Assembly (NCBI GenBank): GCA_002354735.1
Contig: DEMD01000007.1
Location: 517,418 to 581,417, forward strand
Direction: 5' to 3'
Length of the DNA: 64,000 nucleotides
Source of the DNA: Gammaproteobacteria bacterium UBA2679
GTDB taxonomy: Bacteria > Pseudomonadota > Gammaproteobacteria > Pseudomonadales > Oleiphilaceae
Positions within the stretch are counted from its first letter, which is position 1. Each line of letters begins with the position of its first letter. Under the pieces are notes generated by a model that had not been told where the DNA came from, searched no databases, and saw only the letters and a program-made list of their open reading frames with translations. Both the position numbers and the translations under genes were made by a program. Positions 1 to 64,000 of the stretch are shown here, piece after piece.

Positions 1-3000
1 CAAGCGAAGTTGACCCCGTGTTGCGCACCTTGTACCGGAAGACCACGTCAGCGCCCTGATGCGGTACCGTACAGCTATCTGCAGCAGTGTCGATTCGAGG
101 TGGCTCGACCATGACGATGTCGTCTTTCTGGCGGAAGTTCACTACTTCCCAGTTCGGCGACGGATCACCCTTCTCGCTGTTGGCAGGATACGGCGTACCG
201 CTGTCCAGCGGCGCTGGTCTGCCGGCAGAATAGGCGGCTGAACAGCTGGTGTGGATGATTTCTTCACGACCATTGATGGTGATCGTCATCTTCGATCCAA
301 GCTTTTCACCGACCCCGGCGTCCACTGTATAGCCATTCTCCGACGGCATCGTCAGCAGTGACACCTTGCTCTCCAGATTGACACCTGAATACACCGCTTC
401 ACCGCCGTCTTTACCAATGAATTTGACAATAGCATTGGCTATCGAAGGTCCGGTGTAGCGCAATGTCGTCGCCGAGATGGAAGCTGTACATAGCTTGCCT
501 TCGGGTTCTGCGGCTTTGACGACGCAGGTCTTGTCCACCGACAAAGCGCAGCTGACTGGTGCTTCGCAGTTGATATAGGCCGGATCGTCATCGCTGACTG
601 CGACACCGGTCACGGCACCCTTGCCTTTGACTGCAGCGACGTTCAGTTTGGCACCGACGGCATCACAACGACCCTGTGCGTGCAGGCGGGCAAAACGATT
701 GTCTCCTGCAGTTAGCACCAGTTCGGCGCCCGCAGGCAAGTCAGCGATAGTGACATCGCGGATTTGCAGCGTAGGATCGTTGATCACCAGATTGGTGAGA
801 TTCTCATCACCAATGTTCCGTACCAGCAACCGGTAGTAGGCATCCGCACCCAATACGGCGACAGGCCCTGCTTCTGCAGTATCAGCATCGAGCCACTGCT
901 GCTTGCCGTCCAGGCTGACCTGCTTCAGCAGCTGAATGGCCGGTCCAGTGATACAGCGAACGTTAGCAGGATTTTCATCACTGACCGCCGCGCCGGTCAC
1001 AGCACCCTGTGCGTCGACCCTGGCGACATTCGCCTTATTACCAGGTTCGCCGTCACAGCGACCAGGCTGGTACAGTGCGCCGAAGCCAGAGACGCCCGCG
1101 TCGATGATGCGAGTCTCGCCACTGGCCAGATCTTCAATCACGACGTCAATGCCAAGCGTTTCATCGCGGACTCTCACCGAACGAAGCAGCTCAGACCCGA
1201 TGTTCTTGACGATAAACCGGTAGCTGGCGTCCGTCAGCCCAACGATACCGACCGGCACGTCGGCGTCGCCGGCTGCGTCAGCATCGAAGAAATTGACACC
1301 ATCGATGCTCACCTGCTTGAGCAATTCGATCTGCGGTTTCTCACAGCTGATGTAGGCTGGATCCTCTGCCTCTACTGGCGTATCGCTCAATTCACCCCTT
1401 GCGGTGACCTTGGCGGTGTTGAGATGCACACCGATCGTGTCGCAGCGTCCCGAAGCATAAAGCGCGGAATAGCCACTGCTCGTCTGACCGAGCACCACTG
1501 AGTCGCCTGGCGCGAGCCTGGCCACACCAATATCGACATCGGCAAGACCGAGTGCGGCGTCAGTGATTCGCGGATTGACGAGGGCTTCAGTGCCGTCGTT
1601 ACGGACCGTGAAGCGATATTCGGCATCGGCACCCAACTGGCCAACCGGCCCTGCCGCAGGTGTATTGGCGTCGACGAACTGGCCGCCATTCAGCCTGACT
1701 TCCTTGATGATGCTGATATGAGGTTCAGTGACACAACGAACCACGGCCGGATCATCATCGCTGACAGAGAGGCCGCTGATTTCTCCGCGCCCCTGAACGC
1801 TAGCCATCTTGCTGACATCACCACGGACAGGACAAACATTCGGCTGATTCAGACCGAGAAAGGCCGCGTTAGGTTCGTCTACTGCAATCACACAGCTTTC
1901 GCCTGGCTCGAGCGAGCCGCAACTGGCTGGAATTGCCACATTGGCAAGGTCGAAATCAGGCGAATCGATCACGACATCGACAAGGCGCTCAGCGCCAGTA
2001 TTGCGCACGACGAGTTGGTAGGTGCCATCGACAGCGCCGGCGATACCAACGGGTATGCCCTGTGCGAAGCGATCACAGCCATCGCCAGCGATAGCATCGG
2101 CATCAGAGAAACCGGTGACCATATCCGGCGCCAGTGTGACCAGTGTGCACAGCTCGATCAGAGGCCTGGTTGGTGGATCGAGCGTCAGTACCGCCGTGCT
2201 CCAGCTCATCGAAGCCGGATTGCCGCCCAGACCAAGCCGATCTTCAGAAAACAACTGCGCCGTCAGGCTGGTCGCGCCGGCCGGTATGATGACTGGCAGC
2301 ACTACGGTATCCCACTCCTGACCATCGACACTGTCGAGTATGTTATTGAAGGTCAGCGTGCCACCGGCAACTGTGAGGTCGATCGCGCTGGGGCGGAACT
2401 CGCCAGTCGACACCGTGCCTGAAATCGAAGACACCGCCATCGAAAGCTTACCTGTCCGCTGGGCCGCAGCCGAGCCGAAGGTGAAGGTCTGAGGCACGGT
2501 GCTGTTGAGCGAGTCCGACCAGTACTTGTAGGCGACGTCGTTGCCGTCGCGCAGCATGATGTCGGTCTTGACGCCCCCATCATCGACGATGACGAGCACA
2601 CCAGCGCCGTTGGCAATCTTCGAGAACGCCAGATCGTCGATGATGAGGGTATTTTCTCCAGGCGCAACCAGGCCCAGCGCCGTGATGTCGGCGCGGTAGG
2701 TCGTACTGAAATTGCTGCCGCCCCACTTGGTCGGTCCACCTATCCTGATACCCTCGACAGTTCTGTCGTTCACTACAGCAGTCGAATCGCCTGCTGCCGT
2801 ATCAAGACCCTCCCAGTACAGCAGAACCTGCTCGACCGAGGCCCCTGCGGGAATGCTGATGTTGATTTCGCCTGGCTGCTCGCCGAGACCTGTGCCGGCC
2901 ATGATTGTGCCGGTGCCCTGGGCGATTGCGATGCCTGGCGGACCCAGGGTTTCATTACCATCGGCGAGCAGTTGGCCCGATGATGCCAATAGAGCAAGCC

Positions 3001-3052
3001 CCAAAACTATGGAGCATTGCCGGTGCAACCCGGCTATTGAAGTCCTTCTCAT
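1..3052 (-). CDS. Large secreted repeat protein (DUF11/DUF7507-like modules, DUF7467-like domain), partial
   Basis: The frame is open from an ATG at 3052 to the left edge, giving at least 1017 residues with no stop. The N-terminus has a signal peptide (basic start, hydrophobic core at residues 15-29, cleavage likely after LLA at 28-30). Residues about 31-290 look like a beta-sandwich domain of the DUF3344 or choice-of-anchor kind. Residues about 298-829 are four modules; modules 2-4 repeat every 130 residues and share a VRN/VKN-G strand, a Y..GRCD motif and a closing D.PA....C, so one disulfide per module is plausible. Residues about 845-940 carry GKLC, LRYTG and IHTSCS, which I recall as hallmarks of DUF7467; another VRNTG strand follows at the edge. 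The protein is probably exported and surface-attached or released. Its C-terminus and anchor lie outside the window. No function can be assigned. Confidence 0.85.
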   Translation of the reverse strand, partial: MRRTSIAGLHRQCSIVLGLALLASSGQLLADGNETLGPPGIAIAQGTGTIMAGTGLGEQPGEINISIPAGASVEQVLLYWEGLDTAAGDSTAVVNDRTVEGIRIGGPTKWGGSNFSTTYRADITALGLVAPGENTLIIDDLAFSKIANGAGVLVIVDDGGVKTDIMLRDGNDVAYKYWSDSLNSTVPQTFTFGSAAAQRTGKLSMAVSSISGTVSTGEFRPSAIDLTVAGGTLTFNNILDSVDGQEWDTVVLPVIIPAGATSLTAQLFSEDRLGLGGNPASMSWSTAVLTLDPPTRPLIELCTLVTLAPDMVTGFSDADAIAGDGCDRFAQGIPVGIAGAVDGTYQLVVRNTGAERLVDVVIDSPDFDLANVAIPASCGSLEPGESCVIAVDEPNAAFLGLNQPNVCPVRGDVSKMASVQGRGEISGLSVSDDDPAVVRCVTEPHISIIKEVRLNGGQFVDANTPAAGPVGQLGADAEYRFTVRNDGTEALVNPRITDAALGLADVDIGVARLAPGDSVVLGQTSSGYSALYASGRCDTIGVHLNTAKVTARGELSDTPVEAEDPAYISCEKPQIELLKQVSIDGVNFFDADAAGDADVPVGIVGLTDASYRFIVKNIGSELLRSVRVRDETLGIDVVIEDLASGETRIIDAGVSGFGALYQPGRCDGEPGNKANVARVDAQGAVTGAAVSDENPANVRCITGPAIQLLKQVSLDGKQQWLDADTAEAGPVAVLGADAYYRLLVRNIGDENLTNLVINDPTLQIRDVTIADLPAGAELVLTAGDNRFARLHAQGRCDAVGAKLNVAAVKGKGAVTGVAVSDDDPAYINCEAPVSCALSVDKTCVVKAAEPEGKLCTASISATTLRYTGPSIANAIVKFIGKDGGEAVYSGVNLESKVSLLTMPSENGYTVDAGVGEKLGSKMTITINGREEIIHTSCSAAYSAGRPAPLDSGTPYPANSEKGDPSPNWEVVNFRQKDDIVMVEPPRIDTAADSCTVPHQGADVVFRYKVRNTGSTSL
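566..2161 (-). repeat. Four tandem protein-coding modules of about 130 codons
   Basis: These lie inside the large secreted protein, at residues about 298-440, 445-570, 575-700 and 705-829. Landmarks recur at a fixed 130-residue interval: I.LLKQVS at 575 and 705 (I.IIKEVR at 445), then VRN or VKN, GRCD, and a terminal cysteine after D.PA. The first module is the most divergent and slightly longer. The repetition is at protein level; DNA identity between units is only moderate, so this is old duplication rather than a recent slippage array. Confidence 0.8.
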
Positions 3053-3089
3053 TCTTCTTACCTGTGTCATGCGCTTAAGAATATTTTTT

Positions 3090-3110
3090 TATAGTTGCGC
3101 GCACACTATA
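3090..3110. promoter_or_regulatory. 21-bp dyad upstream of the secreted repeat protein
   Basis: TATAGT and ACTATA are perfect inverted arms separated by 9 bp, and the spacer contains the self-complementary TGCGCGCA. The site lies about 38-58 bp upstream of the ATG at 3052 and overlaps AT-rich sequence that could hold a -10 element. The size and symmetry suit an operator for a dimeric regulator. The regulator is unknown. Confidence 0.35.
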
Positions 3111-3290
3111 GGGACCGCAGGCAAGCCTCATGAACTTACTGATGATGCTTCAAGGACTGTGACGGAGTGCAAACATCTGAGGGATGCGGTGACGAGAGAA
3201 AATAGCTGGCAAGAATCAGGGATGTGTCCGTCTTATCAGACAGTAAGCGGTCTTAATGCGATGATTGCAGTAACAAAAGGAGATTGGCGA

Positions 3291-3488
3291 ATGAATATCC
3301 ATGGTGGTCCACAACAACGTTATTCCTGGGTCATTGCGACCCTGATCCTGCTCGTTCTGTTCATTGGTCACACCAATGCTTCGAGCAGCGAGGGGTTTGA
3401 TGAGACGCGTGCGGCAGGCAGCGCTACACGAGAGTCTAGATCCGCCCTTCCTGAACCGCATGACAGGCTACGAGGTGCTCGGCACTGA
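3291..3488 (+). CDS. Small secreted or membrane-anchored protein, 65 aa
   Basis: The ATG at 3291 follows AAAGGAG at good spacing. The peptide has one hydrophobic segment (residues about 11-25, WVIATLILLVLF) ending in HTNASS, which could be a signal peptide or a single anchor. The remaining 37 residues are polar and low in complexity. The last 53 bp overlap the 3' end of oppF on the other strand, so the C-terminus may not be under selection as a protein. I recognise no family. It may be a real small gene or the remnant of one; the good ribosome binding site and signal-like start are the only support. Confidence 0.35.
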   Translation: MNIHGGPQQRYSWVIATLILLVLFIGHTNASSSEGFDETRAAGSATRESRSALPEPHDRLRGARH

Positions 3489-4485
3489 TTCGTGCACCCC
3501 GCGGTTGATCCTCGCTCACCGGCTCCGGCACCGCCTCGAGTGCTGGTACTTCCTGACGGCAGCGCTCGTTCGCATAAGGACAACGCTGGTGAAACACGCA
3601 ACCCGAGGGCAGATTGACCGGCGTAGGCACCTCACCTTCCAGTCTTATGAATGCAGGCCGCTCATCACGCAACCTCGGAATCGCACTGAGCAAGGCGCGC
3701 GTGTAAGGATGCTGAGGCTTGGCGAACAGGTCCCTCGCCGGCGACAATTCGCACAGTGTGCCCAGGTACATCACTGCAACGCGCGTGGCAAAATGCTCGA
3801 CCACAGCGAGGTCGTGCGTGATGAAAAGATAGGTCAGTGAGCGCTCCGCCTGCGCTGTAGACATCAGATTGAGCACCTGTGCCTGTATCGAAACATCGAG
3901 CGCTGAAATCGGCTCGTCGGCAACGATAAATTCCGGATCCACCACCAGCGCCCTCGCAATACTGATGCGCTGTCGCTGGCCTCCGGAAAACTCATGCGGG
4001 TAACGGCTTCCCCAGGATGCATCGATACCGACGGACGCCATCACTTCGGCAATTTTTGCCAGATGGTCCTGACGTGACAGCTCGGGCTGGTGCCAGCGTA
4101 GTGGCTCCTCCAGCGTCTGGGTGATCGTCATCCGCGGATTCAACGATGCGTAAGGATTCTGGAAAATCATCTGCATACGCCTGTGGTACGGCTTGCGCTC
4201 AGCAGCATTCATGTCATCTATGCGCTCACCTCCATAGATCACCTTGCCGCTACTGGGGCTGAGCAGGCCGATCACCAGCCTGGCCAGCGTCGATTTGCCG
4301 CAGCCGGATTCACCGACGACGCACAATGCTTCACCCTTCCTGACCGTGAGTGATACATCGTTGACAGCGTGAACATACTCACGCTTGCGCCGCAGTCGAC
4401 CACGCTCGAAAGTCAGCTGATCAAGCAGATCGCCATGAATGGCAAAGCGCTTGCTGACGTTGCGAATCTCCACAAGATCCTTCAT
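3436..4485 (-). CDS. oppF: Oligopeptide ABC transporter ATPase OppF
   Basis: This is one of two ATPases that power peptide import at the inner membrane. The 349-residue protein carries Walker A GESGCGKST (residues about 57-65), the ABC signature SGGQRQR, Walker B followed by DEPISALD, and the C-terminal oligopeptide-transporter extension with a cysteine cluster (GCVFHQRCPYA.ERC). The ATG overlaps the oppD stop by 4 bp, so translation is probably coupled. It is the last gene of oppABCDF, in the usual order. Its 3' end is overlapped by a weak small reading frame on the plus strand. Substrate could be peptides in general or a narrower ligand such as dipeptides; the ATPase does not decide this. 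Confidence 0.93.
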   Translation of the reverse strand: MKDLVEIRNVSKRFAIHGDLLDQLTFERGRLRRKREYVHAVNDVSLTVRKGEALCVVGESGCGKSTLARLVIGLLSPSSGKVIYGGERIDDMNAAERKPYHRRMQMIFQNPYASLNPRMTITQTLEEPLRWHQPELSRQDHLAKIAEVMASVGIDASWGSRYPHEFSGGQRQRISIARALVVDPEFIVADEPISALDVSIQAQVLNLMSTAQAERSLTYLFITHDLAVVEHFATRVAVMYLGTLCELSPARDLFAKPQHPYTRALLSAIPRLRDERPAFIRLEGEVPTPVNLPSGCVFHQRCPYANERCRQEVPALEAVPEPVSEDQPRGARISAEHLVACHAVQEGRI

Positions 4486-5489
4486 TCGCTGTGCTCCCTG
4501 GCAATCAGCTCAACGCCAGGATCCCGCACCAGCTCCTCCACCATGTGGCAGGCCGCGAGCGATTCACCCGACTGTGTAAAGCCTGGCACGATCGAGTCGC
4601 AGCGGGCACGCACGTAAGCACAACGGGGATGGAAAGCGCAGCCGGATGGCAGATGTTCGAGCGTAGGCATGCTGCCGGGAATCTGGTTCAGCCGCTCACC
4701 CGGCAAGGTTTGCTGTGGAAGCGCCTTGATAAGACCCTGAGTGTAAGGATGCTGCGGATCGTTGATAATGGCCTTGGTCGGGCCCTGCTCTATGATGCGT
4801 CCGGCGTACATGACAAGCGTCCTGTCGGTAATCTGTGACACCACGCCGAGGTCATGGGTAATGAGAATGAGCGCCAGGTTCTGTGTTGAACAGAGATCCA
4901 GCAACAGCTGCATGATTTCAGCCTGAATAGTGACATCCAGAGCCGTCGTCGGTTCGTCCGCGATAATCAGCTCCGGATCGAGCAGCAGTGCAATAGCGAT
5001 GATGATGCGCTGCTTCATACCGCCCGAGAGTTCGTGCGGATACTGGTCGAGGCGCTTCTCCGGCGACGGCATCTGCACCAGTCGTAGTTTTTCGAGAGCG
5101 ATCGCCCTGGCCGCTTTGGATGAAATCTTTCGATGCGCCTGTAGGCACTCGATCATCTGCACGCCGATACTCAGCACCGGATTCAGCGTCATCATCGGAT
5201 CCTGAAAGATCATGCTGATGCGCTGCCCCCTTACCTGCCGCAAGGCTTCCTTATCCAGCGTGCGCAGGTCCTGGCCGTCGAAACGGATCTGCCCATCGGC
5301 CACGAAGCCTGGCTCGCTGAGCAGATCGAGGATGGAAAAGGCGGCGACTGACTTGCCGGCCCCTGATTCACCTACGATACCCAGCCGCTCGCCGCGCTCC
5401 ACGGCGAAGCTGATGCCTCTGATAGCCGTGACGGCACCATGGCGCTGGCCAAACTTCACAACCAGATTGTCGACCTCGAGTAACGCCAT
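4482..5489 (-). CDS. oppD: Oligopeptide ABC transporter ATPase OppD
   Basis: This is the partner ATPase of OppF. In 335 residues it has Walker A GESGAGKS (residues about 39-46), signature LSGGMKQR, Walker B ..IIADEPTTALD, and the oligopeptide-transporter C-terminal domain with the cysteine motif GCAFHPRCAYVRARC, which in this family can hold an iron-sulfur cluster. It starts at 5489, only 2 bp after the oppC stop, and ends inside the oppF start. Together OppD and OppF form the heterodimeric motor beneath OppB and OppC. Confidence 0.93.
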   Translation of the reverse strand: MALLEVDNLVVKFGQRHGAVTAIRGISFAVERGERLGIVGESGAGKSVAAFSILDLLSEPGFVADGQIRFDGQDLRTLDKEALRQVRGQRISMIFQDPMMTLNPVLSIGVQMIECLQAHRKISSKAARAIALEKLRLVQMPSPEKRLDQYPHELSGGMKQRIIIAIALLLDPELIIADEPTTALDVTIQAEIMQLLLDLCSTQNLALILITHDLGVVSQITDRTLVMYAGRIIEQGPTKAIINDPQHPYTQGLIKALPQQTLPGERLNQIPGSMPTLEHLPSGCAFHPRCAYVRARCDSIVPGFTQSGESLAACHMVEELVRDPGVELIAREHSE

Positions 5490-5491
5490 GC

Positions 5492-6460
5492 TCAGCCTTT
5501 ATACAGTCGTGGGTTAAGCACATCGCGGAGCCAGTCGCCAAGCAGGTTCATCACCAGCACGAGCAGGACAAGCGCAATACCGGGAATGATGGTGATCCAC
5601 CATGAGCCGGAGAAGATATAGTCGAAGCCACTTGAGATGAGGGAGCCCAGCGATGGCTGCGAGACCGGCATGCCAAGCCCCAGAAAGGACAAGGAGGCTT
5701 CGGCGATGATGGCATTGGCGATCTGCACTGTGGAGATGACGAGTATTGGCGAGAGCGTGTTCGGCAGGATGTGACGGAACATGATCCGACGGCTACTCAA
5801 GCCGATCACCTGTGCGGCTTCGACATATTCCTTGTTCTTCTCTGCCAACACGGAGGCGCGAATGGTGCGGGCATACTGCGGCCACTCGGCAATGCCGATC
5901 ACCACAACCAGCATGATGAGCGCCAGCTGCTGATACAGCTCCGCGCCGAAGGCCGCCTGAAACACGGCGAGCACTATGATTGCCACCATCAGTGTGGAAA
6001 ATGAAAGCTGTACGTCGGCGAAGCGCATCAGCAATGAGTCGAGCCTGCCACCGTAGTACCCGGCCAGCAATCCCACCACGATGCCGATGATGGCCTGCAG
6101 CAGCACGGCAAATAGTCCAATCGTGAGCGAGATACGCATGCCGTAGAGAATGGTGCTGAAGAGATCACGCCCCTGGGCATCGGTACCCAGAATAAAGCGA
6201 CCGTCGTTGTCATCGTTCTCTATCCACACAGGTGGCAGTTCAGAATCGAGAATGTCGATCTGCGACAGATCATAGGGATCATATGGTGCGAACAGCCCTG
6301 CCCCGACGCTCAGCACGATAAACAGAAGCAGCAGGCTAAAGCTGACAATGGCGACCTTGTCGTGCCTGAAGCGGTGCCAGAACAGAGACTCCCTGAACTG
6401 CTTCAACTTCGAGGCCTTTTCGGGCAGTACCATTGGGACAATATTCGGTGTATCGGTCAT
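5492..6460 (-). CDS. oppC: Oligopeptide ABC transporter permease OppC
   Basis: An inner-membrane permease of 322 residues in the DppC/OppC family. After a cytoplasmic N-terminus (residues 1-35, with the FWHRFRHDKVA motif of the OppC N-domain), several hydrophobic helices follow, with the permease EAA-type loop EYVEAAQVIG..S.RRIMFRHILPN. I chose the ATG at 6460 because it overlaps the oppB stop by 4 bp (ATGA) and gives the family's usual start. A longer in-frame reading to 6631 would run into oppB and encode a non-family leader. Fourth gene from the 3' end of a five-gene operon is oppB; this one sits between oppB and oppD. Confidence 0.92.
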   Translation of the reverse strand: MTDTPNIVPMVLPEKASKLKQFRESLFWHRFRHDKVAIVSFSLLLLFIVLSVGAGLFAPYDPYDLSQIDILDSELPPVWIENDDNDGRFILGTDAQGRDLFSTILYGMRISLTIGLFAVLLQAIIGIVVGLLAGYYGGRLDSLLMRFADVQLSFSTLMVAIIVLAVFQAAFGAELYQQLALIMLVVVIGIAEWPQYARTIRASVLAEKNKEYVEAAQVIGLSSRRIMFRHILPNTLSPILVISTVQIANAIIAEASLSFLGLGMPVSQPSLGSLISSGFDYIFSGSWWITIIPGIALVLLVLVMNLLGDWLRDVLNPRLYKG

Positions 6461-7440
6461 GCGGGGGCGCCTTGTGTCAGCCGCACTGTCGGGTTCACCA
6501 GGCCGTACACCAGATCCACCAGCGTGTTGGTAATGACAAATATAAGACCGACCACAATGAGATAGGCCACGATCAGCGGCGTGTCCACACGTGTGACGGC
6601 TTCGAGAAACATAAAGCCCATCCCCGGCCACTGGAACACACGCTCAGTGAGTATCGTATAGGCGACCATTGTACCGATCTGTACCCCACCCACTGTAATG
6701 ACCGGTAGCATCGTGTTCTTGAGAGCATGCAGAAAATAGATACGACTAAGCCTGAGGCCCTTGGCGCGCGCAAAGCGAACGTAGTCGGCACTGAGCACCT
6801 CGAGCATTTCAGCGCGAATAAGTCGGATAAATAGCGGCATCATGATGGATGACAGCGCGATCGATGGCAGCACCAAATGCAAAAGACCATCGGCCGTGAG
6901 AAAGCCGGTATCCCAATAGCCGAAGACGTGGACCAGTTCGCCACGCCCGTAGGATGGCATCAGCCCCAGTTGGATGGCGAAAATGTATACCAGCAATATG
7001 GCCGTGAGAAATACAGGCACCGAAATACCAACGATACTCACGCCCATGACGATTTTCGTCAGCAGCGTATTGGGCTTGATTGCTGAGTACACACCGAGCG
7101 GTACTGAAAAAATAATGATCAACAAGGTGGCGCCGGCAACAAGCTCCAGTGTTGCCGGCAGTTTTTTCAGGATGACGGTAAGCGCCGGCTCCTTGAAGAA
7201 GTAGGAGGTGCCGAGATCGCCCTGCACCGCCTTGCCAAGGAAGCGGGTGTACTGCATCAGGAAGGGATCGTTAAGACCCAGTTCCTCACGCAGTGCATCC
7301 CGTTCGGCCTCGGAGACCGACTGCCCGACGAGCTCACGCAGCGGATCGCCGAGGTTATCCTGTATCGAGAAACTGATCAGGCTGATGACGAACATCACCA
7401 CCAGTCCCTGGAATAAACGCCTGATCAGGAATGCCAGCAT
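6457..7440 (-). CDS. oppB: Oligopeptide ABC transporter permease OppB
   Basis: An inner-membrane permease of 327 residues. The N-terminus (FLIRRLFQGLVVMFVISLISF) is the typical first helix of DppB/OppB proteins. The EAA loop appears as DYVRFARAKGL..SRIYFLHALKN at about residues 218-242. Its ATG lies 1 bp after the oppA stop, and its own stop overlaps oppC by 4 bp. It pairs with OppC to form the translocation pore. Confidence 0.92.
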   Translation of the reverse strand: MLAFLIRRLFQGLVVMFVISLISFSIQDNLGDPLRELVGQSVSEAERDALREELGLNDPFLMQYTRFLGKAVQGDLGTSYFFKEPALTVILKKLPATLELVAGATLLIIIFSVPLGVYSAIKPNTLLTKIVMGVSIVGISVPVFLTAILLVYIFAIQLGLMPSYGRGELVHVFGYWDTGFLTADGLLHLVLPSIALSSIMMPLFIRLIRAEMLEVLSADYVRFARAKGLRLSRIYFLHALKNTMLPVITVGGVQIGTMVAYTILTERVFQWPGMGFMFLEAVTRVDTPLIVAYLIVVGLIFVITNTLVDLVYGLVNPTVRLTQGAPA

Positions 7441-7441
7441 A

Positions 7442-9052
7442 TTAGTTGATCTTCAGGTCGCCAAAGTATGGAAAGTCCATGACGTTCAGGATTGGCTCGG
7501 CATCGACATTCGGCTTGGCGGCCCAGGCAAGATCCTGCCAGTGCAGTGGCACGAAGGCAGCGTCGTCGTACAGCATCTGCTCGATTTCCTGCATGAGCTT
7601 TGCCCGCTTGTCCATGTCGGTCATGGTATTGGCCTGAATGATCTTCTCGTCCACCTTCTTGTTACAGTACTGGCCGCTGTTGTACTGGCCCAGTCCGGTC
7701 TTGGTATCAGGACAGGCCACGAGGAATTCGAAGAAGTTATTCGAATCTTCGGTGTCAGCGTGCCAGCCGATCATCTGGATATCCGCAGAGCGTTCATCAT
7801 AGGCAGGCCAGTATTGCGCCTTAGGCATGGTCTTGAGATCCACGTCGATGTTGATCTTGGACAGCATCGTCGCCACCGCCTGCGCAATTTTCTCGTCATT
7901 CACGTAGCGATTATTAGGCGCAATCATCGAGACCTTGAAGCCTTTCTCATAGCCAGCTTCCTTCATGAGTTCCTTCGCCTTGGCAATGTCAAAGCGCGGC
8001 TTGAGCGCTTCGTTGTGGCCATCGTAGGACGCCGGGCTCAATTGTTCAGCCGGCGTTGCGAAATCCTTCATGATCTTCTTGACGATGCCTTCCTGGTTCA
8101 CCGCATAGGTCACTGCTTGACGCACGCGGGGATCAGCGAAGGCCTTCACACGTTCCTGGTTAAGCTGGAACAGAATGATGCGGGTGCCGCTGAGGGTATA
8201 GAGCTTCGCAGCATCACTCTGCTTGATCCGCTCCAGGTCATTGGGTGGCACGGGCGATATGAAATCGACATCGCCAGAGAGCAAGGCGGCCACACGGGTA
8301 GGATCTTCCGCAATCGGCGTCAGCACGATGGTGTCGATATTGCCCGGTGACTTGGTATCCCAGTAGTCCTTGTTGCGCTCGAAGATGGTCTTCACGCCCT
8401 GCTCACGGGACTTGACCTTGTAAGGACCGGTGCCTGAGACATTGCGCGCGGCATAGGCATCGCCGTGTTTGGCCGTAGCGGCCTTGTCGCGGCCCTGCTC
8501 GTCCTTGCCAGAATAGAACTTGCTATCCATGGGGAAGATATAGGTCGCGGTATTGAGCGTCAGCGGGAACGCAGTTTTCGCCACCAGATCCACGGTATGC
8601 TCATCGATGATTTTTGCTTCGGCGATCTGCTCGAAGATGGCTTTGAAGTCGGCTGATTCCTTGAGGCGGTTCAGCGTCCACTTCACGTCTTCTGCGGTAA
8701 AAGGATTGCCAGAGTGGAACTTGACGCCCTTCCTGAGCTTGAAGCGCATGGTCTTGTCGTCGATCTGCTCGAAGGACTCTGCCAGTCGCGGCTCGAATGC
8801 CATTTTCTTGTCGAAGCGGATAAGAGGATCGAACACCATGTGGGAGAGCTGAAGCGTGGCGCCGGAGAGTTGTTCATGAGGATCCAGTGAAACCGGATCG
8901 GCATCCCAGGCCAGTTTGAGGGTCTTCGCATCCGCGATAGCAGGTACTGCCAGCGCCATCGTCAGCGCGGTCACCGCCGCAAGGAAGGTGCGACGAAGTG
9001 GCTTGGCAGTAGGCTTTCCGCCTCTGTTCATTCGAGATAATGGCTTGTTCAT
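7442..9052 (-). CDS. oppA: Periplasmic peptide-binding protein OppA/DppA (family 5)
   Basis: A periplasmic solute-binding protein of 536 residues that delivers peptides or related ligands to OppBC. The N-terminus is a long basic stretch followed by a hydrophobic core and a likely cleavage at AIADA-K (about residues 39-43). The mature part starts like family-5 binding proteins (KTLKLAWDADPVSLDPHE), continues with the LAESFE.IDDKTMRFKLRKGVKFH signature, and ends with the WAAKPNV region. The ATG at 9052 has an AGGA about 9 bp upstream. It is the first gene of the operon, facing the gspE-like gene across a 200-bp divergent spacer. Family-5 proteins also bind nickel, heme or opines, so the ligand is open. 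Confidence 0.9.
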   Translation of the reverse strand: MNKPLSRMNRGGKPTAKPLRRTFLAAVTALTMALAVPAIADAKTLKLAWDADPVSLDPHEQLSGATLQLSHMVFDPLIRFDKKMAFEPRLAESFEQIDDKTMRFKLRKGVKFHSGNPFTAEDVKWTLNRLKESADFKAIFEQIAEAKIIDEHTVDLVAKTAFPLTLNTATYIFPMDSKFYSGKDEQGRDKAATAKHGDAYAARNVSGTGPYKVKSREQGVKTIFERNKDYWDTKSPGNIDTIVLTPIAEDPTRVAALLSGDVDFISPVPPNDLERIKQSDAAKLYTLSGTRIILFQLNQERVKAFADPRVRQAVTYAVNQEGIVKKIMKDFATPAEQLSPASYDGHNEALKPRFDIAKAKELMKEAGYEKGFKVSMIAPNNRYVNDEKIAQAVATMLSKINIDVDLKTMPKAQYWPAYDERSADIQMIGWHADTEDSNNFFEFLVACPDTKTGLGQYNSGQYCNKKVDEKIIQANTMTDMDKRAKLMQEIEQMLYDDAAFVPLHWQDLAWAAKPNVDAEPILNVMDFPYFGDLKIN

Positions 9053-9252
9053 GACAGCATCCTGTGTGTGATCTGCGGTTGTACTTTCTTGTTATCTGCT
9101 CGTGCTTCGAGTTCTGGTCCTGCAGCTTATTCAAGCCTGCGACAAGACGAAGCTAAAGATTTAGTTCCGATTTTGCCAATCGAAAAAATGGATGCACTTA
9201 TACATTTTCTGTATCACCTATACTGAGGCCATATTCCTGACTGAGCTTCGAC
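9053..9252. promoter_or_regulatory. Divergent promoter region between oppA and the GspE-like gene
   Basis: This 200-bp spacer must drive oppABCDF leftward and the ATPase gene rightward. The stretch 9180-9225 is AT-rich and includes TATACT at 9219 and a short TACA/TGTA dyad at 9201-9213. I could not pair the -10-like hexamer with a good -35, so exact promoters are not assigned. Confidence 0.35.
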
Positions 9253-11064
9253 ATGACTGCATTCAGATTTCCCGCTGCACCTATCGATGAACGTAGCCTC
9301 GTGCTGGCACTGGTGGATGACGGACTGCTGGCGCGGGAGGCAGGTGAACGTTATCTCGCTCAACCCAAGCCCAGCCGGGGCGCACGAACGCACAGCAGCA
9401 CTGGTGCAACTGCACTGCCTCACCCACTGGAAAGCCTGGCGCAGGCAGAACTGGTCGACCAGAAATCGCAGCGGGTGCTGACCCTCGACAGGCTTACCGC
9501 CTGGCTCGCCGAGCGGTCGGGCCTCCCCCTGTTTCACATCGACCCGCTAAAGATCAATGCGGGCGACGTCTCGGAAGTGATGTCCTTCCCCTTTGCCCAG
9601 CGGCACAGCATTCTGGCGGTCGAGGTGAGTGAGACCGAGGTCACCATTGCCACGCATGAACCCTTTATCGAAAACTGGAAGGACAATCTCCGCCATGTGC
9701 TGCGCAAGGATATTCGCGTCGTCGTGGCAAGCCCTGCTGATATCAAGCGCTTCACGATCGAGTTCTACAAGCTGGCGAGTTCAGTTCAGGCCTTCTCAAA
9801 GACCCGCACCAAAGCGGGGGCGGCGGCATCCACTGGTAACCTCGAGCAGCTGCTGGAAGTCGGCAATCTGGCCTCGGCCGATGCCAACGATCAGCATATC
9901 GTCAGCATCGTCGACTGGCTGCTGCAGTATGCCTTCGAACAGCGCGCCAGCGACATTCATATAGAGCCGCGTCGGAAGCTGGGGCACGTGCGCTTCCGCA
10001 TCGATGGTGTATTGCATCCGGTGTATGAGATGCCGATACAGGTCAATGTGGCTGTGGTCAGCCGTCTCAAAATTCTTGGCCGACTGAACGTCGCTGAAAA
10101 GCGCAAGCCGCAGGATGGCCGCATCAAGACCAAGAATCCCAGCGGCAAGGAAATCGAGCTTCGCCTGTCCACCCTGCCGACCGCATTTGGTGAAAAGCTG
10201 GTTATGCGGATTTTCGATCCGGACGTGCTGCTGCGTTCGTTCAGCGAGCTGGGTCTGTCACAGGATGAGCTACAGCGCTGGCGGCAGATGATCGCGCAGC
10301 CCAACGGTATCATTCTTGTTACCGGGCCTACCGGCAGCGGCAAGACCACCACCCTTTACTCCTCGCTGAAATCGCTGGCGACTGAGGAGGTCAATGTCTG
10401 CACGATTGAAGATCCGATCGAGATGGTTGAGCCGGCCTTCAACCAGATTCAGGTGCAGGTCCAGGTCGAGCTAGATTTTGCCACAGGGGTGCGGGCACTG
10501 CTCAGGCAGGATCCAGACATCATCATGATCGGCGAGATCCGCGACCTTGAAACGGCCGAAATGGCTATACAGGCCGCGTTGACGGGCCACCTGGTGCTTT
10601 CCACCCTGCACACCAACGACGCGCCTGGCACCATCACCAGATTGCTCGAACTGGGAATAGCACCGTATCTGGTCAAGGCCACTGTCCTTGGCGTTATGGC
10701 ACAGCGCCTGGTGCGTACGCTTTGCCCGGAATGCAAACGACCGGCAAAACTGGATCCAGCGGACTGGAAAGCCCTGGTGAGCCCTTGGAAAGCTGAGATG
10801 CCGACAGCGACCTTCGAAGCCGAAGGCTGCCTCGAATGTCGCTTCACCGGCTTTCGTGGTCGAGCCGGCGTCTACGAACTCATGCTGATGAGCGAGGGCG
10901 TGCGTAACCACATCAAGGATCACACCGATATCGATGCGCTGCGCCTGCAGGCCATGCGGGAAGGCATGAAAACGCTGCGGCTGAGCGGTGCCAACAAGAT
11001 CGCGCAAGGCTTGACCACACCGGGCGAGGTTCTGCGGGTGACACCTTCGACAGGGGTTTGCTAG
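9253..11064 (+). CDS. GspE/PulE/PilB-type secretion ATPase, orphan
   Basis: A hexameric traffic ATPase of 603 residues, of the kind that powers type II secretion or type IV pili. The N-terminal part (about 1-190) resembles the T2SSE/MshE N-domain. The motor follows: Walker A GPTGSGKT (358-365), Asp box CTIEDPIE, Walker B IIMIGEIRD, His box STLHTND. A tetracysteine zinc site is formed by C491/C494 and C526/C529, as in GspE and PilB. The segment before Walker B, NQIQVQVQVELDF, differs from the usual QV.P..GL.F. No gspF, pilin or secretin gene is adjacent, so it is an orphan here; its partner platform protein must be elsewhere. It could serve a type II secretion system, a type IV pilus or an MSHA-like pilus. 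Confidence 0.85.
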   Translation: MTAFRFPAAPIDERSLVLALVDDGLLAREAGERYLAQPKPSRGARTHSSTGATALPHPLESLAQAELVDQKSQRVLTLDRLTAWLAERSGLPLFHIDPLKINAGDVSEVMSFPFAQRHSILAVEVSETEVTIATHEPFIENWKDNLRHVLRKDIRVVVASPADIKRFTIEFYKLASSVQAFSKTRTKAGAAASTGNLEQLLEVGNLASADANDQHIVSIVDWLLQYAFEQRASDIHIEPRRKLGHVRFRIDGVLHPVYEMPIQVNVAVVSRLKILGRLNVAEKRKPQDGRIKTKNPSGKEIELRLSTLPTAFGEKLVMRIFDPDVLLRSFSELGLSQDELQRWRQMIAQPNGIILVTGPTGSGKTTTLYSSLKSLATEEVNVCTIEDPIEMVEPAFNQIQVQVQVELDFATGVRALLRQDPDIIMIGEIRDLETAEMAIQAALTGHLVLSTLHTNDAPGTITRLLELGIAPYLVKATVLGVMAQRLVRTLCPECKRPAKLDPADWKALVSPWKAEMPTATFEAEGCLECRFTGFRGRAGVYELMLMSEGVRNHIKDHTDIDALRLQAMREGMKTLRLSGANKIAQGLTTPGEVLRVTPSTGVC

Positions 11065-11103
11065 TATCCGCAGCCAACCTCACTGTTGCACGGAACAATT
11101 ATA

Positions 11104-11949
11104 ATGAACCTGAAGTCCGCGGCCCTGCCGACCCTCAAGACATCCACCCGGCTACTCCTGGCAGCCCTGACAACGGCCTTTGCTGCGTCCTCCATGGCGG
11201 CACTGTCTCTGGAAGGAAAATCCGCTGAGGAGAAGGGCCTGGCGATTGCCCAGGAAGCCGAACGGCGAGACGAAGGCTGGAGCGACTCCAAAGCCGACAT
11301 GATCATGGTGCTGAAGAACAAGGGCGGGCGCGAGAGCCGCCGTGAACTTCGGGTTATGTCTCTGGAGGTGCCTGAAGATGGCGACAAGAGCCTGACGATA
11401 TTCGACTCGCCGCGCGACGTCGCCGGCACTGCCCTGCTCACGCACTCGCATAAGATCGATACAGATGATCAGTGGCTGTATCTGCCTGCCCTGAAGCGGG
11501 TCAAGCGCATTGCGTCCAACAACAAGTCTGGTCCTTTCGTCGGCAGCGAGTTCGCCTTCGAGGATCTCAGCAGCCAGGAAGTCGAGAAATTCAGCTATCA
11601 ATATCTGCGGAATGAGGCCTGCCCAGGTGCGGACACGCTTGATTGTTACGTGGTGGAACGTGATCCTGTCGACGAAAATAGTGGCTACACCAAGCAGGTT
11701 GCTTGGATAGATACCGCGGAATTTCGCGTGCACAAGGTCGATTTCTACGACCGGAAGGAGAAGCTCCTGAAAACGCTGAGCGTCAGCAATTTCAAGCAGT
11801 ACCTCGATCAATACTGGCGAGGCCTGAATAGTGTCATGGAGAATCATCAGACCGGTAAAAGTACGAGTCTGGAACTACAGAACCTCGAGTTCAAGACCGG
11901 CCTGACCGAGCAGGATTTTACCGAGAACAGTCTGAAGCGAGCCCGCTAG
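11104..11949 (+). CDS. Outer-membrane lipoprotein-sorting protein family (LolA-like, PF17131 type)
   Basis: A 281-residue periplasmic protein. It has a signal peptide (hydrophobic residues about 17-33, cleavage near SMAA). The body shows features I associate with the LolA-like family: EEKGL.IA.EAERRD.GW, DVAGTALLTH, DDQWLYLPALKRVKRI and GSEFAFEDL. Family members usually sit beside RND/MMPL exporters and are thought to handle lipids or lipoproteins in the periplasm, but no exporter is adjacent here. I chose the ATG at 11104; a TTG at 11086 would add six residues. It follows the GspE-like gene by 39 bp on the same strand and may be cotranscribed. Its last 32 bp overlap the DUF3080 gene tail to tail. 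Confidence 0.78.
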   Translation: MNLKSAALPTLKTSTRLLLAALTTAFAASSMAALSLEGKSAEEKGLAIAQEAERRDEGWSDSKADMIMVLKNKGGRESRRELRVMSLEVPEDGDKSLTIFDSPRDVAGTALLTHSHKIDTDDQWLYLPALKRVKRIASNNKSGPFVGSEFAFEDLSSQEVEKFSYQYLRNEACPGADTLDCYVVERDPVDENSGYTKQVAWIDTAEFRVHKVDFYDRKEKLLKTLSVSNFKQYLDQYWRGLNSVMENHQTGKSTSLELQNLEFKTGLTEQDFTENSLKRAR

Positions 11950-13090
11950 CGGCGGCAACCACATCGCTGCCTGCAGCAGAATCTGGCTCGGTCACCGAAG
12001 CAGCGGCCGAGCCAGGCCTTACTGGCGGCCGTACCTGCGTCCATAGGCTGGCATGGCGGCGGCTGGCCGCCTGAAAGTCTGCCCAGATGCCCGCCTTCGG
12101 GTCGAGGTACTTTTCGGCGAATGCTTTGAAGACTGCCGGCTGCTCTTCGATGCTGATGGCATCAGCCAGCCTCGCAAGCGGACCAATCCACGCATGCCCG
12201 GCCTTTTGTAACTCAGCCAGGTAGGGCTGAATACGCTTTACGTATACCTGCTCCAGTACATTCACCGCTATCTTCGATGTTTCCTCATCAAGCATGGCTG
12301 GCCGGCAGGGCTTGCCGTCTCCACCAGTCATTAGCGCTTCGAGTGTGTCTGAAATGCTCTCCAGCTCCGCTGTCATGGCTTGCGTCGATAGCAGCACTCT
12401 ACCGGGATAGGGGTTGGCGACCAGTGTGGCATTGATGGTCTCAAGATCTTCGAGCGCCGCAGTTGGCTCGCCCTCGACATAAGCCAGCAACCTTTCGAGT
12501 ACCCGACTCAACTGCTGCGACGGGGCCACCCGGAAGTTGCGTTGCAGCAGTCCGTCGCCAGTGGAGAACATGCTTTGGAATTCTGCACTGGCGAAGGTGG
12601 CGTTCCATTGCGCAATGCCCAATTCCCGGCGCTTGATGTCACGCACTTCAGTGAGTGCAGTCATCAGCGCGGTAGCTTCTGCTGCGTCTTCACCAAGTGT
12701 TTGTACACAGTCGTCCACCGAGGCGAGGAAAGCCTGCTCATAACGCCATACCGCACTGGCAGACATGACTTTTCCCAGCGCACTGTTCCGCTGCGCGACC
12801 AGCTGACCCACCGTGCAGGCGTCCAGCGCGAATATATCCAGAATGCCGAGGGAGAACTCGCTGGCCTGCAACTGTAGGTCACGGCGCTGAGGATATCGTG
12901 GGCTGAGGACTTCTGGCGGGGGTGGCGCTGCGGGAAATGCGGTATCGAAGACCCGCGCCAGGCGCTGACGATAATCACCGAAGTCAGCCTCAGGGTCACC
13001 GAACAACTCGGCAGAGCAGCCGCCAAGTAGCATGACGGCGGTGAGCACAGGCATCAGCAGACCATTTCCGACTGCCCGCCAGGGTTTCAC
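11918..13090 (-). CDS. DUF3080 family lipoprotein
   Basis: A 390-residue lipoprotein with lipobox LLGGC (Cys25). The body matches what I recall of DUF3080: DYRQRLARVFD near the N-terminus, LSPRYPQRRDL, LGILDIFALDACTVGQLVAQRNSALGKVM, and a helical remainder. The function of the family is unknown. The C-terminus is rich in Ala, Ser and Pro and looks disordered. The gene converges on the LolA-like gene with a 32-bp antisense overlap, leaving no room for an intrinsic terminator between them. It lies 78 bp downstream of mtnC on the same strand and could receive read-through from mtnBDC. Confidence 0.78.
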   Translation of the reverse strand: MKPWRAVGNGLLMPVLTAVMLLGGCSAELFGDPEADFGDYRQRLARVFDTAFPAAPPPPEVLSPRYPQRRDLQLQASEFSLGILDIFALDACTVGQLVAQRNSALGKVMSASAVWRYEQAFLASVDDCVQTLGEDAAEATALMTALTEVRDIKRRELGIAQWNATFASAEFQSMFSTGDGLLQRNFRVAPSQQLSRVLERLLAYVEGEPTAALEDLETINATLVANPYPGRVLLSTQAMTAELESISDTLEALMTGGDGKPCRPAMLDEETSKIAVNVLEQVYVKRIQPYLAELQKAGHAWIGPLARLADAISIEEQPAVFKAFAEKYLDPKAGIWADFQAASRRHASLWTQVRPPVRPGSAAASVTEPDSAAGSDVVAAASGLASDCSR

Positions 13091-13168
13091 CCGCAGGCCT
13101 CCACCTGCAGCCTTTCACTCGCACGCCATCGGTTGCAAGCTCTCACTGCAGGTCCGGCAACGTTGCGC

Positions 13169-13936
13169 TCAGCCCGGGTCGCTAAACTCAATGGCGCGAA
13201 AGCTCTCGACGACGTCGATGTCGCATTCGCCGAAGCTGTCACGTTCGGCCTCGACTTTGGCTGGGGCGTCACCCGGACGCCGTAGCAGCACCACCATGAA
13301 ACCGGCCGTCTCGGCAGCCTCGGCCTCTTCAATGATATCGGTGAGAAAAAGAATACGCTCGGGCGGCTGCCCTACCTGTTCAGCGATTCTGCGGTAAGAC
13401 GAGGCTTCGCGTTTGCCGCCAGTGGTGGTGTCGAAGTAGCCAGTGAAGAGTGGCCTGAGGTCACCTGCTTCGGAATACCCGAACATCAGCTTCTGCGCCG
13501 CAATCGAGCCGGATGAATAGACATAGAGATCGATGCCTGCGGCATGCCAGGTCTTGAGTAGCTCAACCGCATCGGGATACATATGGCCGCGCAGCTCGCC
13601 GGTTTCATAGCCCTGCTTCCAGATGAGGCCCTGCAGGGTCTTCAGCGGCGTGATTTTCACATCGGCATCCATCCAGCCGTGCAAGGCTTCGAGACAGTCT
13701 TCGATGAGCTCGGTGATAGCCTGCTTTCGCGGCAGGCCAGCCTTGATGCGCACCTCATCTAGTAGGTCGAGCACATCGGGCTCGTCGATATTAGCCATGA
13801 TGAAGTCATCGATGGCAGCCTTGGCGAAGGGAAACAGCGTCTCGTGAACGAAGGCGATACTGCTGGTCGTGCCTTCGATATCGGTGACGATGGCTGCAGG
13901 TCTGGCGACTCGGGCTATTTTCGCGGCATCGCTCAT
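13169..13936 (-). CDS. mtnC: Enolase-phosphatase E1 MtnC
   Basis: Methionine salvage enzyme that enolises 2,3-diketo-5-methylthiopentyl-1-phosphate and removes its phosphate to give the acireductone. It is a HAD-superfamily hydrolase of 255 residues: the nucleophile motif reads TDIEGTTSSI (Asp19, Glu21), followed by the family's FVHETLFPFA, the YSSGS motif and the LFLTD.I.E acid motif near residues 204-211. It starts 4 bp inside mtnD, the gene for the next enzyme in the pathway. Third gene of mtnB-mtnD-mtnC. Confidence 0.95.
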   Translation of the reverse strand: MSDAAKIARVARPAAIVTDIEGTTSSIAFVHETLFPFAKAAIDDFIMANIDEPDVLDLLDEVRIKAGLPRKQAITELIEDCLEALHGWMDADVKITPLKTLQGLIWKQGYETGELRGHMYPDAVELLKTWHAAGIDLYVYSSGSIAAQKLMFGYSEAGDLRPLFTGYFDTTTGGKREASSYRRIAEQVGQPPERILFLTDIIEEAEAAETAGFMVVLLRRPGDAPAKVEAERDSFGECDIDVVESFRAIEFSDPG

Positions 13937-14496
13937 CCCATCAAGGCCTCATAACGCGGAATACGAGTGGCGATTGGATTGCCAGTGAAGTCAGCCACCC
14001 AGCCTTCGGTATTGGTAAACAGGCGCAACGCCATGAACTCAGGCTCCGGCCCCATGTCGAACCAATGGGTCGTGCCATGAGGCACGCTAATGAGATCATC
14101 ACGTTCGCACAGTATGGCATACACTCGATCGGCGTGATGAATGTAGAAGAGGCCGTGACCTCGCAGGAAGAAACGAATTTCGTCTTCGCTGTGCTTGTGC
14201 TCATCGAGAAACTTCTTGCGCATCTCGGACTTCTGCGGATGATCAGGCGTCAGGGCGATAACATCAGCTGTCGTGAAACCCTTCTGTGCCTTGAAGCGCT
14301 CGATATCATCTTCGTAGATGGCCAGTACATCATCTGGCGTGGCCGATTCCGGCAGTTCACGCGCTTCCCAGCGGGTAAAGGCTATACCGATGTCGGCCAG
14401 ATGACCGGCAATATCACTTCCATCAGTGGTCTCTACCGAGGCGCTGGCGACCGGGGACTCATCGTCACGCACCTCAAAGATCCATAGTTTGCTCAT
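13933..14496 (-). CDS. mtnD: Acireductone dioxygenase MtnD
   Basis: Cupin enzyme of methionine salvage. With Fe it converts acireductone plus oxygen to formate and 2-keto-4-methylthiobutyrate, the methionine precursor; with Ni the family makes an off-pathway product. The 187-residue length is normal. The metal ligands are visible: H100, H102 and E106 in DEHKHSEDEIRFF, and H144 in GTTHWFDMG. It lies 13 bp after mtnB and overlaps mtnC by 4 bp. Confidence 0.96.
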   Translation of the reverse strand: MSKLWIFEVRDDESPVASASVETTDGSDIAGHLADIGIAFTRWEARELPESATPDDVLAIYEDDIERFKAQKGFTTADVIALTPDHPQKSEMRKKFLDEHKHSEDEIRFFLRGHGLFYIHHADRVYAILCERDDLISVPHGTTHWFDMGPEPEFMALRLFTNTEGWVADFTGNPIATRIPRYEALMG

Positions 14497-14509
14497 TCAG
14501 CTGTCCTCA

Positions 14510-15166
14510 CTATTGTCTTCGGTATAGTTTCATCAGTTCGAGTTCGCAACTGCAAATGAATTCCAGAGCCTCGATGTGCCGCAGACAATTGCGCATGTCG
14601 CTGGCCCAGGTATACAGCCCGTGTCCGGCAATGAGGTAGGCAACACAATCGGGATGCTTGTTCAGCCAGTTATCGACATCCACGGCCAGCGCATCGATAT
14701 CCTGGGTATTCGGAAAAATTGGGATCGCAAGTGCTGTTTCGTGAGTGTGCCGCCCTGCGAGCGCCTTCTGCATTTCGTAGTCATCCACCACGAGCACGCC
14801 GTCTTTCTGCAGGAACTTGGACAGGATGGTTGCTGCAGGCGAATGCGTGTGCAGCACAGCGCCTATGTTAGGATCGCGGCGGTAAAGGCCAGTATGCAAC
14901 GCAGTTTCTGCCGAGCTTTTTTCCTGCGGATCGAATGGAACATCCTCGATCTCGAGCAGTCGCCCCTGCAGATCGATCGCCAGGATATCCGCCTTCATGA
15001 GCTGGCCCTTGTGTCGACCAGATGCGGTAATAGCCGCTGTGTCGGCATCGAGGCGCACTGAATAGTTACTGCTGGTGGCTGGTGACCAGCCCTGGCCGTA
15101 GAGAAAACGGCCTGCCTGCATGAGCTGCTCGGCGGCGGGTCCGAATGCGGAGTCTTTTATCGTCAT
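14510..15166 (-). CDS. mtnB: Methylthioribulose-1-phosphate dehydratase MtnB
   Basis: A class II aldolase-fold enzyme of 218 residues that dehydrates 5-methylthioribulose 1-phosphate. Visible motifs are SGRHKG, the acidic residue in SSAETALHTGLY, the zinc ligands in VLHTHSPA (about residues 104-111) and AGHGLYTWA. I chose the ATG at 15166 (MTIKDSAF...), which matches the usual N-terminus. An in-frame ATG at 15244 adds 26 residues unlike the family and would reach toward the divergent tmcA. It is the first gene of mtnBDC. The upstream pathway genes (mtnN or mtnP, mtnK or mtnA) are not in the window. Confidence 0.94.
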   Translation of the reverse strand: MTIKDSAFGPAAEQLMQAGRFLYGQGWSPATSSNYSVRLDADTAAITASGRHKGQLMKADILAIDLQGRLLEIEDVPFDPQEKSSAETALHTGLYRRDPNIGAVLHTHSPAATILSKFLQKDGVLVVDDYEMQKALAGRHTHETALAIPIFPNTQDIDALAVDVDNWLNKHPDCVAYLIAGHGLYTWASDMRNCLRHIEALEFICSCELELMKLYRRQ

Positions 15167-15297
15167 GGTCTTTGTGCTGCCTGCCTCTGGCCCGGTATCA
15201 TCGGCCCTATGATTCCAGAATTGCCCGAGATTATCATCTTTCATTCAAGCCTGCGCAAAATGGCGCTGCGCAGCCAGCCGTGGTCTGCATTATAGTC

Positions 15298-17346
15298 ATG
15301 ACTGATGATGCGCCGCTTGGCGCCGGACATCGGCAGCTGCACTGGTTGTGTGCCGACGCGCAAACCGCCGGCCAATTGCTCGGCCAGCTGCATGGACGAC
15401 TGGAGGAGCCAGAGGCTCAGCCCTTGCGGGCGCTCATTGTCGATGAGCGTTTCAAGCGCAAATATCATGATTATCTCGGCCAGACTTATGACCTCCTGGT
15501 CGTGTCCGCCTGGTCGGGCTTTTCGCCGAATGCCTTTGCCGCCCTGTCAGCCACGGTTCGTGGTAGTGGACTGATCGTGCTTCTGACGCCGGCTCCGCCG
15601 GCCTGGTTGGCCTACGACGACCCGGAATATGAGCGCCTCCTGGCGCACCCATGGACGGCCGCAGACAGCCCGGCGCTTTTCATACGCTATTTCATGAACG
15701 CGCTTGAAGCGTCTGTTGGCGCACCACAATTTGTGAATGCATCAGCTATCGACGCCACGATAGATTCACTCATTCGCGCAATCCGCCCATCCAATAGCCA
15801 TCCCGCCGAGGAGCGGCAAGCCAACTCAGAACCCCACGCCAGCACGAGCCGCGAACAGGCCACCGTACTGGCACAGATCACGGCAGGCGCCGGTCGCGTC
15901 GATATCATCAGTGCAGAGCGAGGACGCGGCAAGTCAACGCTCCTTGGCTTCCTGGCCGGCAAGCTGGTGACTGACGACTCTGTTATCTGCGTGACTTCTC
16001 TGCACCCCTGGCAATGCAGCGTCGCATTGCGACAGTCTGGCGGTGCACTCAGCTATCGTGCACCCGATGACCTTTTGTCGTCCGGCCAACGCCTGCACCT
16101 GTTGTTTGTCGATGAAGCAGCAGCCCTGCCTCTTCCCATGCTGCTGAGGCTGATCGATATCGCCGACCAGGTGGTCTTGGCCTCGACCAGCCATGGCTAT
16201 GAAGGCAGCGGCCAGGGCTTTCGACTCAGACTGCTTGGCCACTTGCAGTCCAAAGGTCGCGAGCCTCACTGGCATACGCTCGAACAGGCCATACGCTGGG
16301 ACGCGGATGATCCTGTCGAAGCCTTTGTGACCAACACGCTGTTGTTCCAGCGGCCACAGCATGACCAAACGAGCTTTCCGATACTCCTTGGCGCCCCAGA
16401 AATCGTCGATAAGGCAGCGCTTGCGGCTGATACGGCCAAGCTCTCTGCTGTAATGAGACTGCTGATGGAGAGCCATTATCAGACCAGCGCCGACGATGCC
16501 CGTGTGCTGCTCGATAGCCCTGGCATCACGCTCACAGGCATATTTGATAAGTCCGGCGGACACCCCGTTGCGCTGCTGATGACCGATAGCGAACTGCCAT
16601 TTGAAGACGCCGAGCTTCGGGAGGCGATCTGGCTTGGGAGACGGCGACCGCGTGGGCACCTCACGCAACAAGTGCTGGCTCAGCAGCTCGGCATACAAGA
16701 CTCGCTCGAACGAAAAGTTGTGCGCATCGTGCGGGTGGCTGTGGCATCGGACTATCGCAGACGGGGCCTGGCGACTCAGCTGTTACGACATCTTGAAATG
16801 CTGGCACCCAGCGTCGGGGAGACGAGCGCACTTCACTCGGCCAGCTTTGGCAATGATCCAGTCAGTCTGAGCTTCTGGCTCAGCCAGGACTACACACTGG
16901 TTCGACAGGGACAGAGACAGTCAGGAAGTCACGGTGGCGAAGCCCTGCTGGTCCTGAAGCCGCGGAATGAGTCGGGCGAGCGAATACAGCAGCGTGCCCT
17001 TTCGGCCCGTAGTCGCGCGCTGGCCACGGACACGGCTGGGGCAAATAGGCAGGGCCATCAGTCAGGGCTGCTTTTCTGGCCTCAGCCGCCGCTGGAGGCG
17101 TGGGAGCATGAGCTCATCAAACTGTTCTGCCTGGGAGCCAGGCCCGTCGAAGCCGTGCTGTCTTTACTATATATCGACACCGGCCACCGGCCCGACAGGC
17201 TTGACACGCACTGGCAGAGCGCATTGCGCGAGATGATCGCCGGTACTGACTGGACCGCGTTGACTCGTCTTACCGGTCTGGCCGGGAAAAAGGCGGTCGT
17301 GGCCGGACTGCGCGCAGCCTACGCTCGCGCTATTTTACCTGAGTGA
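15298..17346 (+). CDS. tmcA: tRNA(Met) cytidine acetyltransferase TmcA
   Basis: This enzyme makes N4-acetylcytidine at the wobble position of elongator tRNA-Met, using acetyl-CoA and ATP. The 682 residues match the family layout: N-terminal domain (about 1-150), RecA-like helicase module with Walker A AERGRGKS (206-213) and Walker B LLFVDEAAALPL, then a GNAT acetyltransferase domain around 476-560 with RIVRVAVASDYRRRGLATQL, and a C-terminal tRNA-binding tail. The ATG at 15298 aligns with the E. coli start; an upstream ATG at 15145 would overlap mtnB. No clear ribosome binding site is visible. Its 3' end overlaps the TraB/GumN gene by 17 bp tail to tail. Confidence 0.93.
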   Translation: MTDDAPLGAGHRQLHWLCADAQTAGQLLGQLHGRLEEPEAQPLRALIVDERFKRKYHDYLGQTYDLLVVSAWSGFSPNAFAALSATVRGSGLIVLLTPAPPAWLAYDDPEYERLLAHPWTAADSPALFIRYFMNALEASVGAPQFVNASAIDATIDSLIRAIRPSNSHPAEERQANSEPHASTSREQATVLAQITAGAGRVDIISAERGRGKSTLLGFLAGKLVTDDSVICVTSLHPWQCSVALRQSGGALSYRAPDDLLSSGQRLHLLFVDEAAALPLPMLLRLIDIADQVVLASTSHGYEGSGQGFRLRLLGHLQSKGREPHWHTLEQAIRWDADDPVEAFVTNTLLFQRPQHDQTSFPILLGAPEIVDKAALAADTAKLSAVMRLLMESHYQTSADDARVLLDSPGITLTGIFDKSGGHPVALLMTDSELPFEDAELREAIWLGRRRPRGHLTQQVLAQQLGIQDSLERKVVRIVRVAVASDYRRRGLATQLLRHLEMLAPSVGETSALHSASFGNDPVSLSFWLSQDYTLVRQGQRQSGSHGGEALLVLKPRNESGERIQQRALSARSRALATDTAGANRQGHQSGLLFWPQPPLEAWEHELIKLFCLGARPVEAVLSLLYIDTGHRPDRLDTHWQSALREMIAGTDWTALTRLTGLAGKKAVVAGLRAAYARAILPE

Positions 17347-18304
17347 CCCTGAAGCCCTGCTTCCTGAGCAGATCCGCTATACCACCCGGCCCCACCATAT
17401 GGCCGGCACCCACCGCCAGCATGCAGCGCAGATTTTCGCTCAGGCACTGCTTGAAGCCAGTAGTCATCGATTCATTGCGCTCGAAGAACAGCATTTCGTA
17501 GAAGGGCTTCAGTTCAGGCGCCTCACGCATTGGCTCTGCGATGGCTGCCTGATAGAGCGCTCCACCGTTGCCGGCCTTCCAGGCGTCGCCCATGTCACGG
17601 TACATTTCTGGCGCCTGCTGAAATTCTTCCAGATAGCCCAGTACCGCCTTCTCATCAGAAGGCAGCTTATCGAGCAGTTTCATCTGCCCCTCGAAGGTCT
17701 CAAGCCCCTTGACCTTGAGCGACGGCCGCTTGCGTGCCTGCCTGCTCAGGTAGAGGTCGATACCGTACTCAGGAGACAGCCCCTGCCGCATGGCCTGCAT
17801 CACAGTTAGCGTCACCACGGTATAGACCGGCTTCTGTTTACGAATACTGTCAGCAGGTACACCAACGCTTCCCACCGCCTGTTCGAGTTTCTTGACAGTG
17901 GATGGGCTGTAGAGATCGTCAATGGTCTGCCCTTTGGGGAGTGATGCAAACGAGGTAAACAGTTTCATATTCTCTGCCTGGTCCCCCTGTGCATCGTCCA
18001 GCTCGACCAGCAGCACGTCAGTATTATCGATAGCCTGCATGATGGGCTGAGCCAAGGGATAATAGCTTTCGTCAGCGATGTGCACGGTGCCGATCAGATA
18101 GCCAGGGGCGTACTTTTCCTTTGCGTCTGCTGGTGGCTCAACCTTCCAGAAGAGACCAGTAACAGCGGATTCAGCAGCGACTCCTGATCGCTCGGATGCT
18201 TCCGCTGAAGGGTCGAGCGCTTGAGCGGCGAATGACGTAGTGAGGGCGAGCGCCATCAGCAAGTGACGGGGCCGCGGGAGTCTTGCCAGATTGAAGCTGG
18301 TCAT
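17330..18304 (-). CDS. TraB/GumN family protein
   Basis: A 324-residue exported protein with an N-terminal signal sequence (hydrophobic core around residues 14-29). The TraB/GumN family is marked by GYLIGTVHIADESYYPL (about 68-84) and near the C-terminus by LAVGAGHMVGPGGI; the paired GT.H and G..H motifs suggest a metal-dependent, Tiki-like hydrolase, but the bacterial role is uncertain. Its ATG overlaps the sulfatase stop by 4 bp, so it is the last gene of an operon that starts with D-2-hydroxyglutarate dehydrogenase. Confidence 0.87.
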   Translation of the reverse strand: MTSFNLARLPRPRHLLMALALTTSFAAQALDPSAEASERSGVAAESAVTGLFWKVEPPADAKEKYAPGYLIGTVHIADESYYPLAQPIMQAIDNTDVLLVELDDAQGDQAENMKLFTSFASLPKGQTIDDLYSPSTVKKLEQAVGSVGVPADSIRKQKPVYTVVTLTVMQAMRQGLSPEYGIDLYLSRQARKRPSLKVKGLETFEGQMKLLDKLPSDEKAVLGYLEEFQQAPEMYRDMGDAWKAGNGGALYQAAIAEPMREAPELKPFYEMLFFERNESMTTGFKQCLSENLRCMLAVGAGHMVGPGGIADLLRKQGFRVTQVK

Positions 18305-20001
18305 AATGGATTGTTACCTTGTTGTTGCAGGATAATGGGCTGACCCTCGTCGTGCGGGATCAGCGCTGGCGTCACTTCTGCTGCGCTGACTTCGGCCACG
18401 ACAGGCGTAGTCTGCTGAAACAGACGATGCATCAGTCCCCTGAATTTGTCCATCCGAAGACTGGCCGACGCTGGTGGTAGCGCCATGCCTGCCCTGAAGC
18501 CGCTGCTGGCGAGGAATGCCTCGACAAGTGTCCTGTCACGGCTGATGACATGCACAGGCACATCTCGGGAGGCGCCATCGCCAGTAATGATGGGGGCAGC
18601 CTGATGATCACCCATCACGATCAAGAGCGAATCATCCAGAAACGACACCGCATAGCTGCCGATTACGCCGAGCGAATACTCCACCGCCCGGGCATATTGA
18701 GTCCTCACCCGCTGCGGGTCCTGCCAAAGCGATTCCGGAGCTTCGGCATCTGCAAGGAATCGTTCGAAGCCCTCACCGTTCCCTATGGCATCCCAGTCTT
18801 CAAGTATTGGCAGGACCGGTGTCCATGGCGCATGACTGCTGATCAGGGCCACCTCGGCGAAAACGGGCTGATCGGCCGATGCCTTCAGGGTTTCACGCAG
18901 CCAGGACATGGTGTACTGGTCAGGCATCGTGACCCAGTTGAGCGTTGGCCCAGCGTAATCGAGCCCGGCGCTATCGGCGACGCGGTCATAGCCAAGGCGC
19001 GTGCCATCAGGCCATGCAGCGGTGATGGCAGGCATCACCGCTAATGTGTCATGCCCGGTAAGCGAGAAATCGTCGATCATCGTGGTGGCATCGCTGCGCA
19101 CCAGTTCGTCATAGCGAAATTGATTATCGATCCAAAGCCCGCTCAGAACAGTCGCATGCGCGAGCCAGGACTGGCCGCCCTGCACCGGAGAGCGCAGCCG
19201 CCCCGTCGCCATATGAAGACCGCGCTGCGCTAGCTCGGCCTGGATAGCCTCGAGCCGGGGTACAAGCACGGCGCTATAGGGCGCGTCGAGCACGGCCGAC
19301 ACGCCGTAGGATTCGATAAAGGTGAGGAGAATATGCCGGTCTTCCAATCGTTTCATAGCCGTTGCGGGCACGGGTGCGTCCTGTAGCTGACGGCGCAGCT
19401 CGGCAGTTGACTGCACTGATTGGCGATAAGTCTCCATCTGATGCAGGGCGAGATCCAGCACTGCCGATCTCGGCAGGCTACCGTGTTGAACGAACCCGAA
19501 GACGCCATACGATGTAGCGCCAACTAACAGCGCGCAAGCAGTTCTGAATCGCAGCGAGCGTATGCCAACGAGCTTGTTTCGCTCATCGATGATCATTGCC
19601 GTGTGGTTCAGCCGAATGAGCGTGGTCGAACCGAGGTGGGCCATAACGCCAATAAGTACGATGACCGCTATGCAGCTCAGCCAGGCGAGGACGCTGCCAA
19701 TGCTGCCGGCCAGCACATCGAATCCCGCCAATAGCAGCGGTGCATCCAGCAGCAGATTGAAGGGCCGGTTCAAACTGTAAGCCATGGCCAGCGCCGAAAG
19801 CACAATCACCGACATGAGCAGGAAAAGCACGCCACTGAGACGGGCCAATACCCGAGCAGCCGCCGCTGGCAGCAGAATGATCACCCCAAGCAACACCAGG
19901 GCGTCGAGCGGCAGCCACTGGACTATGTAAGGCGGACTGAGCTGCGCCGTCAAGAGCGCCAGCATCAACACCACCATTATGGCCTGCAGCAGCGAACTCA
20001 T
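18301..20001 (-). CDS. Membrane-anchored sulfatase/alkaline phosphatase superfamily protein
   Basis: The N-terminal third holds four or five hydrophobic helices (first about 2-25, later ones ending near residue 180). The C-terminal domain faces the periplasm and shows a degenerate sulfatase-like active region: LLTFIESYGVSAVL where the nucleophile Ser/Thr would lie, SSHAPWTPV, and VMGDHQAAP for the second metal site. This layout recalls phosphoglycerol transferase or LTA-synthase-like enzymes, but the substrate is unknown. I start at the ATG at 20001; a TTG at 20043 would overlap the upstream gene. It lies between the FAH-family gene (28 bp) and the TraB gene (4-bp overlap). Confidence 0.75.
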   Translation of the reverse strand: MSSLLQAIMVVLMLALLTAQLSPPYIVQWLPLDALVLLGVIILLPAAAARVLARLSGVLFLLMSVIVLSALAMAYSLNRPFNLLLDAPLLLAGFDVLAGSIGSVLAWLSCIAVIVLIGVMAHLGSTTLIRLNHTAMIIDERNKLVGIRSLRFRTACALLVGATSYGVFGFVQHGSLPRSAVLDLALHQMETYRQSVQSTAELRRQLQDAPVPATAMKRLEDRHILLTFIESYGVSAVLDAPYSAVLVPRLEAIQAELAQRGLHMATGRLRSPVQGGQSWLAHATVLSGLWIDNQFRYDELVRSDATTMIDDFSLTGHDTLAVMPAITAAWPDGTRLGYDRVADSAGLDYAGPTLNWVTMPDQYTMSWLRETLKASADQPVFAEVALISSHAPWTPVLPILEDWDAIGNGEGFERFLADAEAPESLWQDPQRVRTQYARAVEYSLGVIGSYAVSFLDDSLLIVMGDHQAAPIITGDGASRDVPVHVISRDRTLVEAFLASSGFRAGMALPPASASLRMDKFRGLMHRLFQQTTPVVAEVSAAEVTPALIPHDEGQPIILQQQGNNPL

Positions 20002-20029
20002 GCGCCACCCGTGGACTCGATAAGCGGTG

Positions 20030-20809
20030 TCAGGCGCCGGCAAAACGGAAGGTATGATTCAGCACGCCATTGATTGGGGCGCTCGCCTCGGCATCATCAT
20101 CGGAAAAACCGAGTGTAACCTCGAGCACTGCACCAGGTGTCAACGCGCCCACACCCGCCGGCGTCCCGGTCAGGACCACATCGCCAGGGTGCAACGTAAA
20201 GTGGCGGCTGATGTGACTGAGCAATCCGATACACCCCGTCAGCATCTGACCAGCACGGCCCTGTTGGCGTAGCTCACCGTTGAAGCGCATATCGAAGCCC
20301 AGCGCTGTCCATAGTCGGTCAGGCTGCAGCGAAGTCTGCCCAAGGAAGCTCGCCGGTGAAACGAAGCCGCCAACCGGACAGCTACCATCGAAGGCTTTCG
20401 CCAGCTCCCACGGGTGCCCCTGTTTCTTCAGGGCCGACTGCAGCTCACGCTTGGTGAGATCAAGCGCAAGGCCGATGCCAGCCACGCTCGAGGCGAGCCG
20501 ATCATGATCGCCCACCAGATCCGGACCGATCCGACTGCCTATGAGCAGCGCAATCTCCGTTTCATAATGCAGTGATTCATCGTGCTGACTCCCCGCATCA
20601 TGAAGCGGACAGTTCGTCAGCCCATCGGCAGCAGGCAGCACCAGCGAACTGGCCGGCTTGATGAACAGAATCGGCTCTTCCGGTACAGGGTTGTTCAGTT
20701 CGGCAGCGTGGGCCGCGTAATTGCGGCCCACGCAGACAATCTTGCCCGTCTGCAAGGGCGAGGCTTCACCATCAACCGTGAAAACATCGTCATGAGTGCG
20801 CTGCGACAT
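20030..20809 (-). CDS. Fumarylacetoacetate hydrolase family protein, YcgM-like
   Basis: A 259-residue FAH-fold protein closely resembling E. coli YcgM: KIVCVGRNYAAHAAELN, EEPILFIKP, the metal-binding acids in HYETEIALLIG, the PWE.AKAFD segment, and DVVLTGTPAGVG near the C-terminus. Relatives act as acylpyruvases or oxaloacetate tautomerases. The start overlaps the stop of the D-2-hydroxyglutarate dehydrogenase gene by one base (TGATG), so translation is coupled. A role in clearing or tautomerising an oxo-acid made next door is a reasonable inference. Confidence 0.88.
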   Translation of the reverse strand: MSQRTHDDVFTVDGEASPLQTGKIVCVGRNYAAHAAELNNPVPEEPILFIKPASSLVLPAADGLTNCPLHDAGSQHDESLHYETEIALLIGSRIGPDLVGDHDRLASSVAGIGLALDLTKRELQSALKKQGHPWELAKAFDGSCPVGGFVSPASFLGQTSLQPDRLWTALGFDMRFNGELRQQGRAGQMLTGCIGLLSHISRHFTLHPGDVVLTGTPAGVGALTPGAVLEVTLGFSDDDAEASAPINGVLNHTFRFAGA

Positions 20810-22206
20810 CAGGACACTCCAGCAGCTAGAAGTTTCCCTGGATTCATGACGTTATTTGGATCGAAGGCCGCCTTGATGGCATGCATGTAGGCAATTTCCT
20901 CTGCACTTCGAGAGTACGGCAGATAAGGCTGTTTCAGCAGCCCCACCCCGTGCTCGGCGGAAATCGTACCCCCGCAGTCCTTCACGATATCGAACACCAT
21001 GGTATTGACGCGCTCACAGCGGCTGAAGAAGGTTGCCTTGTCCAGATCGGCTGGCTTAAGAATGTTCAGGTGCAGATTGCCATCGCCAATGTGGCCGAAC
21101 CAGATAATCTCGAAGTCCGGATACTCAGCGCTCACCACCTCGTCGATACGTCGCAGGAACTCTGGCACCTTGCTGGGCCTGACCGCAATATCGTTCTTGT
21201 ACGGCGTATGTGGCGCAATGCTTTCTGAGATACCTTCACGCAGTCGCCACAGGCTCGCGGCCTGCGCCTCGCTCTGGCTGACCACACCATCAACCACCCA
21301 GCCTGCTTCGACAGCGTGCTCGAACTGCGCCATGGCCTCCTCTTCGACAGCCTCGCTAGCCACTTCGTATTCGAGCAAGGCGTAGTACGGCGCGTCTTCA
21401 GCGAAAGGTGCCGCGACGCCGCCGTGGGCCAGCACATGGCTCATGGCCTGATGCGAAAAAAACTCGAAGGCGGTGATTTCGATAGTCTTGCTGAAGGTCT
21501 TGAGCACATCCATGACGTTGTCGAAGTGGCTGAGCCCCAGTACCATGACTTGAAGATTTTTCGGCTTACGGGTCAGCCGCATGGTCGCTTCGGTGATAAA
21601 GCCTAGCGTGCCCTCACCCGCTATGAACAGCTGGCTCAGGTCATAACCGGTATTATTTTTAACCAGACCACGATTGAGTTCGAGAATGTCGCCCTTGCCT
21701 GTCACCACGGTCAGTCCGGCCACCCAGTCCCGGCTCATGCCCCAGCGTATGACCTTGATGCCACCGGCGTTGGTTGAGAGATTGCCGCCGATCTGACTGC
21801 TGCCGGCAGACGCGAAATCAACTGGATAATACAGATCGTTCTCTTCGGCGAAGCGCTGGAGCTGCTCGGTAATGACGCCAGCCTGGCACTGCACCAGTCG
21901 GTCACCGGCATCGAAATCCACAATCGCATTCATTTTGTCGAAGGCGACGACGATTTCACCATTGGCAGCCACAGCGCCGCCACTGAGGCCAGTCCGGCCG
22001 CCAGAAGGTACAAGTGCAAGCTTCTGCTCGTTGGCGTAGCGCACAAGTGCCTGAACTTCCTCGGTAGTTTTCGGAAATACGATGGCGGTTGGCGCAGGAA
22101 TGAATTTCTTGGTCCAGTCTTTGCCGTAGTGTTCGAGGGAGTCCTGATCGGTCAGTACGCGCTCACCAAACTGGCTTGTGAGCCACTCGATAACAACATT
22201 ACTCAT
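20809..22206 (-). CDS. FAD-linked D-2-hydroxyglutarate dehydrogenase
   Basis: A flavoenzyme of 465 residues from the VAO/GlcD-type family. It has the FAD loop PSGGRTGLSGGAV, the second FAD motif SSQIGGNLSTNAGGI, the metal and substrate motif WFGHIGDGNLHLNI and the C-terminal ISAEHGVGLLK. I start at the ATG at 22206; the longer in-frame start at 22254 adds a leader that matches nothing. The gene is divergent from serA with only 80 bp between starts. In Pseudomonas the same pair is known to work together: SerA releases D-2-hydroxyglutarate as it regenerates NAD, and this enzyme oxidises it back to 2-oxoglutarate. A D-lactate dehydrogenase remains an alternative. Confidence 0.85.
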   Translation of the reverse strand: MSNVVIEWLTSQFGERVLTDQDSLEHYGKDWTKKFIPAPTAIVFPKTTEEVQALVRYANEQKLALVPSGGRTGLSGGAVAANGEIVVAFDKMNAIVDFDAGDRLVQCQAGVITEQLQRFAEENDLYYPVDFASAGSSQIGGNLSTNAGGIKVIRWGMSRDWVAGLTVVTGKGDILELNRGLVKNNTGYDLSQLFIAGEGTLGFITEATMRLTRKPKNLQVMVLGLSHFDNVMDVLKTFSKTIEITAFEFFSHQAMSHVLAHGGVAAPFAEDAPYYALLEYEVASEAVEEEAMAQFEHAVEAGWVVDGVVSQSEAQAASLWRLREGISESIAPHTPYKNDIAVRPSKVPEFLRRIDEVVSAEYPDFEIIWFGHIGDGNLHLNILKPADLDKATFFSRCERVNTMVFDIVKDCGGTISAEHGVGLLKQPYLPYSRSAEEIAYMHAIKAAFDPNNVMNPGKLLAAGVS

Positions 22207-22286
22207 AGCTTGGCTCTTTATGCTTCCAAAGATTCGGGGCATATATGTTACCATAGCCCGCTATTTTTCTGCTTGGATCTGTACCC

Positions 22287-23516
22287 ATGACTCGCACGTC
22301 CCTTGATAAAAGCAAAATCAAAATCTTACTGCTCGAAGGCATCCATCAGTCGGCCATCGATACCTTGCATGCTGCGGGTTATGACAACATCGAGCATCAC
22401 GCCAAGGCACTGAATGACGACGATCTGAAGGCCGCCATCGCTGACGCACACTTTGTCGGCATCCGCTCACGCACCCAGTTGACTGAAGAAGTACTGGAAG
22501 TGGCAAGCAAGCTGATCGGCATCGGTTGCTTCTGCATCGGCACCAATCAGGTAGACCTGATGGCAGCAATGGAACGCGGGATTGCAGTCTTCAATGCACC
22601 CTACTCCAATACGCGCAGCGTGGCCGAACTGGTTCTGGCCGAAGCGATCCTGCTGCTCAGGGGCGTGCCGGAGAAGAATGCCTCCTGCCATCGCGGTGGC
22701 TGGCTGAAAACAGCGAAAGATAGCTACGAAATCCGTGGCAAGACCATGGGCATCGTCGGCTACGGCTCGATCGGCACCCAGCTCAGCATACTGGCCGAGA
22801 ACCTGGGCATGCGAGTGATCTATCACGATATCGTGACCAAGCTGTCGCTGGGTAACGCGACCCAGGTCGAGTCGCTCGAAGATCTACTGGCGACCAGCGA
22901 CATCGTCACCCTGCATGTGCCGGAAACAGCGGCGACCAAGAACATGTTTGCCGCGGAGCAGTTCGCGCAGATGAAAGACAAGAGCATCTTCATCAACGCC
23001 TCGCGTGGCACAGTTGTAGACATCGATGCGCTGGCTGACGTGCTGCGTAGCGGCAAGCTTCTGGGCGCCGCGATCGACGTGTTCCCGGTCGAACCACGTG
23101 GCAATGACGACGAGTTCGTATCGCCACTGCGTGAGTTCGACAACGTGATACTGACCCCGCACGTCGGCGGCAGCACCATGGAAGCGCAGGAAAACATCGG
23201 CCGCGAAGTTGGTGAGAAGCTTGCCCGTTACAGCGATACCGGCATGACCGTCACCTCGGTCAACTTCCCCGAGGTTTCACTGCCTGCGCATCCGAACAAT
23301 CACAGGCTGCTGCATATTCACCACAACGTGCCGGGCGTCATGTCCGAGATCAACGCGGTGTTCTCCGAAAACGATATCAACATCTGTGCTCAGTACCTGC
23401 AGACCAACGAGCGACTTGGCTACGTAGTCATTGATGTCGACAAGGCCTACTCCGACCTCGCGATGCAGAAGCTGAAGTCGGTCAAGGGCACGATCAAGAG
23501 CCGGGTGCTGTTCTAG
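22287..23516 (+). CDS. serA: D-3-phosphoglycerate dehydrogenase SerA
   Basis: First enzyme of serine synthesis, oxidising 3-phosphoglycerate to phosphohydroxypyruvate. Its 409 residues match the E. coli type. Visible are the dinucleotide fold GIVGYGSIGTQLSILAE, the catalytic Arg in FINASRGTVVDIDAL, the LTPHVGGST catalytic His region, and a C-terminal ACT domain (about 335-409, beginning LLHIHHNVPGVMSEINA) that gives feedback control by serine in the family. The short form of SerA can reduce 2-oxoglutarate, which fits the divergent D-2-hydroxyglutarate dehydrogenase gene. Confidence 0.96.
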   Translation: MTRTSLDKSKIKILLLEGIHQSAIDTLHAAGYDNIEHHAKALNDDDLKAAIADAHFVGIRSRTQLTEEVLEVASKLIGIGCFCIGTNQVDLMAAMERGIAVFNAPYSNTRSVAELVLAEAILLLRGVPEKNASCHRGGWLKTAKDSYEIRGKTMGIVGYGSIGTQLSILAENLGMRVIYHDIVTKLSLGNATQVESLEDLLATSDIVTLHVPETAATKNMFAAEQFAQMKDKSIFINASRGTVVDIDALADVLRSGKLLGAAIDVFPVEPRGNDDEFVSPLREFDNVILTPHVGGSTMEAQENIGREVGEKLARYSDTGMTVTSVNFPEVSLPAHPNNHRLLHIHHNVPGVMSEINAVFSENDINICAQYLQTNERLGYVVIDVDKAYSDLAMQKLKSVKGTIKSRVLF

Positions 23517-23527
23517 ACGAACCGCAT

Positions 23528-24172
23528 TTGACAGCCATCAGTCCAGGAGGTCTTCTGAGCCCCGAGAAACAACAGAAATTCAGGTTCTGGGGCAATGCAG
23601 GCCTGTTTGAACTGCTCTGGCCGGCCGCTATCGTAGGTGCCTACTACGGCAGCAATGCCTGGGCAGTTGCCGTGCTGATTGCGATGTTCATCTGGAGCAA
23701 GGCCTTCGGCGGTTCGCTGGCGCAGGACCTTCGCATGGCCTTCGTCGGCCTACTGGTCGCGTTCACTTTCGAACCCATCTGGATGGGCGCAGACCTGCTG
23801 CTCTACGCGCTACAACCCCCGTACATTTATCCGCCGGTCTGGATCGTCTGCCTATGGGTCGGCTTTGCCATGAGCTTTAACCACTGCCTGTACTGGTTGC
23901 GTGGCCGCTATGGCCTTGCCGCTGTGCTCGGTGTCGTCGGTAGCGTGCTGTCGATCACGGCCGCTGAGCGAATCGGCGCGCTCACCATGCCCTCAGGCTG
24001 GTGGCCAGCCGCCGTCAGCTACGCCTTGCCGTGGGCCTTTATCACCCCGGCCTTCGCCTGGTTTACCGATGTTCTCAAGCGACGAGCCCAGGGCGACAGT
24101 GGCATGAGCCAGGACAAAAGCCGGGCGTCAGTGGCTGTAGATCCTGACAAACCCGCCCCACCCCCTCAGTGA
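23528..24172 (+). CDS. DUF2878-like inner-membrane protein
   Basis: A 214-residue membrane protein with about five or six hydrophobic helices and a charged, proline-rich C-terminal tail. The pattern of Trp, Gly and Pro in the helices resembles DUF2878, though I am not certain. The start is unusual: the frame can begin at TTG 23528, which has no ribosome binding site, whereas a strong AGGAGG at 23545-23550 sits 4 bp before an in-frame CTG at 23555. It follows serA by 11 bp and its stop overlaps the fetA GTG start, so serA, this gene, fetA and fetB may form one transcript. Confidence 0.65.
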   Translation: MTAISPGGLLSPEKQQKFRFWGNAGLFELLWPAAIVGAYYGSNAWAVAVLIAMFIWSKAFGGSLAQDLRMAFVGLLVAFTFEPIWMGADLLLYALQPPYIYPPVWIVCLWVGFAMSFNHCLYWLRGRYGLAAVLGVVGSVLSITAAERIGALTMPSGWWPAAVSYALPWAFITPAFAWFTDVLKRRAQGDSGMSQDKSRASVAVDPDKPAPPPQ

Positions 24173-24831
24173 GCACTGCTGTGCAGCCGGACCTGCTTAC
24201 GCTGCATCAGTTATCCATTGCACCTCTGCAGCCGATATCGGCTCAGGTCAGTACCAACGATAGAGTGCTCATCACAGGCCCATCCGGTATCGGCAAGACC
24301 CGTCTGCTCAGGGCAATCGCAGATCTCGACCCGCACGCTGGCTACTGCACACTGCAGGGCCAGCGAGCCAGCAGTTTCCGACCGGAAGCGTGGCGCCGAA
24401 GAGTCGTCTACATACCGGCAGAAAGCATGTGGTGGGGGCTCAAGGTTGTCGACCATATTCCTGCGCACGCCAGTGCGGATGCTGCGACGCTCATGCATCA
24501 GGTCAAAGCGAGATCGCGTCGGGTGGGCCTACCGGATGATGTACTGAGCTGGCCGGTCGAGCGTCTCTCCAGCGGTCAAAAGCAGCGTCTCGCGCTCATT
24601 CGCGCGCTCGCCCTCGAACCCGATGTAGTGCTGCTGGACGAACCCACCGCCAATCTCGATGCCGACTCGGCCGCTCAGGTGATCGATCTGCTGGTTGACT
24701 TCCTGACCCACGATGGCCTGAACGACCGTGCACTGCTGTTCGTATCTCACGCAGCACCCCCGACTGCCCTCGGCTTTACTCAACATTGGGAAATTGGGTC
24801 CAGCGGCGAAATGAAGACCTCGACATCATGA
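24169..24831 (+). CDS. fetA: ABC transporter ATPase FetA (YbbL family)
   Basis: A compact ABC ATPase of 220 residues. Walker A is GPSGIGKT (about 37-44), followed by signature LSSGQKQRLALIRALAL and Walker B VVLLDEPTANLD. A YIPAESMWWGLKVVDHI segment forms the Q-loop region. Small size and pairing with the fetB-type permease identify it as YbbL/FetA, which with FetB is reported to export iron in E. coli. It starts with GTG overlapping the upstream stop, and its stop overlaps the fetB ATG by 4 bp. Confidence 0.85.
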   Translation: MSTAVQPDLLTLHQLSIAPLQPISAQVSTNDRVLITGPSGIGKTRLLRAIADLDPHAGYCTLQGQRASSFRPEAWRRRVVYIPAESMWWGLKVVDHIPAHASADAATLMHQVKARSRRVGLPDDVLSWPVERLSSGQKQRLALIRALALEPDVVLLDEPTANLDADSAAQVIDLLVDFLTHDGLNDRALLFVSHAAPPTALGFTQHWEIGSSGEMKTSTS

Positions 24832-25619
24832 GACTCGAAGCGATCAGTACGACTGATCTTGCCATCTGTTCGGCACTGGTACTGGCGCTGGCTCTGTTGA
24901 ATCTGCGTCACTCGCCAGATCTCGCCAAGGGCCTTGTGATCGGCATGGTCAGGCTCATCCTGCAGCTCAGCCTCATTGCCATCGTATTGAAGACGGTTTT
25001 TGAGCATGCCTCGCTGTGGTCGACGGTGCTCATCAGCGTTGTCATGATGCTGCTTGCTGGCCGAGAAGTGGCCGCCCGCCAGCAGACGAAGCTCGCGCAG
25101 GGCTGGACGCTATCGATCAGCATATTCGCCATGACGAGCACCTCTACACTGCTCATTCTGCTGGCCTTGCTGGCACTGGTCCAACCGGCCCCCTGGTATA
25201 CCCCGCAATACGCCATACCACTGCTAGGCATGATTCTCGGCAATACCTTGAATAGTGTCTCACTAAGCATGGATAGACTGGTGGATTCTGCGCGGCTTTC
25301 GCGAACGGCCATAGAGGCTCAACTGATGCTGGGGGCAAGCAGAAAAGCGGCAATTGCCCCGCTAGTGAGGCAGGCCATGCATAGCGGCATGATGCCTTCC
25401 ATCAACGGTATGGCTGCAGCGGGGATTGTGAGCCTACCGGGCATGATGACAGGCCAGATACTGGCAGGCGCCAGCCCGGAAACCGCGGTGCGGTATCAGA
25501 TACTCATTTTTCTATTAATTGTGGCAGGCGCCGCGATGGGCGCCTGGCTGGCCACCAGACTGACGGTCTGGCGTCTGTTCGATGAGCGTGACCGGCTCAG
25601 GCTCGACAGATTGGCTTAG
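24828..25619 (+). CDS. fetB: Iron export ABC permease FetB (YbbM family)
   Basis: A 263-residue inner-membrane protein with about seven helices, typical of YbbM/FetB (UPF0014): NLRHSPDLAKGLVIGMVRLILQL is split here as the first conserved block, and later blocks read GNTLNSVSLSMDRL, LMLGASRKAAIAPLVRQAM and GIVSLPGMMTGQILAGASP. I use the ATG at 24828, which overlaps the fetA stop; an upstream in-frame ATG would add 14 residues translated from inside fetA. The role in iron export under oxidative stress is taken from the E. coli pair. Confidence 0.86.
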   Translation: MRLEAISTTDLAICSALVLALALLNLRHSPDLAKGLVIGMVRLILQLSLIAIVLKTVFEHASLWSTVLISVVMMLLAGREVAARQQTKLAQGWTLSISIFAMTSTSTLLILLALLALVQPAPWYTPQYAIPLLGMILGNTLNSVSLSMDRLVDSARLSRTAIEAQLMLGASRKAAIAPLVRQAMHSGMMPSINGMAAAGIVSLPGMMTGQILAGASPETAVRYQILIFLLIVAGAAMGAWLATRLTVWRLFDERDRLRLDRLA

Positions 25620-25620
25620 C

Positions 25621-25647
25621 CAGTCGGCCGAGCATGACCTCCGACTG
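25621..25647. terminator. Hairpin between convergent fetB and the OmpA-like gene
   Basis: CAGTCGG and CCGACTG form a perfect 7-bp stem around a 13-nt loop, filling the 29-bp gap between the two convergent genes. No T-tract follows on either strand, so it is at best a weak bidirectional terminator or a transcript-protecting hairpin. Confidence 0.35.
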
Positions 25648-25648
25648 A

Positions 25649-26338
25649 CTAGCCTGCGTCAGCAGTCGGAACCAGTTTCAGTTCGACACGACGGTTTGCA
25701 GCGCGGCCGGTCGATGTGTCGTTGCTGGCGATCGGATCACGCTGGCCGTAGCCCTTGGTCTGCACCCGACCTGATGCCACGCCCTGGGAGACGAGGTAGG
25801 AACCGACGCTGTCGGCCCTGCGCTGACTCAGGCTCTGGTTGTACTCAGCAGCGCCTGTGGAATCGGTGTGACCTGCCACCTGTATGGTCGTTTCATCGAA
25901 CTCTTCGAGTACGATGGCAACAGATTTAAGTGTCTCGTAGAAAGACGACTTCACGGCATCGCGATCGGTGTCGAAAGTAATGTTACCAGGCATCACCAAC
26001 GTGATGAGGTTACCAACTCGCTCTACCCGCACACCGGTGCCTTCGAGCTGGCGACGCAATTCGGATTCCTGGCGATCCATGTAGTAGCCAATACCGCCAC
26101 CTGTGGCACCACCAGCAGCCGCACCGATGAGCGCGCCTTTCTTGCGGTCTTTCTTGTTGGCTGCAGCGCCCACGGCTGCGCCACCAATAGCACCGATCAC
26201 AGCACCCTTGGTCGCGTTGGAGGTCTTCTCTTCACCCGTATATGGATCGTAGGTCATACAGCCTGCGGTCACGAGCAATCCTGCAGAGAGACCGGTGGCC
26301 AGCAGGGTTCTGTTGAAGCGGGTTATCAGTGTCGTCAT
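25649..26338 (-). CDS. OmpA-family lipoprotein, YiaD-like
   Basis: A 229-residue lipoprotein with lipobox LVTAGC (Cys27). The next segment is two glycine-zipper stretches (ATKGAVIGAIGGAAVGAAAN and a second at about 68-86). The C-terminal half is an OmpA peptidoglycan-binding domain: ITFDTDRDAVK, VAGHTDSTGAAEYNQSLSQ.RA, GYGQRDPIASNDT and ..ANRRVEL. Expected location is the outer membrane facing the periplasm, binding peptidoglycan. It is monocistronic, ending 29 bp from fetB. Confidence 0.9.
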   Translation of the reverse strand: MTTLITRFNRTLLATGLSAGLLVTAGCMTYDPYTGEEKTSNATKGAVIGAIGGAAVGAAANKKDRKKGALIGAAAGGATGGGIGYYMDRQESELRRQLEGTGVRVERVGNLITLVMPGNITFDTDRDAVKSSFYETLKSVAIVLEEFDETTIQVAGHTDSTGAAEYNQSLSQRRADSVGSYLVSQGVASGRVQTKGYGQRDPIASNDTSTGRAANRRVELKLVPTADAG

Positions 26339-26490
26339 TCTTTTTTCCTCTATTCACACTACGCCGACAGGTAAATACGGCAAGACTGTCCTGAGTGTAG
26401 CAGGCCTGCGCCTGCTGCAACCTCGTCCAGTCAGATGAAGGTATAAAAACGGATACTGCTGCATTGCACTGCTGGATCAGATCAGACGGG

Positions 26491-27414
26491 TCAACGCAAT
26501 TCCGCGGGAGCTTCCACCACTGCTTCGGGCTCGGGACTCTCATTGCGTCGGGCGATGCTGCGGCCAGCGGACGCCTGCCTGTTCTTCAAGCCAAGCGCGA
26601 GCAGCGGCACCACGATCATCAATGAACCAGCCAGGAACCAGAGGTCCGGCACCTCATTGAACCAGATCCAGCCTATCAGGACGGCCCAGATGAGTCCGGT
26701 GTATTCGGCGCTGGTGACCTGATTGGCCGCGACATGACGATAGGCCAGCAGTACGGCAAAGTTGTAACCCAGAATGAAGAATGATGAGGCGCCAGCACTG
26801 AGCATCAGGCTCCAGCTCCAGTCCCGACCCTCAATGAGTGCCAGTGCACCCGCCACAGGCAGACAGAGCATATAATTCAGTGCGACCGAGTGCACCATGG
26901 TCTGGTTCTTTGGCAACTTGCGAACGAGCAAGGCATTAAAAGCCAGCGAGAACGCTGTGACCAATGCACCAAGCGCCCCCCAACCGATTTCAACCGGACG
27001 AAGGATAAGCAGAATGCCTGCAAAGCCACTGACGACGGCCGCCACGCTCAGCCAGGTCAGGCGCTCCCGGAATATCAGGACAGACAGCACGACCACAATC
27101 AAGGGAGCTGCATAAAACACGGCATTGGCGGTAGCCAGCGGCAGCGTCGCCAGCGCCATGACCATTGCACCAATGCCAATGATACCGATATGAGCACGCA
27201 GGGCATGGTAACCAAGACCTGCGAACGGCGCCTTCATATCGATCATTCGATAGAACGGTAGCAACATCAGCACCGTGCACAGGCAGCGCAGGAATACAAA
27301 CTGCAGCACCGGGACATCCTGGCCCAGCAGTTTGATCACAACGTCGCTGACCAGGGCCAGCGCATTCCCGATGACCAGCAGCACGATGGCACTGTTGACT
27401 GTCTTACCCGGCAT
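26491..27414 (-). CDS. DMT superfamily (EamA) transporter
   Basis: A 307-residue inner-membrane protein with about ten hydrophobic helices arranged as two EamA repeats. Motifs include VFLRCL near residue 38, the helix end LPLATANAVFYAAPLIVVVLS split by the repeat pattern, and EYTGLIWAVLIGWIWFNEVPD in the second repeat. The charged tail after residue 280 is cytoplasmic. Members export amino acids or other metabolites, but the substrate cannot be predicted. It lies 83 bp downstream of the CYP152 gene on the same strand and may be cotranscribed. Confidence 0.83.
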   Translation of the reverse strand: MPGKTVNSAIVLLVIGNALALVSDVVIKLLGQDVPVLQFVFLRCLCTVLMLLPFYRMIDMKAPFAGLGYHALRAHIGIIGIGAMVMALATLPLATANAVFYAAPLIVVVLSVLIFRERLTWLSVAAVVSGFAGILLILRPVEIGWGALGALVTAFSLAFNALLVRKLPKNQTMVHSVALNYMLCLPVAGALALIEGRDWSWSLMLSAGASSFFILGYNFAVLLAYRHVAANQVTSAEYTGLIWAVLIGWIWFNEVPDLWFLAGSLMIVVPLLALGLKNRQASAGRSIARRNESPEPEAVVEAPAELR

Positions 27415-27497
27415 ATTCAGATCCAGCGTTAACTTTACAAAGTAAAGCTAGACTAGAGGCTTATGCCTGCCGCTTCAACCACGGCAGAGTGTTGTTT

Positions 27498-28799
27498 TCA
27501 GCGTTCAGCAGTTGCCGGCTTTCGTGTCGTCGCAGCTTTCGGTGCAGAGGTCTGCGTGGAAGGCCTCACCTGAGCAATCACGAAGCCTTCAGGGGGCTGA
27601 GCAGGCATCCTGGAGAGGTCGATAGAAAAATCCTGCTCCGGCACTTCGTAGCTCATCGCGCCGACCAATAGTCGGCTTGCCTTTTTCAGCAACTCGATGG
27701 TAATCCACTCACCGGCGCAGCGGTGGTTGGTATCAAAGGCGCCGCCACCTTGCGGGATCAGATTGAACGGCGTGATTTCGGCGTCCAGGAAACGACCAGC
27801 CTCGAACTGCTCCGCATTTTTCCAGATGGTTTCGTCACGGTTAGTGCCATAAAGATCGAGCAGCACCCGATCACCTTTTGCAAACTTGTGCCCGCGCCAT
27901 TCGAAGGGCTGCCTGACAAATCCGCCGGTGAACGGGAAAAAGGGATAGTAACGACGCACCTCCTGCACGTATGAGGTCAGGTAGTTGTCGTCGTCCAGCA
28001 GACGCTGCCGATCCGGTTTGTGCACATGCAGCGCATGGCCAGCGAACATGATGTAGCGCCCAATGGCCACCGTGGGGCGAAGAATATTGAGCCATTCGAC
28101 AGCCGCTATCGTCTCGCTCAGACGTGCGCCCTGATCATCCTCATGAAAGGCGATGATGCTTAACGGTGTGTCTGGTGCGACCTCCAGATCGCCTCTTCGT
28201 ACCTGGGCAATGACCGATCTCGCCCACTTCTCTGTGCGGCGACGAAGCCAGAGTCCTCGCCAGTTACGGGGACCCGGGGTTCCGGCCCCATCAATCATGG
28301 CAGCAAGTTCTGTAGTACGACTATCCAGCGTCTCTTTGTTGAGGACAAGGCCGCTCCACCGGCAAACTGCCTGACATAGAACGCCGTTGGCGACATCCAG
28401 CAGAGCTATTGACTTGTCGCCGCACCAGTGCGGCAGCGCCTCGCGCCACGCGCTTTCGAACAGATCGACCAGCTTTGCGATTGAAGCGGGATTCATCATC
28501 GACATGAACATCTGCTTACGCCGATGGTGCTCAGCGGCATCGAGTACCGCCACACTGCCCTCGTCCTGCAGCGACCAGAGTATAGGCTTTGGCAGCGCCC
28601 CCTTGCGGGTGAAACGCTCTGGCTCATAAAAGACCTCGGCCGCTTCTTCGCCACCGATACAAATCGTGGGCTGTAACATCAGCCGAATCTGGAACAGATC
28701 ACTATTGAAGCGACGGCGACGCTTCTGGATAAAGTTATAGCCGTCCTTGAGGATGGCCAGAGTGCTGTCCAGTGCAGGGTCTTTGGGTAAGTTGGCCAT
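27498..28799 (-). CDS. CYP152-type cytochrome P450 (fatty acid peroxygenase-like)
   Basis: A 433-residue heme protein. The heme ligand is Cys361 in GGGAFDTNHRCAGEWIT, the short loop typical of CYP152 peroxygenases rather than ordinary P450s. The substrate-anchoring Arg241-Pro242 in NILRPTVAIGRYI aligns with the carboxylate-binding Arg-Pro of OleT and P450-BSbeta. The family uses hydrogen peroxide to hydroxylate or decarboxylate fatty acids. The residue equivalent to His85 of OleT or Gln85 of BSbeta is Ala84 here, an unusual change. I chose the ATG at 28799 because GGAGGT lies just upstream; a longer reading to 28844 has no such site. The last 20 residues are rich in Thr, Lys and Ala and look like an added tail. 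Confidence 0.88.
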   Translation of the reverse strand: MANLPKDPALDSTLAILKDGYNFIQKRRRRFNSDLFQIRLMLQPTICIGGEEAAEVFYEPERFTRKGALPKPILWSLQDEGSVAVLDAAEHHRRKQMFMSMMNPASIAKLVDLFESAWREALPHWCGDKSIALLDVANGVLCQAVCRWSGLVLNKETLDSRTTELAAMIDGAGTPGPRNWRGLWLRRRTEKWARSVIAQVRRGDLEVAPDTPLSIIAFHEDDQGARLSETIAAVEWLNILRPTVAIGRYIMFAGHALHVHKPDRQRLLDDDNYLTSYVQEVRRYYPFFPFTGGFVRQPFEWRGHKFAKGDRVLLDLYGTNRDETIWKNAEQFEAGRFLDAEITPFNLIPQGGGAFDTNHRCAGEWITIELLKKASRLLVGAMSYEVPEQDFSIDLSRMPAQPPEGFVIAQVRPSTQTSAPKAATTRKPATAER

Positions 28800-28988
28800 G
28801 GAGACCTCCAATGTCTTCAGGTTAAAAGGCGCGCCAGCTTGCACAGTGCAGCCGCGCTGTTTACTCAGGAGTCGTACGAGGCTGAGCAGCGATGTAGTCG
28901 AAAAAAATCACTGAAAACAGTGGCACGAGCTCTGCATCGCTTTTGACCACCGACTGAACTTGACCTAACCCGACGAAGGAGCATCCAT

Positions 28989-31019
28989 ATGGTTATCTTT
29001 GCGAAGGACAGCACCAAACTGGCGGAGCGTCGTAGATCAATGGTCAACAAACAGATCGCCGCCGGGGGTGTGCGCTCAGCGCTGGTTCTCGAAGCCATGC
29101 GTAAGGTTCCCCGTGAGAAATTCATACCCGACTCACTCGCGACACGGGCGTATGACGATGCGCCGCTGCCGATTGCAGAAGGCCAGACCATCTCACAACC
29201 CTATATCGTTGCGCTCATGACCGAGGCACTGGAACTTAATGGGGGCGAACGGGTGCTCGAAATCGGCACCGGATCCGGTTACGCCGCCGCCGTTCTCGCA
29301 GAAATTGCCGGCGAGGTGGACAGCATCGAGAGACATGCCTCGCTGGCGGAGGCTGCACGCCGGACATTGAGGCAGACCGGATATGACAAGGTGAATGTAA
29401 TATGTGGTGACGGCACACTGGGCCGCCCGTCGAACGCCCCCTATGACGGTATCGTAGTGGCAGCCGGCGCCCCGGTCGTGCCTGAACGCCTCAAGCAGCA
29501 GCTCGCTGTTGGTGGCAGGCTCGTGATTCCGGTAGGTGAGCGCAAAGGCCATCAGGCGCTGCTGCGGGTCACCCGCGTCGCTGAAGACGAGTACCGTGAA
29601 GAACATCTCTCAGACGTACGATTCGTGCCGCTGATCGGTGAAGGCGGCTGGACTGAAGCTGGCGATGCTGCAGCGGCGCGGCGCAGTACGACGAGCAATC
29701 TTTCTGAAGATGCGCGGCTGTTCGCCGAGGCTGCCGAGCCCTTCGACGATATCGACACTGCTGATCTGGCGCCACTACTGGAACGCATCGGCGACGCCCG
29801 AGTGGTACTGATTGGCGAAGCCTCCCACGGCACCTCCGAGTTCTATCGAATGCGAGCCAGAATCACTCAGGCTCTCATCGCCCAGAAAGGCTTCAATATC
29901 GTGGCGGCAGAAGCTGACTGGCCTGACGCGTTCCGCATCAACAACCATGTGCGCCACATTCATGGTCCTGCGGCCGACTGGGAGAGCTTCGCACGCTTCC
30001 CCACCTGGATGTGGCGCAATCGTGAAGTACAAAGCTTCGTAGACTGGCTGCATGACCACAATGCAAAACTTACCGAGCAGCAGCGGACGGGCTTTTACGG
30101 TCTTGATCTGTATAGTCTGTACACGTCGATCGATGCCGTCATTGAATACCTGGAATCCCGCGATACCGAGGCCGCAGAGATTGCCCGGACGCAATACAGC
30201 TGTCTGGCGCCATGGCAACCCGACCCTGCCGCCTACGGCAGAGCCGCCGCCAGCAGCCGATACCGGGATTGCGCCGACGAGGTTGCCGCAGCGTTAACGG
30301 AGCTACTGGAACAGCGCCTGTCCCTGCTCAGGGACCATGGTCAAGAATCAGCCAGAGAGCAGGAGTTCTATCTGAATGCCGTGCAGAACGCCCGTCTCAT
30401 CAACAATGCAGAAGCCTATTACCGGACGATGTACAGCGGCTACAGCGACTCCTGGAACCTGCGTGACTCGCACATGTTCGAAACGCTCGATGAGCTCCTG
30501 ACACATCACGGCCCCAAGGCCAAAGCCGTGGTCTGGGAACACAACTCTCATATCGGTAATGCCAAGGGCACAGATATGCCTGCACGTGGTCAGCTCAACG
30601 TCGGCCAGCTCTGCCGCGAACGTTTCGGCAACGAGGCCTACCTGATCGGCTTCGGAACTCATACGGGCACCGTGGCAGCGGCAGACGACTGGGGCGACGA
30701 GATGGAAATCAAGACCGTTCGACCCTCACTTGCGAACAGCTGGGAGCGACTGTGTCACGACACAGGCATTCCACGATTCATGCTGCCCCTACGCCGACCG
30801 AAATCTCCGAACCTCAGTCGGCTGCTCAGGCGGGAAAGGCTCGAACGCGCCATAGGCGTGATCTACCGGCCACGAACCGAGCGAGCCAGCCACTATTTCG
30901 ACGCCCGCTTGGGCGAACAGTTCGATGAATTTATCTGGTTCGACGAGAGTCATGCGGTGACGCCGCTGGCTACCCAGGACATTGCTGACTATCCGGACAC
31001 CTACCCCTTCGCAATCTGA
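28989..31019 (+). CDS. Fusion of protein-L-isoaspartate methyltransferase and erythromycin esterase domains
   Basis: A single 676-residue reading frame with two enzymes. Residues 1 to about 215 form a Pcm domain: EGQTISQPYIVALM (64-77) and the SAM-binding VLEIGTGSGYAAAVLAE (89-105). After a short linker, residues about 255-676 form an erythromycin esterase-like domain: VVLIGEASHGTSEFY (272-286), AEADWPDAFRIN, FYGLDLYSLY, VWEHNSHIGNAKGTDM (515-530) and a late HYFDAR. The glutamate and histidines of the EreA catalytic site are all present. GAAGGAG lies upstream of the ATG. The Pcm half should methylate damaged aspartyl residues; the esterase half is probably a hydrolase of unknown substrate and need not confer macrolide resistance. 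Its end overlaps the ion channel gene tail to tail by 19 bp. Confidence 0.9.
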   Translation: MVIFAKDSTKLAERRRSMVNKQIAAGGVRSALVLEAMRKVPREKFIPDSLATRAYDDAPLPIAEGQTISQPYIVALMTEALELNGGERVLEIGTGSGYAAAVLAEIAGEVDSIERHASLAEAARRTLRQTGYDKVNVICGDGTLGRPSNAPYDGIVVAAGAPVVPERLKQQLAVGGRLVIPVGERKGHQALLRVTRVAEDEYREEHLSDVRFVPLIGEGGWTEAGDAAAARRSTTSNLSEDARLFAEAAEPFDDIDTADLAPLLERIGDARVVLIGEASHGTSEFYRMRARITQALIAQKGFNIVAAEADWPDAFRINNHVRHIHGPAADWESFARFPTWMWRNREVQSFVDWLHDHNAKLTEQQRTGFYGLDLYSLYTSIDAVIEYLESRDTEAAEIARTQYSCLAPWQPDPAAYGRAAASSRYRDCADEVAAALTELLEQRLSLLRDHGQESAREQEFYLNAVQNARLINNAEAYYRTMYSGYSDSWNLRDSHMFETLDELLTHHGPKAKAVVWEHNSHIGNAKGTDMPARGQLNVGQLCRERFGNEAYLIGFGTHTGTVAAADDWGDEMEIKTVRPSLANSWERLCHDTGIPRFMLPLRRPKSPNLSRLLRRERLERAIGVIYRPRTERASHYFDARLGEQFDEFIWFDESHAVTPLATQDIADYPDTYPFAI

Positions 31020-31999
31020 TCCCAGGTCCAGCCATCCTGGAGCACAAGCGCCCTGAGCAGTTTTCGGCGCTTGGCGAGGCTCTCAGTCGCCCTCTGCGTT
31101 CCGACCACACGCGCAGTACCCTTTGTGAGGTCTGGTGCCAGCAGCTGCGGGGGCTCCTCATCAGTTGGGTGGATGAAGGCCTTGTTCAAGGTAGACAGAA
31201 ATACCTCGATCGCCTTGGAACAATTGTGCTCAGCAATCCGAAGCGAGGGATTCTGCACATATGCTTCGGCAGGAATTGCACGGATAGCTTCATCCAGTGC
31301 GGCAAGCTTCAGGGGCAAGGCCGTTTGCAATTCAGGGCTGTGATAGTAATGCAATATAGGATAGGCGAGATGCTTCTGTGCAATATCGAGAATCTGTGGT
31401 GTCAGCGTAGCCAGATACGTTTCAACACCCTGATACTGGTGATGCCGTGCCCAATGCGCAGCAATCTCGTCTACGGTCTCACCCATGACCGATATTTCCC
31501 TGGCGACGGTACGCTTGACTGCGGCAGCCTGTACCACAGGAATTGCGTAGGTAATCGACAGCGTAATCAGCGCCAGTCCATTAAATGCAGTAACGACTGT
31601 CATCATCTGCCAGAAGCCATCGGCCGGGACATAGTCGCCGGTTCCCAGCGTCGTTAGGGTGAAGCCAACGAAATAACTGACAGAGGAAGTGTCGGCGGGC
31701 ACTTTCGTGATCGAGTTGAGCACTGACGGCTCCCCACCAAGGTAGATCAGCGACCAGCCGAGCCAGGCGGCGAACACCCACATGTTGATCAGCACCATAA
31801 TGATCAGCGGGCCGACCGCGCCTAGAAACCGGTGCGATTTCACCAGTTTGTTCAGGGTCAGCGCAAGGCGCCAGGTGGCGAAAGCAACTCTTCGCGACAG
31901 CGGTCCGCTTTCGGATGCTGTCAGCGCGGTAGAGCCAAAGTCGAACCAGACCAGCAGCACCAGCAAGACGCCTGTAGCCAGACAGATTAGATCAGCCAT
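31001..31999 (-). CDS. Two-TM ion channel family protein with unusual selectivity filter
   Basis: A 332-residue membrane protein. Helices lie at about residues 2-25, 60-85 and 130-158, with a pore loop between the last two (SVSYFVGFTLTTLGTGDYVP, about 107-126). This matches the Ion_trans_2 potassium channel fold, but the filter reads T-L-G-T-G-D where potassium channels normally have T-V-G-Y-G-D. A cytoplasmic region of about 170 residues follows with no recognised RCK or nucleotide-binding domain. I start at the ATG at 31999, 10 bp after GAGAGG; a GTG at 32005 is also possible. Confidence 0.75.
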   Translation of the reverse strand: MADLICLATGVLLVLLVWFDFGSTALTASESGPLSRRVAFATWRLALTLNKLVKSHRFLGAVGPLIIMVLINMWVFAAWLGWSLIYLGGEPSVLNSITKVPADTSSVSYFVGFTLTTLGTGDYVPADGFWQMMTVVTAFNGLALITLSITYAIPVVQAAAVKRTVAREISVMGETVDEIAAHWARHHQYQGVETYLATLTPQILDIAQKHLAYPILHYYHSPELQTALPLKLAALDEAIRAIPAEAYVQNPSLRIAEHNCSKAIEVFLSTLNKAFIHPTDEEPPQLLAPDLTKGTARVVGTQRATESLAKRRKLLRALVLQDGWTWDQIAKG

Positions 32000-32377
32000 C
32001 GGCACACAACCTCTCTGACCAATGCGTCGATGTCATTCATATAGCACGCCTCCTACTGCGATAACATTTTTGTGTTTTCCGCTAACCAACTGACGGTAAG
32101 CCTGTCATTTCACACGGTACGAATATTTTGGCCAATCGGAGGTCTCTGGGCGAAGAGCTGCGGGCGCAGTCCTCAAAACTATAGATTTTACAAAGCGCCT
32201 GAAAACCTTACACCTGTGATTCATGCGGGCAGGCGTGGTTTGTCGAGAAGGTTGCAACAGGCAGGCCTGGCATAAGGATTGCCTGATTACGATCACGAGC
32301 AGTCCTGCGACAGGATGTTTGCAGCGTCGTTTAGCAGCAGAAGGAAATTATCAACTTCACACTAGAGAGGACACATC
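32000..32377. other. Non-coding spacer upstream of the double OB-fold gene
   Basis: No convincing gene lies in these 378 bp. The first part should hold the leftward ion channel promoter, and the part after about 32160 (an AT-rich patch around CTATAGATTTTAC) the rightward promoter of the OB-fold gene, but I could not assign paired -35 and -10 elements. GAGAGG at the right end is the ribosome binding site of the next gene. Confidence 0.4.
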
Positions 32378-33130
32378 ATGAAGTACAACAGCATGAAAAC
32401 TCTAATGACTGCAGCGGTGATCGGCCTTGGCGCGACTCAGGCCCTGGCCGATCCCAAGCCACTGTCAAGCTACCAGGAAGGTGATACAGCTGTCTTGACC
32501 GGCACGGTCATCGGCATCGATGGTGATGACTTCAAGCTTGATTTCGGCGGCGACACCATCGAAGTGGAACTGGAAGGCTGGACCTGGGGCGCTGACGTTG
32601 GTCAGTATCTCAAAGCCGGGGATGAAGTCGTCGTGAGCGGTACCGTCGAGGATGGATGGTTCGATAATCGTGAAATCGAAGCCAACAATATTTATCTGAC
32701 CGCGACCCGCGATTACTACTATGTCGTCGATACCTCACCTGCTTATGTAGGCGCAGTGGAGGCTGACGTCAACAGGCAGGGATCGACTCAGGGCCAGAAT
32801 CAACAGCAGGGCCAGAACCAACAACAAGTCCAGAACCAGCAGCAAGGCCAGAATCAAAACCAGGATCTAACAGAAGGCACCTATATCTCGACCCGAGGCG
32901 AAGTCACGAAAGTCTCCGGACGCGAATTTACCGTCGAAAGTGATGGCAAGACCCTGACCATCGACACGGCCGAGATGATGTACAATCCACTGGACAAAGC
33001 GTACGGCGAACCTATTGAGCAAGGCGATCGCGTCTACGTCTATGGTGAGGTGGATGACGAGTTCTTCTCGAAAAAGGAGATTTCCGCGAATTCTGTAGTG
33101 AAGCTGAGAGACGCCAGCGAGCAGTCTTGA
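32378..33130 (+). CDS. Exported protein with two OB-fold (BOF-like) domains joined by a Gln/Asn-rich linker
   Basis: A 250-residue protein with a signal peptide cleaved after ALA (residue 24). Domain 1 (about 35-115) reads VLTGTVIGIDGDDFKLDFG, LKAGDEVVVSGTVEDGWFDNREIEA split at the strand turns, and NNIYL. Domain 2 (about 172-245) repeats the plan: RGEVTKVSGREFTVESDG, IEQGDRVYVYGEVD, KKEISANSVVKL. Each resembles the bacterial OB-fold family of YgiW/YdeI type. Between them residues 139-162 are four hexapeptides of the form GQNQQQ. Such proteins are periplasmic and linked to stress tolerance in relatives; the role here is unknown. GAGAGG precedes the ATG and a strong terminator follows. Confidence 0.75.
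   Translation: MKYNSMKTLMTAAVIGLGATQALADPKPLSSYQEGDTAVLTGTVIGIDGDDFKLDFGGDTIEVELEGWTWGADVGQYLKAGDEVVVSGTVEDGWFDNREIEANNIYLTATRDYYYVVDTSPAYVGAVEADVNRQGSTQGQNQQQGQNQQQVQNQQQGQNQNQDLTEGTYISTRGEVTKVSGREFTVESDGKTLTIDTAEMMYNPLDKAYGEPIEQGDRVYVYGEVDDEFFSKKEISANSVVKLRDASEQS
32792..32863 (+). repeat. Four 18-bp repeats encoding a Gln/Asn-rich linker
   Basis: Four in-frame units encode GQNQQQ, GQNQQQ, VQNQQQ and GQNQNQ. The unit length is a multiple of three, so copy number can change without a frameshift and would lengthen or shorten the flexible linker between the two OB-fold domains. Confidence 0.85.
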
Positions 33131-33149
33131 GTAACACGCTGCGAGAGAA

Positions 33150-33176
33150 GCCGGCAGAATTTCACTGCCGGCTTTT
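33150..33176 (+). terminator. Rho-independent terminator after the double OB-fold gene
   Basis: GCCGGCAG (33150-33157) pairs perfectly with CTGCCGGC (33165-33172) around a 7-nt loop, followed by TTTT. It lies 20 bp after the stop at 33130. On the other strand the hairpin also sits just after the end of the SDR gene, although the run of A there is short, so it may serve both convergent genes. Confidence 0.85.
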
Positions 33177-33178
33177 GC

Positions 33179-34018
33179 TCAATCCAGGAACAAATCCTTC
33201 ATAAGCTTCCCGTCATAGCTATCGTCGTAACGATAGTCATCGAAGTTATCGCGACCTTCAGAGCGCAGGTAAGTCTCGTCTATCAACCACTGCCCGGTGA
33301 GACTGCAGTGCGGGACGCTCATGATGGCATAAGCTGCATCAGCCATGATCGCGGGCTTGCGCGCCTTCTCGAGTGCAGCCTTGCCACCTGCTTCGAACTC
33401 CACCGCTGCTGTAGCAATCAGCGTCTGTGGCCACAGCGAATTCACGGCGATGCCATAGCGCTTGAACTCGGCAGCCATACTTACCGTGAGCATCGACATA
33501 CCGTACTTGGTGATAGTGTAGGGACCGAAATTTTCAAACCACTTGTGGTCGAGATTTACCGGCGGCGACAAATTGAGGATATGACCACAGCGCGACTTCT
33601 TCAGATGCGGCAGACAAGCCTGAGCACAGGCCAGGACCGCGCGGGTATTGATCTGGTACATCAGGTCGAAGCGTTTCAGTGGCAGTGATTCTGCTGTAGC
33701 CAGCTTGATCGCACCGGCGTTGTTCACAAGGCCATCGATACCGCCGAAGGCCTCGACGGCCTGATCCACCATCGACTTTATTTGTGCCTCGTCACGCACA
33801 TCCACCTGCACCGCCAGGGCCTGCCCACCGGCTTCGCGAACTTCGTCAGCCACGGTGAAGATGGTGCCAGGGAGTTTCGGATGCGGCTCCGTAGACTTGG
33901 CTGCGATCACGATGTTGGCGCCGTCTGCAGCAAACCGCAGGGCCATCTCACGGCCAATGCCGCGGCTGGCGCCGGTGATGATGATGGTCCTGTCTTTTAG
34001 AGATTCTTTTATGTTCAT
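33179..34018 (-). CDS. Short-chain dehydrogenase/reductase, HSDL2-like
   Basis: A 279-residue SDR. It has the cofactor motif TGASRGIG (about 15-22), NNAGA, a Ser in LNLSPP and the catalytic YTITKYGMSM. The segment NIVIAAKSTEPHPKLPGTIFT and the SPPVNLDHKWF block resemble the SDR part of human HSDL2, so the natural substrate may be a lipid or acyl compound. The basic residues after the glycine motif suggest NADP. Likely a single-gene unit ending at the shared terminator. Confidence 0.87.
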   Translation of the reverse strand: MNIKESLKDRTIIITGASRGIGREMALRFAADGANIVIAAKSTEPHPKLPGTIFTVADEVREAGGQALAVQVDVRDEAQIKSMVDQAVEAFGGIDGLVNNAGAIKLATAESLPLKRFDLMYQINTRAVLACAQACLPHLKKSRCGHILNLSPPVNLDHKWFENFGPYTITKYGMSMLTVSMAAEFKRYGIAVNSLWPQTLIATAAVEFEAGGKAALEKARKPAIMADAAYAIMSVPHCSLTGQWLIDETYLRSEGRDNFDDYRYDDSYDGKLMKDLFLD

Positions 34019-34081
34019 CGTTTGCCTCCCCGTTGTTGTTTTGGAGTTCTATGAGTTCTGGCGCTTTCGGTATAACCCACG

Positions 34082-35374
34082 TCAGGCCGCCTGTTCTTCA
34101 TTCCCGCCCGTTTGCCAAGGCGCTGGACAACCAAGCCTGGCGGCTATGACCATGGCTGATTCCACTCCGCTCTCCTGCAATGGAATACCGGGCATAGCGT
34201 AGGACCCGCAGTACCAGATGCGACGTCCTGGCTCTTCGTGCACGTGCGCGAGTGACTGCAGCGCGGCGAGACTCTCCAGTGTCACCACGGGCCGCTCGAA
34301 TATGGTGCGACCAAGTACATGCTTGTCATCGGGCTGCACCAGTGGATTCCAGGTCTGAAATATCGGTGGCGCCTTTTTCAGCTGCGGATAGATGTGGTTC
34401 AGCTGAATGCTGGCCATAGGTTTGTCTGCCGAAGGGTCGAGCAAGAACTGCAGCGGCGCCGAAGAGCGTCCTGGCGCAGGCGCGAACTGCGGATCGGTGT
34501 GTACCACCAGCTCGCTCGACTGATACTGTACAGTGCGCAGCAGCGCACTGGCCTTCGCTTCCTCCGTGCCGATCAGTTCGACGGCCTGATTGGCCTGGCT
34601 GGCGATAATCACATGATCGAACTGGGCTGAACCGCCGCTGAAGTCGACTCGAACCCCCTCGCCTTCCTTGCGCACAGCATTCACCCGCGCATTACAGCGC
34701 AGCTCAGTACAGTTCACCAGCAACCTCTCGATCGCATCGTCAGCGCCGTGTCGGGCGCGCCAGATACCATTGAAGAGGAGCCCGCCTGCGAAAAACTCTA
34801 TGACCAGTGCGGCGGGATAGCCGGCTGCGGCCTCGTAAGTGCAGGTGCCGGTTGCGGCCAATGTCGGCAGCATGACCTGATCGATAAAAGCTCTCGAATA
34901 CCCGCCAGCTTCGAGATAATCCAGCAAAGTCATGTTGTCGGCGCGACCAGCGGCGAGGTCTCTCGGTGCTGTCAGCTGAAATACAGCCATATCCTTCGCA
35001 ATCAGAAACGAGACGAGACTGAGACTGCGCAGGTTGTCGAGCATCGGGAAGGTCGTCTTGCGCCACCCAAGATAGCGATAGCTGAGGAAATCCTTCCTCG
35101 CACCCTTCATGCTGAAGCCAGCTGAATGGTCGGCATGGCTGGTCTCTACGCCGATCATTTTGTACAGCGCCATCAGGTTCTGATAGTAACAGCTGTTGAA
35201 TGCCCGCAGCGGCACGTCGATTGTGGTGTCCACCCCGGCAACGGAATATTGCAGGTTGAAAGCACCCATACCTGGTCGTGCATGGCGTTCGAACAGCGTC
35301 ACTTCATGTCTGCGTCCCAGCAACCACGCTGCACTCAGGCCCGCTATGCCGCTACCTATGATCCCTATCTTCAT
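34082..35374 (-). CDS. NAD/FAD-binding amine oxidase-like flavoprotein (COG2907 type)
   Basis: A 430-residue flavoprotein. It opens with the FAD Rossmann motif MKIGIIGSGIAGLSAAWLL and an acidic strand end (VTLFERH), shows FDHVIIASQANQAVELI in the middle, and ends with IWYCGSYAMPGIPLQESGVESA, the second FAD-binding block. The pattern fits the predicted NAD/FAD-binding amine oxidase group that often accompanies cyclopropane fatty acid synthase genes, but no such neighbour is present. I start at the ATG at 35374 because it lies directly before the Rossmann strand; the frame could extend to 35500 with a non-conserved leader. Confidence 0.8.
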   Translation of the reverse strand: MKIGIIGSGIAGLSAAWLLGRRHEVTLFERHARPGMGAFNLQYSVAGVDTTIDVPLRAFNSCYYQNLMALYKMIGVETSHADHSAGFSMKGARKDFLSYRYLGWRKTTFPMLDNLRSLSLVSFLIAKDMAVFQLTAPRDLAAGRADNMTLLDYLEAGGYSRAFIDQVMLPTLAATGTCTYEAAAGYPAALVIEFFAGGLLFNGIWRARHGADDAIERLLVNCTELRCNARVNAVRKEGEGVRVDFSGGSAQFDHVIIASQANQAVELIGTEEAKASALLRTVQYQSSELVVHTDPQFAPAPGRSSAPLQFLLDPSADKPMASIQLNHIYPQLKKAPPIFQTWNPLVQPDDKHVLGRTIFERPVVTLESLAALQSLAHVHEEPGRRIWYCGSYAMPGIPLQESGVESAMVIAARLGCPAPWQTGGNEEQAA

Positions 35375-35477
35375 CCAGCCTTGCCTTGTTTGATTAATGC
35401 TGTCAGTAAACGGGGTTTGGCAGAAGGCTGCAAGCCCTCGCGCGCTATGCAATCCAGGCTTTATCTCCCACGGCGGC

Positions 35478-35486
35478 TGGTATACT
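35478..35486 (+). promoter_or_regulatory. Extended -10 promoter for TRAP transporter 1
   Basis: TGGTATACT is a near-consensus extended -10 element (TGN before TATACT at 35481-35486). It would start transcription near 35493, giving a leader of about 50 nt before the ATG at 35542. No good -35 is visible, which extended -10 promoters can tolerate. Confidence 0.45.
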
Positions 35487-35541
35487 GTTGTGATGCGCAC
35501 AAGCGCCGCGTCGTATCAACAAGAATAAGGCACCGTGACTC

Positions 35542-36708
35542 ATGAATCATTTCCAGTTCTCAGCGCCGGCACTGCCAGGTGGACTCGCTCGCAAAGTTGC
35601 ACAACTCACCTGCGTATCGCTGTTCGGTTTCCTGCTGGCCTGCAACGACAAGAGCGCCGAATCAGCGTCTTCCGACACCGCTGCAGCCAAGACCGCCCCG
35701 GGTGAAAAATTCGAGCTGAAGCTTGCGGAAACCTGGCAACCCAATTTTCCAATTTTCGGTGACACGCCTCAGCGGCTGGCGGATAACGTTGAGAAAATGT
35801 CAGGTGGCCGGCTCACCATCAAGATCGATTCGGCCAACAAGCATAAATCACCATTCGGCGTATTCGATATGGTGAAGTCAGGTCAGTACGATATGGGCCA
35901 TTCCGCCTCCTACTACTGGAAAGGCAAGATTCCGACCTCGATGTACTTCACCACCATGCCATTCGGCATGATCGCGCCTGAACAGTACGCCTGGTTCTAC
36001 TACGGCGACGGCATGAAACTCATGCAGGAAGTCTACGACGAACACGGCGTGCTTTCGTTCCCTGGCGGCAACACCAGCAACCAGATGGGCGGCTGGTTCC
36101 AGAAGGAAATCAACACGGTCGAGGACCTCAAGGGTCTGAAGATGCGCATACCGGGATTTGCCGGTGAAGTGCTGGCGAAGCTCGGTGTCAGCGTCACCAA
36201 CATCGCCCCCGGTGAGCTGTATACCTCGCTTGAACGCGGCACCATAGATGCGCTCGAGTGGGTCGGTCCTGCGCTCGACCTCCGCATGGGTTTCCAGAAA
36301 ATTGCGCCTTATTATTACACTGGCTGGCACGAGCCTGCGACCGAACTGCAGTTCCTGATCAACAAGCAGACCATGGATAAGCTACCGGAAGACTTACAGG
36401 CCATTCTCAAGATTGCGATGCGAGAGGCGGCCTACAACATGTACGTTCACTCCTACTACGAGAGCGCCGAAAGCTGGGCGAGCATTCAGGAAGAGTTCCC
36501 CGAGGTGAAGATCAAGACCTTCCCGCCTGAGGTCATGAACGCCATGCGCAAGGCCAACCAGGAACTGCTGGACGAAGAAGCCAAGGGCAATCCAATGGCG
36601 AAGAAAATCCAGGCATCACAAGCTGAGTTTCTGGACAAAGCACGAGGCTGGACGAAAATCTCCGATTCTGCCTACCTGAAGAGCCAGGAAGAAGCCGACG
36701 CACAGTAA
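35542..36708 (+). CDS. TRAP transporter solute-binding lipoprotein DctP (oxo-acid type)
   Basis: A 388-residue TRAP receptor. The N-terminus contains LLAC (Cys34), so it is probably a lipoprotein rather than the freely soluble receptor usual in Gram-negative TRAP systems. The mature part shows the carboxylate-binding region KMRIPGFAGEVLAKLGV, then DALEWVGPALDLRMGF and the YTGWHEPA block, which resembles TakP-type receptors that bind 2-oxo acids. It is followed by dctQ (14 bp) and dctM, forming a complete TRAP operon. The ligand is inferred, not shown. Confidence 0.85.
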   Translation: MNHFQFSAPALPGGLARKVAQLTCVSLFGFLLACNDKSAESASSDTAAAKTAPGEKFELKLAETWQPNFPIFGDTPQRLADNVEKMSGGRLTIKIDSANKHKSPFGVFDMVKSGQYDMGHSASYYWKGKIPTSMYFTTMPFGMIAPEQYAWFYYGDGMKLMQEVYDEHGVLSFPGGNTSNQMGGWFQKEINTVEDLKGLKMRIPGFAGEVLAKLGVSVTNIAPGELYTSLERGTIDALEWVGPALDLRMGFQKIAPYYYTGWHEPATELQFLINKQTMDKLPEDLQAILKIAMREAAYNMYVHSYYESAESWASIQEEFPEVKIKTFPPEVMNAMRKANQELLDEEAKGNPMAKKIQASQAEFLDKARGWTKISDSAYLKSQEEADAQ

Positions 36709-36722
36709 GGACACGACAACAG

Positions 36723-37283
36723 ATGCTCGAAAAAGTCGATCGTGGCCTGGCGGCCATTACCAACTTCTGCGGCGTACTCGCCGCAGTGCTCTTCATTGCG
36801 ATGCTCATCAACGTAAGCTATGACGTGAGTGCCCGCTACGCCTTCGACTCGGTTTCGGTAGGCATGCAGGAGCTGGAGTGGCATCTGTTTTCTGCAGCCT
36901 TCCTGCTCGCCATTCCCTATGCCGTTCAAACAGACGGTCACGTCCGTGTCGACGTGTTCTACGAACGGGCCAGCGAGCGTGCCAAGGCCCTTATCAACCT
37001 TATCGGCTCGATTGTCTTCCTGCTGCCCTTCGCCCTGCTCATACTCTGGTACGGCGTCGGCTTTACGGAAAATGCCTGGTCCATTGGTGAAACCAGTGGC
37101 GATCCGGGCGGCCTGACCCATCGCTGGATCATCAAGAGCATGATTCCGATTTCTGCAGGTCTACTGGCGCTTTCAGGCGTGGGTATGATTACCCATGCTG
37201 TACTGGTCATGAGCGGGCGGGCGCACTATTCGCCGCCTCCCGCTGCCGAGAAGATGTCCACCAAGTCAGGAGCGCTGCTGTAA
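36723..37283 (+). CDS. TRAP transporter small permease DctQ
   Basis: A 186-residue inner-membrane subunit with four hydrophobic helices (about residues 15-38, 50-70, 90-115 and 135-158). The conserved DctQ segment QELEWHLFSAAFLLAIPYA precedes DGHVRVDVFYER, typical of the family. Its stop overlaps the dctM ATG by one base, so the two permeases are translationally coupled. Confidence 0.9.
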   Translation: MLEKVDRGLAAITNFCGVLAAVLFIAMLINVSYDVSARYAFDSVSVGMQELEWHLFSAAFLLAIPYAVQTDGHVRVDVFYERASERAKALINLIGSIVFLLPFALLILWYGVGFTENAWSIGETSGDPGGLTHRWIIKSMIPISAGLLALSGVGMITHAVLVMSGRAHYSPPPAAEKMSTKSGALL

Positions 37284-38569
37284 TGGTCGGTTTGATCATG
37301 TTCATCGTTGCCCTGTTCCTGCTGCTACTCGGCTTTCCTGTCGCGTTCACCTTTGGTGGTGTCGCCCTGCTCTTCGGTGTGTTTTCAGAAGGCTTTGAGC
37401 TGTTCGCCTTCATGCCTTACCGCATACAGAGCATCATGCAGAACACGCTGCTCATGGCGATTCCGCTGTTCATCTTCATGGGCCTGGTGCTGCAGAAGAC
37501 GAAGCTGGCCGAGCAGCTGCTCGAAGCCATGGGCAAACTCTTCGGTGGCGTTCGCGGCGGGCTCGCCATTGCCACCATTCTCGTTGGCGCACTGCTGGCC
37601 GCATCGACCGGTGTGGTCGGTGCCAGTGTGGTCGCCATGGGCCTGATTTCACTGCCGGTCATGCTCAAGTACGGCTATGACAAAGGGCTCGCCACTGGCG
37701 TAATCTGCGCATCAGGCACCATGGGCCAGATCGTACCGCCATCGATCATCCTGATTATTCTTGGCGATGTGCTGGGCATCCCAGTGGGCGATCTCTTCCA
37801 GGCTGCCATCTGGCCGAGCGTGGTATTGGTTGGCTGCTACGTCGTGTATGTGCTGTTCGTAAGCTGGCGCAATCCTGACCATGCACCGGCCATTCAGGAT
37901 CCTGACTCGACAGAGACCAAGACCCAGCAATATCTCAGTGCGCTCATGGCCATCATGCCGCCGCTTGCCCTCATCCTCGTCGTGCTCGGGTCCATCTTTA
38001 CTGGCATCGCGACGCCGACAGAATCAGCTGCGCTTGGTGGCATCGGTGCCATCATCCTGTCGCTGGTCTACCAGCAGTTTTCCTTCCGCATGATCTGGGA
38101 GAGCTCAAAGGAGACCATGAGCATCACCGCCATGATCTTCGCAATACTGCTCGGCGCCACTGCCTTTTCCATGGCCTTCACCTACACAGGTGGCGACACT
38201 ATCGTGGAAGAATGGATGCTCAGCCTGCCGGGCGAGAAGTGGGGCTTCCTGCTCGTCAGCATGCTGATCATTCTCGTGCTTGGTTTCTTCGTCGACTTCG
38301 TCGAAATCTCCTTTATCGTCGTCCCCATTCTGGCGCCGGTAGCCGAGGCACTTGGCATCAGCATGGTGTGGTTCGCCATGTTGATCGCCATGAACCTGCA
38401 GACCAGCTTCCTCACGCCGCCCTTTGGCTTCGCCCTGTTCTACCTCAAGGGCGTTGCACCGGCTTCGGTTCGAACGACCGATATCTATCGTGGTGTCATG
38501 CCGTTCATCATCATTCAGATGTTCGTCGTGATGCTGCTGCTGTTCTCACCAGAACTATTCGGACTCTAG
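37283..38569 (+). CDS. TRAP transporter large permease DctM
   Basis: A 428-residue inner-membrane permease with about twelve helices. Family blocks include AIPLFIFMGLVLQ, GGVRGGLAIATILVGALLAAS split by the helix, GTMGQIVPPSIILIILGDVLG, GIATPTESAALGGIGA and NLQTSFLTPPFGFALFYLKG. It performs sodium-coupled uptake with DctQ and the lipoprotein receptor. It ends 23 bp before the DUF938 gene, which could be cotranscribed. Confidence 0.93.
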   Translation: MVGLIMFIVALFLLLLGFPVAFTFGGVALLFGVFSEGFELFAFMPYRIQSIMQNTLLMAIPLFIFMGLVLQKTKLAEQLLEAMGKLFGGVRGGLAIATILVGALLAASTGVVGASVVAMGLISLPVMLKYGYDKGLATGVICASGTMGQIVPPSIILIILGDVLGIPVGDLFQAAIWPSVVLVGCYVVYVLFVSWRNPDHAPAIQDPDSTETKTQQYLSALMAIMPPLALILVVLGSIFTGIATPTESAALGGIGAIILSLVYQQFSFRMIWESSKETMSITAMIFAILLGATAFSMAFTYTGGDTIVEEWMLSLPGEKWGFLLVSMLIILVLGFFVDFVEISFIVVPILAPVAEALGISMVWFAMLIAMNLQTSFLTPPFGFALFYLKGVAPASVRTTDIYRGVMPFIIIQMFVVMLLLFSPELFGL

Positions 38570-38592
38570 TTTCTCGCCTAGGAAGGTTGACC

Positions 38593-39210
38593 ATGGATGA
38601 TCTGCCCTGCTCCGAAGCGAGCGAACGAAACAAGCGGCCAATTCTCGACGTGCTGGCCTCACTGCTGTCGGACCGCCCACAGCGGACTTTCGAGATAGGC
38701 TCAGGAACCGGGCAGCACGCGACCTTCTTCGCGGCTGCCCATCCTCAGTGGGCGTGGCAACCCTCCGAGCAGCCGCCGAACCTGGACATTCTGAAGCAGC
38801 GTTACCAACGTAGCGAGCTGCAGAACATCCTGCCGCCGATCAGCTTCGAGGTCGGTGAGTCAATGGTGACGCCGGGGCTGCACGATGCCTGGGATCTTGT
38901 CTTTACCGCCAACACCCTGCACATCATGCTGCCCGACCGTCTACCCTTCTTCTTCAACAATGCCAACAGTCTGCTGAAGCCTCAGGGCCTGCTCGTCTGT
39001 TATGGCCCCTTTATGGAACAGGGTGAGCATAACAGCGTCAGCAACCGCGAATTCGATGCAGCGCTCAAGACCCAGGGCTGTGGGGGCATACCCGACATCT
39101 CGCAGCTTGAGATGCTGGCGGAGGCCAATGATCTTCGGTTCCAGCAGCAAATCGAGATGCCAGCCAACAACCGCATCCTGGTTTTCCAGAAAATCGCGAG
39201 CTTCAATTAA
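38593..39210 (+). CDS. DUF938 family SAM-dependent methyltransferase
   Basis: A 205-residue class I methyltransferase-like protein. The opening (SEASERNKRPILDVL) is the DUF938 signature, motif I is FEIGSGTGQHATFFAA (about 36-51), and the motif IV region reads WDLVFTANTLHIM. The long-known DUF938 family has no assigned substrate. I use the ATG at 38593, preceded by GGAAGG at 6 bp; the frame upstream runs into dctM and is not the gene. Confidence 0.88.
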   Translation: MDDLPCSEASERNKRPILDVLASLLSDRPQRTFEIGSGTGQHATFFAAAHPQWAWQPSEQPPNLDILKQRYQRSELQNILPPISFEVGESMVTPGLHDAWDLVFTANTLHIMLPDRLPFFFNNANSLLKPQGLLVCYGPFMEQGEHNSVSNREFDAALKTQGCGGIPDISQLEMLAEANDLRFQQQIEMPANNRILVFQKIASFN

Positions 39211-39298
39211 GTCTGCAGTGGACTTTATCAAGTTCAAATGCCGGCGATTATTTCCTTCAGCGTTATTGATACCATTCACCTATCCAATAGAGGAGTGA

Positions 39299-40012
39299 AT
39301 GACAATGATCCAGCTCATAGGCTATGACACCCTTGGCCATGCCAACCACGGCTGGCTCAAGGCAAGGCACCACTTCAGTTTCGCCAACTACTACGATCCT
39401 GAAAGAATGGGGTTTGGCGCCCTGCGGGTGGTCAACGACGACGTGATTGCTGCAGGCACCGGCTTCGGTACCCATCCGCACAACAATATGGAAATCATCA
39501 CCTACGTCCGCAAGGGCGGGATCACCCACCGCGACAGCCTGGGCAACGAAGGCCGGACCGGCGCCGGCGACGTTCAGGTGATGAGTGCTGGCACTGGCGT
39601 GGCGCACTCGGAATACAACCGGGAAGATGAGTCCACCAACCTGTACCAGATCTGGATCGAGCCCGCGAAGCGGAACGTCGCGCCACGCTGGGAAGCCAGA
39701 GTGTTTCCGGAACAAGTTGTTGAGCAGAGGCTGGTACCGCTGGCGTCTGGCCGCGACGCCGATCTGGAACAGGGCGCCCTGCTTATTCATCAGGACGCCA
39801 CGATTTCAGGCGGTCGAATTGCGGAAGGCAGCAGTATCGAGCACGACCTGAAGTATCTGGGTTACCTGCTGGTATCCAGTGGTCGCGTCAGCGTCAATGG
39901 GCAAGCCGCCAGCAAGGGCGATGCGCTGGCCATCAGCGAGGTCAGCCATCTGACGATCAAGGCTGAAAGCGATAGCGAAGTACTGCTGATCGACGTACCG
40001 GCTGCGCCTTAA
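39299..40012 (+). CDS. Pirin family bicupin
   Basis: A 237-residue double-cupin protein similar to E. coli YhhW. The metal site in cupin 1 is formed by GTHPHNNMEIITYV (about 58-71) with GGITHRDS and VAHSEYN; these supply the three histidines and one glutamate. YhhW can act as a quercetin 2,3-dioxygenase in vitro, but the physiological role is unknown. AGGAG lies just upstream of the ATG, only 3 bp away, so the ATG at 39305 (MIQLIGYD) is an equally good start. Tail-to-tail overlap of 4 bp with the hydrolase gene. Confidence 0.9.
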   Translation: MTMIQLIGYDTLGHANHGWLKARHHFSFANYYDPERMGFGALRVVNDDVIAAGTGFGTHPHNNMEIITYVRKGGITHRDSLGNEGRTGAGDVQVMSAGTGVAHSEYNREDESTNLYQIWIEPAKRNVAPRWEARVFPEQVVEQRLVPLASGRDADLEQGALLIHQDATISGGRIAEGSSIEHDLKYLGYLLVSSGRVSVNGQAASKGDALAISEVSHLTIKAESDSEVLLIDVPAAP

Positions 40013-41031
40013 TGTCCCGTCCGGGAAACTGACTGATGGAGGGAGCTCTCGAAGGCTTCTTCCATCAGGTTGAAGACTCTGTCCCTATACAGCACCGCCT
40101 CATTCACGAGGTGATGTCGTGCGTCCGGAATCACGATGCTCCTCGCCCACGGAAACAGCGTTTCAATTACCGGAAGATTGTGTTCCCACTCCACCGTAGC
40201 GTCATCGCTGCCCTGAAGAATGGTGATGCCTGGAAGATTGTCGCGCGAGCGCTCCATGGCGCCTGGACGCGCTGCCTCAGTGCGCGGAATCCAGTCGATA
40301 AGCGCCTCCACCCAGCGGGCGTTGACCTGCCTCGGCTGCAGGGGATCACAGTTCTTGATGAAGTTGTGGAAGCTCTCGTCGTGACTATTGAGATTCCACT
40401 GTCTTGGCCAGTAATCACGATACCGCCCAATCAGGCTAAACATCAGTTTTGCCTTTTCCCAGGCCCGCGGCCGTACCAGCGGCGCCAACATCACGCAGTG
40501 CTGGAATGGCGTTCGGGACAGGCTGGTCAGGAGGTGTTCAAGCATTATGGCCCCGCCGGTGCTCTGTCCTACGGCAAATTGCGGCAGGGCTGCCATGGCG
40601 GGAAACAACTGTCGACACTGATCGAGCACGCTGTCGAACACAAGACGATATTCATCGAAACTGCGAACAGCTGCGCGTGCACCACTCGACAAACCATGAC
40701 CCGGTAGATCGAAGGCCACGACGTTGAAGCCGAAGTTCAGCAGCCGGGTAATGATGTGGCGATAGAGACCGACATGGTCGAAATAGCCATGCAACACCGT
40801 GACGGTCGCCCTGGCGGAAGCCACCTGAAAAATCTGCACGGCCACACTGTAGCCAGTCGTTTCCAGGATGCCGCAGTGGTAGGCATTGGTGAGCGCCAGG
40901 CATCTATCGAGCTTGTAGTGCTCGACGTACTCCTGCAGCCCACCTGACTGCCCCTCGACAACGGTTGGCGCCTGCGCCGCCTCGGCAAGCGACTGAAGAC
41001 TGTGGCGCAGGTAGTCCGCATCGAAACTCAT
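40009..41031 (-). CDS. Alpha/beta hydrolase (serine hydrolase, lysophospholipase-like)
   Basis: A 340-residue alpha/beta hydrolase of the Hydrolase_4 / S33 type. It shows the oxyanion region HGYFDHVGLY (81-90), DLPGHGLSSG (109-118), the nucleophile Ser157 in GQSTGG, an acid in LQGSDDATVEW and a histidine in DARHHLVNE. No signal peptide is visible, so it is cytoplasmic. Relatives hydrolyse monoacylglycerols or lysophospholipids; the substrate is not known. It is 30 bp downstream of fba on the same strand and may be cotranscribed with the glycolytic genes. Confidence 0.83.
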   Translation of the reverse strand: MSFDADYLRHSLQSLAEAAQAPTVVEGQSGGLQEYVEHYKLDRCLALTNAYHCGILETTGYSVAVQIFQVASARATVTVLHGYFDHVGLYRHIITRLLNFGFNVVAFDLPGHGLSSGARAAVRSFDEYRLVFDSVLDQCRQLFPAMAALPQFAVGQSTGGAIMLEHLLTSLSRTPFQHCVMLAPLVRPRAWEKAKLMFSLIGRYRDYWPRQWNLNSHDESFHNFIKNCDPLQPRQVNARWVEALIDWIPRTEAARPGAMERSRDNLPGITILQGSDDATVEWEHNLPVIETLFPWARSIVIPDARHHLVNEAVLYRDRVFNLMEEAFESSLHQSVSRTGH

Positions 41032-41061
41032 GAGCCGGCCACCTGTGTAACAGCCATACGA

Positions 41062-42126
41062 CTAGTTGATCTTCGCAGCCAACTCACCCTTCTCGTATCG
41101 GCTAGCCATGGCGTCCAGCGACATTGGCTTGATCTTGCTGGCCTGACCCGCAGTACCAAAGGCTTCATAACGCGCCTTGACGATTTCGGACATCGCGAGG
41201 GTTGCCTTGGCGAGATACTTCCGTGGGTCGAATTCAGCCGGATGCTCGGTGAAGTAACGACGGATTGCACCAGTAGACGCCAACCGCAGATCGGTATCGA
41301 TGTTGACCTTGCGAACGCCGTGCTTGATGCCTTCCTGAATTTCTTCAACAGGCACACCGTAGGTCTCGCTGATATTACCGCCGTGCTCGTTGATGATCTT
41401 CAGCCACTCCTGCGGCACAGAAGAGGAGCCGTGCATGACGAGATGCGTATTTGGGATGCGCTTGTGAATGGCCTTGATCTGGCCAATCGCCAGCGTGTCA
41501 CCTGTTGGCGGACGGGTGAACTTGTAGGCGCCGTGGCTGGTGCCGATGGCGATCGCCAGGGCATCAACCTGCGTGCGCTTGACGAAATCGGCCGCTTCGT
41601 CAGGATCGGTCAGCATCTGCTCATGGCTCAAGGTGCCTTCAGCACCGACGCCATCTTCCTCGCCAGCCTGGCCTGTTTCCAGCGAGCCCAGACACCCGAG
41701 CTCACCTTCGACGGATACGCCGCAAGCGTGCGCCATGGCCACAACGCGACGGGTCACATCGACGTTGTAGTCGTAGTCAGCTGGCGTCTTGCCGTCTTCC
41801 TTCAGCGAGCCATCCATCATCACTGATGAAAAGCCGAGCTGGATAGAGCGCTGGCAGATAGCCGGCGAAGTGCCGTGATCCTGATGCATCACGACAGGGA
41901 TGTGCGGGAATTCTTCGACCGCAGCCAGAATCAGGTGACGCAGGAAAGGCGCTCCCGCGTACTTGCGCGCACCGGCGGAGGCCTGCACGATAACGGGGCT
42001 ATTGGTGGCATCCGCCGCCTCCATGATCGCCCGCATCTGCTCGAGGTTGTTGACGTTAAAAGCTGGTACGCCATAGCCGTTTTCCGCGGCATGGTCGAGA
42101 AGCTGTCTCATGCTGATCAGCGCCAT
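41062..42126 (-). CDS. fba: Fructose-bisphosphate aldolase class II
   Basis: A zinc-dependent aldolase of 354 residues that cleaves or forms fructose 1,6-bisphosphate. Blocks include the start [12 protein letters not shown], the zinc and catalytic region [41 protein letters not shown] and VMHGSSSVP. This matches the CbbA/FbaA-type used in Calvin cycle and gluconeogenesis in many proteobacteria. I start at the ATG at 42126 ([10 protein letters not shown]), the conserved start; the frame reaches 42147. Last gene of tktA-epd-pgk-fba, 56 bp after pgk. Confidence 0.95.
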
Positions 42127-42182
42127 AATCTGTCTCCCTTTCCTCAATCGTTGTCTGAACTGTTGAATGTGTCGAGCTGGTA

Positions 42183-43355
42183 TTAGTCGTTCTGTGCCGC
42201 GCGTTCTTCAAGAATAGCTACTGCCGGCAGCTTCTTACCTTCAACGAACTCGAGGAAGGCGCCGCCGCCTGTCGAGATGTAGCTGACGCCATCAGCCACG
42301 CCGTACTTGTCTATTGCTGCCAGTGTATCGCCACCACCTGCGATCGAAAAACCCTCTGAGGCCTCGATAGCCTTGGCAATTGCAGCAGTACCCTGCCCAA
42401 ACTGGTCGAACTCGAACACGCCGACAGGGCCGTTCCACAGTATAGTCTTCGCATCACGAATGATATTCGCGAGCTGCGATCTGGTGTGAGGCCCGATGTC
42501 GAAGATCATGTCATCCTTCGCAACATCTTCGATGATCTTGGTTTCTGCCTTGGCCGACTCGTTGAACTCTTTTCCGCACACGACGTCTTTCGGCAGGGGT
42601 ACCTTGGTTTTACGAGCTATCTCGGCCGCTGTATCGAGCAGTTCATGTTCGCACAGGCTTTTGCCCACTTCATGGCCAGCTGCAGCCAGGAAGGTGTTGG
42701 CGATACCGCCGCCGACGATGAGCTGATCGCAAATATCAGCAAGCTTGGTCAGGACGTCGAGCTTGGTGGAAACCTTGGAGCCGGCCACAATGGCGACCAT
42801 CGGCCGCGCAGGTCGATCCAGTGCCTTCTCAAGCGCTTCGAGTTCTGCTGCCAGCAAAGGACCTGCACAGGCTACCGGCGCGTACTTGGCTACGCCGTGT
42901 GTGGAGGCCTGGGCACGGTGGGCGGTGCCGAAAGCATCCATGACAAAGATGTCACCGAGCGCCGCATATTTGCGTGACAGCGCTTCATCGTCCTTGCCCT
43001 CACCAGCGTTGAAGCGCACGTTTTCGCACAGCACGACTTCGCCTTCTTCGAGCTCAGGGCGATTCTCAAGATAATCCTTCAGCAGACGCACGGGCTTGCC
43101 TAAAGCGGTGCCGAGATTACGCGCAACCGGCCCCAGGCTGTACTGCTCTTCAGGTTCACCTTCTGTCGGGCGGCCCAGGTGTGACAGCAGAATGACCTTC
43201 GCACCCTGGCTCACTGCAGACTTGATTGTCGGCAAGGCTGCGCGGATACGGGCATCAGAGGTCACTTGACCATCCTTGATGGGTACGTTCAGGTCTTCAC
43301 GGATGACGAGCGTCTTTCCCTTCAGATCCAGATCTTCCATTTTGATCACATTCAT
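42183..43355 (-). CDS. pgk: Phosphoglycerate kinase
   Basis: A 390-residue enzyme that transfers phosphate between 1,3-bisphosphoglycerate and ADP. It has the substrate-binding RADLNVP-like block ([19 protein letters not shown] split around residue 30), [28 protein letters not shown] [12 protein letters not shown], and the C-terminal [12 protein letters not shown] and [10 protein letters not shown]. The length matches the bacterial norm. Its start overlaps the epd stop by 4 bp. Confidence 0.97.
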
Positions 43356-44473
43356 TGAACCCGGCCCTCCACTTCAGCCTTTTTGATTGATGTTGATTGA
43401 GCTTCTTCAAGTTTTTTGACTTCGATTTGCGCCCGGAAGGCGTCATCCAGCCAGTAGCGGGCGACGTCGAGCATCCTGTTGGCAAATCCCCATTCGTTAT
43501 CAAACCAGATCATGACCTTGCAGTGATATCCATCGCTTACGCAGGTCTGGCTGCCGTCGATGATCGCGCTATGCGGGTCATGATTGAAATCCGTAGAAAT
43601 CAGCGGTGCCTCGGTGTAACTAACCACACCGCAGTACTCATGCGTCGCCGCAGCGAGCACGCGATTGACGGCTGCTGCATCGGCTGCCCTGTCCAGCTGC
43701 ACGGTGAGGTCTATCAGCGACCCGTTCATCACCGGTACGCGGATGGCGTTGGCGACGAAGCGTTCGGCCATCGATGGCAGCAGGCGTTCAATGCCTTTGG
43801 CCAGCTCGGTCGATACCGGGACAATAGAGGCCATGCCGCTTCGGGTCTTGCGTAAGTCGCCGGGCTGCCAGGCATCGATGAGCGGCTGGTCGTTCATGGC
43901 CGCGTGAACGGTGGTCACACTGCCCCGGCGTACACCAAAGGCCTTATCCAGCGCGGCAATGACCGGCACCACACTGTTCGTGGTACAGGAGGCGTTGGAG
44001 ACGATAGTGTGACTGCGGTCGAGCTGACTTTCGTTGACGCCATACACGATGGTCGCATCAACCGAGGCTTCAGCCGGATTGGATATGAGCACCGCGTCCG
44101 CGCCTTGCTGCAGATGCTGCTCAGCCCCTTCGCGGGTACGAATGACGCCCGTGCATTCGAGCACGAGATCGACTTCGAGATCGGCCCAGGGCAGTTGCTT
44201 TACGTCAGGACTATCGAACAATCTGATGCAATCGCCGTTGACGATCAGCGCAGGCTGACCATCGGCACCGCGGGTCGAACGGACCTCGCCGGGAAAAGGG
44301 CCGTGGGTGGTATCGTATTCGGTGAGATAGGCGATGGCTTCGGTGGCGGCGAGATCATTGATCGCCACCACCTGCATGGCCTCGCGGTGCCCCGACTCAT
44401 ACAGGGCCCGCAGCACGCATTGCCCGATGCGACCATAACCATTGATGGCCAGGCGAATATCCTTCACGGGCAT
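43352..44473 (-). CDS. epd: Erythrose-4-phosphate dehydrogenase (GAPDH family)
   Basis: A 373-residue member of the GAPDH family. It has the NAD motif [14 protein letters not shown], the catalytic Cys163 in SNASCTTN, and the C-terminal [15 protein letters not shown], which is characteristic of Epd rather than GapA. Epd oxidises erythrose 4-phosphate to 4-phosphoerythronate for pyridoxal phosphate synthesis. Position between tktA and pgk is the standard gammaproteobacterial order. The last 25 residues are charged and extend past the usual end. It could also act as a GAPDH, since I see no other one in the window. Confidence 0.85.
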
Positions 44474-44505
44474 ATGCGGGCTCGCTGACTGCTGCCGGAC
44501 GCTTT

Positions 44506-46527
44506 TCAGCGCTGGCTGCCCAGCAGATCCTCAGCGGCTTCGACGATGGCAGCACTGGTGATGCCGAAATGTTCGAACAGCTGCTCGGCAGGCGCCGATT
44601 CACCAAAGGTCCGCATACCGATGATGCGACCATCCAGGCCAGTGAACTTGTGCCAGTAGTCGACGTGCCCCGCTTCAACAGCGATGCGCTTGCGACATTC
44701 TCCCGGCAGAACACTTTCCTGATAGGCGTGATCCTGCTCGAGGAAGGCTTCGGCACAGGGCATGGACACGACGCGCACGTAAGGAGCGCCTTCGCCATGA
44801 GCCAGCTTGTTTGCAGCTTCCATGGCGATGCCAACTTCAGAGCCCGTGGCAATGATGATGACATCAGGAATGCCCTGGCCAGGCTTCGCAGAATCGAACA
44901 GCACATAGGCACCGGCTGCAATATTCGCGAGCTGACCATCATCACGGTTCTGATGCGGCAGGTTCTGACGGGTAAATATCAGCGCGGATGGGCCGGTGTT
45001 ACGGACCAGTGCCTGCTTCCAGCACACGGCACTTTCGACCGCATCGGCTGGACGCCAGGTGTGCAGGTTCGGCGTTGTGCGCAGGTTCGTCAGCTGCTCG
45101 ATGCCCTGGTGGGTCGGGCCATCTTCACCCAAACCGATGGAGTCATGTGAATAGACGAAAATGACACGCTGCTTCATCAGTGCCGCCATGCGAACCGCGT
45201 TACGCGCGTATTCCATGAACACGAGGAAGGTCGCGCCGTACGGGATGAAGCCGCCATGCAGGGTAATACCATTCATGATCGCGGACATACCGAACTCGCG
45301 CACACCGTAGTGCACGTAGTTGCCGTCAGCCTCTTGCTCTATAGAGTGATACTTCGCCCAGATGGTGTTGTTTGAACCAGCCAGGTCAGCGGAGCCACCG
45401 AGCAGTTCAGGCAGCAGCACACCGTAAGCGTTCAGTGCATTCTGTGAAGCCTTGCGGCTGGCGATGGTCTCGCCCTTGCTCTGGCACTGCTGGATGTAGG
45501 CATCAGCCTGCGCTTCGAAGTCCTGCGGCAGATCACCCTGCAGGCGACGAAGCAGCTCTTCAGCCAACTCAGGATGTGCGGAGCGATAGCTGTCGTAGGC
45601 GCTCTGCCAGGTGTCGCTCAGACGCTGACCCTTGTTCTTCGCATCCCACTCATTGCGGATGTCATCAGGAATGACAAAAGGATCGGCGGACCAACCCAGT
45701 GCCTTGCGCGTCGCGGCGATTTCGTCAGCACCCAGTGGGCTACCGTGGCTTGATTCCTTGCCTTCCTTGTTAGGTGAGCCGAAACCGATCTTGGTCTTGC
45801 AGATGATGATGCTTGGGCGGTCGCCTTCGGCCTGTGCGGCTTTGATAGCTGATGCGATCTGCTCGCCGTCATGGCCATCGACAGCCGGCACTACGTGCCA
45901 ACCGTAGGCTTCGAAACGCTTTGGTGTATCGTCGGTAAACCAGCCTTCAACTTCACCATCGATGGAGATGCCGTTGTCGTCGTAGAAGCAGATCAGCTTG
46001 CCGAGCTTGAGCGTGCCGGCCAGTGAGCAGACCTCGTGCGAGATGCCTTCCATAAGACAGCCGTCACCCATGAACACATAGGTGTGGTGGTTGACGATAT
46101 CGTGACCTGGGCGGTTGAACTGCGCAGCCAGTGTTCGTTCAGCGATAGCCATACCCACGCCGTTGGCGAGGCCCTGACCCAGCGGACCAGTGGTGGTTTC
46201 GACACCAGGCGTGTAACCCAGCTCAGGGTGGCCCGGAGTCTTGGAGTGCAGCTGACGGAAATTCTTGATGTCTTCGATGCTGACGTCATAGCCGCTGAGG
46301 TGCAGCAATGAGTACAGCAGCATCGAACCGTGGCCATTGGAAAGCACGAAACGGTCGCGGTTGACCCAGGCTGGATCAGCTGGGTTGTGCTGCAGGAAGT
46401 CGTTCCAGAGCACCTCCGCGATGTCGGCCATGCCCATCGGCGCGCCTGGATGTCCCGAGTTGGCCCGTTGAACGGCATCCATGCTCAGAGCTCGAATTGC
46501 GTTGGCGCGATCACGACGTGAAGGCAT
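44506..46527 (-). CDS. tktA: Transketolase
   Basis: A thiamine diphosphate enzyme of 673 residues for the pentose phosphate and Calvin pathways. The start [19 protein letters not shown] is the standard TktA N-terminus. Other blocks are [19 protein letters not shown], the ThDP motif [20 protein letters not shown] (split around the GDG), [23 protein letters not shown] segment and the E of the pyrimidine domain. First gene of tktA-epd-pgk-fba. Its promoter must lie in the 169-bp spacer shared with sahR, which holds a perfect inverted repeat. Confidence 0.96.
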
Positions 46528-46607
46528 GCGGCAGATCTCCTGAAAATTTGAAGGCGCGTATTTTCAACTATTCAGAGGGCGGCGGCAAATCTGATCGACG
46601 TAACAAA

Positions 46608-46631
46608 CAATATCAATTTTCTTTGATATTG
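46608..46631. promoter_or_regulatory. Perfect 9-bp inverted repeat, candidate SahR operator
   Basis: CAATATCAA (46608-46616) and TTGATATTG (46623-46631) are perfect inverted arms separated by 6 bp. The site lies 65 bp before the sahR ATG and 81 bp before the tktA ATG. An ArsR-family regulator next door and the AT-rich palindrome strongly suggest autoregulation of sahR-metK-ahcY-metF. A second, weaker dyad, ATATTttcAATAT at 46671-46683, lies closer to sahR. Confidence 0.7.
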
Positions 46632-46696
46632 TTCTTGAACCCTCCGCGAGCGCCTGTTAACCTCCATCGAATATTTTCAATATAGTTTGCCAAGCG

Positions 46697-47773
46697 ATGT
46701 CCCTACCCTCTCCACATCAAACAGAACAGCCGTCCGGCAGCGCACTCGGCCTCGCCGAAAGCGCGCAGCTGTTCAAGGCCTGTGGGGATGAGATCCGCCT
46801 TCAGGTATTGCGACTGTTACAGCAGGACACCTTTGGTGTGCTCGAACTCAGCGCCCTGCTCGGCATCAAGCAGTCGGCCATGAGCCACCACCTGAAGGTG
46901 CTGAGCACCGCTGGTCTGGTGGAATCCCAGCGCGAAGGCAACACCATTTTCTATCGCCGCCCGCTGCTCGTGCCATCAGACGCAGGTGTCGAAGAGTCGG
47001 TGCTCGGTCGCGTGTTCGATCTCGTGGATGAACTGAGCATTAGCGACGAGGTGAGGCACAATCTGATCCAGATTCGCACCCAACGCGCCGAACAGAGCCA
47101 GGCCTTCTTCGCCAGGCACGCCGATGACATGCAGCTACTGCAGGAGCGTGTAGCGGAATATGGCCTCTACGCCGAGCCTGTTCTGCGACTGATCGATCAG
47201 CTCAGGGATACGGACTGGCAGCACGCCATAGAAGTCGGCCCCGGTGAAGGCCATTTTCTGGTGGAGCTCGCGCAGCGTTTCGAGCAGGTCACCGCGGTGG
47301 ACAACTCGGCCGCCATGCTGGAAAAAGCCCGACAGCACTGTGAACAGGCTGCTGCCGCGGCAATCGATTTCAGGCATCTGGATACTACAGAAGCCAAGGC
47401 CTCAGGTCTCGAAGCCGACCTGATCGTCATGAACATGGTGCTGCACCATGTCGCCTCGCCGCAGTGTGTGATCGAAGACTGCAGCGCCATGCTCAAGCCC
47501 GGCGGCTGCCTGATCGTCTGCGATCTCAATCACCATGATCAGCGCTGGACCCGGGACGCCTGTGGCGATCTCTGGCTCGGCTTCGAAGCAGCCGAACTGC
47601 GCAAGTGGGCAGAAGCCAGCGGGCTCGAAGTCGGCGAATGCCTTTATATAGGTGTCCGCAACGGTTTCCAGGTTCAGGTACACGAATTCAGACGGCCGGC
47701 CCTTGCAGGGACAAACCGTCTTTCAATGCAGAACCATAATTCTGCGCCCTACACCGTCGTCAGCTCGTCTTAA
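46697..47773 (+). CDS. sahR: ArsR-family regulator with methyltransferase domain, SahR-type
   Basis: A 358-residue regulator. Residues about 20-95 form an ArsR winged helix: [18 protein letters not shown], recognition helix [20 protein letters not shown], and the wing REGNTIFYR. No ArsR-type metal-binding cysteine pair is seen. From about residue 170 a class I methyltransferase fold follows: [16 protein letters not shown] (177-192) and a later [11 protein letters not shown]. This is the layout of SahR, which senses S-adenosylhomocysteine and controls the methionine cycle in Proteobacteria. It is directly upstream of metK, ahcY and metF, as expected. The C-terminal domain probably binds the ligand rather than acting as an enzyme. 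Confidence 0.88.
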
Positions 47774-47820
47774 GTGATGACTCAGCCAATGCAATGCACG
47801 CAGGTACAAGGAACCAGTCA

Positions 47821-48975
47821 ATGAGCGAATACTCTATCTTTACGTCCGAATCAGTCTCCGAAGGCCATCCGGATAAAATGGCCGACCAGATTTCGGACGC
47901 CGTTCTCGACGCGATCCTCAAAGATGATCCGCACGCCCGTGTTGCCGTCGAAACGATGGTCAAGACCGGCATGGCCATCATTGCTGGTGAAGTCAGAACC
48001 AACACCTACGTCGAACTCGAAGATATCGTACGTAACGTCATCCTCGACATCGGCTACAACAGCTCAGACGTTGGCTTCGACGGCGCGTCTTGCGCGGTTC
48101 TGAACGCGATAGGCAAGCAGTCCAGCGACATCGCCATGGGCGTTGACGAAGCGGATGCGAAAGAACTCGGCGCTGGTGACCAGGGCCTCATGTTCGGCTA
48201 CGCTACTGACGAAACCGACGTACTCATGCCTGCGCCGATCTTCTACGCGCACCGCATGGTCGAGCGTCAGGCAGAACTGCGCAAGAACGGCGAACTGAGC
48301 TGGCTGCGTCCGGATGCGAAGAGCCAGATTACCCTTCGCTACGAAAACGGCAAGCCAGTCGCTGTCGATGCGGTTGTACTGTCTACCCAGCACAGTCCTG
48401 AAGTGAGCCAGGCCAGCATCCGTGAAGCCGTCATGGAGCTGATCGTGAAGAAGGTCATTCCTGCCGAGTGGCTGCACAAGGACACCCTGTACCACATCAA
48501 CCCGACTGGCCAGTTCATTATCGGTGGCCCTGTTGGTGACTGTGGTCTGACTGGTCGCAAGATCATCGTAGATACCTACGGCGGTATGGCCCGTCACGGT
48601 GGTGGTGCGTTTTCAGGTAAAGATCCATCAAAAGTCGACCGTAGCGCCGCTTATGCCGGTCGTTATGTCGCCAAGAACATTGTCGCTTCTGGTCTGGCGG
48701 CTCGTTGTGAAATTCAGGTGTCTTACGCCATCGGAGTTGTCGAGCCGACGTCTATCTCGGTCAACACCTTCGGCACTGGCATCGTGCCGGACGACCGTAT
48801 CGCCGAGCTGGTTCGCAAGCACTTCGACCTGCGCCCTGCCGGGCTGATCAAGATGCTGGATCTGAAGCGTCCGATCTATCGTCCGACTGCCGCCTATGGT
48901 CACTTCGGCCGCACCGGCGACAACTTCACCTGGGAAAAGACTGATAAAGCCGAAGCTCTGAAAGCAGACGCGTAA
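47821..48975 (+). CDS. metK: S-adenosylmethionine synthetase
   Basis: A 384-residue enzyme that makes S-adenosylmethionine from methionine and ATP. It has [21 protein letters not shown] near the start (shown to residue 21 of that block), [12 protein letters not shown], the P-loop-like [19 protein letters not shown] and the GHFGR end. I use the ATG at 47821, preceded by AAGGAAC; the frame reaches 47794. It lies 47 bp downstream of sahR and 47 bp upstream of ahcY. Confidence 0.97.
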
Positions 48976-49022
48976 GTACTCGCGACGAGCCACGAATTCA
49001 TCGAATCATTGAGGTAAGTAAT

Positions 49023-50423
49023 ATGGGACAGGTTGAGCCAATCACGACCCCCACAGATTTTTCAGATTATAAAGTCGCCGACATCAAGCTGTCGGGCTAC
49101 GGCCGCAAGGAAATCAACATTGCGGAAAGTGAAATGCCAGCGCTGATCAAACTGCGTGAGCGCTATCGTTCAGAACAGCCGCTCAAGGGTGCAAAGATCC
49201 TCGGCTGCATTCACATGACGATTCAGACGGCTGTACTGATCGAAACCCTGACTGCTCTGGGTGCCGAAGTACGTTGGTCGTCATGCAACATCTTCTCTAC
49301 CCAGGACCACGCTGCCGCTGCGATTGCTGCTGCTGGCATCCCGGTATTTGCCTGGAAGGGCGAGACTGAAGAAGAGTACGAGTGGTGCCTGCGTCAAACC
49401 GTTCTCAAGGACGGCCAGCCATGGGATGCCAACATGATCCTGGACGACGGCGGCGACCTCACAGAGCTGCTGCACAACGAATACCCTGAGATGCTGAATA
49501 GCGTTCACGGTATCTCTGAAGAGACGACTACTGGTGTACACCGTCTGCTCGAGCGTCTGCTGAAAGGCACGCTGCGGGTTCCGGCCATCAACGTCAACGA
49601 CTCGGTGACCAAGAGCAAGAACGACAATAAATACGGCTGCAGACACTCGCTGAGTGATGCCATCAAGCGCGGCACCGACCACCTGCTGTCTGGCAAGAAG
49701 GCACTGGTTATCGGTTACGGCGACGTGGGCAAGGGTTCAGCCGCTTCACTGCGTCAGGAAGGCATGATCGTGAAGATCACAGAGGTCGATCCGATCTGCG
49801 CGATGCAGGCCTGTATGGACGGCTACGAAGTCGTGTCTGCCTACAAGAATGGCGAGACGACCGGCAAGGTAGAAGACGTCAATCGTGAGCTGCTGCAGAA
49901 CACCGACCTGCTGGTGACCACCACTGGTAACGTCAACGTGTGTGACTCAGCCATCCTGAAGACGCTAAAGAAAGGCGCCGTCGTTTGTAACATCGGTCAC
50001 TTCGACAACGAGATCGATACGCCGTTCATGCGCAAGACCTGGGAATGGGATGAGGTGAAGCCACAGGTTCACCTGGTCTACCGTGACCGCGCGAATGACG
50101 ACTATCTCATCCTGCTGTCTGAGGGCCGTCTGGTGAACCTGGGTAATGCAACTGGTCACCCCTCACGCATCATGGATGGCAGCTTTGCCAACCAGGTACT
50201 GGCGCAGATGCACCTATACGCAGAGCGCTTCGGTGATCTTCCGGAAGAAGAGAAGAAGGGCAAGCTCTACGTCAAGGTGCTGCCGAAGAAGCTCGACGAG
50301 GAAGTGGCTGCAGCGATGGTTCAGGGCTTCGGTGGCGTGCTCACCAAGCTGACCCAGCAGCAGGCAGACTATATTGGCGTGAAGGTTGAAGGACCATTCA
50401 AGCCACAAGACTACAAATATTGA
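49023..50423 (+). CDS. ahcY: Adenosylhomocysteinase
   Basis: A 466-residue NAD-dependent enzyme that splits S-adenosylhomocysteine into adenosine and homocysteine. Blocks include [35 protein letters not shown], the NAD motif [28 protein letters not shown] and the C-terminal [10 protein letters not shown] with the conserved Lys and Tyr that complete the partner active site. It removes the ligand that SahR is thought to sense, which gives the operon a feedback loop. Use of AhcY means the genome probably does not depend on the Pfs/LuxS route. Confidence 0.97.
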
Positions 50424-50461
50424 TCGCGTAAAGCCGATCTAAACAGAGAAGGATCCTGGTG

Positions 50462-51325
50462 ATGCAGTCGCAACAGAAGTTCAAGCCACGTTACAGCTTC
50501 GAGTTCTTTCCTCCGAAGACGGACGAAGGCTGGAAGAAGTTGCAGAAAGAGCGCGATGAGCTTGCCAAGCGCAAGCCCGACTTTTTCTCGGTGACCTACG
50601 GCGCTGGTGGCTCTACGCGTGAGCGTACCATCGACACCGTGCTTCAGCTGCACCGCCAGGGTATTTCCACCGCCCCTCACCTGTCGTGCATTGGCTCGAC
50701 GAAAGAAGCGATGGATGATCTTCTCACCCTGTACAAGAATGAAGGCATTCAGCGTATCGTCGCCCTGCGCGGCGATCTGCCTTCTGGTATGGGCTCCTCC
50801 GGAGCCTTCCGCTATGCCAGCGATCTGGTTCGCCATATCCGCGAGCACAGCGGCCAGCATTTTTTGATCGAAGTCGCGGCCTACCCTGAGTTTCACCCTC
50901 AGGGCCCGTCAGCCAGCAAGGACTTCGATTTCTTCAAGCAGAAAGTGGAGTGCGGCGCCAATAGCGCTATCACCCAGTATTTCTATAATATCGACGCCTA
51001 TTTCAGTTTCATCGACGAGTGCGAGAAGCAAGGCATCGATATCCCGGTGGTCCCCGGCATCATGCCGATCACCAACTATTCCAAGCTCGCGCGCTTCAGC
51101 GACATGTGCGGTGCGGAGATTCCACGGTGGATTCGCTGGAAGCTTGAGGGCTATGGCGATGACAGTGAGAGCATCGTGAAGTTTGGCGAAGAGGTCGTGA
51201 GCAAGCTGTGCGAGCGGCTGATTCAGGCTGGTGCGCCTGGGCTGCATTTCTATACCCTGAACCAGGCGGCGCCTAGTTTGGCGATTTGGGATAATCTGGG
51301 GTTGAAGTCGCCGATTGAGTTTTAG
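50462..51325 (+). CDS. metF: 5,10-Methylenetetrahydrofolate reductase
   Basis: A 287-residue flavoprotein that makes 5-methyltetrahydrofolate for methionine synthesis. It has SFEFFPPKTDEGWKKL at the start, FFSVTYGAGGSTRERT, ALRGDLP, GA..AITQYFYN with the catalytic region, and the C-terminal LHFYTLNQA. I chose the ATG at 50462; a GTG 3 bp upstream is an alternative. GAAGGAT is the likely ribosome binding site. Last gene of the sahR operon, 38 bp after ahcY. Confidence 0.96.
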   Translation: MQSQQKFKPRYSFEFFPPKTDEGWKKLQKERDELAKRKPDFFSVTYGAGGSTRERTIDTVLQLHRQGISTAPHLSCIGSTKEAMDDLLTLYKNEGIQRIVALRGDLPSGMGSSGAFRYASDLVRHIREHSGQHFLIEVAAYPEFHPQGPSASKDFDFFKQKVECGANSAITQYFYNIDAYFSFIDECEKQGIDIPVVPGIMPITNYSKLARFSDMCGAEIPRWIRWKLEGYGDDSESIVKFGEEVVSKLCERLIQAGAPGLHFYTLNQAAPSLAIWDNLGLKSPIEF

Positions 51326-51387
51326 GTTGTTTTGAGGGGCTCGCTGGTTGCGGGCTCGCGCTCTGACAACGCCAGGGTGGAGCGATA

Positions 51388-52035
51388 ATGTTGGATCATT
51401 TTGCATGGGCGACTATTATCCTAGCGCTCACCCTGCTGACCGTAAGCCCTGGGGTGGATACCCTGCTCGTGTTGCGGAACGCGAGCAAGGGTGGGCATAT
51501 CGATGGCTGGCTCACCGCATTCGGCATCTGCATGGGCCTGTTCGTCCACGCATCAATTTCAGCCGCAGGCCTGTCGGCGATACTGCTCGGCTCGGCCACA
51601 CTCTTCGCTGCACTGAAGCTTGCTGGTGCAAGCTACCTGATCTGGCTGGGCATCCAGAGTCTGCGAGCTGCAAGGCGCAGTGAGTTCGATGTGCCTGATG
51701 CGCCGAGGACATCTCGAAGCGTGCCTGCATGGACATCGTTCAGGGAAGGACTGCTCTCGAACGTCCTTAATCCCAAGCCGATTATCTTTTACATGGCCTT
51801 CATGCCGCAGTTCATCGATCCCGAACACTCTGCCGGCCTGCAGTCGCTGTTTATTGCCGGCCTGCATTTCATGATAGCCATGATCTTCCTCGGCACACTC
51901 GCCAGCGCTATCGAGGTTGCCAAAAGCTGGCTTCAGCGGCCGCGAGTTCGCAGCACTATCGACGGCACCACAGGCGCTCTTTTGCTTGGCTTCGGTGCAG
52001 ATTTGCTGCTTACGTCTGCTGACGCGGACCAGTGA
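51388..52035 (+). CDS. LysE/RhtB family exporter
   Basis: A 215-residue inner-membrane protein with about six helices. The opening (LTLLTVSPGVDTLLVLRNASKGG) carries the RhtB/LysE motif PG.D...V.R...G.., and the middle has LKLAGASYLIWLGIQSLRAA with the usual Gly-Ala-Leu-Tyr-Leu pattern. The LLSNVLNPKPIIFYMAFMPQF block is also typical. Members export amino acids such as homoserine, threonine or leucine. Its position after the methionine genes hints at a related amino acid, but the substrate is not known. Its stop overlaps the acpH start. Confidence 0.9.
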   Translation: MLDHFAWATIILALTLLTVSPGVDTLLVLRNASKGGHIDGWLTAFGICMGLFVHASISAAGLSAILLGSATLFAALKLAGASYLIWLGIQSLRAARRSEFDVPDAPRTSRSVPAWTSFREGLLSNVLNPKPIIFYMAFMPQFIDPEHSAGLQSLFIAGLHFMIAMIFLGTLASAIEVAKSWLQRPRVRSTIDGTTGALLLGFGADLLLTSADADQ

Positions 52036-52604
52036 ATCATCTTGCCCACCTGTTTCTTGCGCCTGACGAGCCCGTTATCAGGATAGGCAGCGTTTGTGGC
52101 GACTTTCTGAAGGGTATATCGATACAGGACATGCCGCCTGCGATGCAGATCGGCATTCGCCATCATCTTGCAGTCGATGGCTACACCGATAGACATCCGG
52201 AGGTCCTGGCCAGCAAGCGCCTGTTTTCAATCGAGAGGCGCCGCTTTGCCGGCGTCGCACTCGACGTGCTCTACGATCATTACCTGTTGAAGAACTGGGC
52301 GCACTACAGCGCGCAGAGGTCGAATGGCTTCATCAGCCAGCGCTATGATGAGCTGGAGGCATTCGAACACCTGATGCCTCCAGCAATGCTCCCGGTAGCG
52401 AGGCAGATACGCAAGCATGACTGGTTCGGCCAGTACCGCGATCTCGACAACATTGGATACGCGCTCGACCGGATCTCACGGCGAATCCGCTTCCCCAATC
52501 GTTTCGATGGCATTATCACCGAAATCAAGCTGCATCATGTTGAGCTTGAACAACGGTTCCAACGGTTTTTCGGAGATCTGCAGCAAGCGGCCCAGGACTT
52601 CTGA
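52032..52604 (+). CDS. acpH: Acyl carrier protein phosphodiesterase AcpH
   Basis: A 190-residue protein of the DUF479/AcpH family, which removes the phosphopantetheine arm from acyl carrier protein. Blocks: MNHLAHLFLA, GSVCGDFLKG, IRHHLAVDGYTDRHP and VALDVLYDHYLLKNW, which supply the HD-like His and Asp residues. The GTG start at 52032 overlaps the lysE-type stop, indicating translational coupling. Confidence 0.88.
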   Translation: MNHLAHLFLAPDEPVIRIGSVCGDFLKGISIQDMPPAMQIGIRHHLAVDGYTDRHPEVLASKRLFSIERRRFAGVALDVLYDHYLLKNWAHYSAQRSNGFISQRYDELEAFEHLMPPAMLPVARQIRKHDWFGQYRDLDNIGYALDRISRRIRFPNRFDGIITEIKLHHVELEQRFQRFFGDLQQAAQDF

Positions 52605-52733
52605 AACCTTCGTTTTTGCACCAAGGAGTCTTCAGGAATCCGGCGCATCAACCTGGTTGCTATGGATATAGTCTGTTAGGCCATGCTGGCTACGCAAGCG
52701 TATCCGTGTCCTCGACATCTTTACTGGATCTTC

Positions 52734-53621
52734 ATGAGACTACCTTACATCGGCAGAAGCGCAGCAATCGTGCTGGCTCACTGCCTGGCTTTTTTGGCAA
52801 GCAGTTTGGCTAGCGCCGCCGACGTGCCTGCTGCAATAGAGACTGGATTGACCAGGCCCGAACGCAAACCCCTCTGGGAACTTGGTGTTGGAGGGGCAGC
52901 ACTGCACCAGACTTATTACACAGGCACCAAACAGACTCGAACCTTCGGAGTGCCGGTCCCCCTGGTAATCTATCGCGGGGAGATCTTCAGGTCCGACAAC
53001 GAGGGCATTCGGGCCGAGCTCATCGATGATGAGCGCTTCGAGCTGGACCTGAGCTTTGGCCTCAATTTTGGGATCGACAGCGAAGATGTCGATCTTCGCA
53101 AGGGTATGGACGACACCGACACGCTGTTCGAGATCGGTCCATCACTCAAGATTACGCTGGCGAAAACGGAGCTGAGTGAATGGCGCCTGAATTTGCCGCT
53201 ACGGGTCAATCTTGGCTTCAGCAGCGACGGCATCGATGAATCAGGCTTCACATTCGCACCCGATATCCGATATTCGAGGCGCTTATTCACCTGGTCGGAT
53301 CAGGCCTGGATCGGCACTGCGGCAGTTGGCGTACAGTTTGGCACACGCGACTTTCAGAACAACTACTATGGTGTTGAGTCCGAGTTTGCAAGCGATGAAC
53401 GACCCGCCTATGAGGCCGACAGCGGATTTTCAGGTTCTCGGCTGACTCTAACGCTGCGTTCCAAAACTGACAAGCGGCTTATCGGAATTTTCGGCCGTGT
53501 TGAGAATATCAGTGGTGCAAGCTTCGAGGACTCTCCGCTGGTCGAAACCAGAACCGGCTTCACTGTTGGCGTAGCCTTCAGCTGGTTCTTTCTGAGGTCA
53601 TCTGCGCTCGAACCGGGCTGA
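52734..53621 (+). CDS. MipA/OmpV family outer-membrane protein
   Basis: A 295-residue predicted beta-barrel. The signal peptide (residues 1 to about 30, ending LASSLASAAD) is followed by the family opening WELGVGGAALHQTYYTG, then repeated amphipathic strands and an aromatic C-terminus (VGVAFSWFFL). MipA links peptidoglycan synthases and hydrolases in E. coli; OmpV relatives are adhesins or porin-like. I start at the ATG at 52734; the frame extends to 52683. The gene ends 8 bp before the trace of a dead vapC on the other strand. Confidence 0.85.
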   Translation: MRLPYIGRSAAIVLAHCLAFLASSLASAADVPAAIETGLTRPERKPLWELGVGGAALHQTYYTGTKQTRTFGVPVPLVIYRGEIFRSDNEGIRAELIDDERFELDLSFGLNFGIDSEDVDLRKGMDDTDTLFEIGPSLKITLAKTELSEWRLNLPLRVNLGFSSDGIDESGFTFAPDIRYSRRLFTWSDQAWIGTAAVGVQFGTRDFQNNYYGVESEFASDERPAYEADSGFSGSRLTLTLRSKTDKRLIGIFGRVENISGASFEDSPLVETRTGFTVGVAFSWFFLRSSALEPG

Positions 53622-53629
53622 TAACCAGC

Positions 53630-53696
53630 AGATCAGTATGTAGGTTCGTGCTCCCGTGAACTAGTCGATTCAAACGCTGATATCCACCAGTATCAT
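53630..53696 (-). pseudogene. vapC toxin remnant with two nonsense codons
   Basis: Reading leftward from an ATG at 53696, the codons give MILVDISV, stop, ID, stop, FTGARTYIL. This matches the start of VapC PIN-domain toxins (MILVDTSVWIDYFRG type), with TGA in place of the Trp codon and TAG in place of the Tyr codon. The ATG overlaps the vapB stop as ATGA, the usual vapBC junction. Similarity ends near 53630, before the mipA stop. The toxin is therefore both stopped and truncated. Confidence 0.8.
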
Positions 53697-53887
53697 CGAT
53701 TACTCCGCATGTCATCCAGGTCGCCTTCCCACTTGATTTTGCCTCGCAACTTTCGGAGTCCCTGCTGCTTGCTCAGCTGGACTAGCAATTTCAGGCCTTG
53801 CTCAACGGCCTCTTCTTTGGTTGCGTAGCCGGTGGCCTTGAGGGCTTCGGCCATCAACTGATCGTCAATGACAACATTTATTCTCAT
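53693..53887 (-). CDS. vapB: VapB-family antitoxin, orphan
   Basis: A 64-residue antitoxin. The N-terminus MRINVVIDDQLMAEALKA is the ribbon-helix-helix type DNA-binding start of the DUF2191/VapB group, the middle is TKEEAVEQGLKLLV, and the end KLRGKIKWEGDLDDMR is the toxin-neutralising tail. I start at the ATG at 53887; the frame extends to 53929. The partner vapC is dead, so the intact antitoxin may persist by chance, repress another locus, or neutralise a VapC encoded elsewhere. Confidence 0.85.
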   Translation of the reverse strand: MRINVVIDDQLMAEALKATGYATKEEAVEQGLKLLVQLSKQQGLRKLRGKIKWEGDLDDMRSNR

Positions 53888-54055
53888 GCTGAACCTATGT
53901 GTAAGCTGCGCCTGGATCGCCGCTGTCAAAAACTTGCAGCTGGCGATCGAGCCTTTTTTGGCCCTACCACGAAGCCCCCAAAGTTAACCTCGAGGAAGTT
54001 CAAAGGTGACTGGCACTACAATCAGTTCACGCTGTGACGAGCTCACCAAAAGCCC

Positions 54056-55339
54056 TCACGGAAACGCAAGATCGCGCAGGAACAGCGCGATCTGCGGGAA
54101 CGCGATGATCAGACCCGCTGAGGCCACCAGCATAAAGATGAAGGGCGGCGTGCCTCGAATCACTTCCCAGTAGGGCCGCTTGAAGATGGCTATAGCGGTG
54201 AAGATATCGCAGCCGAAGGGCGGTGTTGCCGAGCCGATGGCCACCTGCAGGGTGATCAGTACGCCCACCAGCACCGGATCCAGACCGGTGGCCTGGATGG
54301 CTGGGGCAAAAATCGGCGTCAGCACCAGGATGACCACGATAGGATCGACAAACATGCAGGCAATGAAGAAGGCGATACAGATCGTCACCAGCACGCCGAC
54401 CGGGCCAGCGTCAGCGATGCCGACACTCTCGAGAACTGCCTGGGGGATCTGGGCAAAGGAAATGATCCAGGAGAAGCCATTGCCAACGGCCACCAGAATG
54501 AAAACGACTGCGGTAATCAGGCCGGTGGACTTGGCGATGCGGTAGATGTCCGGCATCTTCAGGGACTTGAAGATCACGAACTCCAGCAAGAGCGCGTAGA
54601 GCACACATACCGCAGCCGCCTCGGTTGGGCTGAAGATACCGCCATAGATCCCACCGACGATGATGACCGGAAAGAACAATGGCCAGATGGCCTGCCGCAC
54701 CGAGCGACCGCGCTCGCTCCAGGTGGCTTTCGCCTCAGTGGGCACGTTGTGCTTGTAGGCATAGAACAGGCTGTAGAGGGAGAACATCAACAGAATCATC
54801 AGGCCCGGGCCGATGCCTGCGATAAAGAGCTCGGCAATGGAGGTCTTGGAGATAATGCCGTAGATGATCATGCCGATGCTGGGGGGAATGAGAAAGGCGA
54901 TGTCGCTGGCGTTGATGATTAGCGCCAGGGTGAACGAGTCGGAATAGCCTGCCTTGAGCATCTTCGGTCGCAGCGGCGAACCCACGGCCACCACAGTGGC
55001 CTGGGTCGACCCGGAGACCGCGCCAAAAAGGGTGCAGGAGGTGGCTGTGCTGATCGCCAGGCCGCCTTTTACGTGGCCAATAAAAGACATGACCATGTTG
55101 ATCAGCCGGTCTGCGGACTGGCCGCGGGTCATGATGTCGGCGGCCAGAATGAACATGGGTACCGCGATCAGCGAAGCGGGTCGGAGGCCGCCCATCATCT
55201 GCTGGATAAAGGTTTCCATCTGACCGAGTCCGTTGAACATCATCACGAAGCCAACGATTGATGCGACTGTCAGGGGAATCATCATGGGAAAGCCCAGCAG
55301 AAGCAGGCCAATCATGATGAGCATCAGGGTCATTCCCAT
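54056..55339 (-). CDS. teaC: Ectoine TRAP transporter large permease, TeaC-like
   Basis: A 427-residue DctM-family permease with about twelve helices. Family blocks: AVPMFILAADIMTRGQSADRL, GGLAISTATSCTLFGAVSGSTQATVVAVG (split between helices), FLIPPSIGMIIYG, GIFSPTEAAAVCVLYALLLE and a C-terminal ATPPFGCDIFTA. It is the third gene of teaA-teaB-teaC, 49 bp after teaB. The ectoine assignment rests on the teaA receptor. Unlike Halomonas, I see no teaD-like UspA gene downstream; the next gene is vapB. Confidence 0.85.
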   Translation of the reverse strand: MGMTLMLIMIGLLLLGFPMMIPLTVASIVGFVMMFNGLGQMETFIQQMMGGLRPASLIAVPMFILAADIMTRGQSADRLINMVMSFIGHVKGGLAISTATSCTLFGAVSGSTQATVVAVGSPLRPKMLKAGYSDSFTLALIINASDIAFLIPPSIGMIIYGIISKTSIAELFIAGIGPGLMILLMFSLYSLFYAYKHNVPTEAKATWSERGRSVRQAIWPLFFPVIIVGGIYGGIFSPTEAAAVCVLYALLLEFVIFKSLKMPDIYRIAKSTGLITAVVFILVAVGNGFSWIISFAQIPQAVLESVGIADAGPVGVLVTICIAFFIACMFVDPIVVILVLTPIFAPAIQATGLDPVLVGVLITLQVAIGSATPPFGCDIFTAIAIFKRPYWEVIRGTPPFIFMLVASAGLIIAFPQIALFLRDLAFP

Positions 55340-55388
55340 CGATCTATCCTTTGTGTTTCCCTATCGCTGTACGTTCAGGTTTTAGACT

Positions 55389-55976
55389 TCAGACTTCGGA
55401 CTTGGTGTCGGCATAACCATCGACCACTCCGGTGGACAGATACACATCTTTCGAGATGAGGTTTTTGATACCGGTAAGGAAGTATTGTATCCCGGTGACC
55501 GCAAAACCGACCGGCGCCCAAACATAGATCGTCCAGATCGGGATCCCGAGCGCAGGCAGAATCCGGCCGCGCCCGTGAAGAGTTTCAATATAACCGTAGG
55601 CGTAGTAGCAAAGGAAAAACATCACCGCCGCGGTAACGAAGGCGATGATGATCATCAGAATCTTTCGTCCGATTGCAGGCAATACGTCATAAACTGCTGA
55701 CATGCGGATGTGACGGCCATGGCGCGCGGCATAGCCGATACCCGCAAAGGTCACGAGAATAATCAAGATGCGATTGATCTCACCAGAAAAGAACAGCCCT
55801 TCGCCGAACACGAATCGTGCGATGACGTTGATGCAGGTATTGAGCGCCATGAGCAGAACGCCAGCGGCCAGCACGACCGCCTCAATCTTGCTAATGGCTA
55901 CATCGATGAGACCCAAGATACCCGGCAACCCCGACTCAAACTCTTCGGTATCGTGGCTCGATGTGTTCTCACTCAT
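55389..55976 (-). CDS. teaB: Ectoine TRAP transporter small permease, TeaB-like
   Basis: A 195-residue DctQ-family membrane subunit with four helices (about residues 30-50, 65-82, 102-128 and 147-165). The conserved region is [33 protein letters not shown], shown here in part. Residues 1-22 and 175-195 are polar. It lies 83 bp downstream of teaA and 49 bp upstream of teaC. Confidence 0.83.
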
Positions 55977-56059
55977 GGGCTGCGCTCCAGTGAATGCTGC
56001 TAGCTTGCAAAGGCGCGCCGCGCCGGTCAGCGCGACCGGCCCATGGACGCCCCCAGATA

Positions 56060-57085
56060 CTACTCGGTGACGGCTGCAAGATCCTTGCGGAACTGGTCGA
56101 GCAGCGCCTCGCCACTTTTTCCGGTCATTTCGATAAATTTCTTCTCGACCTGTGGTGCACGGGCGCGAAACAGCTCGATCTGCTCTTCATTCAAACGAGT
56201 AACGGTGACCTTGTCACTGGCTTTCTGGATTTTTGCCAGGGCATCATCCGCCAAGCCGTCGATGTGCTTGATGATTTCCTCGAACGCATAATCGGCCGCA
56301 TTGCGAATCAGCTTCTTGTCTTCATCAGGCAGGCCATCATAGAACTTCTTGTTGGCCATCGAGGCAGTAGTGAACCAGCCGTGGCCGGTGAAGACCAGGT
56401 TGGGTGAGACCTCGTACAAACCCGCGGACTCGATCCAGAAGATCGGGTTTTCCTGACCCTGGATCATGTTGGTCTGCAGCGCACCATAGACTTCCCCCCA
56501 AGGCAGTGGTGTCGGCGTGGCCCCGAATGCATCGTAGGTTTCCGACAGCAGCGGGTTGGTCATCACCCGGATTTTCTTGTTATCAAACTCCGCTGGACTC
56601 GTCACCGGCTCATCGACGGTCACGACCATCTCCCCTTCGGGATACATTTTTAGCAGCTCAAGACCGTTCTCGGCATAGAGCTTGGGGAAAGCTTCGTTGA
56701 TCGCCTTACTTTCTCGGAAAAACTCGATCACCGTGTCCATACTCGTAGGCATCAGATACGGAATAAAGAAGATTTGGGCTTCAGGAATCAGCGAGCCGGT
56801 GAACCCCGGTGACTGGTTGACGAAGTTGAGAATTCCGGACTGTGTCTGCTCCATGATGTCGTCGGACTCACCGAGTTCGCCGAAGCGGAAAATCTGCAGG
56901 GTGTGGTCGGAATTTTCTTCAATATATTCTTTGAATTTATAGGCATAGACGTCCTGGACGTCGCCCTCATACTCTTCATGAGCATAGCGCCAGTTGGCCG
57001 CGCTGGCGGAGTTCACCGCAGTCATCGCTGCAAATACGATCACCGAAACTCCAGCCAGTTTCTTTAGCTTTAATGAGGTATTCAT
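56060..57085 (-). CDS. teaA: Ectoine-binding TRAP receptor, TeaA-like
   Basis: A 341-residue periplasmic receptor with a signal peptide (cleavage near ASA at 27-29). The mature part starts [15 protein letters not shown] and continues with [68 protein letters not shown] and [10 protein letters not shown]. As I recall the Halomonas elongata TeaA sequence, the match is close over the whole length, including the N-terminal Glu-Glu and the Arg in [10 protein letters not shown] that contact ectoine. It should supply ectoine or hydroxyectoine, compatible solutes used against osmotic stress. GGAGAC precedes the ATG. Confidence 0.86.
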
Positions 57086-57393
57086 GGGGTCGTCTCCGCT
57101 AATTGTTCCTCAGGATTTTTCTGTATCATTAACAGAGACTGCTAAAAAAATGACTTTTCCGCAAGGAAATCGGGCAAATAGATGCGAGTTATTAGGGGCT
57201 CGGACATCTCGGAGACATGCCGCGGGTATCCTCTCAAGCCGGATCAAGCGCAACCGAAAACCGGCGATAGTCAGGAAAATGGAACGCCAGCCGCCCTTAA
57301 AAAGACTAGGATGAAAGGTCGTGGGACTCATGCCGGCCATGGCGCCAAAGCTCATGACCTACTACTCAATCAAACACGAGCTATCGAATAACC
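57086..57393. promoter_or_regulatory. Divergent spacer between teaA and the Rho-like gene
   Basis: This 308-bp region must drive teaABC leftward and the Rho-like gene rightward. It is AT-rich near teaA, with a T-run at 57145-57151 on the lower strand, and GC-richer beyond. Short reading frames here (for example 57182-57391 on the plus strand) have no family signature and no ribosome binding site. In the frame of the Rho-like gene an in-frame TGA lies 12 codons upstream of its ATG, so no hidden N-terminal domain is joined to it. Confidence 0.45.
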
Positions 57394-58359
57394 ATGACGA
57401 GAACGACATTAGGGTTAACCCGGAAACGAAACAAGGACGCTAAACCAGCGGCTCAGGCAGCCGAAGCGGTGTCCGAGGCTGATCCACAAAAGCGGTTCCT
57501 GAACGGTGTAGTTATCAATCCAGCGCCGGGGATTCGCCTGGAGTCAGGTTCAGAAGAACTCTCGGTGCGCGCGATGGATTTGATCACGCCGATTGGCCTG
57601 GGGCAGCGAGGTTTAATCGTTGCACCGCCGGGGTCTGGGAAATCGACAGTTTTAAAACACATCTGTCAGGCGGTGGGAAAGGCGTATCCAGAGATCAAGC
57701 TTTACGCGTTACTCATAGATGAACGACCCGAAGAGGTCACTGATTTCAAGCGCAGCGTGCCGGCTGAGGTACACGCGTCTTCTTCGGATGAAAGTTATGC
57801 GCATCATGTTCGCATTGCCGATGAGCTTCTCGATACCGCGCGCCACCAAGCTGGTGAGGGTCAGGACGTCATGATTGTGATCGATTCACTCACGAGGCTT
57901 TCGCGTGTGCATAATGCGGAGCGAAAGGGCGGCGGTCGTACCATGTCTGGCGGGCTTGATGCTCGAGCGATGGAGATCCCGCGGAGGATGTTCGGCGCTG
58001 CTCGAAACCTTGAGAATGGCGGCTCGCTGACCATTTTGGCAACCGTTCTTGTTGATACCGGCAGCCGTATGGACCAGGTGATATTTGAGGAGTTCAAGGG
58101 CACAGGGAATATGGAACTGGTGTTATCAAGGGACGTTGCGCAGCAGCGAATCTTCCCCGCGCTGGACATTTCGAAAAGCAGTACACGCCGTGAAGAGCTG
58201 CTGCTGGATCCGAAAGATTTAGACAAGATCAGAGGGTTGCGCCGGGCGCTCAGCGGTCTCAAACCGCTAGAGGGCACAAAAAAGCTGGTTGAGCTGCTTG
58301 AGAAGTACCCTACGAATGCCGAACTTCTGAGAAATATTCCCGGCTCGCCCAGCGATTGA
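57394..58359 (+). CDS. Rho-like hexameric ATPase lacking the RNA-binding N-terminus
   Basis: A 321-residue protein that aligns with the ATPase half of transcription terminator Rho and lacks its N-terminal domains (about 130 residues in E. coli). Residues 1-33 are charged and unlike Rho. Conserved blocks: RAMDLITPIGLGQRGLIVAPP (60-79), Walker A APPGSGKST (77-85) where Rho has APPKAGKT, LLIDERPEEVT (106-116) with the catalytic Glu110, Walker B MIVIDSLTRL, GGSLTILATVLVDTGSRMDQ, FEEFKGTGNMEL and the arginine finger region STRREELL (Arg265). The Q-loop reads KGGGR, with Arg at the usual Lys. ATP binding and ring assembly look intact, but primary RNA loading must differ. Codon use is less GC-rich than upstream genes. 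Confidence 0.85.
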   Translation: MTRTTLGLTRKRNKDAKPAAQAAEAVSEADPQKRFLNGVVINPAPGIRLESGSEELSVRAMDLITPIGLGQRGLIVAPPGSGKSTVLKHICQAVGKAYPEIKLYALLIDERPEEVTDFKRSVPAEVHASSSDESYAHHVRIADELLDTARHQAGEGQDVMIVIDSLTRLSRVHNAERKGGGRTMSGGLDARAMEIPRRMFGAARNLENGGSLTILATVLVDTGSRMDQVIFEEFKGTGNMELVLSRDVAQQRIFPALDISKSSTRREELLLDPKDLDKIRGLRRALSGLKPLEGTKKLVELLEKYPTNAELLRNIPGSPSD

Positions 58360-58421
58360 ATCCGCGCTACGGGTCTGGCCGGCGTCGGCCATAATTTAGC
58401 TGCGGCATCCGTGTCCATCGG

Positions 58422-59585
58422 TTAGAAAACAGCAGAAGTCGTTGAAGCGTTAGTGGGCAGTTTTTGATTTTCGAGGGCAAGGCTGATATTGCCTCTGGAT
58501 TCCAACAGCTGCGCGGCAATCCGGGTATCCGCCGTGTAATACAATGACGCGAAGCCGAGACGGTTGCGGCCCAGGTTGTGGAATACCATGCCGAACGAAA
58601 TATCCCCGGCGCTGAAGCGCTCATGGTTGTCGGCAAAATATTGGGCGGGTTTGCTGTATTCTTCATCCACCATCAGCGAGCGGACGCGGCCAGGGCCCCC
58701 GTGATAGGCCTGAATCAGAATAAGCCGATACAGCTGTTCCCGCTTGTCCACAGGTAAATGGCCAAAGCGCGCCAGGAAAGGGGCTTGCAACATGCGGTGA
58801 TTGCGTTCGAACAGCCAGAGCGCACAGTCAATCTGGGCAATGCGATGCAGGTGCTTATTCGCCGGCACACCGCAGTCCTTCAGGACCACGGGAGTCAGTT
58901 GCAGGATACCGCGCGCCTTCGCTTTGGACTTGGCTTCACGAACGCCCCCACTTTCGATGATAAGAATGCCCGCCAGATCCGGCAGCAGGTTTATGGGGAG
59001 ACTGATCCGTTTTTGCTGGGCGCGGCGCTGGTACACCGCGTAGAGAGTGTCATGGATCGAGACCGGCTTTTTCGCGGTGCCGACTGTGATACCGTCCCAG
59101 GTGCCATTGAGTCGCCCGTCCGGATGCTCACCCAGGTAGCGCTGAATGGCCAGAGGCAGGTCCACATTGGGCTGATGACACCGGATCGCGAAAGGATAGC
59201 CGAAGGTGTTGGCATTACCCTCCACCCAGGCGTGAACTCGCCCCTCCCGGACCATGTCCTGACGAGTGGCGTTCAATCGTAGTTGCGTTTCAAAGGAATC
59301 GATGGCGTCATCGATATAAGTCAGAAAGGTGCCACGTCTATCGAACAGCACATGACGATTTCCAAGGGTACAGTGGCCGGAACGGGTCAGTATCCAGCGC
59401 CTGACAGTCACTACGTTGTCATACACGCCCTGACTTTCCGCATAGGGTTTGTCGCGGACCACCTCGGCCCAATTGAGCTGCGGCAGCACCGGGCCTTCCG
59501 CCAGGGCAAAGTTGTGATTCAACAGGGCCCAAAGGATGCCCACCACAGCGCCCCACCAGGTTCTGACGAGTTTAATGACCCCCAT
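58422..59585 (-). CDS. SLT-domain lytic transglycosylase-like protein
   Basis: A 387-residue exported protein. The N-terminus has a hydrophobic signal or anchor (residues about 10-30). Residues about 35-195 are an unassigned domain with four cysteines. The C-terminal half is a goose-lysozyme-like SLT domain: the catalytic Glu211 in GILIIESGG, then ARGILQLTP, where family members have G.MQ..P, and a helix-rich tail with YHGGPGRVRSL. It should cleave peptidoglycan in the periplasm. I start at the ATG at 59585 after CGGAG; the frame extends to 59633. It converges on the Rho-like gene with 62 bp between stops. Confidence 0.82.
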   Translation of the reverse strand: MGVIKLVRTWWGAVVGILWALLNHNFALAEGPVLPQLNWAEVVRDKPYAESQGVYDNVVTVRRWILTRSGHCTLGNRHVLFDRRGTFLTYIDDAIDSFETQLRLNATRQDMVREGRVHAWVEGNANTFGYPFAIRCHQPNVDLPLAIQRYLGEHPDGRLNGTWDGITVGTAKKPVSIHDTLYAVYQRRAQQKRISLPINLLPDLAGILIIESGGVREAKSKAKARGILQLTPVVLKDCGVPANKHLHRIAQIDCALWLFERNHRMLQAPFLARFGHLPVDKREQLYRLILIQAYHGGPGRVRSLMVDEEYSKPAQYFADNHERFSAGDISFGMVFHNLGRNRLGFASLYYTADTRIAAQLLESRGNISLALENQKLPTNASTTSAVF

Positions 59586-59882
59586 GCAAGCTCCGAATAC
59601 TACAGTTACGGCGCATACGTAAAACCCAGACAAGGCCCGGGTTTCAGGGAAGTGGTTGCCGCTCGTCTCAAGTATAATCTGGCCCCTGACTTCCGATATG
59701 GGGGTTACAAAAATATATCTTTCCTATCTGCGTTCACATCCGTGTCAGTTCACCTCCCCTCCTTCGGCGTCGCATTCATGACTGGTGTCCGTCCAAAAAT
59801 GCGACTTCTTACATGATCTTGGCGCTGTAACAGACATCACTTACGCTCCACCACTTCAATGGCAATTCAAGGACGATATCCC

Positions 59883-60557
59883 ATGAAAGACAAAGCAAGA
59901 TTAGTCGCGCTCGCTATGACTACGGTCCCCTTATTCGCAGGCGCCCTCACCATCTCAGGTCAGGCACTGGCATTTGGAATGTTCGGCGACGGACCTGCTG
60001 CCGGTTATGCCCATGCGCAGTACCAGAACATGATCACCCTGCAGACCAACCAGTGGCAGAAGAGATGGGCCGAGCAAAGCACGCAAAACCGACGCGCCGC
60101 CTCAAACGCCAAACAGGAATCTGTGGACGCCGTTCCGGCTGAATTGTCCGCCGATGAGACCAAGGCCGTGATCGAAAAGACGCTCGAAATGCACTACGCC
60201 ATGTTCCCTGTGCGGGCCATGGCCAAGTATTGTCATCAGCACTTTCCGCAGTCGTACTCGGCGGCCCCGCTCCAGCAGTGGGAAAAGAGAAATCATGCCG
60301 CGGATATGGAGACAATTCTCGGTTCAGTCGTGAAGGCAGACGAGGCCACGCTTTCTGCATTCGTTGCAGAGTCAGATGCCATGATGAGCAAGTGGATGGA
60401 TACCGAAAATGCCGGCAATCAGGCGGTCGTCTGCGGCAGCCTTGCTCAGGTGTTCCAACTGCAGGCCATAGATCTATCAGCCCAACCGGGCAACGCCCCA
60501 ATACTCCAAAAGATCGCAATGGTTGCGCGCAATGTCAGGGAGACTGGGACGCCGTAG
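59883..60557 (+). CDS. Exported protein of unknown function, 224 aa
   Basis: I recognise no family. The protein has a signal peptide (hydrophobic residues about 8-29, cleavage near ALA-F) and then a largely helical, Gln- and Ala-rich body. Only two cysteines are present in the mature part (in KYCHQHFP and VVCGSLAQ, about 110 and 187), which could form a disulfide. AAGGACG lies upstream of the ATG at 59883. It is the first gene after the lytic transglycosylase, divergent from it across a 297-bp spacer. Confidence 0.72.
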   Translation: MKDKARLVALAMTTVPLFAGALTISGQALAFGMFGDGPAAGYAHAQYQNMITLQTNQWQKRWAEQSTQNRRAASNAKQESVDAVPAELSADETKAVIEKTLEMHYAMFPVRAMAKYCHQHFPQSYSAAPLQQWEKRNHAADMETILGSVVKADEATLSAFVAESDAMMSKWMDTENAGNQAVVCGSLAQVFQLQAIDLSAQPGNAPILQKIAMVARNVRETGTP

Positions 60558-60839
60558 TCCTGCGCTGATAGTTGATGGCGGAAGGCTGAACAGTAGCTGC
60601 GCTTGTGGAACGATGCACTGCATGCTTTAGTTAATGAATTTAGACGGGGCTGAGCCCAGTACAAGGAATGGGATACCTCATGCCTTGAGGACCAGGTGAC
60701 CGAAGTCGTCTCTCTTCCGCCGAGCAAGTCACGATCAGCCGCCCCGGCAAGGTTCGAGCCGTCACTTTTCGTGCTTAATTACGCATGAAATTGCCTGCAG
60801 TAGCCGACGGTGTGTTAACCAGACTTCTCAAGGTGTGGA

Positions 60840-61142
60840 ATGAAGTATCTCAATATACTTTCAATGTCCCTGCTTCTAGGCGCTTGCGGTGAAGGGCAGA
60901 TCGAAGAGTTTGCCTTCAGGAAAGCTATGGAACTTACGCTTGTGGACTTATGCGGCGACGAAGATAAAGAGTGTATCGCCGCAGTGGAGTCCCAGACCGG
61001 TGTTTGCATGAAAAAAAGCAATTGGCGGAAATACGTGGCGAGTGAAGATGACCAAGCTGAGCTGAATCGCTTTACTACCGAATTCTACTCCTGCATCGTT
61101 GACAAAGATGGCAACTCCTATTTCGTGCATGATGAAGAATAG
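60840..61142 (+). CDS. Small lipoprotein, 100 aa
   Basis: A lipoprotein with lipobox LLGAC (Cys16) after a short hydrophobic signal. The mature part is acidic (DLCGDEDKECIAAVE) and has four further cysteines, likely two disulfides. No family recognised. A 282-bp spacer precedes it, in which I see no gene; CAAGGTGTGGA lies just before the ATG and offers a weak ribosome binding site. Confidence 0.7.
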   Translation: MKYLNILSMSLLLGACGEGQIEEFAFRKAMELTLVDLCGDEDKECIAAVESQTGVCMKKSNWRKYVASEDDQAELNRFTTEFYSCIVDKDGNSYFVHDEE

Positions 61143-61225
61143 CAACCGTAGTCAGAGGGCAGCTTGCCGCGTTCCGAGCCCTTCGAGTCGTCCTCGGCAC
61201 TCCTCTAGGCCTGGTGGGCGCCAGG

Positions 61226-61555
61226 ATGAAAGAGATCGTCGCTAGCGTTCTAGGGCTCTTCCTCGGCGGCGCTGTATTCGGAGTACTGTGTTTTGTCTTT
61301 GATGCGCCGACCTTTGAGCACGCAGCGTTTGCAATCATGGTTGGTGCGTTCACAGGCTTATTGGCTGCACCAGAGTTTGCTCCTGAATCGTTTCGATATC
61401 CGAAAGGCTTCCAAATGCTGGCTGGTACCGGGGTAGGACTCGGAATAGGCGCCCTTTTTGGCGCATCCTTGCCGTACATACTCGGCCTCAGTCTGATTGG
61501 TGCTGCCATAGGGTACTTCGCAAAGCAGTTTATAGAATTAATACCAATTCCCTGA
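61226..61555 (+). CDS. Small membrane protein, about 109 aa
   Basis: The protein is dominated by four hydrophobic segments (about residues 3-21, 31-46, 61-79 and 83-99) rich in Gly and Ala, so it is an integral membrane protein. No family recognised. I use the ATG at 61226; a GTG at 61214 in the same frame is possible, and neither has a strong ribosome binding site. It lies 83 bp after the small lipoprotein gene and may be cotranscribed with it. Confidence 0.6.
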   Translation: MKEIVASVLGLFLGGAVFGVLCFVFDAPTFEHAAFAIMVGAFTGLLAAPEFAPESFRYPKGFQMLAGTGVGLGIGALFGASLPYILGLSLIGAAIGYFAKQFIELIPIP

Positions 61556-61585
61556 ATTGCGCCTGCTCAAGGTAGTGCATGGACC

Positions 61586-61762
61586 ATGACTGAATACCTG
61601 CGCCTACAACCAGAGGCCGAGCTGCCGGTCGTATAAAGCTATCCGCCGTTCGTGGCGGTAATGGTCATCGAAGAGCTAAGGCGAACGGCAAGAGACGACT
61701 TTTCACGACCTGAGAAGCTGGCTCTATTCAAAAAAATTGGTGGCCATTCACTTCATTTTTGA
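61586..61762 (+). pseudogene. Possible remnant of a DUF7684-like gene with an internal stop
   Basis: Reading from the ATG at 61586 gives MTEYLRLQPEAELPVV, a TAA stop, then SYPPFVAVMVIEELRRTARDD and a short tail. YPPF.AV.VIEE is what I recall as the opening of DUF7684 proteins, which normally continue to an SGCLYMMAWG motif that is missing here. This looks like a broken 5' fragment. The match is short, so the call is tentative. Its 3' part overlaps the end of the gene on the other strand. Confidence 0.3.
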
Positions 61763-62081
61763 CTTCCCAGATGCCGTACTCTTGCCCAAGATAGATTTCA
61801 ACGAACCCACTCGAGTCAGCCCCGACAACAAAGAATTTCACGCTGGATTTGCCCTCTACTCCGTTCACCCGGTAGGAGATTCCCCAAGGCATCATGTAAA
61901 GCGACCGTACCGGACCAAAGTTAGTCTCTACCGAACTCGATTCAGCGATGTGCTTGGAAGCGACCGTATAAATGGCGCTATTTCTTATAAAGGAAAAGGA
62001 GAGTACCCAGATAATTATGCCGACCACAAGAGCACCAACTATCCCGCGCCAGACCGTTTTCTTTCTAACCTTCCGAAGCAT
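61728..62081 (-). CDS. Small membrane protein resembling the Coa1/Tim21 fold, 117 aa
   Basis: A single membrane helix (about residues 9-30) is followed by a compact periplasmic or cytoplasmic domain. The sequence NSAIYTVASKHIAESSSVETNFGP, shown in part, and VNGVEGKSSVKFFV..ADSSGFVEIYLG resemble bacterial cytochrome oxidase assembly factor 1 (Coa1) family proteins. The role in such bacteria is not established. I start at the ATG at 62081, preceded by AAGGGGG; the frame extends to 62210 without support. Confidence 0.6.
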   Translation of the reverse strand: MLRKVRKKTVWRGIVGALVVGIIIWVLSFSFIRNSAIYTVASKHIAESSSVETNFGPVRSLYMMPWGISYRVNGVEGKSSVKFFVVGADSSGFVEIYLGQEYGIWEVKNEVNGHQFF

Positions 62082-62786
62082 ACTAACCCCCTTACTTACG
62101 ACTGTGGCCGAAGGACATCTTAAACCCGACTGACATTTGAGCCCTGACTCCTCCGCCGCTTCGGAAATGGATGCGCCCGGAGTCGTCTCTATGAAAAGGC
62201 ACAACCGCAATTATGGTGATTACATGCGCCCGCCTCTATTCCAAAGGACGTTGATACATCGCGGATCTCACCTTCAGCCCTCAGCCCTCAGCCTTCAGCC
62301 TTCAGCCTTCAGCCTTCAGCCTTCAGCCTTCAGATATAATCCGGCCGTAGTTTCCCAATAAAGTCGTCGCAGGGTGCACTGCCGCGGCTGCAATGCTCAT
62401 TGCCCGCCGTCGACTACCTCGTAGATCATAGCTCAGACCGCCTCAGAAGCCTGTTTGGATAGTCATTCCATATGAGTAGCCTGGCTAGGCGGCGTGCCCT
62501 GCCCGTCGCATGAGGAATGTCATTCCGAAAAAGCGCTATGTAGGTCGCAGAACCCTGTGAGAGTAGTGCTTCTCCACCCTGACGTGACACAGCCTCCTGA
62601 GCCTGCACAGGCTGTGAACTTGTAGAGCGTTGTAGTGCGTGCTTTAGTTGCATTGAACGAGATGTTTATAAGCAACAGGAATTCGTATGTCGCTGCCATG
62701 GTCCTCGGTGCAACTTTTGGAGAATTCGCCGGGAGACCCGACGCGTGCAACACGTTAAGCTGTTATATCATTTTGAGGTAAGTGGG
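62082..62786. other. Non-coding stretch in the accessory tail
   Basis: Across 705 bp I find no gene with both a ribosome binding site and a recognisable protein. The main features are the nine-copy heptanucleotide repeat at 62271-62333, a GGAATG-T-CATTCC dyad near 62513-62525 and, at 62754, GTTAAGC, which fits an integron core motif but has no partner. GAGG at the right end serves the next gene. Confidence 0.5.
62271..62333 (+). repeat. Nine-copy heptanucleotide tandem repeat (CCTTCAG)
   Basis: Nine consecutive 7-bp units fill 63 bp: seven are CCTTCAG and the second and third are CCCTCAG. The unit is not a multiple of three, so any coding frame through it shifts every copy. The flanks are unrelated. 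It is a simple-sequence repeat likely to vary in copy number by slippage. Confidence 0.95.
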
Positions 62787-63104
62787 ATGGCCGAGGAGGC
62801 AATTACAACTCACGCTGCTACTCTTGCGTGTATTTTGGCAAGCCTGTACTTGGTTTTCTCGGGTTATCGACTGGCCGGCCTTATCCTGTTGTTGGGGTTC
62901 CTTTTGCATGCTCAAGGGATCTGGTTCTGGAGCTATTTTGATGTGCAAGTTAGTGGCCCCAAGTGTCTGAAGACTGTAGAAGAGTATCAGGCCTGCCTGC
63001 CCCAAAATGCTCAATTTTCATTGGCTCTGGGGCAGATTGCACCATTCTTCATGGCGCTGGGAATCGCACTTATTCCTCGACCCAAGCTCCGAGTTGGAAC
63101 ATAA
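62787..63104 (+). CDS. Small membrane protein, 105 aa
   Basis: Three hydrophobic segments (about residues 10-28, 29-51 and 78-97) identify an integral membrane protein. A short loop between the second and third carries KCLKTVEEYQACLPQ, whose two cysteines may pair. No family recognised. I use the ATG at 62787, with GAGGTAAGTGGG upstream; the frame extends to 62745. It is followed after 81 bp by a lipoprotein gene on the same strand. Confidence 0.65.
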   Translation: MAEEAITTHAATLACILASLYLVFSGYRLAGLILLLGFLLHAQGIWFWSYFDVQVSGPKCLKTVEEYQACLPQNAQFSLALGQIAPFFMALGIALIPRPKLRVGT

Positions 63105-63185
63105 CAAGGCTCTTTTACATACGTACACGCATTGGGTTCGCTTGCGAGACAATTCACGCCCAATCCGACAGGAAGGAGCGGCTTT

Positions 63186-63608
63186 ATGCAAAGAACGCTG
63201 GATATGCTTAGAATTTCCACAGTCCTAGTCATCCTCATTCTCGTTGGCTGCACATCCAGTCAAGTAGACCGAGAACCCCTCGGCTACGAGGGTCGTGACT
63301 CTCCAGAAGACTCCGTTGAAGAACTATTTTCCGAGCTGCAATCCAACCCTGAAGTGACGATTAAAACAGAGGGAGGATGGAGAGTGGCAGATGTCCCGTC
63401 CGAGCGAGCTCTTTACTCGTTCACACCTGAAAGCCATCCCGCCCATCCGTCATTCGTGAAGAGGGAGGTAGTAGAGAAAAACGGCTCGATCAACATTAGA
63501 ACTAGCGTCAAGTGCGGCGCAGAGAAAAGCGCCTGCGATCAGCTTGTCAGAGACTTTATTGAGCTAAACAACAAGGTCCGAGGAAAAGTCGAAGCTGGTG
63601 GTGGATAG
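63186..63608 (+). CDS. Small lipoprotein, 140 aa
   Basis: A lipoprotein with lipobox LVGC (Cys22) after a hydrophobic signal (residues 9-21). The mature part is polar, and two cysteines near the end (KCGAEKSACDQL) may form a disulfide. No family recognised. GGAAGGAG upstream of the ATG at 63186 is a very strong ribosome binding site; the frame extends to 63132. Confidence 0.75.
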   Translation: MQRTLDMLRISTVLVILILVGCTSSQVDREPLGYEGRDSPEDSVEELFSELQSNPEVTIKTEGGWRVADVPSERALYSFTPESHPAHPSFVKREVVEKNGSINIRTSVKCGAEKSACDQLVRDFIELNNKVRGKVEAGGG

Positions 63609-63744
63609 CAAGCCCCTGGAACGGACAACAGCTTCTAGGACGATGCTCGTATGTTCAACGTCAGCACCGTCTTTTGCGGGGTGTTTTCACGTTGGCATCG
63701 TTGCTCGCCAAATGCCCACGGCGGGAAATAAGGAGGAGAAAAAT

Positions 63745-64000
63745 TTGAAACACCTACTGATACTTTTACCTGTGTTGATGTTCGCTGGCTGCGCGGTAGC
63801 CCCCCAGCCCAATTATCATGCGGAAGAAAGCTACCAACAGCGAGAGGAGATCAAGGCCTCACTCTTTGACAATGACAATAGCCAGATTTCGAATGAAGCT
63901 GCTGAAAAAATACTGGGTGGGAAGGTAACTCTGTCGACAAACTCGAGAGTCGCGCTCCTCAAATTACCCACCTCGAGCTGGCAAGCCCCCGATACAGTAG
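63745..64000 (+). CDS. Lipoprotein, partial at the right edge
   Basis: A TTG at 63745 follows AGGAGG at 8 bp, and the frame stays open to the edge for 85 codons. The start reads like a lipoprotein signal with lipobox FAGC (Cys15). The mature part is rich in Asn, Glu and Ser (SLFDNDNSQISNEAAEKIL). No family can be named from this fragment. It is the third small exported protein in this tail region. Confidence 0.7.
   Translation, partial: MKHLLILLPVLMFAGCAVAPQPNYHAEESYQQREEIKASLFDNDNSQISNEAAEKILGGKVTLSTNSRVALLKLPTSSWQAPDTV

Follow-up and report, generated by a model that had tools for sequence, protein, structure and literature searches.

A family of free-standing Rho ATPase cores with a basic N-terminal tail, coexisting with full-length Rho and tentatively assigned to ribosome or RNA maturation

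The short rho gene described here belongs to a family of Rho paralogues that are free-standing, evolve separately and under selection, and coexist with full-length rho in related genomes. Its members comprise the motor half of Rho and a basic tail that is predicted to be disordered. Their function we infer: they may be a second RNA translocase in rRNA/ribosome or RNA maturation and not a terminator, a reading to which we give a probability of roughly 0.37. The common view of Rho is that of a single conserved terminator whose targets are decided by its N-terminal domain; a widespread, selected free-standing core shows that the motor half leads an independent existence.

The stretch of DNA analysed (the window, 64,000 nucleotides) contains at 57394-58359 on the plus strand an intact short rho gene, which runs from ATG to TGA and encodes a free-standing Rho ATPase core of 321 amino acids. 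The features referred to below are:

57355..57357, plus strand: in-frame TGA stop, 12 codons upstream of the short rho ATG
57394..58359, plus strand: short rho gene, free-standing Rho ATPase core, 321 aa (ORF, Pfam, NCBIfam, tree, structure model)
57394..57513, plus strand: tail, residues 1-40, beginning with basic MTRTTLGLTRKR; disorder predicted for residues 1-27 (pLDDT < 50)
57628..57645, plus strand: Walker A, residues 79-84 (P-G-S-G-K-S) (sequence, tree rows)
57721..57726, plus strand: catalytic Glu E110 and Arg valve R111 (tree rows)
57916..57954, plus strand: Q-loop region, residues 175-187, with R182 (alignment; low pLDDT around)
58057..58074, plus strand: R-loop region, residues 222-227, with R225 (alignment)
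58186..58188, plus strand: Arg finger R265 (alignment)

An earlier note on this DNA had argued from an in-frame stop 12 codons upstream that the start of the gene is genuine. This was confirmed, as exactly 12 codons lie between the TGA at 57355-57357 and the ATG and none of them is an alternative ATG, GTG or TTG start. Pfam analysis of the protein gave PF00006 above its cut-off, plus two P-loop matches below threshold, and Rho_N (PF07498) and Rho_RNA_bind (PF07497) were both absent at E ≤ 1e-3. PF07497, PF07498 and PF00006 were all present in each of the 120 listed matches to full-length Marinobacter Rho (the 120 best of 8000 scored). An AlphaFold2 model (single chain, 72 sequences) had a mean pLDDT of 86.7, with residues 1-27 below 50. 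Foldseek placed a solved Rho chain first for this model (rmsd 1.8 over 282 columns, TM 0.83 normalised by query length), and every one of the 50 listed matches was Rho. The description of the protein as a free-standing Rho core without the N-terminal RNA-binding domains is thus upheld by Pfam, together with the tree and the conserved catalytic set described below. The further statement that it starts directly at the ATPase half is right in that no N-terminal Rho domain is present, but the core follows a conserved, basic tail of some 40 residues. Within 57050-58480 neither a promoter-like site nor a plus-strand terminator-like site 3′ of short rho was seen, which is not informative.

In 73 of 78 gammaproteobacterial loci the protein starts with the motif M.[RK][KRTE].L, with the consensus MTRK(T/I)L(S/G)LKxKR, and the first 20 residues have a median net charge of +5 over these 73. 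The tails in Omnitrophota and Elusimicrobiota are variable, and rich in Arg, His, Gly, Gln, Asn and Pro. Their net charge was positive (+1 to +23) in all 42 tails printed, from 45 loci, although some are over-long because lengths were counted from the first in-frame start codon. The lost N-terminal domains of Rho are, therefore, replaced by a basic tail that is predicted to be disordered. The N-terminus of FinO has a basic stretch that may be similar.

In a maximum-likelihood tree of 106 rows, which is rooted for display and whose bootstrap was still short of full convergence, 73 short Rho rows are split from 32 full-length ones by a single branch (100/100 support). The window protein lies outside the full-length clade, across this branch, so the suggestion that short Rho homologues might form a clade separate from housekeeping rho proved correct. 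All 38 gammaproteobacterial short rows fall into a single clade (100/100), which is part of a larger group that also contains Omnitrophota and Elusimicrobiota; as the root serves display only, the direction of transfer between phyla can only be inferred.

Residue counts were taken from the same 73 short and 32 full-length rows. Adding 101 to a residue number of the window protein gives the E. coli Rho number. K83 corresponds to Lys184 and R225 to Lys326, which are given as the P-loop and R-loop lysines in PMC8828861. K83 (Walker A), E110 (catalytic Glu), R111 (Arg valve), D164 (Walker B Asp), R252 and R265 (Arg finger) were identical in 73/73 short and 32/32 full-length rows, and the retention of the catalytic Glu, the arginine finger and the ring-forming blocks, read earlier from the one sequence, is borne out by this, E110 and R265 being among the invariant residues.

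The Walker A motif is PPGSGKS in the window protein and GSGK(S/T) in most members of the short clade. Its departure from KAGKT had been remarked on previously and does mark most of the clade: position 80 (E. coli 181) is Gly in 67/73 short rows versus Lys in 27/32 full-length rows, with five short rows outside the gammaproteobacterial set keeping Lys. Similarly, 71/73 short rows have Ser or Thr at position 131 (E. coli 232), where Phe stands in 32/32 full-length rows. The Q-loop Arg, on the other hand, had been considered unusual and is not: 8/32 full-length rows also carry Arg there and 11/32 have Arg in place of the R-loop Lys, so that neither is distinctive of the short clade. Residue 181 of E. 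coli Rho is a bicyclomycin contact. A reading of short Rho as a bicyclomycin-resistant Rho, for which Gly at this position was the sole argument, was rejected.

A genome scan, of which the best 80 of 576 loci were considered (55-90% identity), gave short rho in Marinobacter, Halomonas/Vreelandella, Marinomonas, Microbulbifer, Colwellia, Paraglaciecola, Endozoicomonas and others, and then in Omnitrophota and Elusimicrobiota. Fourteen carrier genomes were chosen from these 80 loci, and each had one full-length rho (700-714 bits) and one short core (341-374 bits). The full-length rho that the earlier note proposed to look for besides the short core is thus present in all 14 relatives' genomes searched, and in none of them was the short gene the only rho with a frameshift, or a decayed fragment, the two outcomes that the note had named as refuting it. 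Protein matches of 98% and 95% make Allohahella the probable host genus of the window. No Allohahella appeared among the named organisms (Marinobacter or broader labels) in the 120 best of 8000 full-length Rho matches. The start and length of short Rho are conserved across the family, and dN/dS was 0.06-0.15 in nine pairs of short rho genes, which is purifying selection.

Between the window gene and Marinobacter loci (L238-L240, L100, L110) dS was 0.37-0.55 for short rho, versus 1.10-1.53 for ahcY in pairs of the same kind. A recent transfer of short rho between Allohahella and Marinobacter was considered and rejected, as dS is low within Marinobacter too (0.295 versus 0.868 for ahcY in one pair): with a similar threefold ratio there, a slow synonymous rate explains the low values equally well. 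At synonymous sites short rho has diverged about a third as far as ahcY in such pairs, the one within Marinobacter included.

A separate observation from the search with full-length Rho was a 5.4-kb contig that encodes a Rho-like protein of 542 aa; this protein scored 981 bits when the query's own 420-aa match scored 918. It is possibly a partly duplicated or misassembled Rho.

The retained motor raises the alternative that short Rho modulates housekeeping Rho, short subunits joining its hexamer and, as they have neither the primary RNA site nor the polymerase contacts, weakening or redirecting termination. The conservation of catalytic and ring-interface blocks common to full-length Rho would suit such mixed hexamers, as would the presence of both proteins in 14/14 genomes, but the family is a deep, separate clade that has crossed between phyla and its members have only about 45-52% identity to full-length Rho cores. 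We therefore consider mixed hexamers unlikely.

The genes around short rho were then compared. In the window its neighbours by Pfam are a TRAP solute-binding protein gene upstream and a transglycosylase-domain protein gene downstream, and no rRNA/ribosome or RNA-helicase gene is beside it. The earlier remark that no paired gene is evident is accurate for the window but not for the family, where such neighbours are in excess. With ABC-F factors, DEAD-box helicase, rRNA pseudouridine synthases and RlmI-like methyltransferase as the neighbour classes, chosen after viewing the neighbours, a class gene was found within two places of short rho in 19/35 Omnitrophota and 26/78 gammaproteobacterial loci, compared with 3/35 and 2/78 at five to six places and 2/35 and 1/78 at seven to eight; 16/35 and 52/78 loci had none within two places.

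Fewer far genes enter these counts as contigs end, and the comparison was also made per gene. For Omnitrophota, 25/135 genes within two places belonged to the classes versus 5/169 five to eight places away (p = 8e-6), and for Gammaproteobacteria 28/298 versus 3/428 (p = 8e-9). Since loci share ancestry they were also collapsed into blocks, by a looser definition first, which was then tightened. Loose blocks (single linkage through any shared neighbour within eight places) gave non-significant differences (5/9 versus 1/9, p = 0.13; 5/23 versus 1/23, p = 0.19), and strict blocks (stricter families within five places) gave 15/62 near versus 0/62 far (p = 2e-5) and 24/86 versus 2/86 (p = 2e-6).

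Among the 129 genes within two places of the 35 Omnitrophota loci, Pfam identified 15 with ABC_tran_Xtn (the ABC-F linker), 5 pseudouridine synthases and 4 with Methyltrans_SAM; the 129 genes five to seven places off included 2 pseudouridine synthases and at most one ABC_tran_Xtn (outside the 25 families shown). The 146 genes directly beside the 78 gammaproteobacterial loci included 16 DEAD-box helicases and 5 pseudouridine synthases. Nine of ten neighbour representatives matched EttA/Uup, RhlE/CshA, RsuA, RluE, RluA-family or RlmI/RlmK-type models, with scores that for the most part fell short of the curated cut-offs. The arrangements vary (upstream, downstream, same strand, convergent); the gammaproteobacterial DEAD-box helicase is mostly convergent with short rho and not operonic, and at one Omnitrophota locus (L185) short rho, an RluE-like gene and a DEAD-box helicase are consecutive on one strand.

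A close RhlE-like subtype (at least 74% identity to a query from one Halomonas) was present in 15/293 genomes of the order; 13 of these 15, among which related genomes share both genes, also had short rho, within 10 kb in 11/13. The possibility that this helicase is a dedicated partner was rejected, given the shared kinship, two genomes (G325 and G285) that have the subtype without short rho, and a third (G251) in which the two genes are 325 kb apart; only the association was kept. An RsuA-like gene and the gene of the RhlE-like helicase lie next to each other in G251, divergently and with no short rho between them (L236, 6563-7315 and 7456-8763), and these two genes may therefore be linked independently.

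A protein family of about 75-98 aa is encoded directly downstream of short rho in 8 of the 34 Omnitrophota loci that have a gene at this position. Its members (e.g. L197:8877-9119) are basic and have a helix-turn-helix-like look, making them candidate partners. One was scanned against NCBIfam without a match and three against Pfam without a convincing one, and a profile search of the 78 gammaproteobacterial loci did not find the family. No partner gene was common to the whole short-Rho family in the loci examined.

The neighbour genes point to a role for short Rho, which would be a second RNA translocase, in rRNA/ribosome maturation or in an allied RNA-maturation assembly with a DEAD-box helicase. 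Short Rho would assemble as a homohexameric ring. A ring that keeps the central-channel RNA loops but is without the primary RNA site would need the basic tail or a partner to reach RNA, and the tail may either give rut-independent RNA loading or dock on a partner. According to PMC8828861, the N-terminal half of Rho holds the primary RNA site and the RNA-polymerase contacts. With this half removed, Rho-like termination would not be expected of short Rho, and the idea of a new regulator of termination, put forward in the earlier note, has found no support so far. That Rho and RhlE can share one RNA machine has a precedent in Caulobacter, where both proteins join the RNase E degradosome at low temperature (PMC5472812).

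This degradosome also suggests a role in RNA turnover, in which short Rho would be a helicase or translocase accessory of an RNase E type degradosome together with the RhlE-like helicase. The DEAD-box neighbour in Gammaproteobacteria fits such a role, but the ABC-F, pseudouridine synthase and RlmI-like neighbours indicate ribosomes rather than decay, and we regard turnover as quite unlikely. Less probable again is that short Rho is a terminator in its own right, loaded by an adaptor protein that would bind RNA and polymerase for it: the motor is complete and the protein of about 80 aa downstream in 8/34 Omnitrophota loci might be such an adaptor, but no partner gene occurs family-wide and the 80-aa family is absent from the 78 gammaproteobacterial loci by profile.

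To return to the maturation role, a fuller version of it, doubtful as a whole, would have the Rho motor uncoupled from transcription, perhaps in an ancestor among Omnitrophota or Elusimicrobiota, acquire a basic, disordered tail, enter ribosome biogenesis or RNA maturation and later be passed to marine Gammaproteobacteria. If true, rRNA would have a hexameric RNA translocase of Rho type to itself, acting alongside DEAD-box helicases and the enzymes that modify rRNA.

Short rho is patchy in marine Gammaproteobacteria and in the deep-branching, uncultured Omnitrophota/Elusimicrobiota. In samples that each include their centre genome, matches at the level of short Rho occurred in 1/143 genomes of the class (the centre genome itself, other matches having at most 52% identity), 32/293 of the order, 45/163 of the centre's family and 34/145 of Omnitrophota. 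The search of the 163 genomes of the family gave no short-Rho match above 92% identity. Two of the 32 copies in the order have stops inside the match (G227:C1:2771106-2771975, with two TGA and one TAA, and G296:C405:12546-13499, with one TAG), and some short rho copies may therefore be decaying.

Only 1 of 468 matching plasmid records, and none of 22 matching phage records, reached 60% identity to short Rho. The plasmid match comes from Spartinivicinus plasmid pB (L170:12001-12960; NZ_CP048880 54176-55135) and is surrounded by phage-like sequence; holin genes and small ORFs flank short rho, which stands alone on the opposite strand. A viral contig (L169:6001-6960) carries short rho in a similar layout, one side having been compared, and in these two places it looks like a phage passenger gene. 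A phage or plasmid origin of the whole family was rejected, as these are one plasmid and one viral contig and the other 467 plasmid records and all 22 phage records fall below 60%; occasional mobility is indicated instead.

On the same evidence, together with the patchy distribution, short rho might be a phage or plasmid passenger, e.g. a Rho antagonist, that is incidentally retained in chromosomes. This is very improbable in view of the scarcity of such records, the purifying selection on the chromosomal copies and the sharing of short rho with Omnitrophota. Finally, a decayed or frameshifted rho fragment, which the naming of such proteins as plain Rho by annotation pipelines might suggest, can be dismissed, being contradicted for the family by the real upstream stop, the conserved start and length, the separate clade, the dN/dS values and the full-length rho in 14/14 carrier genomes.

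The NCBIfam Rho model NF006886 matched the window protein above its cut-off (371.5 bits, cut-off 315), and TIGR00767 (349.5, cut-off 509.45) and the Rho2 'short form' model NF041509 (329.3, cut-off 628) fell below theirs. Among the 21 families matched in NCBIfam release 20.0 there was no model for the short clade, and the named matches were called plain Rho. No description of a family of free-standing Rho cores was found among the papers listed in full-text searches, most subscription papers lying outside these. Under automatic annotation a second Rho thus goes unseen, as it bears the name of the first, and studies of Rho inhibitors or Rho depletion in carrier species are affected by this. The family also makes it possible to test whether a Rho ring can act on RNA without the primary site, and whether Rho-type motors work outside transcription.

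The window protein has the three marks of the family, being a core without N-terminal domains, placed inside the short clade and preceded by a basic tail. It resembles housekeeping Rho in Walker A and B, the catalytic Glu, the Arg valve and Arg finger, the channel loops and the fold (TM 0.83), and differs from it in lacking Rho_N and the OB-fold RNA-binding domain, in having the basic tail instead and in belonging to a separate clade; most short members also have G where housekeeping Rho has K (E. coli 181) and S or T where it has F (232). Streptomyces Rho2, found on a plasmid (L178:1785-2867), is likewise a shorter second Rho, but it keeps the OB-fold (PF07497) and falls with actinobacterial full-length Rho, so that by the one Rho2 row in the tree its origin is separate from that of the short clade. 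FliI and the type III secretion ATPases share the PF00006 nucleotide-binding fold with the window protein, but their models score at most 86.1 bits on it against 371.5 for the Rho model.
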